From Candidatus Eiseniibacteriota bacterium (lineage in GTDB: Bacteria > Eisenbacteria > RBG-16-71-46 > JACRLI01), in assembly GCA_025351485.1 (NCBI GenBank), contig JANXVU010000094.1, positions 1 through 40,208 on the forward strand: a stretch of 40,208 nt of DNA, read 5' to 3'. This document shows positions 1-40,208 of this stretch, piece after piece (position 1 is the stretch's first letter; every line of letters starts with the position of its first letter). Made by a program: the position numbers and the translations under genes. The notes below the pieces were generated by a model that saw nothing but the letters and a program-made list of their open reading frames with translations, was not told the origin of the DNA and ran no database searches.

Positions 1-2
1 GC

Positions 3-545
3 CGGCGCGGCACCGGGATCACGGTGGGCGCGGGCTACGCTTCCTGCAGTCCGGGAGGAACCTTCTCGGTGATGGTGCGCGACCTCTACAACAAGGTCAC
101 CTGGACCGGCACCGAGCGGCGCTACCACCTGCAGGGCAGCCACGGCGTGCACGGCACCGGCAACTTCGATTCGCTGTTCACCTCGAGCTCCGATCCGGAG
201 ACCCCCGCGGAGTTCACTTCCAAACGGGCCGCGGTGGTGAGCATGGGATTCACGCGTCACCTGGGCTCGATCACCGTGGCCTCGGTGGTGGAGAAGGGCC
301 TGGGCGAAAGCCCGGGGGTCTCCAAGTCGATCCGGAACGCGTGGGGCCTGGAATGGGCCGGCCTCGGGCCGCTGGCGCTGCGCGGTGGATTGTCGCTGGG
401 CGGCGGGCAGGGCACCTGGATCTCCGGAGGGGTGGGGCTGCACGCGGGGCCCCTGCACGTGGACGTGGGCGCGGAGACGCGCGGGCTGGGCGTGGCGCGC
501 GCGCAGGGCATGGGAGTTTCGGCGGGCGCTTCGCTGGAGATGTAG
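3..545 (+). CDS. C-terminal part of an outer-membrane beta-barrel protein (5' end outside window)
   Basis: The reading frame is open to the left edge, so the true start lies outside the window; a GTG at 24 is only an internal codon. The 180 visible residues have short alternating polar/hydrophobic strands rich in Gly separated by turns, as in RNAWGLEWAG and GLHAGPLHVDVGAE, and end in GASLEM without a globular domain. This is how the last strands of an outer-membrane barrel look in FCB bacteria. No lipobox or catalytic motif is visible. It converges with the TPR gene on the other strand, and a shared hairpin lies between them. The family cannot be named; a PorV/DUF5723-like barrel is possible. 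The barrel call is an inference from pattern, not from a motif. Confidence 0.55.
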   Translation, partial: RRGTGITVGAGYASCSPGGTFSVMVRDLYNKVTWTGTERRYHLQGSHGVHGTGNFDSLFTSSSDPETPAEFTSKRAAVVSMGFTRHLGSITVASVVEKGLGESPGVSKSIRNAWGLEWAGLGPLALRGGLSLGGGQGTWISGGVGLHAGPLHVDVGAETRGLGVARAQGMGVSAGASLEM

Positions 546-590
546 CCCGGCGGCCGATGTGCCCGTTACCGGGCCAGGCGATTTCATGAG

Positions 591-616
591 AAGGGGCGCC
601 CCGCCGGGCGCCCCTT
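591..616. terminator. Bidirectional terminator hairpin between convergent genes
   Basis: A perfect 10-bp inverted repeat, AAGGGGCGCC (591-600) and GGCGCCCCTT (607-616), encloses a 6-nt loop. It sits between the stop of the barrel gene (545) and the stop of the minus-strand TPR gene (633). The stem's own terminal AA/TT gives a short T-run on either strand, so it can serve both genes. The T-tract is weak. Confidence 0.6.
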
Positions 617-632
617 CCTGCTTGCGTCCCGC

Positions 633-2279
633 CTAGAACCAGGAAGAGTCGATCTTCACGTCGGCATTCTTCCAGGCCCGGGCGAACTTCGCTTCCGTCT
701 CCGCGGCGGCGGCGGCCTTGTTGCCGGCGCGCTGCGCCTGGAGGAGACCCAGGAGCGACCAGCCGTTCGCCGGGTACTGCGCCAGATCGTCGCGATACAC
801 CTGTTCGGCCTCGGCGGGCTTGCCGGCGCGCAGCAGCGCCGCGCCCCAGGCATGGCGCACCGGAAGGCACCAGTCCGGCGGCTCGTCGTAGTGCTGCTGG
901 TCCTGGAGCGCGGCGGCCCGGGCGAAGTGGGGGAGCGCTTCGGCGGCATGGCCGGACCGGGACAGGATTTCGCCGTCCAGGCACTCCCTGGCGATGGCCA
1001 GCAGGGAAGCGGTGGAGTTGAGGCCTTCCATCGCGCTCCCCGGCATCGAATCCATCCCGCTCCCTGGCATCGAATCCATCGGGGCGGACAGGCTGTCGCG
1101 TTCCAGTGCGGCTTCGGCCCCGCGTCCCAGCGCGGCCAGCGCCACGCCGCGCGCGAAGTGGTGCACGGCCGCCGCGAAGTGGAACTCCGTCGCCGGCGCG
1201 CCCTCCCGGAGCACTTCCTCCCAGCGGCCGAATCGGATCAGCGCCAGGTCCGGGTAAGTCAGGACGAAATCGAACCCCGGCATCTGGCGGAGCATCTCGG
1301 CTGGCATGGCCTTGCCCACCTCGCGTGCCTCCCGGATGGACTCGGCGCTGCGCCCTTCCATCATGCACGTGAAGAGCAGGAACTGGTGGTTGTGCGCGAC
1401 GTACATGGGGTACATGCCGTCCGGATGCGTCCGGTCCAGGTAGTCCTTGTCGGAGCGGATGGCCTTGCGGTTGGCCTCGGAGGCCTCGGCATACATCCCC
1501 ACGCGGGCGTAGACGTGGGAGGGCATGTGCACCAGGTGTCCCGCCCCGGGCATCATGCCGGCCACCCGGCGGGCGGCTTGCAGCGCCTTGCCGGGCTGCT
1601 TCGATGCCTCCACGGCGTGGATGTAGTAGTGGTTCGCTCCCGGGTGGCGGGGATTGCGCGCGATCACCCGCTCCAGCGTGGCCACGATTTCCAGGGTATT
1701 GGGCTGCGGCTTGCCGTCCAGGGTCCAGTGGTTCCAGGGGCTCAGGTCCATCAGCGATTCCGCGAACAGCGTCTGCACGTCGTCATCGGCGGGATAGCGC
1801 CGGGCGACTTCGCGCATGGAGGCGGCGTAGGTGGAGTCCAGCGCCCGCTGGGCTTCGGGATCCGAGGGCGGCGCCGCCGCGTAGCGATGGCTGAGGGCCT
1901 CGATCAGGGCCCGTTCCACGGGCGAAGCGTGTCCCTCCAGGGACCGGGCCCGGGCGAGGCGCGTGTAGGCCAGCGCCGCGCGTTCGGGCATCGCGGGCAG
2001 ATTGATGTTCGGGCCCAGCGTGAGCGCCGCGCCCCACCACGCGATGGCGCAGGTGGAGTCGTGGCGAGCCGCCTCCTCGAAGGAGCGCTGCGCCTCGTCG
2101 TGGTTGAACGCGTAGACCAGTCGCAGGCCCTGGTCGAACCACCGCTGCGCGGCGGCCGAGCGGGTCTGGATCTTCCGGTGGTAGCTGCCCAGGTTGTCCA
2201 GCAGCACGGCGGGGGAGGCGTGGGCCGCGCCTGCGGCCAGCAGCAGCGCCGCGGCGAGCGCCGGGAAGGATCGATTCAT
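633..2279 (-). CDS. Secreted tetratricopeptide-repeat protein
   Basis: 548 residues. The frame stays open upstream to about 3521, but the true start is the ATG at 2279: it follows a GGAGGA Shine-Dalgarno by five bases and begins a clean signal peptide (MNRSFPALAAALLLAAGAAHA). The mature part is helical repeat throughout, with recognisable TPR units such as RWFDQGLRLVYAFNHDEAQ (near 45-65), HAWGAALLRAGKPAEAEQVY and NGWSLLGLLQAQRAGNKAAA near the C-terminus. A His-rich stretch, HPGANHYYIHAVEAS, and GHLVHMPSHVYARVG are typical of a widespread family of exported TPR proteins whose function is unknown. A 24-bp tandem duplication near 1032-1079 adds two MDSMPGS units. It probably acts in the periplasm as a protein-binding scaffold. 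It lies downstream of the M23 gene on the same strand, but a strong terminator separates the two, so it may have its own promoter. Confidence 0.8.
   Translation of the reverse strand: MNRSFPALAAALLLAAGAAHASPAVLLDNLGSYHRKIQTRSAAAQRWFDQGLRLVYAFNHDEAQRSFEEAARHDSTCAIAWWGAALTLGPNINLPAMPERAALAYTRLARARSLEGHASPVERALIEALSHRYAAAPPSDPEAQRALDSTYAASMREVARRYPADDDVQTLFAESLMDLSPWNHWTLDGKPQPNTLEIVATLERVIARNPRHPGANHYYIHAVEASKQPGKALQAARRVAGMMPGAGHLVHMPSHVYARVGMYAEASEANRKAIRSDKDYLDRTHPDGMYPMYVAHNHQFLLFTCMMEGRSAESIREAREVGKAMPAEMLRQMPGFDFVLTYPDLALIRFGRWEEVLREGAPATEFHFAAAVHHFARGVALAALGRGAEAALERDSLSAPMDSMPGSGMDSMPGSAMEGLNSTASLLAIARECLDGEILSRSGHAAEALPHFARAAALQDQQHYDEPPDWCLPVRHAWGAALLRAGKPAEAEQVYRDDLAQYPANGWSLLGLLQAQRAGNKAAAAAETEAKFARAWKNADVKIDSSWF
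1032..1079 (-). repeat. Two-copy 24-bp in-frame tandem repeat in the TPR gene
   Basis: Units 1032-1055 and 1056-1079 differ at only two positions and encode MDSMPGSG then MDSMPGSA. The unit is a whole number of codons, so copy-number change keeps the frame. It lies in a low-complexity linker between TPR blocks. Confidence 0.75.
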
Positions 2280-2370
2280 GGGCTTCCTCCAGTGGGGGGT
2301 CCGGGTGCCGGGAGCGCGAACGCGGGGGAGCATGCCCTGAAATCCCGGTCCCGTCCAGAGGCCGGGCATG

Positions 2371-2401
2371 AAAAAGGCCGCGACCCGTGAGGGCCGCGAC
2401 C
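2371..2401 (-). terminator. Rho-independent terminator after the M23/SLH gene
   Basis: On the minus strand GGTCGCGGCC pairs with a second GGTCGCGGCC across a 6-nt loop, giving ten pairs including two G-U, followed at once by TTTTTC. It starts 21 bases after the M23 stop codon. The same bases also read as a direct repeat on the plus strand. Confidence 0.75.
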
Positions 2402-2422
2402 CGGAAGCTCTTCGATGGCGCC

Positions 2423-3778
2423 TTAGTGTTTGATGGGCCCGGTGGAGCGGGCGGCATCCGGCTCGCGGTTGTCGGCTTCGAGGGCCGCGTCCACCAGCAC
2501 CGCGGCTTCGGCTCGCGTGATGCCGTGGGAATAGTCGCGCACCGGCTTTCCGGTGGCCTTTTCCAGGCTGGCCTTGAGCCAGAAGGACTGGCGGGCGCTG
2601 TTGTCGTCCACCGAGCCCGGGGTTCGCAGCGCCTGGAGCACCGTGCCGATCGCGCTTGCGAGCGGCAGCGGTCGGTCGCCGGAGGCGGTGACCTTGGGCG
2701 CAGACGAGCCAAAGGCTCGGGTCATCAACTCGGCGAACTCCGAGCCGGTGATCGGATCGTCCGGGCCGAACGAAGTGCCGGCGGGCAGCACGCCCAGCTT
2801 GACCAGGGTCATCACGTACGGATAGGCCCAGTGGTCCTCCGGAAGGTCCGGGAACTTGAGCAAATGGTTGGAAAGGAAGTTGAGCGGGTTCAGAAAGCCC
2901 ATGTGCTGCCACCCGTTCGGGAGCACGTTCAGCGCGTCCCAGTCCAGGAACTTGCGCATCTCCAGGTGCAGGTGCGGACCTTCCGCGTGACCGGTGGAAC
3001 CCACTTCCGCGATGGCCTGCCCCGCGGCCACCCGGTCCCCGGGTCGCACGTGAATGCTTCGATCTTTCAGGTGGGCCAGCAGGCTGTAGACCACCTCGCC
3101 GCCCGGCAGCTTGTGGGCCAGGACTACCATGTTGCCCCAGCCGGTGTGCATCGGGTCGCCCGCGGTGCGGTCGCACACCATGGCCACGATGCCGTCGGCG
3201 ATCGCGCGCACCTGGGAGCCCTGCTTGCGGTTGGATAGGTCCACGCCCATGTGCTTGTCGCCGCCGCGTCCGCCTGGATTGAATCCCCGCACCAGGCGGA
3301 AGGGCGCGCTGCCGTTCTCGTCCGGCTGTTGGAAGGAGGTCTCCCCGCCCACCGGGAAGACGAACCCGTAGGCGATGGGAACCTCCTCGGCCGGGACGCG
3401 CGGTCCCAGCGGGATGACGGTGGAGGCCGCGGGGGTCTTCGGTCCGGCCAGGCGCGTCTCGTCCAGGGTCACTGGAGTGGGGGGACCGGCCAGGCGCCCG
3501 TCGGCGGTGCCGCTGGGCCAAATGTAGGGCGTGATGCGCGGGGAAAGGAACTCGTGCTCGTGCCCGGAGCTCGAAGCCTTGGATGCGGTCGGGCCGGCCA
3601 TGAACGCACTGGCCGAGGGCAGATCGGGCCCGAGCCGGCGGAAGTCCTCAGCCCTGGGTCCGAGCCGGCGAAAGTCTTCCGGCCTGGGCCCATGCAGGGG
3701 CCCCGCGTCCTGGGCTTGCGCCGGCACGGAAAGCGCCGAAGCCAGCACCAGCGGTAGGACGAAGGACGAGAATTTCAT
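2423..3778 (-). CDS. Secreted M23 family metallopeptidase with C-terminal SLH repeats
   Basis: 451 residues. The ATG at 3778 is chosen over the upstream ATG at 3826 because it opens a signal peptide (MKFSSFVLPLVLASALSVPAQAQ). AGGAGA lies about 12 bases upstream, a rather long gap. Residues 20-60 carry a duplicated GPRxEDFRRL unit. The LytM/M23 domain has zinc ligands in HMGVD (H near 176) and HLH (H near 269 and 271), with the GIVAMV and YSLLAHLKD strands between them. It should cut peptidoglycan cross-bridges in the periplasm or at the surface. From about residue 310 comes an SLH-like repeat (FPDLPEDHWAYPYV, then ITGSEFAELMTRAF) and a second, more degenerate one ending GITRAEAAVLVDAAL; SLH repeats usually hold proteins to cell-wall-linked polymers. 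A good promoter lies upstream, and the gene diverges from the GT87 gene. Confidence 0.85.
   Translation of the reverse strand: MKFSSFVLPLVLASALSVPAQAQDAGPLHGPRPEDFRRLGPRAEDFRRLGPDLPSASAFMAGPTASKASSSGHEHEFLSPRITPYIWPSGTADGRLAGPPTPVTLDETRLAGPKTPAASTVIPLGPRVPAEEVPIAYGFVFPVGGETSFQQPDENGSAPFRLVRGFNPGGRGGDKHMGVDLSNRKQGSQVRAIADGIVAMVCDRTAGDPMHTGWGNMVVLAHKLPGGEVVYSLLAHLKDRSIHVRPGDRVAAGQAIAEVGSTGHAEGPHLHLEMRKFLDWDALNVLPNGWQHMGFLNPLNFLSNHLLKFPDLPEDHWAYPYVMTLVKLGVLPAGTSFGPDDPITGSEFAELMTRAFGSSAPKVTASGDRPLPLASAIGTVLQALRTPGSVDDNSARQSFWLKASLEKATGKPVRDYSHGITRAEAAVLVDAALEADNREPDAARSTGPIKH
3631..3690 (-). repeat. Two-copy 30-bp in-frame tandem repeat in the M23 gene
   Basis: Units 3631-3660 and 3661-3690 encode near-identical ten-residue blocks, GPRAEDFRRL and GPRPEDFRRL, directly after the signal peptide and followed by a further GP. 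The N-terminal linker is otherwise low complexity. Confidence 0.75.
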
Positions 3779-3906
3779 CAAGACGAACGGTCTCCTGTCA
3801 GGACAGGCCAGGAAATTCGGGAGCACCCGAAAACGATTGGCGGAGGGGGAATTACCAGAATACTGGGGTCGGCGGATCCCTCCGGCCGGGTAGGAAGAGT
3901 ATCGGC

Positions 3907-3936
3907 ACTATAGGGGGTTGTCTCCAAGGGCGTCAA
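3907..3936 (-). promoter_or_regulatory. Sigma-70-like promoter of the M23/SLH gene
   Basis: On the minus strand TTGACG (3936-3931) is followed after 18 bases by TATAGT (3912-3907). Five of six bases match consensus in each box. Transcription would begin near 3900, leaving a leader of about 120 bases before the ATG at 3778. Confidence 0.6.
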
Positions 3937-3967
3937 CCCATAGTTCCAAGATCTTGCCAAATAAGGC

Positions 3968-3997
3968 TTTACAGAGCATTTGCGGGCCCGGTATGCT
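3968..3997 (+). promoter_or_regulatory. Possible promoter of the GT87 gene, giving a leaderless mRNA
   Basis: TTTACA (3968-3973) is followed after 18 bases by TATGCT (3992-3997). Transcription would begin around 4003-4005, at the ATG chosen for the gene, and no Shine-Dalgarno is visible before that ATG. The match is moderate. Confidence 0.35.
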
Positions 3998-4004
3998 GGT
4001 CGGC

Positions 4005-5294
4005 ATGTCCTCCTCCTCCCGAGGCCGCCTCGCGGCCGGTCTGCTGCTTGCCGTGGCTATCCTGTTCCACCTGGGGATGCTGGAATCCCTCCGGTCGGGA
4101 AGGCTTAACCCGCTGTTTGACGACTCCACCCACCGCAAGGGGCAGGCGGTGGACTTCTTTACCGTGTACTGGGGTTCCGAGCAGGGGCTCGAGGGCAAGA
4201 GCCTCTACCAGTACGACCTGCCCCACGGCGCCGGGCCCAGGGAGCCGCCTTACGCCTACAGCAACTTCCGTTACTTTCCCGCCTGGGCCATGAGCGTGGG
4301 TTGGCTGATCACCCGCCCATCCCCGTGGGCCGCTTACTGGATGTGGGTCGCCATCACCGAACTGCTGCTGCTGGCGGGGGCGTTGTGGGCCTGGCGGCTG
4401 GCCGGGGAATGGGGGGCGCCGGGGCACTGGCGCACCGTGGTGGCCGCCCTGTGGCTGGGTTTTTCTCCCTACTATCTGGAACTCTATCTGGGCCAGTTCA
4501 CCCTGCCGCTCTCGTTGATGATCCTGGGACTGCTCTCGCTGGCGGAAAGGGACAACCGGGAGGCCCTGGGGCGGGCGTGGGTGCTGACCTTGTTCTGGAA
4601 GTTCGCGACCTCGCTGTACCTGCCGGTCTTTCATCGGCTGCGGGCCTGGCGGGTGATGCTCCTCGGGGCGGCGGCGGTGCTGCTGTTCACCGTCCCGTAC
4701 TTCCTGTTGCATCCCCACGACGCGCCCCGCTTCGCGCGCTACTTCGTGATGGGGCTTGGCGCCAAGACCCACGGCGGCAACCACGGCGCGCAGGCCCTGG
4801 CCAGCGTGGGGATGGAACTGGTCTGGCCCGCCGGGTGGGCGATCCAGGTGCGTGGAATCCCGCTGCCGCTGTGGCGCGTTCTGATGCTGGCGCTCACGGC
4901 CACCGCGGCCCTGCTGGCCTGGCGGCGCACCCTGCGCGGACGGGATGACCTGGGGATGATGCTGTGCCTGTGGACCGCGATGTACTTCGCGATCTCGCGG
5001 GACGTTTGGGAGCACCACACGCTCATGTTGCTGCCGGTGGCCACGTGGATGATCGCCCGGGTCCCGCACCTTCGCATCCCGGCGCTGATCGCCGCGCTCC
5101 TGCTCGCACTTCCGACGCCGTTCGCCCTGATCGATGTGCACGGGCTGGGGCCCGAGATCGACCCGGAGCCCTTCTGGAACGCGGGCACGCGTCTCTTCTA
5201 TCACGCGTTCAAGGCGCTTCCGGCGATGGCGCTGCTGTGGATGGCTTACCGTGAGCTGGATTTGCCGGAGGCGGGGTCCGGCCGGGACAGATAG
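4005..5294 (+). CDS. GT87/DUF2029-type integral membrane glycosyltransferase
   Basis: 429 residues with about 10-11 predicted membrane helices, beginning with LAAGLLLAVAILFHLGM. The first large loop carries an acidic, aromatic segment, DFFTVYWGSEQGLEGKSLYQYD, in the position where DUF2029/GT87 enzymes hold their catalytic Asp (here in AVDFFTVY), followed by the PPYAYSNFRYFP segment typical of the family. GT87 enzymes transfer mannose or other hexoses from polyprenyl-phosphate donors to glycans on the outer face of the cytoplasmic membrane; the acceptor here is unknown. Starts at 3918 or 3993 are also in frame, but 4005 immediately precedes the Ser-rich N-tail and first helix. The last 49 bases overlap the end of the convergent beta-helix gene. 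Confidence 0.7.
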   Translation: MSSSSRGRLAAGLLLAVAILFHLGMLESLRSGRLNPLFDDSTHRKGQAVDFFTVYWGSEQGLEGKSLYQYDLPHGAGPREPPYAYSNFRYFPAWAMSVGWLITRPSPWAAYWMWVAITELLLLAGALWAWRLAGEWGAPGHWRTVVAALWLGFSPYYLELYLGQFTLPLSLMILGLLSLAERDNREALGRAWVLTLFWKFATSLYLPVFHRLRAWRVMLLGAAAVLLFTVPYFLLHPHDAPRFARYFVMGLGAKTHGGNHGAQALASVGMELVWPAGWAIQVRGIPLPLWRVLMLALTATAALLAWRRTLRGRDDLGMMLCLWTAMYFAISRDVWEHHTLMLLPVATWMIARVPHLRIPALIAALLLALPTPFALIDVHGLGPEIDPEPFWNAGTRLFYHAFKALPAMALLWMAYRELDLPEAGSGRDR

Positions 5295-6652
5295 AGCCGC
5301 CGCAGGCTTCCCCAGGACGAGGCGCGTGCCGGGGTGCGGCAGGCGCTGCATGCCTGGTCCATCGCTCCGATCAACTGGGCGCCGCACTGGGCCGAATTCA
5401 GGAGCGGGCTGTTCTGGCACAGTGCGAACCCGCCGGCCAGGGGATCGCAGAAGAAGGGGTTCACGCTCAGGTTGGTCAGCGCCGGGTCGCCGCCTCCCTG
5501 GCAGCCGGGGTCCCAGTTGGCGGGCGAATTGTGCCAGGCGTCGTTGCACCGGAAGTCCAGTTGCGAGCGCAGGTCCAGGCAGGCCACCCCGTAGCCGCCC
5601 GAGGAGAGCGAGACCAGGATGTTGGTCAGGAGCCTCGCCTGGGCTCCATCGTTCACCGCCACGCTGCTTCCCGCGACGGTGGCGGCGTTGTCGAAAAACG
5701 TATTGCTGGTCAGGTGATAGACGCCGCAGGCGCTCGTTGCCGCCGAGCGCGCCCCGATTCCAGGAGCGGGCTGCGGCCGGAAGTAGGCCGGCTGGCCGCA
5801 CCCGAGGTAGGCGCCGCCCCCCCGCCGGGCGTGGTTCTTCCACACCACGTTCTGAATCACGTCCACCGCCGCCCCCTGCGATCCGCACAGGGCCCCGCCG
5901 TCACCGAGGGCGGTGTTGTCCTGGATGGTCATGCTCACCAGGCTTCCCGCCGAGTTCAGGAAATAGAACCCGCCGCCGTCTCCGCCGCTGGTATTGGAAG
6001 TGAAGTCTCCCAGGAAGGCCGCCACCGAAGCGGCGTTCAGCGCCATGAGGCCGCCCCCGAGCTGAGAGGCGGCGTTGAACTGCACGGTACATGTGTCCAG
6101 GCGCCCCGCACAGCCGTTCATCGCCACGCCGCCGCCGTAGTCCGCCGTGTTGTGGTCCACCGAGCAACCGCGCAGGGAGGGCGAGCCCTGTTCGAAATAT
6201 GCCCCCCCGCCGAACACCGCCGAGTTGGCCGTCATGCGAACCCGGGAGAGCACCGGGGAGGAGCGGATGCCGTACACGGCGCCGCCCTCGCGCGAACCGC
6301 CCACCAGCGCGCCGGTCCCCCCGGTGAGCGTGATGTTGCCGATCCAGGTGTTGCCTCCGGCGTCGATCAGGGTGATCACGGCCCCGGCACCCTGGCCGTC
6401 CAGCGTGACGGATCCCGCGCCGCCGCTTCCAAGCAGCGTCACTCCGCCGTGCATGGAAACCGAGCAGGAGTAGTGGCCGGGAGATACCAGCACGGTGTCG
6501 CCCGTGGTGGCCTGGGCCAGCGCCGCGGCCATGGTGAGGGCGTTGTTGCCCGGCACCCGGTAAGTAAGCGCGCCCGCCGGGGCCGGCCCAAGGCAGGCAG
6601 CCAGCAGGGCCAGGACGCTAGCGCAACAGAAGCAGTTTGCGGTTTTCGACAA
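5246..6652 (-). CDS. Exported right-handed beta-helix repeat protein, possible lipoprotein
   Basis: 468 residues. The chosen start is TTG at 6652, with GGAG six bases upstream; it lies inside the last codons of the M6 protease gene, so the two genes overlap by 35 bases and are probably translationally coupled. The frame has an ATG at 6760, but that would put 36 unrelated residues before the signal sequence. The signal runs to about residue 28 and contains LLAAC, a fair lipobox; cleavage after PAGA by ordinary signal peptidase is the alternative. The body is a parallel beta-helix of about 25-residue turns rich in Gly and Asn with repeated NTA..GGG units (SAVFGGGAYF, TADYGGGVAM, ASQLGGGLMA, SGGDGGGFYF, ALGDGGALCG), as in polymorphic outer-membrane and pectate-lyase-like folds. 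No catalytic residues can be assigned. It ends IGAMDQAC followed by a short SSWGSLRRLYL tail. Confidence 0.75.
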   Translation of the reverse strand: MSKTANCFCCASVLALLAACLGPAPAGALTYRVPGNNALTMAAALAQATTGDTVLVSPGHYSCSVSMHGGVTLLGSGGAGSVTLDGQGAGAVITLIDAGGNTWIGNITLTGGTGALVGGSREGGAVYGIRSSPVLSRVRMTANSAVFGGGAYFEQGSPSLRGCSVDHNTADYGGGVAMNGCAGRLDTCTVQFNAASQLGGGLMALNAASVAAFLGDFTSNTSGGDGGGFYFLNSAGSLVSMTIQDNTALGDGGALCGSQGAAVDVIQNVVWKNHARRGGGAYLGCGQPAYFRPQPAPGIGARSAATSACGVYHLTSNTFFDNAATVAGSSVAVNDGAQARLLTNILVSLSSGGYGVACLDLRSQLDFRCNDAWHNSPANWDPGCQGGGDPALTNLSVNPFFCDPLAGGFALCQNSPLLNSAQCGAQLIGAMDQACSACRTPARASSWGSLRRLYLSRPDPASGKSSSR

Positions 6653-9527
6653 GCCCGGCTCCGAGGTCGAGACGATAGAAGTAGACCCCCGAAGGGGCGC
6701 GCGAACCGCTCTGCAGCGTGCCGTCCCAGTCGGCGTCGTAGCGGCCCGGAAGGAGCGCACGGTCCACCAGGGTCCTCACGCGCCGCCCCGAAACATCGTG
6801 CACCGTGAGGCGGACCGCGCGTGGCCCCGAGGGCGGTGGCGGCGCAGCCAGGGCGACCGGGATGCCCGGGCCGAACACATCGGAGGGGACCTCGAAAGGA
6901 ATCCGGGTGCGCGGCCGCATCGGGTTCGGCGAGTTCTGGCCCAGGTAGACGGGGGAGTCCTGGATCGGCGCGATTCGCGGCGGGCTGCCTGCCAGCTCGA
7001 TTCCCTGCCGCGACCTCATGCGCATCTGGCCGTCCTGGACCCAGAGCACGCTGAAGCCGCCGGTCGGATCGGGAACTCCAACGGGGTAGACGGCGGAGCT
7101 CGAATCCGAGCCGGCCAGGGTATGCGGGCTGTCATCCCAGGGTCCCGCCAGTCCCGCCTCCTGGTACTGGATCGTCACATTCTGGAAGGTCGAATTCTGC
7201 CACAGGAACAGCAGCCGGTGGGCGGCCTGGTCCGAGAACATGGTGAACGGCCAGCTGGAGGGGGCGATTCCGGCCGCCGGACCCTGCGGCGAATTGAACG
7301 CGGTTCGGTCATACACGCGAAAGTAGATCTGGTCCGACGGGCCCCGCGGCTCGCGCCAGGCCAGGGCGATCCGTCCGCTGTCGAGGGGCGCCAGCACCGG
7401 CTGGGCCACGGCCGTGCCGTAGGCGAGCGGCCCGGTCGGGTAGGACCATCCGCCGTTGAAGGGATAGAGCTGGTGCATAAGGTTCCGGTAGCCGCCCGTG
7501 ATGCGCAGATAGGCGATGTGGATGCGGTCCAGGGCATCGGTGGTCAAGCACGGCTGGGTCGTGACCGAGTCGGCGGAAAGCTGTGTCCGCTGGCTCTCCC
7601 AGCCCTGGCTGGAGCGGTAGATCTGGACCATCACATGTTCCTTGAGCACGCTGTCGCGCTCCGACCAGGCGCAGAAGAAGCGGTTCTGGGAGTCCACCGC
7701 CAGGCTCGGCGGAGAACCGAGCGAGGCGCCATCCCGCAGGACTTGCACCGGCTCCCACGCCCCGCCCGCGGCGCGGTGGGAGGAGACCAACTGGCTGCGG
7801 CCCGAGGAGACCTGCTTCCAGACCGCCAGGAGGCCGCCGCGGGAGTCGGCGAGCAGCGCCGGATCAAACGCGAAGTCGGCGTGGTCGAGCTGGAGGGGCG
7901 CTCCCAGCCAGCGCAACCCGAGACGCCGCTCCAGGTAGTACACGTGTTGGCTTCCCGGCTGGCCGTCGGTCCACAGGAGGTGCAGGGACCCCTGGCGATC
8001 GTAGGTCACCGAGCGGCCCGCCCCCGCGCCGAACCGCGCGGCAAACGGCGTGACCGGAACCACGCCCGGTTTCTGCCAGCGGTCGGGAGAGAAGGTGGCG
8101 TAGAACTGCGCGCTCAGATCAGCATTGATCCGGATTCCGCGCAGCGAGATGTGCGGGTTCTGTCCCTGGTTGTCGAGCGACGGGGGCGCGCTGTATTCGT
8201 CCAGCACCGTGTTGCGCCCGGATCCGGGGAAGGGATCGCCGGCATCTCCCCGGTTTACTCCCTGGTAGAGCTGGTCCAGCCCGTCGGCCTCGACGATCCG
8301 AAGCCCGAACACCGGGTAGCTCTCGACGGCGTTGTTGGAGAGCTGCCCATCGATTATCCCATCGTCCGCGTGCCACACCAGCAGCCCGCCGCCCGGCAGG
8401 TACTGGTCCCATCCGATGGGCTCGCGGTTCTCGAGCAGGTAGTACTCCGGGCCGCTCTTGCCCTCGCTCCAGATCTTCAATGAGGCCGGTACGGTCTCGG
8501 TGGGGGAAATCCGGATCGGGCCCTCGGCGGCGACGTTGGTGGCCGGAAGCCAGCCCAGCCGCGCCCGGCTCCACGCGCCCATCTGGGTCGGCGTATTTGA
8601 GTGGTGGCCGTCCCCGCCGTACACGCCTCCGGCCATCAGGTCCCAGTTGCCCACGCCCGCGAAGGGCGGTCCCGACGTGTTGTACAGGTCGGGCAGGCCC
8701 AGCGTGTGCCCATGCTCGTGGCAGAAGTTGCCGATCTCGTTCAACTCGCCCGGACGCTGCGCCGAAAGCTCCGGGGTCATGATGTAGCGGTTGATGCGGA
8801 TGAACTGTCCCGGGTGGCCGGGCCACGGCGTGCGGGTCTTGAAGGCCGGGATACCCCAGGCGGTCAGCGAGGACTGGTGCGACCACACGTTGGTGGCGTC
8901 GCGGGTGTTGTACTCGCCGCCCTGTCCGCTGTGCACCACCCACAGCGCGTCCACGTAGCCGTCGCCGTCCAGATCGTAGCGGGAGAAGTCCACGCTGCTG
9001 TCGAGGGCGATGGCCATCTCCTGCACCAGCCAGCCGGCGTTGCGTCCAACTCCCAGGTTGGGATTCAGGCCGAATGCGTCCGCGGCGTAGAAGTCCTTGG
9101 GATTGGCCGCTCGGCGCCAGGCCAGGACGTCCCCGTTCAGGTCGTACTGGCCGAGCGAAATGTCGTGGTAGTAGTCGTGCACCGAGCCGGAGCCCGGCCC
9201 GGTGGACCGGTGCGCGAAGAACAGCCACTGCAAAGTGTCCGCGGAAAAACGCTTCGATTGGTCCGGGAATTCCACCAGCGCCACCGGCACCCGCTCCTGC
9301 ACGATCTGGAGCCGGGACAGCGGGCGGGCTCCGCGGCCCCGCTCGGAAGCCAGCGGCACCCCGCCCGGATCGCGACGGGGCGTGAACAGGCCCTGCCGGG
9401 TAGCCCGGCGGACCGGCTCCGGGAATGCCCCCTCGACCGGAGGAGCCAGCGCCCCCGCGCCGGCCGGAGCCAGCAGGAGCCAGCCGGCGGCGATCCACGA
9501 TAGACGGCGAATTCGGATTGGCATCAT
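6618..9527 (-). CDS. Secreted M6 family metalloprotease with C-terminal sorting domain
   Basis: 969 residues. Two adjacent ATGs (9527, 9524) precede a signal peptide (IRRLSWIAAGWLLLAPAGAGA); ATGs further upstream would add a non-signal leader. The catalytic zinc site is HEHGHTLGLPD at about residues 270-280, the HExxHxxGxxD signature of immune-inhibitor-A-like M6 peptidases. Aspartate-rich segments DLDGDGYVDALWVVHSGQG and YDLNGDVLAW precede it as in that family. Residues 480-870 form several beta-propeller or lectin-like repeats of HLLWTDG / FCAWSERD / ALAWREP type. The last 75 residues (VRLTVHDVSGRRVRTLVD, then SGVYFYRLDLG and KLLLLR) are a FlgD-Ig/type IX secretion sorting domain, so export to the cell surface is likely. 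It has a strong promoter upstream. Confidence 0.9.
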   Translation of the reverse strand: MMPIRIRRLSWIAAGWLLLAPAGAGALAPPVEGAFPEPVRRATRQGLFTPRRDPGGVPLASERGRGARPLSRLQIVQERVPVALVEFPDQSKRFSADTLQWLFFAHRSTGPGSGSVHDYYHDISLGQYDLNGDVLAWRRAANPKDFYAADAFGLNPNLGVGRNAGWLVQEMAIALDSSVDFSRYDLDGDGYVDALWVVHSGQGGEYNTRDATNVWSHQSSLTAWGIPAFKTRTPWPGHPGQFIRINRYIMTPELSAQRPGELNEIGNFCHEHGHTLGLPDLYNTSGPPFAGVGNWDLMAGGVYGGDGHHSNTPTQMGAWSRARLGWLPATNVAAEGPIRISPTETVPASLKIWSEGKSGPEYYLLENREPIGWDQYLPGGGLLVWHADDGIIDGQLSNNAVESYPVFGLRIVEADGLDQLYQGVNRGDAGDPFPGSGRNTVLDEYSAPPSLDNQGQNPHISLRGIRINADLSAQFYATFSPDRWQKPGVVPVTPFAARFGAGAGRSVTYDRQGSLHLLWTDGQPGSQHVYYLERRLGLRWLGAPLQLDHADFAFDPALLADSRGGLLAVWKQVSSGRSQLVSSHRAAGGAWEPVQVLRDGASLGSPPSLAVDSQNRFFCAWSERDSVLKEHVMVQIYRSSQGWESQRTQLSADSVTTQPCLTTDALDRIHIAYLRITGGYRNLMHQLYPFNGGWSYPTGPLAYGTAVAQPVLAPLDSGRIALAWREPRGPSDQIYFRVYDRTAFNSPQGPAAGIAPSSWPFTMFSDQAAHRLLFLWQNSTFQNVTIQYQEAGLAGPWDDSPHTLAGSDSSSAVYPVGVPDPTGGFSVLWVQDGQMRMRSRQGIELAGSPPRIAPIQDSPVYLGQNSPNPMRPRTRIPFEVPSDVFGPGIPVALAAPPPPSGPRAVRLTVHDVSGRRVRTLVDRALLPGRYDADWDGTLQSGSRAPSGVYFYRLDLGAGLVENRKLLLLR

Positions 9528-9649
9528 TTCCAGTGTGTCCTGGATTCCTTCGCTCCCGGCGGGGTCTGCCGGGGACACGGGCCGGGGAGAGCCCTTCGAG
9601 AATTGCACGCGTTGATGGGAGAGGGTCAGTTTAAGGAAGTAGTCCCACC

Positions 9650-9678
9650 ATCATACCCCCCGCCGGACGCAGCGTCAA
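9650..9678 (-). promoter_or_regulatory. Sigma-70 promoter of the M6 protease / beta-helix unit
   Basis: On the minus strand TTGACG (9678-9673) and TATGAT (9655-9650) are separated by exactly 17 bases, each matching consensus at five of six positions. Transcription would start near 9643 and run through a leader of about 115 bases. Little else in this GC-rich spacer competes with it. Confidence 0.65.
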
Positions 9679-9746
9679 TGCCGCTGTCCCGTCCTTGTAT
9701 TCGCCCGGCGATTGTGTCCGGTACCCGCCCGGACCGCCCCGGTTCG

Positions 9747-9775
9747 TTGTCCGGTCCGGAGCGTTGTGTTAGCCT
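9747..9775 (+). promoter_or_regulatory. Weak candidate promoter of the GWxTD gene
   Basis: TTGTCC (9747-9752) is followed after 17 bases by TAGCCT (9770-9775), only eight bases before the ATG. Spacing is ideal but the boxes match consensus at just four and three positions, and the transcript would be nearly leaderless. Confidence 0.25.
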
Positions 9776-9782
9776 TCGGTGC

Positions 9783-11039
9783 ATGAGGAATCTCCTGCTG
9801 TCCTGCCTGCTGCTTACAGTTCTCGCTCCCGCCGCGTTCGGCCAGATGCCCGGAAGCGAGACCCACCCGGCGTTTCGATGCTCCGCGGTGAGCTTTCGCG
9901 ACACCACCCAGGTTCCCCTGATCGAGATCAGCATCGAGATCCCGCCCTACGACCTGTCCTTCGTTCGCGAGGGCGAGGGCTACCGGGCCGAGATGGACAT
10001 CGCCGTCACGCTGATCAACGAGGACGGGGACGAGGTGGGCGGCGATATCTGGCGACGGCAAGTGGATCTCGTCCGGTACGAGGAGCTGGGCTCCACCGGT
10101 CCGGTGCTTCGGGAAAAGCGGAGTTTCCGGGTGGGGCGCGGCCGCTTCCAGGCCCGGGTGGAGGTCAAGGACCTGAACGCCGGAAGGTCCAGCGTGCAAC
10201 TGGTGCCGGTGGAGGTGGAGGCGCGCAAGGATCCCCACGACATCAGTCTTTCCGATCTGGAGTTCGGTTCGCTGGCGGACTCGACCGGCCCGGCCAAACG
10301 CGGCTCGATCCATCCGGTGGTGGCCCGGGTGTTCGGAAACCCGCTCCCCAGGCTGGGAGTCTATGGCGAGGCCTACGTGGACTCGGCCGCGACCGATTCC
10401 GTGGAACTCCGGATCGAGGTGCGCGACGAAGCCGGGAACAGCCTGGAGCAGGCGCACATGTCGCTGCTGTCGGTCAAGGGCGTCGCCCCGTTCCTGCTTC
10501 GGCCGGCGTTCGAGCGGCTCGCGGTGGGTTCGTACACCCTGGCGGTGGAAGGCCGCTGGGGGAAGAAGAAGACCCGCCGGGAGCAGCGCTTCGAGATGGA
10601 TGAGTCGCGGGTGGACTTCGGCCCGCGCTTCCCCGATCTGCTGGAGGTGGTGGCCCTGATCGCGAGCGGGGATGACCTGGATTCGCTTCGCGATTGCGCT
10701 CCAGCCGACCGGCAGGCCACCTGGACCCGCTTCTGGCAGCGGCGGGCGGGACGCGAAGGGGAGCGGTTCAAGCCCAACGCGAGGGAGTTCTTCCAGCGGC
10801 TGCGCTACGTGAGCCAGCACTTCTCCACGCCGGCCGTCGGGCCGGGATGGCGGACCGACATGGGCCGGGTCTATATGAAGTACGGCGCGCCGGACCAGAC
10901 CGAGTACCACCCGCAGTCCGCCAACGAGTTCGCGAGCCAGGTGTGGTACTACAACGATCCGGGCCGGATCGTGTTCGTGTTCATCGACCGTTCGGGGTTC
11001 GGCCATTATGAATTGGCCAGCCAGCGCGGAGGCGGCTAG
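9783..11039 (+). CDS. GWxTD domain-containing exported protein
   Basis: 418 residues from the ATG at 9783, which opens a signal peptide (MRNLLLSCLLLTVLAPAAFGQ). Upstream in-frame ATGs at 9603 and beyond give a Pro/Arg-rich leader and are rejected. Residues 30-290 are beta-rich with EIPPYDLSF and repeated Ig-like strands. The C-terminal part (about 330-418) is the GWxTD domain: GWRTDMGRVYMKYGAPDQTEYHP, then WYYNDPGRIVFVFIDRSGFGHYEL. This domain is known from FCB and related lineages; its function is not established. The stop codon overlaps the GTG of the NlpC/P60 gene by one base (TAGTG), and GGAGG lies seven bases before that GTG inside this gene's end, so the two proteins are almost certainly co-translated. 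Confidence 0.85.
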   Translation: MRNLLLSCLLLTVLAPAAFGQMPGSETHPAFRCSAVSFRDTTQVPLIEISIEIPPYDLSFVREGEGYRAEMDIAVTLINEDGDEVGGDIWRRQVDLVRYEELGSTGPVLREKRSFRVGRGRFQARVEVKDLNAGRSSVQLVPVEVEARKDPHDISLSDLEFGSLADSTGPAKRGSIHPVVARVFGNPLPRLGVYGEAYVDSAATDSVELRIEVRDEAGNSLEQAHMSLLSVKGVAPFLLRPAFERLAVGSYTLAVEGRWGKKKTRREQRFEMDESRVDFGPRFPDLLEVVALIASGDDLDSLRDCAPADRQATWTRFWQRRAGREGERFKPNAREFFQRLRYVSQHFSTPAVGPGWRTDMGRVYMKYGAPDQTEYHPQSANEFASQVWYYNDPGRIVFVFIDRSGFGHYELASQRGGG

Positions 11040-11854
11040 TGGCGCCATCCGGGGCACACCGCCCGAGACACGCCCTGGTCGCGGTCGCGGTCCTTCCCCT
11101 TCGCTCGAGCCCGGATCACCGCAGCGAACAGGTCACGGACGCCGCCCTGGGCACGCCCTTGCAGGTGCTGGAGCCGGGCGGGGAGTGGTGGCGGGTGCGG
11201 CATCCGGATCGGACCGTCGGCTTCGTTCGCTCCCTGGGAATCCTGGCCTGCACCAAGGCCCGCGCCCGTTTGTTTGCCGCCTCGCCTCGCCTCGCAGACG
11301 TGTCCACCGAACTTCGCCGTGCTCCCCGCTCCGGAGCGTTCCTGAACCTGCCCGCAGGCTCCCGGCTCCCGGCGAGGCGGCCCTCCGGCGGTTGGAACCG
11401 GGTCGAACTCCCGGACGGCAGCCCGGCGGTGCACCGGGGCCGCTTCGCGCGGCCTGCCGCCGCGCGCGGAGGAGCCGCCCTGGTCGGTGCCGCGATGGCC
11501 TATCTCGGCGTTCCCTACATCTGGGGGGGTACGACCGGCTGGGGGCTGGATTGCTCCGGGCTGGTCCGGTTGGCCTGCGACCTGTGTGGCAAGAACCCCG
11601 GCCGCGACGCCCGCGATCAGTTTCGGGTCGGCCGCGCGGTTGGATCCCCCAGGGCCGAGCCGCTCGCGCCCGGGGATCTGCTCTTCTTCGGGGAGACCCC
11701 CGGGGACATCAGCCACGTTTCCATCCACATCGGGGCGGGCCGGTACATTCACTCCTGCGGAAGTGTTCGGCTGAACTCCCTGCAGCCCCAGGACGCGGAT
11801 TATCTTCCGTCCTTTGCGGCCCAATTCCGGGGGGCGCGGCGGCTCTTCTCCTGA
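11039..11854 (+). CDS. NlpC/P60 family peptidase with SH3-like domains (YkfC-like)
   Basis: 271 residues from GTG at 11039. The N-terminal half has two bacterial SH3-like folds (VLPLRSSPDHRSEQVTDAALG... EWWRVRHPDRTVGFV, and a second around PAGSRLPARRPSGGWNRVELPDG). The C-terminal NlpC/P60 domain has the catalytic Cys in LDCSGLV (C172), His in HVSIHIG (H226) and a third polar residue, His, in YIHSCG (H238). AYLGVPYIWGG and PLAPGDLLFFG are typical of the family. The domain order resembles gamma-D-glutamyl-L-diamino acid endopeptidases of the YkfC type, which recycle murein peptides. No signal peptide is visible, so a cytoplasmic or non-classically exported enzyme is likely. Translation is coupled to the GWxTD gene. 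Confidence 0.85.
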   Translation: MAPSGAHRPRHALVAVAVLPLRSSPDHRSEQVTDAALGTPLQVLEPGGEWWRVRHPDRTVGFVRSLGILACTKARARLFAASPRLADVSTELRRAPRSGAFLNLPAGSRLPARRPSGGWNRVELPDGSPAVHRGRFARPAAARGGAALVGAAMAYLGVPYIWGGTTGWGLDCSGLVRLACDLCGKNPGRDARDQFRVGRAVGSPRAEPLAPGDLLFFGETPGDISHVSIHIGAGRYIHSCGSVRLNSLQPQDADYLPSFAAQFRGARRLFS

Positions 11855-11896
11855 GTCGGTTCACTTTTTGAATTATGTAAAATTTGAGAAATGACC

Positions 11897-11925
11897 TTGA
11901 CAAGTCCCCTTAACCTTCCGATGAT
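11897..11925 (+). promoter_or_regulatory. Promoter of the TonB receptor / sorted protein / PorV unit
   Basis: A perfect TTGACA (11897-11902) is followed after 17 bases by GATGAT (11920-11925; four of six, including the key A2 and T6). It lies in an A+T-rich patch that stands out against the GC-rich surroundings. Transcription would start near 11932. Confidence 0.55.
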
Positions 11926-11931
11926 TTGATG

Positions 11932-12154
11932 GATAGATTACGTGAAAACCCTCCGCGCCGACCGTGCATGCGGTTCGGCGCGAACTACAGGAGGTAAATC
12001 CAGGAACACCGCAGGGCAAGGTTTCCAGGCAGTTGAAAGGGATATTCGACTCATTGGAGCCAGGCATTGCATCTCCCCCCACTCCGGAAACTGGAAGGGC
12101 GGGACTTGGCATCGCGCCAGGCTATAGGTGCAGGCCTTGAAAGGAGTAGTCGAC
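11932..12154 (+). promoter_or_regulatory. Structured 5' leader of the TonB receptor mRNA
   Basis: This 223-base leader follows the TTGACA promoter. It starts with a strong hairpin: CGCGCCGA (11954-11961) pairs with TCGGCGCG (11975-11982), and CCG/CGG pair inside. CCTCC (11950-11954) could also pair with GGAGG (11990-11994), which looks like a Shine-Dalgarno but has no start codon near it. CCAGGC occurs three times further on. AAGGAG before the real ATG at 12155 is free. A 61-codon GTG frame (11942-12127) runs through it but looks non-coding. No known riboswitch consensus was recognised; a regulatory role is inferred from structure and length. The 11855-11896 spacer before it holds nothing clear apart from a TTTTT at about 11866. 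Confidence 0.4.
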
Positions 12155-14923
12155 ATGAAACGTATCAGCGGATTCGGGAAGGGCGCCTTGCTTGTACTTC
12201 TAGGCGTCTTTTTTGTTGCCGCAAACTCGTGGGCCAGCACCACGGGCAAGCTGGAAGGCGTCGTGACGGATGCGAAGACCGGCAAGCCGGTCCCCTTCTG
12301 TAATGTGACGATTCCCTCCCTGCAGCGCGGCGTGGCCACCGACGAGAACGGCTACTACTTCCTCCTGAACGTGCCCGCCGGGCGCTACGACATCAGGGTC
12401 AGCGTGATCGGATACGAGCCGGTGCTGCGCAGCGGCGTCACCATCGTTCCGGACTTCACCACCCAACTCAACGTGCAATCCGAGCCCACCACCGCCACCA
12501 CCCTCAAGGAGAGGATCGTGACGGGGGAAAGGCCCCTGATCCAGAAGGACGCCACCGGCTCCAGCCGGGTGATCTCGGGCGACGAGATCAAGGCGCTGCC
12601 CTCGCGGGGCTACCGCGACGCCGTGGCCCAGCAGGCCGGCGTGGTCACCCAGGGCCGCTACGCGAGCGACACCGAGGCCCAGAACGCCCCGTCGCTCTAC
12701 CTGCGCGGCGGCCGGTCCAACTCGGTGGCCTACTACGTGGACGGCTTTTCCACCCAGGACGCCCTGACCGGCATCTCCACCACTTCGATCAACCAGAACG
12801 CGGTCGAAGAGGTCTCCACCCTGACCGGCGGCTTCGACGCCGAGTACGGCCGCGTCTCCTCGGGCATCGTGAACGTGATCACCAAGGAAGGCGGCAACAC
12901 CATCAAGGGCAACCTTGAAACGGTGACCGACTACGGCACCGGGCGCTGGATCGGCACCCGCAACTACGGGAACATCACTTACAACGCCGCCGTCAGCGGA
13001 CCGGTGATCGCGGACAAGCTCACGTTCTACCTGGCGGCCGAGGGCCGCAACAACCGCGACCGCTCCCCTCGCCCGGACATCCTGGACGACCAGGGCAACG
13101 TGCTGGCCTCGGGCATTCTGCCCCACAACCAGCTGGCCGGCATCACCTACCAAGGCAAGCTGGCGTGGCGCCCGGACGTGAACACCAACATCAAGCTGTC
13201 GCTCCTTGGGAGCCGGGACAACTGGCAGCGGTACATCAACGCCTATCGCTACGACATTGAGCACACGCCGCGCTACAAGGATGACAACAAGACCGCGTCG
13301 CTCTCCTTGAACCACACGCTGAACTCCACCAGCTACTTCTCGATGGGGATCTCGTACAACTCCAACGAGCGGATCCGCGGGGACGGCGTGTATTTCGACA
13401 CCCTGCTCGCGTACAGCCGGAACTTCCTCGGCGATAACAGCAACCCGCTGTACCAGTTCAACAACGACTTCCTTGCCCCGGGCCACGTGTGGGACGATTT
13501 CTTCCACCGCAAGAGCGGCTACGTGGGCGCCCGGTTGGACTACACCGACCAGTTGAGCCGCCACCACCAGCTCAAGGTGGGCGGCGACTTGCAGCGCCAC
13601 ACGCTGCGCTTTTACAACCACCTGTTCCCGACCGTGCTGGGCCGCTCGGACTACGCGAACAACGACGCGGTCTTCTACGGGTTTGACGCGTTCGGCGAGC
13701 AGACCGACGCGGACTCACTGGGCCTCAACGGCGCCAAGCACCCGCTGCTGGCCTCGCTGTTCGCGCAGGACAAGATCGAGTACGAGGGCCTGATCGCCCG
13801 CGTGGGGCTGCGGTGGGACTACCTTGCCCCGCGCACCGATCGCCTGGTGGATCCGACCAACCCGCTCGATGATGCCGGAAACGTGAAGCTCACGGCCGCC
13901 GAGGCGGCCAGCAAGCTGAGCCCGCGAATCGGCGTATCCTTCCCGGTCACCGACAAGACCGATTTCCGGTTCAATTACGGGCTGTTCTACCAGCTGCCGA
14001 ACCTCCAGGACCTGTACACCAATTACGACTACCTCAAGTACAAGGTCAACACCGGCGGCTATTACTACGCCTTCGGCAACCCGAATCTGGAGCCCGAGCG
14101 CACCACCCAGTTCGAGGTGGGCTTCGCCCAGCAGGTGAACGACCGCAGCGCGGTGGACGTGGCCGTGTGGTACAAGGACACCCAGGGGCTGGTGCAGGTG
14201 AAGAACCAGCCTTCTATCCCGTTCGCGTTTGCCTCGTTCCGAAACCTGGACTTCGGCACGCTGCGCGGCGTGGACGTGAACTACACCATGCGCCGCACCA
14301 ACCACTTCCAGAGCTTCGTCAACTACACCATCTCGTGGGCCCGCGGCACGGGATCGAACCCGCAGTCGCAGCGCAACATCGCCTGGTTCGCCTCCGAGGA
14401 GCCCAAGCTGGTGGCCGCGCTCGACTTCGACGTGCGCCACAAGCTGTCGGCCAACCTCGATTACCTGACCGACCCGCCCACGCCGGACGGTGGGGGCCGC
14501 AACATCCTGGCCAACCTGGACGTGAACGTCCTCTTCAACGCGCAGAGCGGCACGCCCTACACGCCGGTCCGGATCTACGACGAGGCCACCCAGCTGGCGG
14601 TGTCCAACAACGTCATCGGCGACCTCAACTCGCGCTACAAGCCGTGGAACTACACCATCGACTTGAAGGCCACCAAGACCATCCAGCTCACGGATGTGAC
14701 CAATCTCCAGCTGCAGCTCTATGTCTACAACCTCCTGGACCGCTACAACCCGACCAGCGTGTACCTGGGAACCGGTGATCCGTACATCACCGGTTACCTG
14801 AACACGGGCGACGGGCAGAAGCTGGCTCCGGAGGCGCGCAACCTCTACGAAATCGCCCAGCGCGACCCGCTCAACTTCGACAACCCAAGGATGGTGCGCT
14901 TCGGCGCGGTGCTGAACTTCTAA
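12155..14923 (+). CDS. TonB-dependent outer-membrane receptor with carboxypeptidase-regulatory-like domain
   Basis: 922 residues. The ATG at 12155 has AAGGAG eight bases upstream and opens a signal peptide (ISGFGKGALLVLLGVFFVAANSWA). Residues 27-110 are a CarboxypepD_reg-like beta-sandwich (LEGVVTDAKTGKPVPFCNV, ATDENGYYFLLNVPAGRYDI). Residues 120-240 form the TonB plug (ALPSRGYRDAVAQQAGV, LYLRGGRSNSVAYYVDG, GGFDAEYGRVSSGIVNVITKEG). The rest is a 22-strand barrel ending in MVRFGAVLNF with terminal Phe. Such receptors import large or complexed nutrients at the expense of the proton motive force through TonB. No classical TonB box is obvious. The substrate cannot be told. It heads the unit with the sorted protein and the PorV-like barrel; a GC-rich hairpin follows its stop codon. 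Confidence 0.93.
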   Translation: MKRISGFGKGALLVLLGVFFVAANSWASTTGKLEGVVTDAKTGKPVPFCNVTIPSLQRGVATDENGYYFLLNVPAGRYDIRVSVIGYEPVLRSGVTIVPDFTTQLNVQSEPTTATTLKERIVTGERPLIQKDATGSSRVISGDEIKALPSRGYRDAVAQQAGVVTQGRYASDTEAQNAPSLYLRGGRSNSVAYYVDGFSTQDALTGISTTSINQNAVEEVSTLTGGFDAEYGRVSSGIVNVITKEGGNTIKGNLETVTDYGTGRWIGTRNYGNITYNAAVSGPVIADKLTFYLAAEGRNNRDRSPRPDILDDQGNVLASGILPHNQLAGITYQGKLAWRPDVNTNIKLSLLGSRDNWQRYINAYRYDIEHTPRYKDDNKTASLSLNHTLNSTSYFSMGISYNSNERIRGDGVYFDTLLAYSRNFLGDNSNPLYQFNNDFLAPGHVWDDFFHRKSGYVGARLDYTDQLSRHHQLKVGGDLQRHTLRFYNHLFPTVLGRSDYANNDAVFYGFDAFGEQTDADSLGLNGAKHPLLASLFAQDKIEYEGLIARVGLRWDYLAPRTDRLVDPTNPLDDAGNVKLTAAEAASKLSPRIGVSFPVTDKTDFRFNYGLFYQLPNLQDLYTNYDYLKYKVNTGGYYYAFGNPNLEPERTTQFEVGFAQQVNDRSAVDVAVWYKDTQGLVQVKNQPSIPFAFASFRNLDFGTLRGVDVNYTMRRTNHFQSFVNYTISWARGTGSNPQSQRNIAWFASEEPKLVAALDFDVRHKLSANLDYLTDPPTPDGGGRNILANLDVNVLFNAQSGTPYTPVRIYDEATQLAVSNNVIGDLNSRYKPWNYTIDLKATKTIQLTDVTNLQLQLYVYNLLDRYNPTSVYLGTGDPYITGYLNTGDGQKLAPEARNLYEIAQRDPLNFDNPRMVRFGAVLNF

Positions 14924-14934
14924 CGAGGAACGCA

Positions 14935-15060
14935 GGCGGGCCCCTCGCGGGGCCTGCCCGCGGCCTCAAATGGGCGCCGCGAGGAACGTTTGAAAGGTCG
15001 GATCCAGGCTGGCCCCCCGGGGCCGGCAGCAAGTTTCCGCCCGGCGGTCGGGATACCGCC
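14935..15060 (+). promoter_or_regulatory. Three intercistronic hairpins after the TonB receptor gene
   Basis: Three stems lie between the receptor stop (14923) and the next ATG (15083): GGCGGGCCCC/GGGGCCTGCC at 14935-14958 with loop TCGC, an eight-pair stem around 15008-15027, and GGCGGT/ACCGCC at 15043-15060. None is followed by a T-run, so they look like mRNA-processing or attenuation structures rather than terminators. The Shine-Dalgarno AAGGAG of the next gene lies just after the third. Confidence 0.5.
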
Positions 15061-15082
15061 GACAATATCGAAGGAGAGACAA

Positions 15083-18000
15083 ATGAAATGGAAAGGGCTC
15101 GGGGCGGGCGCGTGGGGCATGGCCGCATGCGCGCTCCTGCTTTCGACCGTGGCGCAGGCGAAGATCGACAACTCCCAGCACATCGATGTGAACAGCATCG
15201 ATTGCGTGGTGACGAACCACAACTCCTACGCCTACGACCTCTCGACCGGAAATGCGGGCCTCATCTGGCCGAAGGGGAGCGGCAAGACTGCGGTGTTTGC
15301 CGCCGGCCTGTGGGTGGGAGCCAAGATCGACCTGAACGGCGGCCAGAAGACCATCATCAAGGTCGGTGAGTATTCCCAGCAGTGGGGCCCCGGGCCGATG
15401 GCGGACGGCAAGGGCACGGCCGACGGCCCGTCCAACAAGGTCTACAAGATCCAGCGGGGAGACACTCCGACCAGCAACCCCGACTACGCCAACTGGCCCA
15501 AGGAACTGGGCGCTCCAACGAACGCCGATGGAACCCCGCAGGTCCTGGGAGACGAGACCCTGTGGTCGGTGTTCAATGACCGCTCGGACAAGTCGTCCAC
15601 CAACCGCGCCGGCACGCCCGGGATCACCGACACCAGCTCGCTCGGGATCGAGGTCCAGCAGACCACTTTCGCATTTTCGCGCAGCGGTCCGCTGAACAAC
15701 GTCATTTTCCTGAAGTACCGCCTGATCAACAAGGGCAACAACCACCTGAAGCAGGCGTACGTGTCCGCATGGTCGGACCCGGACCTGGGCGACGCGACCG
15801 ATGACCTGGTGGGATGCGACACCGTGCTTTCGCTGGGATACGTCTACAACGCCACCAACAACGACGGGCTCTACGGTGTCGGGCCCCCGTGCGTGGGCTG
15901 GGACTTCTTCCAGGGCCCGAAGGACAAGGCCACCGGCAAGCGCCTGCCCATGACCTCGTTCAACAAGTACATCAACGGGACCGACCCCCAGTCGCCGATC
16001 CAGACGTACAACTACATGCAGGGCTTGAACCCCGACGGCAGCGACGTGGTGGATCCGAACGGCGTGACCACCAAGTTCATCCACGCCGGCGACCCGGTCA
16101 AGGGCACGGGTTGGCTGGACGCGGACCCGGCCGACCGGCGCCTGATGCTGAGTGCCGGCCCGTTCGACATGGATCCCGGCGACACGCAGGACGTGGTCGT
16201 GGGCCTGATCGTTGGCCGGGGCGGCGACAACAAGTCCAGCATCACGGTGACCAAGCTGCTCGACCGTTCGGCCCAGTTCGCGTTCAATGCCAACTTCGAC
16301 CTGGGCAACCCGCCCCCGGCCCCGAAGGTCACGGTGCGTTCCGAGAAGAACGCGATCGACCTTTCCTGGGATGCCGCCGCGGTGGGCGACCACCAGCACA
16401 AGATCTTCGTGGACTCCAGCCAGACCCCGCCGGCCATCCTGGTGAAGGACTACTGGTTCCAGGGATACAACGTGTGGCAGGCCCGCACGCCTTCGGCGCA
16501 GGACAGGCAGTGGAAGAAGGTCGCGACCTACGACATCGCCTCGGACGCCGACGGCAACGCCGACACCGTCCTGATCATCTACAACGAGTCGGTGGACGAG
16601 CTCACCGGGGCCACGCAGCGCGTGGCCGTCCAAACCGGAACGAACAGCGGCCTGAAGTTCCACTACCGCACCGACACCGACCAGATCAACGGCGGAAGGA
16701 TCGTCAACAACAAGCCCTACTACTTCGCGGTGACGGCCTACAACTACGAGGCGGACAACGGCGTGCCCTATATCGACGCCAACTTCGACGTCTCGAACGG
16801 ACTCATCACCGAGTCGCTGGAGAACAGCCCCTCGGGCCAGGCGCTGACCATCATTCCTGCGTCCACCACCGCCTCCTACGACACGGCGGCGGCGCACGTG
16901 GCCGGCAACGCCGAGGTCACGGTCAACGTGAGCTTCTTCCGTCCCGATTCAGCCAACGACCACCTCTTCGAGGTCAGCTTCATCGACAACGCGGATGGCA
17001 GCGCGCTGCTGTGGCGCCTGACCGACCTGACCACCCACACGGTGGTCCTGGACAGCCAGTCAGACTTCACCGGCGTGCTGCACGAGGATGTGGCGTTCAA
17101 GAATTTCGAGGTGGCGGTGACCCTGCCATACCTCATTTCCTCGGCCACCTATTCCCCGCCCGACAATAACCCGTTCCACGGCGAATCCGGGACTGTGTTT
17201 GGCGGCGGACTGGACCTGGCGGAGGCCTTCTTCGGCACTTCCCTGAAGCAGCCGGACCTCGTCCCGATCGAGCTTCGATTTGATCCGGCCAATGGGCAGA
17301 AGGGCTATGGGTACCTCCGGCACGGTGATCCCAGCTACAGCTACCAGGGCTTCGGCACGGTTCCGTTCAAGGCCTATGACGTCTCCAATCCCGCGAGCCC
17401 GCGGCAGATCAACGTGGCATTTGTCCAGAACAAGGAAGACACCACCAACAACGATCCTCCGCGGTGGCTGCCCAGCACGAGTGCCGAGAACAGCGGTGGC
17501 CGGGAGTATCTCTTCGTTCTCAAGTCCAGTTATTCCGAGACGGAAATTCCGGACTACACAACCAAGAACATCCGCGACGACGCCGGCAGCGTCGACATGA
17601 TGTACGCCTTCTGGCTCAGCCGGAATGTGGGCGCCGACAAGCTGCCGCTCAATCCGCAGAAGGGCGACGTGATCCAGGTGCTGCTGCACAAGGCCCTGAC
17701 CAAGAGTGACCGGTTCCAGTTCCACTACCTGAAGCCGGGCTCGGGCCAGGGCACGGTGGTGGACAACGACCTCAAGCGGATCCGCGTCGTGCCCAACCCT
17801 TACTACGTGCATTCGATCTACGAGGTCAGCCAGTTCTCGAGAATTGTCAAGTGGACGCACTTGCCCAACGTGAAGGTCACGATTCGCGTCTTCAACCTGG
17901 CGGGCGATCTCATCCGCACGCTGGTGAAGGATGACGTTTCCGCGGCCGAACTGACCTGGAACCTGCTCAACGAGAGCCGGCTCCCGGTGGCCAGCGGCGT

Positions 18001-18091
18001 ATACATCTATCACGTGGACGCCGGGGCGCTCGGCACCACCTTCGGACGCATGGCGGTCTTCCTGGAGCGCGAGAAGATCAACTTCTTCTAG
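15083..18091 (+). CDS. Large secreted protein with type IX-like C-terminal sorting domain
   Basis: 1,002 residues. The ATG at 15083 follows AAGGAG by six bases and begins a signal peptide (MKWKGLGAGAWGMAACALLLSTVAQA). The N-terminal domain (NAGLIWPKGSGKTAVFAAGLWVGAKI) is a motif I associate with a family of large FCB exported proteins of unknown role; KGSGKT here is not a P-loop ATPase, because the protein is exported. Around 340-600 there is a fibronectin III-like region (KVTVRSEKNAIDLSWDAAAV... NNKPYYFAVTAYNYEA). The C-terminus (IRVVPNPYYV, VTIRVFNLAGDLIRTLVKDD, SGVYIYHVDAG, GRMAVFLE) is a FlgD-Ig/T9SS sorting domain, ending KINFF. It probably sits on the cell surface, working with the receptor before it and the PorV-like barrel after it. 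I cannot name a biochemical function. Confidence 0.75.
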   Translation: MKWKGLGAGAWGMAACALLLSTVAQAKIDNSQHIDVNSIDCVVTNHNSYAYDLSTGNAGLIWPKGSGKTAVFAAGLWVGAKIDLNGGQKTIIKVGEYSQQWGPGPMADGKGTADGPSNKVYKIQRGDTPTSNPDYANWPKELGAPTNADGTPQVLGDETLWSVFNDRSDKSSTNRAGTPGITDTSSLGIEVQQTTFAFSRSGPLNNVIFLKYRLINKGNNHLKQAYVSAWSDPDLGDATDDLVGCDTVLSLGYVYNATNNDGLYGVGPPCVGWDFFQGPKDKATGKRLPMTSFNKYINGTDPQSPIQTYNYMQGLNPDGSDVVDPNGVTTKFIHAGDPVKGTGWLDADPADRRLMLSAGPFDMDPGDTQDVVVGLIVGRGGDNKSSITVTKLLDRSAQFAFNANFDLGNPPPAPKVTVRSEKNAIDLSWDAAAVGDHQHKIFVDSSQTPPAILVKDYWFQGYNVWQARTPSAQDRQWKKVATYDIASDADGNADTVLIIYNESVDELTGATQRVAVQTGTNSGLKFHYRTDTDQINGGRIVNNKPYYFAVTAYNYEADNGVPYIDANFDVSNGLITESLENSPSGQALTIIPASTTASYDTAAAHVAGNAEVTVNVSFFRPDSANDHLFEVSFIDNADGSALLWRLTDLTTHTVVLDSQSDFTGVLHEDVAFKNFEVAVTLPYLISSATYSPPDNNPFHGESGTVFGGGLDLAEAFFGTSLKQPDLVPIELRFDPANGQKGYGYLRHGDPSYSYQGFGTVPFKAYDVSNPASPRQINVAFVQNKEDTTNNDPPRWLPSTSAENSGGREYLFVLKSSYSETEIPDYTTKNIRDDAGSVDMMYAFWLSRNVGADKLPLNPQKGDVIQVLLHKALTKSDRFQFHYLKPGSGQGTVVDNDLKRIRVVPNPYYVHSIYEVSQFSRIVKWTHLPNVKVTIRVFNLAGDLIRTLVKDDVSAAELTWNLLNESRLPVASGVYIYHVDAGALGTTFGRMAVFLEREKINFF

Positions 18092-18134
18092 TCGCGGACC
18101 TCACGATTCAAGGACGATAGGAGGCAACGAGCCT

Positions 18135-19169
18135 ATGAAACGTATACTCCTCGCGGCGGCCCTGCTTGCGGCCGTCACCGGAATCTCCCGGGCCGGGACG
18201 GACACGCGCACCGGCACGGCCGGCGCTTCGGAACTCCGCATCCCGGTCGGGACGCGCACTTCGGCGCTGGGCGGCGCATCCATCGCGGACGTCCAGGGCG
18301 CCGAGGCGGCGTTCTGGAACCCGGCGGGCATCGCCATGTCGGAGCACAGTGAAGCTTACGTTTCGCACATGCGCTACTTCGCGGACATGAAGCTGAACTA
18401 TGTCTCGCTGCTGTACCGCACGGACGGCGCGGGCACGCTGGGCTTCTCGGTCAAGGTGCTGGACGTCGGCGACATCATCGTCACCGACGAAAGCAATCCG
18501 GAGGGCACCGGCCAGGTCACTGCGCCGACGTTCACCGTGATCGGGCTGTCGTACGCGCGGCGCTTTACCGACCGCGTGGCATTCGGCGGCACGATCCAGC
18601 TGGTGAACGAGTCCGTGCTCCAGGAGACCTCCAACGGCCTGGCGTTCGACCTGGGCTTCCAGTACGCGCTCAACTGGCACGGCATGCGGGTGGCGGCGGT
18701 GCTGAAGAACTGGGGACCGCAGATGCACTACGACGGCGCGGATCTTGAAAGCTTCTTTATCCCCAACGGGGCGCGTCCGGATGCCAATCCGCGCAGCTTC
18801 AAGGCCATTTCGGCCGACTTTGAAATGCCCGCGCAGGCCCAGATCGGCGTGACCGGAAACCTCTACTCGCAGGAGGGCCACCGGGTTTCGGCGGCGTTCT
18901 CCTTCGTGAGCAACAACTTCTCCAAGGACGAGTACCACGGCGGCCTGGAGTACAACTACGACAACACGCTGTTCGTGCGCGCGGGGTATTCGTACTCCAA
19001 CGCCAAGGACGCGCTGACCTCCGACAACAGCTACCTGTACGGTCTCACCGGCGGAGCGGGCATTTCCTGGCCGCTGGGGGAAAACCGGGTGGACATCGGC
19101 TACAACTACACGCAGCTGAAGAATTACTTCGACTCCAACCACACGTTCAGCCTGCGGTACCTGTTCTAG
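18135..19169 (+). CDS. PorV/PorQ-family outer-membrane barrel protein
   Basis: 344 residues from the ATG at 18135, ten bases after AGGAGG, with a signal peptide (MKRILLAAALLAAVTGISRAG). The first mature residues, GTRTSALGGASIADVQGAEAAFWNPAGIA, carry the NPAG motif and small-residue turn seen in FadL-related PorV/PorQ (UPF0164) proteins. The remainder is alternating beta-strand ending FSLRYLF with terminal Phe. In type IX secretion PorV takes sorted cargo from the translocon to the attachment complex at the cell surface. Placed directly behind a protein with a sorting domain, it is likely a dedicated or shared shuttle for it. Alternatively it could be a plain FadL-like channel. A strong terminator follows. 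Confidence 0.85.
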   Translation: MKRILLAAALLAAVTGISRAGTDTRTGTAGASELRIPVGTRTSALGGASIADVQGAEAAFWNPAGIAMSEHSEAYVSHMRYFADMKLNYVSLLYRTDGAGTLGFSVKVLDVGDIIVTDESNPEGTGQVTAPTFTVIGLSYARRFTDRVAFGGTIQLVNESVLQETSNGLAFDLGFQYALNWHGMRVAAVLKNWGPQMHYDGADLESFFIPNGARPDANPRSFKAISADFEMPAQAQIGVTGNLYSQEGHRVSAAFSFVSNNFSKDEYHGGLEYNYDNTLFVRAGYSYSNAKDALTSDNSYLYGLTGGAGISWPLGENRVDIGYNYTQLKNYFDSNHTFSLRYLF

Positions 19170-19251
19170 GGAGTTTATCGGACGTTCTCGTGGACCGGGC
19201 ACGTCCACACGCCGCCGCCTGAAGCCATCGGGCCAGGGCGGTGGAAAGTGG

Positions 19252-19281
19252 AGGGAGGGGGGCGAGCGTCCCCCTCCCTTT
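19252..19281 (+). terminator. Terminator of the TonB receptor / sorted protein / PorV unit
   Basis: AGGGAGGGGG (19252-19261) pairs over ten bases with CCCCCTCCCT (19270-19279) around an 8-nt loop, followed by TT. It ends 20 bases before the ATG of the S13 peptidase gene. Confidence 0.65.
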
Positions 19282-19300
19282 CGCTATCCGGGGGGAATGC

Positions 19301-20806
19301 ATGATCCGACATCAAGGCTGGCCACGGGCCGCGGCGCCGGCGCTGCTGGCCGCGCTCCTGCTGGCCGCGCTCCTGCTGGCCGCTCCCGCGATGGCAGGCA
19401 GCCTTTCCAAGCACGTCCGCAAGGTGGCCGAGGCGGGCTCGGAGGGCGGCGGCTGCTGGGCCGTGGTGGTCCGGCCGCTGGACGAGGAAGCCGGCCACGG
19501 GAACAGCTTCGAGCAGGACTCCCGCCGGCGGCTGCTGGGGGCGTCCACCTGCAAGCTCTTCACCTGCTATGCCGCGGCCTCCGTGCTGCCTCCCGACACG
19601 TCCCTGGCCACGCTGCTGGTGGCCCGTGGGCGGCTCGAGGGACGCACGTGGATCGGTTCGCTTCGCGTTTACGGCGGAGGCGCCCCCGGGATCCTCTCGT
19701 GGGAGTCGCTTCAGGGCGCGGCCGCCCCGGAGACCGGCGCGCTGGTCCTGGAGCGGTTGGCCAGGCTGGCGCGCTCCTCGGGCATCGACACCCTGGCCGG
19801 AGAGATCGTCGCCGAGGAGATGTCCTTCTTCCCGGGGGACTCGCTGGGACCCGGCTGGGAGTGGGACGACCTCGCCTGGTACTACGGAACCAAGGTGACC
19901 TCGCTGGCGGTGGATGACAACGCGCTGGAGGTCCGCTTCGAGGAGGGCCCCGGCGGGATCGAGGCGCACACCCGGGCCTTGCCGCCGGGCTGGAGGGTGG
20001 AGTGCCGGCTCATGGAACAGGGTCCGGGCCCGCCGGATATCCAGTCCCGCTGGATTGGGCCCACCACGCTGGAGTTGACGGGGCGCCTCGCCCGCGGGGA
20101 CGCGGGCCACCTGGAACGCCCGGCGATCGCGCGCCCCGATCTGTACGCCCGGGACCGGTTCCGTGAGGCCCTGGGCCGTGCGGGCATTGCCGTGGTGGCG
20201 CCCCGGGGCGCCGGCGCGGCTTCCGACTCGCAGTGGACGCTCGGCGCAGTGTCTTCGCCCGCGCTGGCGCAGGTCTACCACCCGATCCTGGCGCGGAGCC
20301 AGAACCTGCGCGCCGAGCAACTGCTCCGGGTGCTAGGGATGGCGCGGATCGCAGAGGGCACCGCGGCCGCGGGACTGGAAGTGGTCCGCCGTGCGCTGGC
20401 CGGCCTGGGCCTCGGGGAAGCGGACGTGTGGCTCCTGGACGGCTGCGGGCTTTCGCGCCACGACTTGGTGACCGCCGATGCCCTGGCCCGCGTGCTGGCG
20501 GACGCCTCGAGGCGCGCCGATGCGGGCGATGCCGGCATGCACGACATGCTCGCGGGCCTCGCCCTGCCTGGGGAAGAGGGGACGTTCCGCTCGCGCTTCA
20601 CCGGGGAAAAGTGGCCCGGCGCTCCGGGCTGGATCCGCGGAAAGACCGGCTCCATGGACGGCGTGGACGCCTTCGCGGCCATCGTGGCCGGGGAGGAAGG
20701 CAGGCGGTTCGTGGTGGTGAGCATCCGCAATCACTTCCCGGAGACCCGCTCGGAGGCGCACGCGTGGGAAGATCGGCTGGTCCGCTCGGTGGCCGGCCTG
20801 GAGTAG
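19301..20806 (+). CDS. dacB: D-alanyl-D-alanine carboxypeptidase/endopeptidase, S13 (PBP4) family
   Basis: 501 residues. The ATG at 19301 follows GGGGGA and opens a signal peptide whose hydrophobic core (LLAALLLAALLLAA) is built from a 15-bp tandem repeat. All three serine-acyl-transferase motifs are present: SxxK as STCK (S82), SxN as SQN (S333) and KTG in RGKTGSMDG (K near 448). The long insert between motifs one and two, about 250 residues, is that of class C PBPs. It should trim or cut D-Ala cross-links in periplasmic peptidoglycan. The central motif segment, RSQNLRAEQLLR, fits the S13 form. No promoter is obvious between the upstream terminator and its start. It converges with the glutamate dehydrogenase gene and shares its terminator. 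Confidence 0.88.
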   Translation: MIRHQGWPRAAAPALLAALLLAALLLAAPAMAGSLSKHVRKVAEAGSEGGGCWAVVVRPLDEEAGHGNSFEQDSRRRLLGASTCKLFTCYAAASVLPPDTSLATLLVARGRLEGRTWIGSLRVYGGGAPGILSWESLQGAAAPETGALVLERLARLARSSGIDTLAGEIVAEEMSFFPGDSLGPGWEWDDLAWYYGTKVTSLAVDDNALEVRFEEGPGGIEAHTRALPPGWRVECRLMEQGPGPPDIQSRWIGPTTLELTGRLARGDAGHLERPAIARPDLYARDRFREALGRAGIAVVAPRGAGAASDSQWTLGAVSSPALAQVYHPILARSQNLRAEQLLRVLGMARIAEGTAAAGLEVVRRALAGLGLGEADVWLLDGCGLSRHDLVTADALARVLADASRRADAGDAGMHDMLAGLALPGEEGTFRSRFTGEKWPGAPGWIRGKTGSMDGVDAFAAIVAGEEGRRFVVVSIRNHFPETRSEAHAWEDRLVRSVAGLE

Positions 20807-20840
20807 CGGGGCGCGCCGCCGAACAGCCCGCGCGCAAAAG

Positions 20841-20875
20841 AAGAAGGCGCCCCGGCAAGGCCGGAGCGCCTTCTT
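20841..20875. terminator. Bidirectional terminator between dacB and the glutamate dehydrogenase gene
   Basis: AAGAAGGCGC (20841-20850) pairs with GCGCCTTCTT (20866-20875); inside, CCGGC pairs with GCCGG around a three-base loop after one C-A mismatch. On the minus strand the stem continues into TTCTTTT, a good T-rich tail for the dehydrogenase gene; on the plus strand the T-run is the stem's own TTCTT. Confidence 0.8.
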
Positions 20876-20898
20876 GCGTGTCGGTTCGGGCCGCGCGG

Positions 20899-22167
<1,269 letters not shown>

Positions 22168-22471
22168 GCATTCCTCCGGGTTTCCCCAGGCTCGGGTGAA
22201 AAACACTTCCAATGCGCCCCGGGGAGCGCATTCAAATCGTGACTTTCCGCGGCCCTGGCCGCATGCGGGCGAGGGGGCGGCAGCGCCTCGTTCGGGCGAC
22301 AGCAGCTCACTTTAGCCTACCCGGCCGCTGCCCGCGACCCCCTGTTTCGAGCCGACTTCACGGGGCGCAAGGTGGCCGGGGGCTCCGCCGATAACCCCTT
22401 GGAGAAGAAGCTCCTGGGCCCCACCCGGCCTGGGGCTCGCCAGTTCCCCAGGCCGCCACGCGCCGGAGTCC
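22168..22471. other. Divergent spacer with no gene seen
   Basis: This 304-base GC-rich spacer lies between the dehydrogenase start and the rhomboid start. On the minus strand TAGGCT at about 22319-22314 is a weak -10-like hexamer with no good -35. A short inverted repeat GGAG...CTCC is near 22400. No coding pattern, RNA gene or repeat was found; both promoters are presumably here. Confidence 0.5.
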
Positions 22472-23692
22472 ATGTACCTTTTTTATTGGATCCCCCTCAG
22501 CACCGAGGTGAAGCTCCGGCGGCTGCCGTGGCTGACCCTGTTGTTGATCGTGCTGAACACCGTCGTGTTCTGCGTCTACAAGTACGATCCCAAGGGCTGG
22601 GTGCTGATCAACGCGTGGTCCCTGCAGCCCCTTGAGCCGTCGCTGCTGACCTCCATCACCGCCAACTTCCTGCACGCCAGTTGGGAACACCTGATCGGCA
22701 ACATGCTCTACCTGTGGCTTTTCGGCGCACCCGTGGAGGACCGGATCGGCCCGGTGAAGACGCTGCTGGCCTTCCTGCTGTGCGGCGCGTTTTCGCTCAT
22801 GTGCCAGGCCTGGTTCACGCTCTATGGGCTTCACCAGCACCAGGCCGTGGCCATCCTGGGCGCTTCGGGGGCCGTTTCCGGAATCACCGGCCTGTTCCTG
22901 GTGCGCTTCTACTACGCCAAGGTGCGGGTTGGAATCCCCACGCTCATCCTGCTGCGGGGCCCGCGCAAGGGCTCCGATCTGCAACTGCCCGCCCTGGCCG
23001 TGGTGATCATGTGGAGCATGGTGCAGCTCGCGAGTGCGGTGATCGCGGTGCTCCAGAAGCAGGGAGGCACGGCCTACATTTCCCACTTGTCCGGGATCGG
23101 CACGGGAATCCTCGTGGGCTATGCTCTTGGAATGCACCGGGGCGCCAACCTGGAACGCCTCAAGACCCGCGCGGAGCGCTTCTCCCGTTCCAGCCGCTGG
23201 TTCGAGGCCCAGGACGGATACGCCCGCTACCTGAGTTTCGCGCCCGGGGACATCCAGGCCCGCATGCAGCTGGCCCGGGCGTTCATGCTGACCCGGCAGG
23301 ACACCGCCGCGGCGCGCGAATACACCCAGTGCGTGCAGTTCGCCGTCAAGCAGGGGCTGGAATCGGAAACCCGCGACACGTACCTCGAGATGCGCAAGGT
23401 GCTTCCCCTGGGCGGCCTGCCGCTCAGCCTGCAGCGGCGGGTGGCCGAGGCGCTGGAGAATGCCGGTTACTTCTTTGAATCGGCCGAGGCCTGGGAGCGT
23501 TACGGGCGCCTGGAGCAGTCGTCCCAGCGGGCGGTGCCCGCCCTGAACCACGCCGCCGCCCTGGCGGCGGGCAAGCTGGGGGACATTCCCCGGGCCGAGG
23601 ACCTGTACCGCACCATCCTGAGTCGTTTCCCGGAGACGGAAGCGGCCGAGCGGGTGCGAGCCCGGTTGCAGTCGCTGGCCGAAGCCTCCTGA
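22472..23692 (+). CDS. Rhomboid family intramembrane serine protease with C-terminal TPR region
   Basis: 406 residues from the ATG at 22472. About six membrane helices occupy residues 15-225. The HxxxN-type segment HASWEHLIGNMLYLWLFG, the catalytic Ser in GASGAVSG (near residue 131) and the catalytic His in HLSGIGTG (near 208) are the rhomboid hallmarks. An unusually long cytoplasmic tail from about 235 to 406 is helical and reads as TPR-like (RSSRWFEAQDGYARYLSFAPGD, ARMQLARAFMLTRQDTAAAREY, HAAALAAGKLGDIPRAEDLY). Rhomboids cut single-span membrane proteins within the bilayer; the TPR part could present or bind substrates. Its substrate is unknown. It is followed by a 153-base gap and mreB. 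Confidence 0.88.
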   Translation: MYLFYWIPLSTEVKLRRLPWLTLLLIVLNTVVFCVYKYDPKGWVLINAWSLQPLEPSLLTSITANFLHASWEHLIGNMLYLWLFGAPVEDRIGPVKTLLAFLLCGAFSLMCQAWFTLYGLHQHQAVAILGASGAVSGITGLFLVRFYYAKVRVGIPTLILLRGPRKGSDLQLPALAVVIMWSMVQLASAVIAVLQKQGGTAYISHLSGIGTGILVGYALGMHRGANLERLKTRAERFSRSSRWFEAQDGYARYLSFAPGDIQARMQLARAFMLTRQDTAAAREYTQCVQFAVKQGLESETRDTYLEMRKVLPLGGLPLSLQRRVAEALENAGYFFESAEAWERYGRLEQSSQRAVPALNHAAALAAGKLGDIPRAEDLYRTILSRFPETEAAERVRARLQSLAEAS

Positions 23693-23736
23693 GGATCGCT
23701 TTTACACTGCAATAATGTTGCAACTTCGCGCATTTC

Positions 23737-23765
23737 TTGTCTCGACGGGTATAGAGTGCTAGAGT
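23737..23765 (+). promoter_or_regulatory. Candidate promoter of the mreB unit
   Basis: TTGTCT (23737-23742) and TAGAGT (23760-23765) are spaced by 17 bases, each matching consensus at four of six positions. The patch is A+T-rich compared with its surroundings. An inverted repeat TGCAA(TAATG)TTGCA at 23708-23722 lies just upstream and could be an operator. A TATAGA at 23750 lacks a -35 at the right distance. Confidence 0.35.
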
Positions 23766-23845
23766 CCCTCGGCACGGATGCGCCCCGGATCCATCGAGCT
23801 TCGTCCACGTCAAGATCAACCTCCACCGCTACCGCGCCAGCAAGG

Positions 23846-24892
23846 ATGCCCTTCGTGTTCCTGGACCGCCTCTTGGGCATGGTGTCGAACGATGTCGCCA
23901 TCGACCTCGGCACCGCCAACACGCTCGTGTATGTCAAAGGCAAAGGCATCGTGCTGAACGAGCCTTCCGTGGTGGCCGTGGACAAGGCCACCGGCAAGGT
24001 CCGCGCCGTGGGATCCGAAGCCAAGGCCATGCTGGGCCGCACCCCCGAGGGGATCGTGGCCGTGAGGCCGCTCAAGGACGGCGTGATCGCCGACTTCGAG
24101 ATCACCGAGGATCTGTTGCGCGAGCTCATCCGCAAGGTCCAGAAGCGCAGGATCGGACTGCGCCCCCGCATCATCATCTGCGTGCCTTCCGGAATCACCG
24201 AGGTGGAAAAACGCGCGGTGCGCGACAGCGCCCAGCACGCCGGCGCGCGCGAAGTGTTCCTGGTGGCCGAGCCGGTCGCCGCCGCCATCGGCGTGGGGCT
24301 TCCGGTGGGGACCCCCAGCGGCAACATGGTGATCGACATCGGCGGAGGCACCACCGAGATCGCGGTGATCGCCCTGAACGGGATCGTGAACGAGACGTCC
24401 ATCCGAGTGGGCGGCGACGAAATGGACGAGGCCATCGTCCAGTACGCCAAGAAGGTCCACAATCTGCTCATCGGCGACCAGACCGCCGAGCAGATCAAGA
24501 TCCGCATCGGCTCCGCGTTCCCTCTGGAAGTCGAGATGGAGATGGAAGTGAAGGGCCGGGATCTCATCGGCGGCATTCCCAAGACCATCAAGATGACCAG
24601 CCAGGAAGTGCGCGAGGCGCTGCAGGAGCCCATCGCGCAGATCGAGGCCGCCCTGCGCCAGTCGCTGGAAAAGACGCCCCCCGAGCTGGCCGCCGACATC
24701 GTGGACCGCGGCATCGTCATGACCGGGGGGGGCGCGCTGCTCCGCGGCCTCGACCAGCGCATGCGCGAGGCCACCAATCTTCCGATCTATGTCGCCGATG
24801 ACCCGCTCACCTGCGTGGTGCACGGCACGGGCAAAGTGCTCGACAGCCTGGAGCACTACGCACAGGTCATCATGAAGAGCGGCAAGGACTAG
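23846..24892 (+). CDS. mreB: Rod shape-determining protein MreB
   Basis: 348 residues from the ATG at 23846, matching the usual MreB length; the open frame extends up to 23756, but those residues are Ser/Thr-rich non-homologous leader. The ATG at 23879 (MVSNDVAIDL) is a second possibility. The N-terminal actin phosphate-1 motif SNDVAIDLGTANTLVYVKG, the phosphate-2 motif VIDIGGGTTEIAVI and the adenosine motif MTGGGALLRGLDQ are all intact. MreB polymerises on the inner face of the membrane and guides the elongasome of MreC, MreD, PBP2 and RodA encoded next to it. A run of eight G codes for the GGG of the adenosine loop. No unusual substitutions were seen. Confidence 0.97.
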   Translation: MPFVFLDRLLGMVSNDVAIDLGTANTLVYVKGKGIVLNEPSVVAVDKATGKVRAVGSEAKAMLGRTPEGIVAVRPLKDGVIADFEITEDLLRELIRKVQKRRIGLRPRIIICVPSGITEVEKRAVRDSAQHAGAREVFLVAEPVAAAIGVGLPVGTPSGNMVIDIGGGTTEIAVIALNGIVNETSIRVGGDEMDEAIVQYAKKVHNLLIGDQTAEQIKIRIGSAFPLEVEMEMEVKGRDLIGGIPKTIKMTSQEVREALQEPIAQIEAALRQSLEKTPPELAADIVDRGIVMTGGGALLRGLDQRMREATNLPIYVADDPLTCVVHGTGKVLDSLEHYAQVIMKSGKD

Positions 24893-24904
24893 AACCCCCT
24901 CTGC

Positions 24905-24928
24905 CCGGGGCCTTACTTCCGGCCCCGG
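24905..24928 (+). promoter_or_regulatory. Intercistronic hairpin between mreB and mreC
   Basis: CCGGGGCC (24905-24912) pairs perfectly with GGCCCCGG (24921-24928) around an eight-base loop; no T-run follows. It lies in a gap of only 54 bases, so partial termination or a 3'-end stabiliser that keeps MreB more abundant than MreC and MreD would fit. Confidence 0.5.
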
Positions 24929-24946
24929 AGCCCATGCGAAGGTTCC

Positions 24947-25822
24947 ATGCCCGCGCCACGAACTCCTTCCGATCGCGCCGCTTTCCTTCTCTACATATTC
25001 CTTTCATTCGTCGCGCTGGGGGTGTGGCTGTCGCCATTCCCCTCGCCGCGCGCGTGGGTCACCGGCGCGGCCAGCGCGCTGTACCTGCCATTCCGGGCCG
25101 TGTCCAAAGGCGTCGAGAACCTGCTGGGACTGGTGGTGGAGCGCGAAGGGCTCCTTACCGAAGCCGCCGAACTTCGCCGGGCGCGCATCGGGATCCAGGA
25201 GCTCCGGGAAGAGAACCAGCGCCTGCGCGACCAGATGGACTTTGCGCGGCGCGACTCCCTGCACCTGGTGCCGGCATGGGTGCTGGCCAAGAGGAGCGAC
25301 CGGCTGGGGAGCCGCGTGCTGATCAACCGCGGCCAGCTGGACGGCGTGCGCATCGGCTTTCCGGTGATCGGGCGGGAGGGACTGGTGGGGCGGGTGGACG
25401 CGCTGGAAGGACATCTTTCCCGGGTCCGCCTGCTGACCGACCGGGCCAGCGCGGTGAGCGCCTCGATCGACCGTTCGCACGTGGACGGCATCGTGGAAGG
25501 GGACCCGGTGGAGGGTCTCCGGATGCGCTTCGTGTCCTACTCCGCCGACGTGAAGCCGGGCGACGTGGTGGTCACATCGGGCCTGGGCGGCTCCTTCCCC
25601 CCGGGACTCCCGGTGGGCCGGGTGCGGCGGCTGGGGCTTGAAAGCGGCGGGCTGCTTCGCCGGATCGAGATCGAGCCGGCCGAGTTGCCCGAGCGGGTCC
25701 AGGACGTGTTCGTGCTCGCCGCGGGCGACAGCAGCCGCGGGTGGGGTTTCCTGTGGGCCCGCCCGGTGGCCCCCACCGACTCGCTGGCCGAATCCGTGCG
25801 CACCCCGAGGGTCGAACCGTGA
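24947..25822 (+). CDS. mreC: Rod shape-determining protein MreC
   Basis: 291 residues from the ATG at 24947, with GAAGG upstream. A short cytoplasmic N-tail is followed by one membrane helix (AFLLYIFLSFVALGVWL), a periplasmic coiled coil at about 60-105 (VVEREGLLTEAAELRRA...RDQMDF), and the two MreC beta domains with VLINRGQLDGVRIGFPVI and GDVVVTSGLGGSFPPGLPVG, the signature of the family. It scaffolds the periplasmic side of the elongasome and activates PBP2. The stop overlaps the GTG of mreD by four bases (GTGA). Confidence 0.95.
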   Translation: MPAPRTPSDRAAFLLYIFLSFVALGVWLSPFPSPRAWVTGAASALYLPFRAVSKGVENLLGLVVEREGLLTEAAELRRARIGIQELREENQRLRDQMDFARRDSLHLVPAWVLAKRSDRLGSRVLINRGQLDGVRIGFPVIGREGLVGRVDALEGHLSRVRLLTDRASAVSASIDRSHVDGIVEGDPVEGLRMRFVSYSADVKPGDVVVTSGLGGSFPPGLPVGRVRRLGLESGGLLRRIEIEPAELPERVQDVFVLAAGDSSRGWGFLWARPVAPTDSLAESVRTPRVEP

Positions 25823-26322
25823 GCGCGATCTGGATGGTGGCCCAGGCCGCGTGGGTGGTGCTGCTCCTGCTCGGAATCGGGCTGCTGCTGCAGAACGACC
25901 TGGGTTCCCGCCTGGCGCTGTTCGGCATCCAGCCGGACCTGCTGCTGGGCGCCCTGGTGCTGCTGGCCCGCAGGATGGGCCCGCTCACCGGGCTCGCCGT
26001 GGGATTCGCCGCCGGCCTGATGCAGGACGGGCTGATGCCCGACCACGTCGGATTGAACGCGTGGCTCCTGATGACCGCCGGTTTTCTTTGCGGCCACGCC
26101 CGCGAAAGCATTTTCTGGGAGTCCTCGGTGGCCTCGGCCCTGATCGTCTTCCTGGCCGCGCTGCTGCACAACTTCGCGCAGGGCGTGCTGGCCTCCGGGT
26201 TCAACTTGAACGCCTCGCTCCAGCTGCTCTTGCGCAGCGGCCTGCCTTCGGCCGCCTACACCGCCGTGTTCGTCACCTTCGTCGCGTATGCCGTGCCGCG
26301 CGTGCTGCGGGGACGGGACTGA
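25819..26322 (+). CDS. mreD: Rod shape-determining protein MreD
   Basis: 167 residues. The GTG at 25819 overlaps the mreC stop (GTGA) and is preferred to the ATG at 25741, which lies inside mreC and adds a Pro/Arg-rich stretch. Five or so hydrophobic helices span the protein (AWVVLLLLGIGLLLQ, LLGALVLLARRMGP, GLAVGFAAGLMQDGL, ALIVFLAALLHNF, AYTAVFVTFVAYAV). GLAVGFAAGLMQD is the usual conserved MreD turn. The product sits in the cytoplasmic membrane with MreC. The PBP2 start lies two bases after its stop. Confidence 0.88.
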   Translation: MSAIWMVAQAAWVVLLLLGIGLLLQNDLGSRLALFGIQPDLLLGALVLLARRMGPLTGLAVGFAAGLMQDGLMPDHVGLNAWLLMTAGFLCGHARESIFWESSVASALIVFLAALLHNFAQGVLASGFNLNASLQLLLRSGLPSAAYTAVFVTFVAYAVPRVLRGRD

Positions 26323-26323
26323 G

Positions 26324-28195
26324 TTGAACGCTCCCTCGCCGCGCCCCGGGGGCGACCGGTCCGCGCAGGCCCTTGGGCTGGTGCTGGTCCTGGGCGCGCT
26401 GTTCCTGGTGGCGCTGGTGCGCCTGGCCCAGCTGCAGCTGGGCCAGTGGGAGAACTTCCGGCTGCTTTCCGAGAACAACGCCCTGCGATTGAAAGTCGTG
26501 CCGGCGCCGCGGGGCACCATCCTGGACCGCCGCGGCCGGGTGCTGGCCGACAGCCGCGCCACCTTTGCCATCAGCGTGGATGCGCACCGGCCTATGTTCG
26601 AGCGTCATCCGCAACTGCTGCACCTCGCCCTGGCGCGCCTCGCGCCGCTCCTGGAAACGCCCGACACCACCTTGTTCGCCCGGATCGAGCGGGAGCGCCG
26701 TCGATCCATGCGTCCCATCACCGTGGCGCAGAACGCCGACCTGGCCCTGCTCGCCCGCATCGAGGAGCATCGCGACGAGCTGCCCGGCGTGGAGGTGGAG
26801 ACCATTCCCGAGCGGACTTACCCGTTCGGCGTGGCCGCCGCCCACGTGCTGGGCTACAGCAGCCAGATCACCGAGCTGCAACTGGCCGCGCGCGGCGACG
26901 CCTACGATCCCGGCGACCTGGTGGGCCAGGCGGGGCTGGAACGTGGATACGAGGAATTTCTGCGCGGCCGCGATGGCCAGTCGCTGGTGGAAGTGAGCGC
27001 ACTGGGGCGCGTGATCGGCGAGATGAAGGACCGCCCCGGCCGTCCGCCGGAGCGGGGGCGCACGCTGCAGCTGACCCTGGACCTGAACGTGCAGCAACAG
27101 GCGGAAAAGGCGCTGGAGCCCTGGGAGCGGGGAGCGGTGGTGGCGCTCGATCCCCAGACCGGTGCCATCCTGGCGCTCGTCAGCAAGCCGGCGTTCGACC
27201 CCAACGAGTTTTCCCGCGGCCTGAGCGCCGCGCGCTGGAAGGAAATCGAGCAGAGCCACACGTTTCCGCTACTGGACCGCGCGATCCAGTCGGCCTATCC
27301 CCCGGGGTCCACCTTCAAGCTCGTGACCGCGGCCGCGGGCCTCCGGGGCGGAAAGATCACGCCGGAGACGCGCATGATGCCCTGCCCGGGTTTCTTCACC
27401 CTGGGCCACACCGTGTTCCACTGCTGGCAGCACCACGGGCATGGCTCGCTGGCGCTGCGCGATGCGATCACCCGATCGTGCGACGTGTACTTCTACCAGG
27501 TGGGGCTCCGCCTCGGCGTGGACGGCATCACCGACGAAGCCCGCGCGGCCGGGCTCGGCAGCATCACCGGCGTGGACCTGCCCGGGGAAAAGGGCGGTTT
27601 CGTGCCCAGCGCCGCCTGGTACAACCGGCGGGCCGGGCGCCACGGAGGCACGTTCAAGGGCGCCGCGGTGAACCTTTCGATCGGGCAGGGAGAGATGCTG
27701 CTCACGCCGATGCAGATCGCGCTTCTCGCCGCCCAGGTCGGCACCGGGCAGCGGGTGGAGCCCTATCTGGTGGAGAACATCAAGGACCTCGAGGGCCGGG
27801 TGATCCAGAAGCACCGCGTTTCCATCCGCCCCAACTCGCTGGGCCTCGATCCCGCGGCGCTCCAGGAACTCCGGGATGCCATGGAGTCGGTGGTGGCCAA
27901 TCCCGCCGGCACCGGCGGGCGCGCGCGCGTACCGGGCATCCGAGTCGCGGGCAAGACCGGCACCGCGCAGAATCCCCACGGCAAGGACCACGGTGTGTTC
28001 ATGGCGTTCGCTCCGGCCGACCATCCGCGCATCGCGGTGGGCGTGGTCATCGAGAACGGCGAGCACGGGACCAACGCCGCGCCGATCGCCCGCCGGATCA
28101 TCGCGGCCTACCTGGCCCCGCATACGCTCACGCCCGAGGAGCTCGCCGGCACCGATTCCACGGGCGCCCCCGAGGACACCAGTGCTACGGACTGA
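26324..28195 (+). CDS. mrdA: Penicillin-binding protein 2, peptidoglycan transpeptidase of the elongasome
   Basis: 623 residues. The TTG at 26324 is chosen: it follows the mreD stop by one base, and GGGGAC lies before it; no ATG suits. A single N-terminal membrane helix (ALGLVLVLGALFLVALVRLAQL) precedes the PBP dimerisation domain (APRGTILDRRGRVLAD; TYPFGVAAAHVLGYS). The transpeptidase domain has SxxK as STFK (S near 329), SxD as SCD in RSCDVYFYQVG (near 384) and KTG in VAGKTGTAQNP (near 543). It cross-links new glycan strands made by RodA. The tail after residue 600 is Thr/Glu-rich. The rodA start lies 14 bases inside its end. Confidence 0.95.
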   Translation: MNAPSPRPGGDRSAQALGLVLVLGALFLVALVRLAQLQLGQWENFRLLSENNALRLKVVPAPRGTILDRRGRVLADSRATFAISVDAHRPMFERHPQLLHLALARLAPLLETPDTTLFARIERERRRSMRPITVAQNADLALLARIEEHRDELPGVEVETIPERTYPFGVAAAHVLGYSSQITELQLAARGDAYDPGDLVGQAGLERGYEEFLRGRDGQSLVEVSALGRVIGEMKDRPGRPPERGRTLQLTLDLNVQQQAEKALEPWERGAVVALDPQTGAILALVSKPAFDPNEFSRGLSAARWKEIEQSHTFPLLDRAIQSAYPPGSTFKLVTAAAGLRGGKITPETRMMPCPGFFTLGHTVFHCWQHHGHGSLALRDAITRSCDVYFYQVGLRLGVDGITDEARAAGLGSITGVDLPGEKGGFVPSAAWYNRRAGRHGGTFKGAAVNLSIGQGEMLLTPMQIALLAAQVGTGQRVEPYLVENIKDLEGRVIQKHRVSIRPNSLGLDPAALQELRDAMESVVANPAGTGGRARVPGIRVAGKTGTAQNPHGKDHGVFMAFAPADHPRIAVGVVIENGEHGTNAAPIARRIIAAYLAPHTLTPEELAGTDSTGAPEDTSATD

Positions 28196-29408
28196 CCGCG
28201 CGGGGATCCTGAGGGCCGACCCGCCGCTGCTCCTGTGCACGCTGGGGCTGCTGGTGGTGGGACTGCTCATGGTGGTGAGCGCCACCTTCGGCGTGGAGCT
28301 CCACCGAGGCCTGTACGTGAAACAGGCAGTCTCGGCGGCGATTGGGATCGTGGCCATGCTGCTGGCCGCCCGCGTGCCCTCCCGGCTTTACGAGGCCTTT
28401 GCCCCGGTGCTCTACGCAGTGATGCTGGCGCTGCTCGCGGTGACGCTGGTGGCGGGCCACGTGGGCATGGGCGCCCAGCGCTGGCTGGGTTTTGGCGCGT
28501 TCAAGTTTCAGCCCAGCGAAGTGGCCAAGATCACCACCATCTTCCTGCTGGCCCGTTACCTGGCCGACCGCACCCGCGACCTGACCCGCATCCGCTCCAT
28601 CCTGGAGGCCGCGGCCATCGTGTTCGCCCCGGCCGTGCTGGTCTTGAAGGAGCCCGACCTGGGCACCGCGCTGGCCTTCCCGGCGCTGGCCGCGCCGATG
28701 CTCTTCTGGGCCGGCCTGCCGTTCGGCTACTTCCTCCTGCTGCTGCTGCCCATGCTGGGAATGTTCTTCGCGTACTCGCTCGCCTGGGGACTGTTCCTGG
28801 GGGCCTGCTTCCTGGGCGTGCTGTACGTGGTCAAGCCGCGCTTCACGCTGACCATGCTGCTGGTGGCCCTGTACCTGGCGGTGGCCGTGGTCGGGCCCAT
28901 TGCATGGAACCACCTGGAGGACTACCAGAAGGAGCGCATCGTCAACTTCGTCAATCCCGAGCATGATCCCATGGGCACGGGCTATCAGTTGCTCCAGTCC
29001 AAGATCGCGATCGGCTCGGGCGGCCCGCTGGGCCGGGGATTCATGCAGGGCTCGCAGAAGCGGCTGGCCTTCCTGCCGCAGCAGCACACCGACTTCATCT
29101 ACTCGGTGGTGGGGGAGGAGCTGGGCTTTTGGGGGGCAGCGGGGGTGCTTTTGCTATACTTCCTGTGGCTGGTGCGGGGCGTGAGCATTGCGGTCCGGTC
29201 CCGAAACCGGTTCGCGAGCCTGATGTGCATCGGGATCGTGGGCGCGCTGAGCTATCACGTGTGCCTGAATATCTGGATGACCCTGGGGCTCGCCCCCGTG
29301 ACCGGGCTTCCGTTGCCGCTACTTTCGTATGGCGGATCGAGCCTCATCCTTACCCTTGCCGAGGTCGGGCTCCTGCTCGGGGCGGCGGTGCGCGAAAGAG
29401 AGTTCTGA
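28182..29408 (+). CDS. rodA: RodA, SEDS family peptidoglycan glycosyltransferase
   Basis: 408 residues. The GTG at 28182, with GAGG seven bases upstream, lies 14 bases before the PBP2 stop; the open frame reaches 27876 but is PBP2 shadow there. Ten membrane helices are expected. Family motifs are FGAFKFQPSEVAKI, KEPDLGTALAFPA (catalytic Asp of SEDS enzymes), QSKIAIGSGGPLGRGF, FLPQQHTDFIYSVVGEELGFWG and LPLLSYGGSSLI near the C-terminus. It polymerises lipid II into glycan strands in partnership with PBP2. Confidence 0.95.
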   Translation: MLRTDRAGILRADPPLLLCTLGLLVVGLLMVVSATFGVELHRGLYVKQAVSAAIGIVAMLLAARVPSRLYEAFAPVLYAVMLALLAVTLVAGHVGMGAQRWLGFGAFKFQPSEVAKITTIFLLARYLADRTRDLTRIRSILEAAAIVFAPAVLVLKEPDLGTALAFPALAAPMLFWAGLPFGYFLLLLLPMLGMFFAYSLAWGLFLGACFLGVLYVVKPRFTLTMLLVALYLAVAVVGPIAWNHLEDYQKERIVNFVNPEHDPMGTGYQLLQSKIAIGSGGPLGRGFMQGSQKRLAFLPQQHTDFIYSVVGEELGFWGAAGVLLLYFLWLVRGVSIAVRSRNRFASLMCIGIVGALSYHVCLNIWMTLGLAPVTGLPLPLLSYGGSSLILTLAEVGLLLGAAVREREF

Positions 29409-29436
29409 ATGATCCACCCATTCCCGGTCGGGCCCC

Positions 29437-30237
29437 ATGTTTCCTGAACTGCCGGCCATCGGCCCGCTCCATATCCACACCTTCGGGCTGATGCTGGGGC
29501 TGGCCCTGTGGCTCGGGCTCACCTGGCTGACCCGCGAGTCGCATCGCCGGGGCTGGGACGAGGACAAGATCACCACCCTGGTACTGATGTTGATCGTCGT
29601 ATCCATTCTCGGCGCCCGGGCCCTGTTCGTGGCCGGGCACTGGAGCTTCTACAGCGCCGATCCCATCGCCGCCGTGCGGGTGTGGGAGGGGGGGCTCACG
29701 CTCTACGGAGGGATCCTGGTGGCGATTCCCGCCGGCATCCTCTACTGCCTGCACGTTGGACTCCCGCTGTGGCCGGTGGCCGACGCGTTTGCAGCGCCGC
29801 TGGCCCTGGGCATGGCGTTGGGGCGCATGGGCTGCTTTTTGAACGGGTGCTGCTTCGGGCGCCCGACCGAGGTGGCCTGGGCGGTGCACTACCCGAAGGT
29901 GGCCGAGGCCTTCTTGAAATTCGGCGGCGCGGGGCTGCATCCCTCGCCGCTCTACTTCACGCTGGCGGAAGGGGCCATTCTGGGATTGATGCTCCTGCTT
30001 CGCGGGCGGCTGCGCGGACCAGGGCAGTTGTGGTGGCTCTTCGTGATGCTGGACTCGGTCACCCGCTATCTGGTGGACTACACCCGCTACTACGAACCTT
30101 CCGCGTTCGTGGCCCCGCAGATCACCCTGAGCCAGGCCATCAGTGCGGGGCTCTTCGCCCTGGGACTCGTCATGTTCCTGGCGCTCGGGCGCACCACGCC
30201 CGGGGCACCCGCAGGGTCCGGGCATGAAACGCGCTGA
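29437..30237 (+). CDS. lgt: Prolipoprotein diacylglyceryl transferase
   Basis: 266 residues from the ATG at 29437. Seven membrane helices are expected. VWEGGLTLYGGILVA and the Lgt signature GRMGCFLNGCCFGRPTE are present, with conserved Arg, Asn and Glu. It moves diacylglycerol from phosphatidylglycerol to the lipobox Cys of prolipoproteins in the inner membrane. It lies 28 bases after rodA, and its last 14 bases overlap the aroE start. No clear Shine-Dalgarno was seen, so translation may depend on the upstream gene. Lipoproteins it would process in this window include possibly the beta-helix protein. Confidence 0.94.
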   Translation: MFPELPAIGPLHIHTFGLMLGLALWLGLTWLTRESHRRGWDEDKITTLVLMLIVVSILGARALFVAGHWSFYSADPIAAVRVWEGGLTLYGGILVAIPAGILYCLHVGLPLWPVADAFAAPLALGMALGRMGCFLNGCCFGRPTEVAWAVHYPKVAEAFLKFGGAGLHPSPLYFTLAEGAILGLMLLLRGRLRGPGQLWWLFVMLDSVTRYLVDYTRYYEPSAFVAPQITLSQAISAGLFALGLVMFLALGRTTPGAPAGSGHETR

Positions 30238-31108
30238 CTCGGACACGCTGCTCTACGGAGTGGCCGGCTGGCCCCTGGAGTTTACGCTGTCCCCCCGTCT
30301 TCACAACGGCGCCTTCACCGCGCTCGGGATTCCGGCTAGCTACCTGATGCTGCGCGTCCGCCCCGAGCATTCGCCGCGGCTGCTCGCGTCGCTGGAGACC
30401 CTGGGCTTCCGGGGCGCCAATGTCACCGTGCCCCACAAGGAGACGGCGTTTCGGTTGTGCGGCCGGCTGAGCCCGGCCGCGCGCGCGGCGCGCTCGGTGA
30501 ACACGCTCGTGCGCACGCCCCGGGGATGGATGGGCCACACCACCGACGGCGAAGGCCTGGCGCGCTTTCTGGACGGGATCGGCCGCCCGGCCCAAGGTTC
30601 GCGCATCGTGCTCCTGGGCGGGGGGGGGGGCGCCCGCAGCGTGGCGCAGGCGTTGCTAGGAAGGGAAGGCGTGCGGCTGACCCTGGTGACACGCGACGCC
30701 CGGGCGGCCTCGCGCGCATTGGGGGGCCTCGGGAAGACGGCCAAGGGCAGCAGCCTTTCCATCGTGGAGCGTGGCAGCCGGGACGCCGAAGCGGCGGTTC
30801 GTTCTTCCCGCGTGGTGCTCAACGGGACCACGCTGGGTAGCTCGGCCAGGGGCCCGCTGCCGTGCCCGGCCGACTGGGTCCGGCAGGGCGCGGTGGCGGT
30901 CGACTTCGTGTGCGGCCGCGAAACGCCGTGGGTTCGTGCGCTGGGGCGCCGCCACGTCGCTGCCTGGTCGGGCCTTGGAATGCTGATCCACCAGGCCGCG
31001 CTGGCCTTTGAGCTATGGACCGGCAAGGACGCACTCCAGTGGATGCTGTGGGCGGGAGGATGGGATGTGGAGGAGGCCCGCGTGCGGGGGGTGGAAGGCC
31101 GGCCTTAG
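30224..31108 (+). CDS. aroE: Shikimate dehydrogenase
   Basis: 294 residues. The ATG at 30224, after AGGG, overlaps the lgt end; the frame reaches 30143 but that part is lgt shadow. Substrate-binding motifs TLSPRLHNGAF (residues 22-32) and NVTVPHKE (catalytic Lys near 72), TTDGEG (Asp near 107) and the NADP-binding loop GGGGGARSVA are recognisable. It reduces 3-dehydroshikimate to shikimate with NADPH. The usual loop is GAGGAA; here the second residue is Gly as well, encoded within a run of eleven G (30620-30630), a site where reads or replication can slip. If the run is really ten or twelve bases the gene is broken. The comF start lies 44 bases inside its end. Confidence 0.88.
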   Translation: MKRADSDTLLYGVAGWPLEFTLSPRLHNGAFTALGIPASYLMLRVRPEHSPRLLASLETLGFRGANVTVPHKETAFRLCGRLSPAARAARSVNTLVRTPRGWMGHTTDGEGLARFLDGIGRPAQGSRIVLLGGGGGARSVAQALLGREGVRLTLVTRDARAASRALGGLGKTAKGSSLSIVERGSRDAEAAVRSSRVVLNGTTLGSSARGPLPCPADWVRQGAVAVDFVCGRETPWVRALGRRHVAAWSGLGMLIHQAALAFELWTGKDALQWMLWAGGWDVEEARVRGVEGRP

Positions 31109-31817
31109 GAAACTCGCCGACCTGGCGATCGGGGCGGTGTGCCCCCCGCTGTGCGCCGCATGCCTCGGCGACATGGACGCCTGCCGGGCGCCGGTCTGCC
31201 GGGATTGCGACGCCCGCCTCGCGCACGACCGCGCCACCTTCTGCCTGCGCTGCGGAGGGCTCCACGAGGGCCGCGAGCGGCACATCTTGCAGGCCGCCTG
31301 CTCCCTCGAATCCCACCGGAACCACCGCGCCCGATGCCTCTACTGGATGCGCGAACCTGCCTCCACGCTGATCCACCAATTCAAGTATCGTCACGTCACC
31401 CGCCTGGCCGAAGGCTGGGGCGAGGCGCTGGGCGAATGGCTGCGCCCCGGGGCCTCGGCCTTTCGCGCCGACCTGGTGCTGCCGGTGCCGCTCCATCCGG
31501 CGCGCGAGCGTTCGCGGGGATTCAATCAGGCCGCCCTCCTGGCTCGCGCGGCCGGCCGGGCCGCCGGGTTCCCGTGCGTGGAGGACGCGCTGCGGCGCGC
31601 GCGCGGAACCGCCTCGCAAACCGGGCTCGACCCGGCGGGCCGGGGCGCCAACCTGGCGGGGGCATTCCTGGTCTGGCGGCCCGAACTCATCGAATCTAGG
31701 GCGGTGGTCCTGGTGGACGATGTGGTGACCACGGGGGCCACGCTCGGGGGCGCCGTGGACGCTCTCCTGGATGCGGGAGCCGCTTCGGTGGCCTCCCTGG
31801 CAGTGGCCCGCGCTTGA
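31065..31817 (+). CDS. comF: ComF family protein (phosphoribosyltransferase-like)
   Basis: 250 residues from the ATG at 31065, five bases after GGGAGG; it overlaps aroE by 44 bases. The N-terminal part has the double zinc-ribbon of ComF: CPPLCAAC, CRDC and CLRCGG. Next comes LIHQFKYRHVTRLAEGWGEAL, then the LPVPLHPARERSRGFNQA motif and the PRPP-loop VVLVDDVVTTGATLGGA. In competent bacteria ComF helps bring transforming DNA into the cytoplasm; elsewhere its role is unclear. No other competence gene lies in the window except RarA-type recombination downstream. The yjbQ start comes 31 bases later. Confidence 0.9.
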   Translation: MWRRPACGGWKAGLRKLADLAIGAVCPPLCAACLGDMDACRAPVCRDCDARLAHDRATFCLRCGGLHEGRERHILQAACSLESHRNHRARCLYWMREPASTLIHQFKYRHVTRLAEGWGEALGEWLRPGASAFRADLVLPVPLHPARERSRGFNQAALLARAAGRAAGFPCVEDALRRARGTASQTGLDPAGRGANLAGAFLVWRPELIESRAVVLVDDVVTTGATLGGAVDALLDAGAASVASLAVARA

Positions 31818-31848
31818 CCCCCGGCCCCACGGGGATTAGCTTCCAAGC

Positions 31849-32256
31849 ATGCTCTTCGACACGCTGGATCTGTCCACCGCCTCCCGCGCGGAGATGGTGA
31901 ATCTCACGGCGCGGCTCGCCGACTGGGTGAACTCCCATGGAGCGCGCGAGGGGATCCTCACCGTCTACTGCCCCCATACCACGGCCGGAATCACCGTCAA
32001 CGAAGGCTACGATCCCGACGTCTGCACCGACATGCTCCAGACCCTGGAGCGGCTGGCCCCGCGGGATCCCCGCTATCGCCACGCCGAAGGCAACTCCGAT
32101 TCGCACGTGAAGGCCACGCTGGTGGGCTCCTCCGCCCGGGTGTTCGTGCGCGCAGGCCGGCTGGGACTGGGGCGCTGGCAGGCAGTCTACTTCTGCGAGT
32201 TCGACGGGCCGCGCTCCCGCCAGGTGGAGCTGGCCTTCGATGGGGAGGCCCGGTGA
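31849..32256 (+). CDS. yjbQ: YjbQ family protein (UPF0047)
   Basis: 135 residues from the ATG at 31849. The family signature is complete: CPHTTAGITVNEGYDPDVCTDM, GNSDSHVKATLVGSS with its His, and LGRWQAVYFCEFDGPRSRQV. Members are small trimeric proteins; some have secondary thiamine-phosphate synthase activity, but the physiological role is not known. Its stop shares GTGA with the start of rarA, so translation is coupled. Confidence 0.92.
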   Translation: MLFDTLDLSTASRAEMVNLTARLADWVNSHGAREGILTVYCPHTTAGITVNEGYDPDVCTDMLQTLERLAPRDPRYRHAEGNSDSHVKATLVGSSARVFVRAGRLGLGRWQAVYFCEFDGPRSRQVELAFDGEAR

Positions 32257-33629
32257 GCGGCCAGCCGGATCTGTTCCCCGAAGCCAGGGTGGCACCGGGC
32301 GCGGGCGCGGCCCCGCCGCTGGCCGAGCGCATGCGCCCCCGCACGCTGGAGGAGTTCGCGGGCCAGTCGGCGCTGCTCGGGGAGGGAGCCCCGCTGCGCG
32401 AGGCCATCCTGCGCGACGAGCCGCACAACATGATCCTGTGGGGCCCTCCGGGCACCGGGAAGACCACGCTCGCCCGCATGCTGGCCGAGCGCACCCGATC
32501 ACATTTCGAGGGCTACAGCGCGGTGACTTCCACCGTGGCCGACATCCGAGCGGTGGTCAAGGCGGCCGAGACCCGGCTCAAGACCAGCGGCCGCCGCACG
32601 CTCCTGTTCATCGACGAGATCCACCGGTTCAACCGCTCGCAGCAGGACGCGTTCCTGCCATGGGTGGAGAACGGCACCCTGGTGCTGGTGGGCGCCACCA
32701 CCGAGAATCCCTCCTTCGAAGTGAACTCGGCCCTGCTGTCGCGGGCCCGGGTGTACGTGCTGGAGCGCCTCCCCGAGGAGTCGCTGGTGGCGATACTGGA
32801 GCGCGCCCTGGCGGATCCGGTGCGGGGCCTCGGGGCCATGGCCCTGTCCGCGGAGCCCTCGGCGCTGCTGCACCTCGCGCGCGTGGCGGACGGGGATGGG
32901 CGCCGCGCCCTGAACGCACTGGAAATCGCCTCGCGGCTGGCCGGCGCCGGGAAGGCCATCACCCTGGAAGTGGCCGAGCGGGCGCTGCTCCAGAAACAGC
33001 TCCTGTATGACAAGTCGGGCGAGGAGCACTACAACCTCATCTCGGCGCTCCACAAGAGCCTGCGGGGCAGCGATCCCGACGCGGCGCTGTACTGGATGAC
33101 GCGCATGCTCGCCTCGGGCGAGCAGCCGCTGTACCTGGCACGCCGAATGGTGCGCTTCGCCTCCGAGGACATCGGGCTGGCCGATCCCAATGCGCTGGCG
33201 GTGGCGTTGCGGGCCAAGGACGCCTACGATTTCCTGGGCAGTCCGGAAGGGGAGGTGGCGCTCGCGGAGTGCTGCATCTACCTCGCGATCGCTCCCAAGA
33301 GCAACGCGGTGTATGAGGCCTCCAAGGCCGCCTTGCGCGCGGTGCAGGAACATCCGGCCCTGCCGGTGCCACTGCACATCCGCAACGCTCCCACCCGGCT
33401 CATGAAGGAACTGGGCTACGGAAGGGATTACGAGTATTCTCACGAGTACGAAGGGCACGTGAACGCCCAGTCCTATCTGCCCGGGGAGCTGCAGGGCCTC
33501 ACGTTCTACCGGCCCTCCGGGGAGGGTCGGGAAGCGGACGTGGCGGAACGGCTCAGGCGAATCCGGGAGCTGAAGGCACGGCTCCGGGCCCGGAACACGG
33601 AACCGGGGGAGCCCGGAAAGAGTTCCTAG
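32253..33629 (+). CDS. rarA: Replication-associated recombination protein RarA (MgsA/Mgs1 AAA+ ATPase)
   Basis: 458 residues from GTG at 32253 overlapping yjbQ. It begins MSGQPDLFPE with the PPLAERMRPRTLEEFAGQ entry typical of the family. Walker A GPPGTGKTTLARM is at about residues 64-76, Walker B LLFIDEIHRFN at about 118-128 and the sensor GATTENPSFEVNSALLSR near 150. The C-terminal tetramerisation part holds YNLISALHKSLRGSDPDAALYW, ARRMVRFASEDIGLADP and AIAPKSNAVYEA. RarA acts on stalled replication forks. It is probably the last gene of the long mreB unit; a 68-base gap precedes the hydrolase gene. Confidence 0.95.
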   Translation: MSGQPDLFPEARVAPGAGAAPPLAERMRPRTLEEFAGQSALLGEGAPLREAILRDEPHNMILWGPPGTGKTTLARMLAERTRSHFEGYSAVTSTVADIRAVVKAAETRLKTSGRRTLLFIDEIHRFNRSQQDAFLPWVENGTLVLVGATTENPSFEVNSALLSRARVYVLERLPEESLVAILERALADPVRGLGAMALSAEPSALLHLARVADGDGRRALNALEIASRLAGAGKAITLEVAERALLQKQLLYDKSGEEHYNLISALHKSLRGSDPDAALYWMTRMLASGEQPLYLARRMVRFASEDIGLADPNALAVALRAKDAYDFLGSPEGEVALAECCIYLAIAPKSNAVYEASKAALRAVQEHPALPVPLHIRNAPTRLMKELGYGRDYEYSHEYEGHVNAQSYLPGELQGLTFYRPSGEGREADVAERLRRIRELKARLRARNTEPGEPGKSS

Positions 33630-33697
33630 ACTTGGGGTTGCAAGTCAGCCGGTCGATGGGAAACCCAACGGCTTCGCGTATCATCCAAGAGGTAACC

Positions 33698-34444
33698 ATG
33701 AGCCACCACTCAGCTTTCATTTTCAGCACCGTCCTCGCGGCCGCCGCTCTGGTGGTGCCCGCGGCCCGCGCCGCCGAAGACACCGGCGCCGCGGTGACCC
33801 TTGCCACTTTTGATGGCATGCAACTCGCTGGAACGTTCTGGGCCCAGAAGGACCAAGCCCCGGCGGTTCTGCTCCTGCACCAGGTGGGGGGCAGCAAGAG
33901 CGACTGGGGCCCGCTTCCATCGGAGCTCCACGCCCATGGCTTCAACGTGCTGGCGCTCGACTTTCGGGGCCACGGAGAAAGCGCCACCCAGGCCGGCCGC
34001 CGGCTGACCCCCGACGATTTTGCCGACAAGGACTGGCGCGCCCTGAGCGGCGATGTGCTGGGTGCCGTGGAATGGTTGGCCAAGCAGCCATCCGTGGATT
34101 CGGGCCACTTGAGCATGGTGGGCGCGAGCATCGGAGCAAATCTGGCCCTGACCGAGGGCGCCGTGGACAAGCGCGTCCGCACGCTGGTGCTGCTTTCTCC
34201 GGGCCTGGACTACAAGGGCATCAAGACCGAGCGGGCCATGGAAAAGTGGGGCACCCGGCCGGTGCTCCTGGTGGCATCCGACGGCGACACCTACTCGGCG
34301 GGAAGCGTGAACCGCCTGAGTTCGCTGGCCGCCGGACGCCGGGCCTCCAAGCTCTTCAAGGGAGCCGCCCACGGCGCGGCCATGCTGGGAGTCGAGCCCA
34401 CGCTCAAGGTCCAGATTTCAGGCTGGCTGCAACAGAACCGCTAG
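33698..34444 (+). CDS. Secreted alpha/beta hydrolase
   Basis: 248 residues from the ATG at 33698, three bases after a GAGGTAACC Shine-Dalgarno; the upstream ATG at 33632 gives no signal peptide. A signal peptide (SAFIFSTVLAAAALVVPAARA) is followed by the hydrolase fold: VLLLHQVGGSKSDW (oxyanion strand), LDFRGHGES, the nucleophile elbow GASIGAN (S144), an Asp in ASDGDTYSAG and the His in KGAAHGAAML. The dienelactone-hydrolase-like branch of the fold is likely; the substrate, an ester or thioester in the periplasm, is unknown. A strong terminator ends the transcript. Confidence 0.85.
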   Translation: MSHHSAFIFSTVLAAAALVVPAARAAEDTGAAVTLATFDGMQLAGTFWAQKDQAPAVLLLHQVGGSKSDWGPLPSELHAHGFNVLALDFRGHGESATQAGRRLTPDDFADKDWRALSGDVLGAVEWLAKQPSVDSGHLSMVGASIGANLALTEGAVDKRVRTLVLLSPGLDYKGIKTERAMEKWGTRPVLLVASDGDTYSAGSVNRLSSLAAGRRASKLFKGAAHGAAMLGVEPTLKVQISGWLQQNR

Positions 34445-34464
34445 CGTCGTTTGCAACGAATCCG

Positions 34465-34493
34465 GGGCCTGGCGCCGAGCGCCGGGCCCTTTT
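34465..34493 (+). terminator. Rho-independent terminator after the alpha/beta hydrolase
   Basis: GGGCCTGGCGC (34465-34475) pairs with GCGCCGGGCCC (34479-34489) over 11 pairs including one T-G, loop CGA, followed by TTTT (34490-34493). It starts 21 bases after the stop codon, and is among the clearest terminators in the window. Confidence 0.85.
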
Positions 34494-34547
34494 CGTCTGA
34501 TTTGTTCCACCTCCAACTTCCACACCCGATTCGAGGTTCCGCGCTCC

Positions 34548-36503
34548 ATGTCCGTGCTCCGCGTTCAGTCCGTGTCCCGCCACTTCTCGGGCACCTATAT
34601 CCTGGAAGACGTGAACTGGCAGATTCCGGCCGGCACTCGCTGGGGGCTGGTGGGCCGCAACGGCGCGGGCAAGACGACCCTGCTCCGGATCATCGCCGGG
34701 GAGCTGGAAGCCAGCGCCGGTACCATCTGGAAGCAGCCCGGGTTGCGCATGGCCGTGCACCGGCAGCTCGAGACCGAGGTGGATCCCACCATGCCCGCTC
34801 GCCAGGCCGTGGCCGCGGGCCTCGCCTCGCTCTCGGAGGTGGAGGCCGAGCTGGAGGAACTCCACCAGGTGCTGCCCACGCTCACGCCCGAGAGCGAGGA
34901 CGCCCACGAGATCCTCGAGCGGCTGGGGCATCTTCAAGAAGTCTACCAGCGCGAGGGCGGCTACTCGCTGGATTCGCGCATCGAGCGGGCGCTGGGGGAG
35001 ATCGGCCTGGCCGAATCTTCCTGGGACAAGCCCATGGGCCAGCTCTCGGGAGGGCAGCGTACCCGCGTGCGGCTGGCGCGCCTGTGGCTCTCCGATCCCG
35101 ACCTGCTGCTGCTGGACGAGCCCACCAACCACCTGGATCTCGAGACCACCGAGTGGCTGGAGGAGCGACTGGAGAATTTCCGCGGCACGATGGTCCTGAT
35201 CTCGCACGATCGCGCGTTCCTGGACGCGCTGGTGGACCATGTGGCCGAGGTGGAGAACAAGGGCGTGACCATCTACGAAGGCGACTACACCACCTACCAG
35301 GAAGAGAAGGCCGAGCGGCTGGCGCTGGCCCAGCGGGCCTACGAGACGGAGCGCAAGGACCGCGCCCGGGTCGAGGACTTCATCCGGCGCAACCTCGCCG
35401 GGCAGAAGACCAAACAGGCCAAGTCGCGCCGCAAGCAACTGGAGCGGCGCAAGGTGCTGGCGCGCCCGGCCACGGAAAAGAACGCCGCCGACCTGCGGTT
35501 CTTCGATCCGCCGCCCTCCGGCGAACAGGTGCTGATCGGCAAGGGGCTCACGCGGCGATACGGCGACCACAAGGTGATCGATGCGGTGAACATCAAGGTC
35601 ATGCGCGGCGAGCACATCGGGATCGTCGGGCCCAACGGGTGCGGAAAGACCACGCTCTTGAAGATGCTGGCGGGCCGGGACGCCCAGGATGCCGGCGAGC
35701 TTCTCCGGGGCAGCCGCATGAAGCTGGCCTACTACGACCAGCGTCACGACACCCTGGAATCCAACCGCAGCGTGCTGGACGAGATCTGGACCATCTATCC
35801 GCTGGAAACCCAGGAGACCATGCGCACCTTCCTGGGCCGGTTCGACTTTCGGGGCGACGAGGTGTTCCGCCCGGTCTCCACCATGTCGGGCGGCGAGAAG
35901 AGCCGGTTGGCGCTGGCCAAGCTGATCCTGTCCGGGGCCAACGTGCTGCTCCTGGACGAGCCCACCAACCACCTGGACCTGGCCAGCCAGGAGCGGCTCG
36001 CGCAGGCGCTCACGCTGTTCACCGGAACCCTGCTGCTGGTGAGCCACGACCGCTATCTGCTGGACCAGCTGGTGGACAAGCTGTGGATCGTCGGGGGCGG
36101 CAAGGTGCGGGTTTTCGACGGCACGTATTCGGAGTGGCGCGAGAGGCGCGAGGCCGAGGAGCCGGCGGCCGCCTCCGTCATCAAGCCGCCACAGGCGTCC
36201 TCGAAGTCAAGAGGAGGGCAGAAGTCGCCCGAGTCGAGGGAAAAGCAGAAGGCGCCCGCGCCCCGCGGCGCCGCACTCAAGAAGGATGGCATGGACGCCC
36301 GTCGGCGCCAGAAGCAGCGCGAAAAACTGGAGGGCCGGATCGAGAAGGCGGAGAAGCGCAAGGAAGAGATGCAGCACGAGATGGCCGATCCCGAGCACGC
36401 CATGAACTGGGTCAAGCTGGGGCAGATGCAGGAACAGTTCGAATTGTTGAAGAAGGAGCTGGACGAGCATTACGCGCGGTGGGCCGAGCTGGCCGAGGAT
36501 TGA
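34548..36503 (+). CDS. ABC-F family ATPase (Uup/EttA-like)
   Basis: 651 residues from the ATG at 34548. Two ATPase cassettes lack membrane parts: Walker A GRNGAGKTT (near 37), signature LSGGQRTRVRLARL (near 166), Walker B LLLLDEPTNHLDLE (near 187), then GPNGCGKTT (near 362), MSGGEKSRLALAKL (near 447) and VLLLDEPTNHLDL (near 467). The linker near 280-310 (EDFIRRNLAGQKTKQAKSRRKQLERR) is the P-site-tRNA interaction motif region. A basic, Ala/Lys-rich C-terminal tail ends in a coiled coil (KLEGRIEKAEKRKEEMQHEM), as in Uup. Such proteins act on ribosomes or DNA. An ABC-F protein with a tail of this kind could be Uup or another subgroup. The gene stands alone, converging with the srkA-like gene 18 bases later. 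Confidence 0.92.
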   Translation: MSVLRVQSVSRHFSGTYILEDVNWQIPAGTRWGLVGRNGAGKTTLLRIIAGELEASAGTIWKQPGLRMAVHRQLETEVDPTMPARQAVAAGLASLSEVEAELEELHQVLPTLTPESEDAHEILERLGHLQEVYQREGGYSLDSRIERALGEIGLAESSWDKPMGQLSGGQRTRVRLARLWLSDPDLLLLDEPTNHLDLETTEWLEERLENFRGTMVLISHDRAFLDALVDHVAEVENKGVTIYEGDYTTYQEEKAERLALAQRAYETERKDRARVEDFIRRNLAGQKTKQAKSRRKQLERRKVLARPATEKNAADLRFFDPPPSGEQVLIGKGLTRRYGDHKVIDAVNIKVMRGEHIGIVGPNGCGKTTLLKMLAGRDAQDAGELLRGSRMKLAYYDQRHDTLESNRSVLDEIWTIYPLETQETMRTFLGRFDFRGDEVFRPVSTMSGGEKSRLALAKLILSGANVLLLDEPTNHLDLASQERLAQALTLFTGTLLLVSHDRYLLDQLVDKLWIVGGGKVRVFDGTYSEWRERREAEEPAAASVIKPPQASSKSRGGQKSPESREKQKAPAPRGAALKKDGMDARRRQKQREKLEGRIEKAEKRKEEMQHEMADPEHAMNWVKLGQMQEQFELLKKELDEHYARWAELAED

Positions 36504-36521
36504 GGCCGAACCGGACCCGGG

Positions 36522-37505
36522 CTAGGAGAATCCCTTCAGCACGCTGAGCTGCTCCATCAGGTCCTGGGTCTCCTGCTGCCAGTAGCGCGGGGTTCCGAAG
36601 TTGGGGAACACCCGCTTGAACGCGGCGTCCTCCCAGCGCTTCGCCACCCAGGTGGTGTAGTGGATGTAGCGCAGCGCCCGCAGCGCCTCCACCAGCTTCA
36701 ACGAGTCCTCGTCGAAGTCCCGCAGCGCCGAATAGCCCTCCAGGAAGATCTTCCGCTGCCGAAGGCCCTCTTCGTCGCGGCCCGGCACCAGCAGCCACAC
36801 GTCCTGCACCGGCGGGCCGTTCAGCATGTCATCGAAATCCACGAACATGAAGTCGCGACCGTTCCAAAGCAGATTCCCCGGGTGACAGTCGCCGTGAATG
36901 CGCTGGATGGCCATTCCCGCGAACAGCGGTTCGATGGCCTGCAGCACCTCGCCCGCCACCGCCATGTAGCGCGCGCGGATGTTCTCGGGAAGCTGGCCGG
37001 AGCGGTTGAGGAATTCCAGGTTGTCCCGCCCGTAGCTCAGCGGCGAAATGGTCATGCGGTGCGGCGCCGGGCGGCGCGAACCCACGATGTGCAGGCGAGC
37101 CAGCAGGCTCCCGAGGAGCCGCAGTTCTTCGTCCCCCAGTTCTTCTACCGGGCGGCCGGGGGAGCGGGGGAATACGGCGAACAGGATGCCCTCGGTCAGG
37201 CCCAGGGTGGTTCCGTCGGCAAAGGCGATGGGCGGGACCACCGGGACCTCTTCCTCGGCCAGGTCCGCCAGGAAGGCGTGCTCGTCCAGGATGGTTTCCC
37301 GCGACCAGCGGCCGGGGCGGTAGAACTTGGCCACCACCCGGCTGTCGTCCTCCAGCTCCACGTCGTACACCCGGTTTTCCATGGAGTTCAGTGCCACCAC
37401 CCGGCCCGTGGCGCGCTTGCCCAGGGTTTCCACGGCCTCCAGGATCCGCTCCGGGGTCAGTTGATAGAAGGATTCGGACAGGGCCGATGGGGTTGGAATT
37501 TCCAT
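36522..37505 (-). CDS. srkA: Serine/threonine kinase of the SrkA/YihE (RdoA) family
   Basis: 327 residues from the ATG at 37505. The kinase-like fold is intact: the N-lobe VVAKFYRPGRWSRETILDEHAFLADLAEEEVPVVPPI (Lys and Glu as in YihE), the catalytic loop IHGDCHPGNLLW (near 202-213) and the metal motif FVDFDDMLNGPPVQDVW. Length agrees with E. coli YihE (328). The E. coli protein phosphorylates substrates in the stress-induced death pathway and protects cells after envelope and DNA damage. No promoter was recognised in the GC-rich region upstream (37506-37629), which holds several short inverted repeats but no gene. Confidence 0.9.
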   Translation of the reverse strand: MEIPTPSALSESFYQLTPERILEAVETLGKRATGRVVALNSMENRVYDVELEDDSRVVAKFYRPGRWSRETILDEHAFLADLAEEEVPVVPPIAFADGTTLGLTEGILFAVFPRSPGRPVEELGDEELRLLGSLLARLHIVGSRRPAPHRMTISPLSYGRDNLEFLNRSGQLPENIRARYMAVAGEVLQAIEPLFAGMAIQRIHGDCHPGNLLWNGRDFMFVDFDDMLNGPPVQDVWLLVPGRDEEGLRQRKIFLEGYSALRDFDEDSLKLVEALRALRYIHYTTWVAKRWEDAAFKRVFPNFGTPRYWQQETQDLMEQLSVLKGFS

Positions 37506-37629
37506 GGGTCCACCATCGCACGCCGCGCGGGAGGAGGCAAGGGTGGCCCGGCCCGGGGAAGGCGGCCGGGACGCGCCCGGGGAGGTGCCGACGAACTTCC
37601 GGGGGCCCTCCGGCCGGGCCTGCCGGGGT

Positions 37630-37659
37630 TTGGCGGGGCCCGCCGGAATGTGCTAGATT
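37630..37659 (+). promoter_or_regulatory. Candidate promoter of ctaA-ctaB
   Basis: TTGGCG (37630-37635) is followed after 18 bases by TAGATT (37654-37659). Each box matches consensus at four or so positions. Transcription would start near 37666, leaving a leader of about 72 bases before the ATG at 37738. Confidence 0.45.
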
Positions 37660-37737
37660 CCGGCCATACCTGAGCTTCGCCCGCTATTTTGGCTGCCCTC
37701 CCGGGCGGACCGACCGTGAAAGGATCCATTCCGCTTC

Positions 37738-38676
37738 ATGACCCAGACCCCGTCGCCGTTCCGCAGCGTGGAGCGGCTCTCGTTCCTGCTCACGCTCCTG
37801 ACTTACGGCCTGGTCGTGCTCGGGAACATGGTTCGCTCCACCAACTCCGGACTCTCGTACCTGACCTGGCCGCTGTACAACGGCAGGGTGATCCCGGACC
37901 GGGAGTTCCATGTCCTGATGGAGTTCTCGCACCGGGCGGTGGCGGGCGCCGTATCGGTATTGCTGCTGGCGCTGGCCGGGCTGATCCTGAAAGACTCCGC
38001 GACCCGGGCCCGCCTGGGCGGACTTCTGGCGGTCGCAGTGGGACTGATCCTGGCCCAGATCCTCCTGGGAGCCCTGACGGTGTGGAAGCTGCTCGCTCCG
38101 GTGGTGGTCACAGGCCATCTGGCCACGGCCCAGCTGCTCCTGGTCACGCTGCTCCTGATCCACTTTTCCGCCCGCCGCGAACTTGGCTCGCTCCTGCCCG
38201 GGGTCGATCCCGAGCCCGCGGGCCTCAGGACGCTGTTCTCGCTGGCCTGCGTCACTGCCTACGGGCAGATCCTGCTGGGCGGCCTGGTCAGTTCCAACCG
38301 CGCGGGGCTCGCAGTCCCGGACTTTCCCACCGCCAACGGGCAGTGGTTTCCGCCGCTGCAGGGCCTGGTGGGACTCCAGATGTTGCACCGCTTCGGCGGG
38401 TACATCCTGGCCGTGGTGCTGATCACATGCGCGGTGCGCGCATCCCGGAGCCCCCGGCGAGCGGTGCGCGTTTCGGCGGCGGCCCTGGCGGCGCTGGTGC
38501 TCCTCCAGATCCTGCTCGGGGCGCTCAACGTGCTGTGGCGGATCCCGGTGTGGCTCACCGCCCTGCACCTCGCCACCGCGACCGCCATCCTGGCGTTGTG
38601 CGTGGCCACCACGTACCGCCTGTCGCTGGCACACGAGGCCCCGGCGCCCGCTTCGCGCCTGGCGGTGGCGCGATGA
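37738..38676 (+). CDS. ctaA: Heme A synthase (CtaA/COX15 family)
   Basis: 312 residues from the ATG at 37738. Eight membrane helices with four conserved heme-ligand histidines in the known positions: EFSHRAVAG, VTGHLATAQ, QMLHRFGGY and TALHLATAT. The STNSGLSYLTWPLYNG segment and AGLAVPDFPTANGQWFPPL are the twin entry loops of the COX15 family; the second is close to canonical, the first diverges (YLTWPL). It oxidises heme O to heme A, so an aa3-type cytochrome oxidase should be encoded elsewhere. AAAGGA lies 13 bases upstream, an unusually long gap. ctaB starts four bases inside its stop (ATGA). Confidence 0.9.
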   Translation: MTQTPSPFRSVERLSFLLTLLTYGLVVLGNMVRSTNSGLSYLTWPLYNGRVIPDREFHVLMEFSHRAVAGAVSVLLLALAGLILKDSATRARLGGLLAVAVGLILAQILLGALTVWKLLAPVVVTGHLATAQLLLVTLLLIHFSARRELGSLLPGVDPEPAGLRTLFSLACVTAYGQILLGGLVSSNRAGLAVPDFPTANGQWFPPLQGLVGLQMLHRFGGYILAVVLITCAVRASRSPRRAVRVSAAALAALVLLQILLGALNVLWRIPVWLTALHLATATAILALCVATTYRLSLAHEAPAPASRLAVAR

Positions 38677-39599
38677 GAAGCCTTGCCGCCGCGCGCACCG
38701 GCTGGTCGCGCCTCCCGCTGGCCTACGTCGAACTGACCAAGCCGCGCATCGTGATGCTGGTGATCATGACCGGCGTGCCGGCCATGCTGATCGCCGCTCG
38801 TGGCTTTCCCGCGCCCACCGTGTTCTGGGGCGCGCTCCTGGGCACCGCCCTCGCGGCGGCCTCCGCGGCGTCGTTCAATCACTACTACGACCGGGACATC
38901 GACGCCCTGATGGTCCGCACGGCCGCGCGCCCGCTGCCCGCCGGGATTCTTCCGCCACCCCAGGCGCTGGTGTTCGGTTTCGTGCTGGCGGCCCTGTCGC
39001 TCCTGGTGCTGCTCGCCACCACCAACGTGCTGGCGGCCGCCATCGCGATGTTCTCGATCTTCTACTACGCGGTGGTCTACACCATCTGGCTCAAGCGCAG
39101 CACGCCCCAGAACATCGTGATCGGGGGGGCGGCGGGCGCCTCGGCCCCTCTGATCGCGTGGGCGGCGGTGACCGGCCACATCGGCCTCGCGGCGGTGCTC
39201 CAGGCCTTGATCGTGTTCCTGTGGACGCCGCCCCACTTCTGGGCGCTGGCGCTCTACCGCAGCGACGACTACGAGGCCGCGGGCATCCCGATGCTCCCGG
39301 TCACTCACGGGCACGTGGAAACACGCCGCCGGATCCTGCTCTATTCGCTGGTGCTCGTGGGAGTCACGCTGGGGCTGGGGATGATCGGGGCCGCCGGGTG
39401 GGTGTATGACATCTCGGCTTCGCTGCTCGGGCTGGGCTTCCTGTACTACGCGTTCCAGCTGTATCGCACCGGCGCGGAAATGTTTGCCGTGAAGCTGTTC
39501 CGCTATTCGATCCTGTATCTGTTCATGCTCTTCGTCATGATGACCGTGGACGCGGCCCTCCGCGCGGGCGCCGGGCTGCATCTGTTCGGGCGGCTCTAG
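38673..39599 (+). CDS. ctaB: Protoheme IX farnesyltransferase (heme O synthase)
   Basis: 308 residues. The ATG at 38673 overlaps the ctaA stop (ATGA); the long frame upstream (from 37689) is ctaA shadow. Nine membrane helices and both Asp-rich prenyl-diphosphate sites are visible: NHYYDRDIDALMVRTAARPLP (residues 60-80) and YRSDDYEAAGIPMLPV (near 205). WTPPHFWALAL is the diagnostic heme O synthase motif between them. It attaches farnesyl to heme B, the substrate of ctaA's pathway. A weak six-pair stem (CGCGTC/GACGCG, 39600-39625) lies just after the stop. Confidence 0.95.
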   Translation: MRSLAAARTGWSRLPLAYVELTKPRIVMLVIMTGVPAMLIAARGFPAPTVFWGALLGTALAAASAASFNHYYDRDIDALMVRTAARPLPAGILPPPQALVFGFVLAALSLLVLLATTNVLAAAIAMFSIFYYAVVYTIWLKRSTPQNIVIGGAAGASAPLIAWAAVTGHIGLAAVLQALIVFLWTPPHFWALALYRSDDYEAAGIPMLPVTHGHVETRRRILLYSLVLVGVTLGLGMIGAAGWVYDISASLLGLGFLYYAFQLYRTGAEMFAVKLFRYSILYLFMLFVMMTVDAALRAGAGLHLFGRL

Positions 39600-39615
39600 C
39601 GCGTCCGGTTCTTCC

Positions 39616-39846
39616 TCAAGACGCGGGCTTCATGCCGGTGGCCACCCCCATCACGAACCGGATGAGCACCGGGTCGCCCGGCTTTGAAGTGCCCTGGACG
39701 TCGGTGCTCCCGAGGCGCGCGCGCCGGTTCAAACCCGGCTCGTCTTCCAGGCTGAACACTACGTCCAGGTACTTCTGCCCGTGGATGTCAACCGGTAGCA
39801 CGCCCTTCAGTTCGGCCCGTTTTTCCACGGGGAGCAACAGGGACAT
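39616..39846 (-). CDS. Small protein of unknown function, 76 residues
   Basis: The ATG at 39846 follows a strong GGAGGG by six bases, and a promoter-like pair lies just above, so the gene is probably real. The longer frame to 40185 lacks a Shine-Dalgarno and crosses the promoter. The product starts MSLLLPVEKRAELKGVLPVD and ends VLIRFVMGVATGMKPAS; beta-rich middle with a NRRARLGSTDVQG turn. No signal peptide, membrane helix or metal motif. A resemblance to the end of a PilZ domain (RR...D..G..V.IRF) was considered; the needed RxxxR and DxSxxG motifs are not convincing. It converges with ctaB. Confidence 0.6.
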   Translation of the reverse strand: MSLLLPVEKRAELKGVLPVDIHGQKYLDVVFSLEDEPGLNRRARLGSTDVQGTSKPGDPVLIRFVMGVATGMKPAS

Positions 39847-39881
39847 CGGCAACCCTCCTCTGTAGATGATTCTATTGCAAT

Positions 39882-39909
39882 ATTTTAGAGTGTACGGCCG
39901 CGGTGTCCG
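39882..39909 (-). promoter_or_regulatory. Candidate promoter of the 76-residue gene
   Basis: On the minus strand CGGACA (39909-39904) is followed after 16 bases by TAAAAT (39887-39882). The palindrome ATTGCAAT (39874-39881) lies at the expected start site and could be an operator. This A+T-rich patch is unusual in the region. Confidence 0.45.
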
Positions 39910-40008
39910 CGTTCGGCAACGGCGTGATCCGATGGCATGGTAGCAGAGTTCCGAGTCGCCTTCGATGCCACCATGCGCTGGGCGAGGGAGCCCGGGACTG
40001 CCGTCGGT

Positions 40009-40037
40009 TTGACGCTCTTCGGCGCTCCCGCTAGAAT
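40009..40037 (+). promoter_or_regulatory. Sigma-70 promoter of the MFS gene
   Basis: TTGACG (40009-40014) and TAGAAT (40032-40037) are spaced by exactly 17 bases, each matching consensus at five of six positions. Transcription would start near 40044, about 42 bases before the start codon. Confidence 0.65.
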
Positions 40038-40085
40038 CCCCATCAGGCCGCACTTCCGCTTCCGCAACACGAACGGAGACCCGCA

Positions 40086-40208
40086 CTGGATTACACCAAC
40101 GACCCGCCCCGCATCCTGCGCGCCCTGCGGCACCGCAACTTCCGGCTGTTCTTCGCCGGCCAACTGATCTCCCTGGTCGGGACATGGATGCAGAGCGTCG
40201 CCCAGATC
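40086..40208 (+). CDS. N-terminal 41 codons of an MFS transporter (3' end outside window)
   Basis: The frame runs to the right edge. After a TAG at about 40030 there is no ATG, GTG or TTG in frame; the best start is CTG at 40086, seven bases after GGAG. The product, [20 protein letters not shown] then [19 protein letters not shown], is the opening of MFS_3 (EntS-like) exporters: a basic RHRNFR patch, then the first membrane helix with the GTWMQ motif that starts many such proteins. Substrate unknown. Confidence 0.75.

What the first reader, a model, noticed from the sequence alone, without database searches (positions are those of the whole stretch)
12155..19169. TonB receptor, sorted 1,002-residue protein and PorV/PorQ barrel form one isolated transcription unit
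Seen: three consecutive plus-strand genes with a TTGACA promoter before and one terminator after, each product with a signal peptide, the middle one ending in a FlgD-Ig/T9SS-like domain. Known: PorV shuttles T9SS cargo. Inference: the barrel is dedicated to the adjacent cargo, and the three make an uptake or display system of unknown substrate. This is the best candidate here for an undescribed system.
Basis: partly seen in the sequence, partly recalled or inferred. Interest (0 to 1): 0.65.

Follow-up and report, generated by a model that had tools for sequence, protein, structure and literature searches.

The report
Three-gene outer-membrane capture-and-import unit

Summary
The three genes are real: TonB-dependent receptor (12155-14923), a 1,002-residue Pfam-less secreted protein ("Mid", 15083-18091) and a PorV/PorQ-family barrel (18135-19169). 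(1) Of 47 genomes in the phylum, 21 carry the orthologous triad contiguous, in the same order and strand; 8 more are cut only by contig ends; none shows another arrangement. Same-order triads also occur in marine Flavobacteriales genomes and on plasmid pRMAR01 of the cultured Rhodothermus marinus. (2) Mid's C-terminus is a T9SS sorting domain, closest to those of PorZ and PorU, the two cargoes whose tails stay bound to PorQ/PorV. The genome has SprA and a PorU-PorV operon. A paralogous triad, homologous over Mid's full length, sits directly before a beta-1,2-glucanase-like gene in 13 genomes (GH94 in three checked), and no SusD family is found in any of the 47 genomes. Best reading: a SusCD-like uptake complex whose surface partner is delivered by T9SS and anchored by a dedicated barrel. 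The window triad's substrate is unknown; a DD-carboxypeptidase follows it in 7 genomes. Promoter evidence is at chance level; structure predictions failed; no binding or transport was tested.

The parts
12155..14923 (+). TonB-dependent receptor with N-terminal CarboxypepD_reg domain, plug and beta-barrel (922 aa)
   Evidence: Pfam PF00593, PF07715, PF13620/PF13715; orthologues 43-50% identical directly upstream of Mid across the phylum
15083..18091 (+). 'Mid': secreted protein of 1,002 aa, non-lipoprotein signal peptide, no Pfam family, T9SS-type C-terminal domain
   Evidence: full-length homology to the paralogous Mid2 family, hhalign 100%, E 4.8e-55
15155..16387 (+). N-terminal conserved region of Mid (about residues 25-435), with motifs such as GLWxG and SDPDLGxxxDDLVGCD; probable functional (ligand-facing) part
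   Evidence: alignment of 11 homologues; also found alone in stand-alone T9SS proteins; function inferred
17753..18088 (+). C-terminal sorting domain of Mid
   Evidence: matches the genome's Por secretion tails, PorU tail, PorZ and TIGR04183
18135..19169 (+). PorV/PorQ-family outer-membrane barrel (344 aa), proposed dedicated shuttle/anchor for Mid
   Evidence: NF033709 175.6 bits, below the cut-offs of PorV, PorQ and PorV2 equivalogs; orthologues directly downstream of Mid
11897..11925 (+). promoter-like site TTGACA-17-GATGAT
   Evidence: not above chance expectation
19242..19290 (+). GC-rich hairpin after the third gene, possible terminator or spacer
   Evidence: z -3.65; weak T tract
19301..20806 (+). 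Peptidase_S13 (DacB/PBP4-type DD-carboxypeptidase), linked to the triad in part of the phylum
   Evidence: Pfam 218.6 bits; directly downstream of the PorV orthologue in 7 of the 13 genomes that have S13

Best explanation
The three proteins form one outer-membrane uptake unit. The receptor is a TonB-energised channel. [quoted passage not shown] Its C-terminal domain is then taken, and probably kept uncleaved, by the adjacent PorV-family barrel, as PorQ keeps PorZ and PorV keeps PorU. This holds Mid on the surface next to or over the receptor, where its conserved N-terminal region captures the substrate and hands it to the channel: a functional counterpart of SusCD without a SusD or a lipid anchor. 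Shown: gene content, conserved order, homology of the tail, full-length homology of paralogous Mids, a T9SS in the genome, absence of detectable SusD families, and linkage of a paralogous triad to beta-1,2-glucan enzymes. Inferred: physical complex, tail retention, import direction. Unknown: the substrate of the window's triad.
For: Order receptor-Mid-barrel contiguous in 21 of 47 genomes from several families, 8 more cut at contig ends, no counter-arrangement of the orthologue. Same-order triads in marine Flavobacteriales (L048-L051) and Rhodothermus marinus pRMAR01. Paralogous triad contiguous in 11 genomes and followed by a PF10091 gene in 13, with GH94 in L034, L096 and L097 and LacI regulators in three loci; [quoted passage not shown] PF07980 and PF14322 absent in 47 of 47 genomes with a positive control in Bacteroides. 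SprA 498 bits; PorU 438.8 bits next to a PorV. Mid tail closest to PorZ/PorU, whose tails stay bound to PorQ/PorV (PMC10202324). Cognate downstream barrels are known for type B cargo (PMC12618676, PMC9143113). Signal peptides of Mid homologues lack a convincing lipobox.
Against: No direct evidence of complex formation; both structure predictions were too poor to use. The window's triad has no glycan enzyme beside it. Type A-like cargoes in F. johnsoniae share one PorV and are cleaved, so a private PorV is an extrapolation. Two genomes carry solitary Mid paralogues without barrel or receptor (G028:C35, G030:C164), so Mid-type proteins can exist without the pair. SusD-like_2 and other SusD models were not searched.
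Confidence: 0.58

Rival explanations
1. Mid is a surface-displayed structural or adhesive protein carried by its own barrel; the receptor acts in envelope sensing or assembly rather than nutrient import.
For: Type B cargoes with cognate barrels are known or predicted adhesins (PMC12618676); stand-alone relatives of Mid's N-terminal region carry PKD and Ig domains.
Against: The receptor is as conserved in the unit as the barrel, and the paralogous unit sits in beta-1,2-glucan loci.
Confidence: 0.17
2. Mid is a surface enzyme acting on a polymer, and the receptor imports its products; the barrel is its secretion shuttle.
For: Conserved acidic motif DPDLGxxxDD in the N-terminal region could be catalytic or calcium-binding; large secreted protein beside an importer.
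Against: No Pfam, NCBIfam or PDB enzyme match; paralogous loci supply separate enzymes.
Confidence: 0.12
3. The third barrel is a FadL-type transporter of hydrophobic compounds and is merely co-transcribed with a receptor and its cargo partner.
For: Weak Toluene_X/FadL match; PorV belongs to the FadL superfamily (PMC9143113, PMC12578637).
Against: PorV/PorQ family model scores 175.6 bits; the barrel follows a protein with a T9SS tail in the window, C83, C10, C30 and C69 loci of the same genome.
Confidence: 0.07
4. The window's unit takes up cell-wall fragments (a sub-case of the best explanation, about the substrate).
For: Peptidase_S13 directly follows the triad in 7 genomes, with 2 more compatible at contig ends; NlpC/P60 precedes it in the window; in R. 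marinus the triad is followed by Amidase_2 and a beta-lactamase-like serine hydrolase.
Against: Most triad-bearing genomes of the window's order show no S13 match; in Flavobacteriales the neighbours are housekeeping genes.
Confidence: 0.15

Closest known systems
SusCD / RagAB-type uptake complexes of Bacteroidota
   Same: TonB-dependent receptor with CarboxypepD_reg domain encoded next to a large surface partner; paralogous triads sit in loci with glycan enzymes and a LacI regulator
   Different: partner is not SusD (PF07980 and PF14322 absent in the phylum), appears not to be a lipoprotein, carries a T9SS tail and comes with its own PorV-family barrel
SprB-SprF and other type B cargo with cognate PorP/SprF barrels
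   Same: secreted cargo immediately followed by a cognate FadL-family barrel proposed to extract and anchor it
   Different: tail is type A/PorZ-like and the barrel is PorV/PorQ family, not PorP/SprF; a receptor is added
PorZ-PorQ and PorU-PorV of the T9SS attachment complex
   Same: cargo with a PorZ/PorU-like tail paired with a PorV/PorQ-family barrel; in P. gingivalis these tails are retained
   Different: Mid matches PorU and PorZ only in the tail; the pair is multiplied in the genome and joined to a TonB receptor
Ignavibacterium album beta-1,2-glucan gene cluster (PMC8861115)
   Same: GH144, GH94 and a presumed TonB transporter, like the paralogous triad locus C83
   Different: the passages read do not describe a Mid or PorV-like partner; the window's own triad has no such enzymes

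Membership tests
SusCD complex | SusC-like TonB-dependent receptor with N-terminal CarboxypepD_reg domain and plug | tested here: met
SusCD complex | adjacent SusD-family partner (PF07980 / PF14322) | tested here: not met
   Mid has no Pfam match; 0 of 47 genomes
SusCD complex | partner is a surface lipoprotein with lipobox cysteine | tested here: not met
   signal-peptidase-I-type N-termini in homologues, by inspection; the window Mid has a cysteine inside its signal peptide but cleavage at AQA-K is more likely
SusCD complex | substrate-degrading enzymes in the locus | tested here: inconclusive
   not in the window locus; present at the paralogous triad
T9SS type A cargo | Sec signal plus C-terminal sorting domain TIGR04183 | tested here: inconclusive
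   window tail 19.9 bits, cut-off 23; all 8 orthologues match, best 2.2e-6; profile match to the genome's tails 96.8%
T9SS type A cargo | host encodes T9SS translocon and sortase | tested here: met
   SprA; PorU above cut-off beside PorV
T9SS type A cargo | shared PorV shuttle and cleavage of the tail by PorU | not testable with these tools
   needs mutants and proteomics
T9SS type B cargo with SprF barrel | TIGR04131 tail and PorP/SprF-family barrel | tested here: not met
   NCBIfam scans give PorZ/PorU/type A tails and PorV-family barrels only
PorV/PorQ family | NF033709 above cut-off | tested here: met
   175.6 vs 90 bits
PorV, PorQ or PorV2 equivalogs | score above equivalog cut-offs | tested here: not met
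   73.8/250, 107.8/220, 74/325 bits

The most novel reading that the evidence does not exclude
A separate, widespread class of TonB-dependent uptake complex in Bacteroidota-related phyla: the surface ligand-capturing lid is neither SusD nor a lipoprotein but a T9SS-exported protein permanently held by a private PorV-type barrel, with several substrate-specific paralogues per genome. It would make PorV-family paralogues anchors of importers rather than only secretion shuttles.
Probability: 0.42. Interest if true: 0.82.

Novelty: new variant of a known kind. Interest (0 to 1): 0.64.

Why it matters
If true, it links two machines treated as separate, protein secretion by T9SS and TonB-dependent nutrient import, into one unit, and explains how a phylum with TonB receptors but no detectable SusD could capture large substrates. 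It also gives a role to the many PorV/PorQ-family paralogues in such genomes, and it is testable in a cultured bacterium, Rhodothermus marinus, which carries the unit on a plasmid.

Tried and rejected
Structure prediction of Mid (mean pLDDT 28) and of its tail (pLDDT 51): the permitted alignments were too shallow; no fold search was run on them. Rfam search for a riboswitch upstream that might name the substrate: nothing. PDB sequence search with the Mid profile: only a weak PorU tail hit, E 0.083. A search centred on the Flavobacteriales genome was not accepted by the tool, so Bacteroidota-wide prevalence was not measured. Two scripts failed and the script machine was lost, so no trees or co-evolution tests were made. 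A PorU tail comparison with wrong coordinates was discarded and repeated. Idea that the three genes are adjacent by chance: rejected. Literature searches found no existing description of such triads in the open-access library, which does not cover most subscription papers or preprints.
Full report
What is there. The window is one whole contig (C111) of a 3.44-Mb genome in 186 contigs, 98.6% complete. Three plus-strand genes lie at 12155-14923, 15083-18091 and 18135-19169, with gaps of 159 and 43 bases. The first is a TonB-dependent receptor with CarboxypepD_reg domain, plug and barrel. The second, here called Mid, has no Pfam family. The third is a member of the PorV/PorQ family (NF033709, 175.6 bits, cut-off 90) but of none of the named equivalogs PorV, PorQ or PorV2. 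All three start with plausible Sec signal peptides. The promoter claim is at chance level. A strong hairpin follows the third gene, with a weak T tract.

Conserved adjacency. I searched each of the three proteins separately against all 47 held genomes of the phylum (35 genera, 11 families) and compared coordinates. The orthologous triad is contiguous, same order, same strand, in G000, G001, G002, G016, G019, G020, G022, G024, G026, G027, G029, G032, G034, G037, G038, G040, G041, G042, G044, G045 and G046 (21 genomes; in G029 and G046 the receptor is cut by a contig end). In G003, G006, G018, G021, G030, G031, G033 and G039 the triad is interrupted only at a contig end (contig lengths checked for most). 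No genome shows the type-1 orthologue in another arrangement. Identities to the window are about 39-47% over full length for Mid, 43-50% for the receptor and 38-46% for the barrel. Solitary, more divergent Mid paralogues occur in G028:C35 and G030:C164, next to unrelated genes. Stand-alone T9SS proteins in several genomes share only Mid's N-terminal region at about 50% identity, for example L089:6191-8632, where it is joined to PKD and Ig domains.

Beyond the phylum. Full-length Mid relatives (25-29% identity) in marine Flavobacteriales assemblies L048-L051 also lie between a TonB receptor and a PorV-family gene, same order; L052 ends inside Mid. In Rhodothermus marinus DSM 4252 plasmid pRMAR01 the order is TonB-dependent receptor RMAR_RS14120, hypothetical protein RS14115 and PorV/PorQ family protein RS14110, the last two overlapping. 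RS14115 matches the C83-type Mid at 32% over 86% of its length.

Paralogous units in the same genome. C83 (L034) has receptor, Mid2, PorV; C46 (L036) has receptor, PorV, an NHL-repeat protein, Mid-like; C10 (L033) has a Mid-type tail before a PorV at a contig end. The Mid and Mid2 families are homologous along 860 columns (hhalign 100%, E 4.8e-55). The C83-type triad is contiguous in 11 genomes, and a PF10091 gene follows its PorV directly in 13 (G000, G001, G016, G018, G019, G020, G022, G023, G024, G026, G030, G031, G032); other C83-type loci stop at or near contig ends. In G000, G020 and G022 a GH94 protein comes next; a LacI regulator is present in the G000, G024 and G032 loci and a second PF10091 gene in several. 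The PF10091 protein of C83 carries a T9SS tail and its closest solved relatives include XCC2207 and endo-beta-1,2-glucanase 5gzh; XCC2207 is studied as XcSGL in a paper on beta-1,2-glucanase families (PMC12102758). [quoted passage not shown] A comparable gene set in Ignavibacterium album was proposed to use a TonB-dependent transporter (PMC8861115). So the paralogous triad most likely imports beta-1,2-glucan fragments, which is the best functional anchor for the architecture.

T9SS connection. The genome encodes SprA (498 bits with neighbours) and a PorU above cut-off (438.8 vs 420) directly followed by a PorV, plus 26 Por secretion tail matches. Mid is not among those 26, but its tail matches a profile of eight of them (96.8%, E 2.3e-10) and the genome's own PorU tail (96.8%, E 2.5e-10). 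All eight orthologous tails match the TIGR04183, PorU and PorZ models, PorZ best (3e-10). PorU and PorZ are the cargoes whose tails are not removed: PorU's stays on PorV and PorZ's on PorQ, and it has been suggested that handling by cognate PorV-like barrels protects tails from cleavage (PMC10202324). For type B tails, a cognate PorP/SprF barrel encoded directly downstream is needed for secretion and proposed as anchor (PMC12618676, PMC9143113), whereas type A tails in F. johnsoniae share one PorV. The window's unit therefore combines a type A/PorZ-like tail with the one-cargo-one-barrel organisation known for type B.

No SusD. The two main SusD models, PF07980 and PF14322, have no match in any of the 47 genomes, with a positive control in Bacteroides. 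Mid homologues have signal peptides without a convincing lipobox, so they need another anchor. This fits Mid plus barrel taking the place of SusD.

Substrate of the window's unit. Open. No riboswitch or glycan enzyme is adjacent. A Peptidase_S13 gene directly follows the triad in G000, G038, G040, G041, G042, G044 and G045; G039 and G046 are compatible at contig ends; in G001, G002, G003 and G006 S13 lies elsewhere, and the other 34 genomes show no S13 match at the threshold used. The R. marinus unit is followed by an Amidase_2 protein and a beta-lactamase-like serine hydrolase. Peptidoglycan fragments are therefore a lead, not a conclusion.

Limits. No interaction, secretion or transport was tested. 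Structure models were too poor to use. Bacteroidota-wide prevalence was not measured. Counts of genomes rest on coordinate comparison by hand after the script machine was lost.

Noticed in passing
L034:2010-19217: Putative beta-1,2-glucan utilisation locus: LacI regulator, TonB receptor, Mid2, PorV, PF10091 enzyme with T9SS tail, GH94, second PF10091 enzyme.
   Followed up: partly
L120:5521-18000 (R. marinus pRMAR01): Receptor-Mid-PorV triad on a plasmid between type III-A and type I-U CRISPR gene sets, followed by Amidase_2 and beta-lactamase-like proteins.
   Followed up: partly
window 11039-11854 and 19301-20806: The triad lies between an NlpC/P60 protein with SH3 domains and a DD-carboxypeptidase (S13), both cell-wall enzymes.
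   Followed up: partly
L036:3767-10683: Variant order in the same genome: receptor, PorV, NHL-repeat protein, then a Mid-like protein.
   Followed up: no
L089:2601-8632: N-terminal region of Mid at about 50% identity joined to PKD/Ig domains and a FlgD-type tail, overlapping the end of an FG-GAP protein gene that also has a T9SS-type tail.
   Followed up: no
L094:4863-6371: G019 has a second, short Mid-like gene (502 aa) directly after the PorV gene of its triad; G021:C405 appears to have the same.
   Followed up: no
window 9603-11039: GWxTD-domain protein directly upstream of the NlpC/P60 gene; another weak GWxTD match follows the PorV gene at C10 (L033:2792-4399).
   Followed up: no
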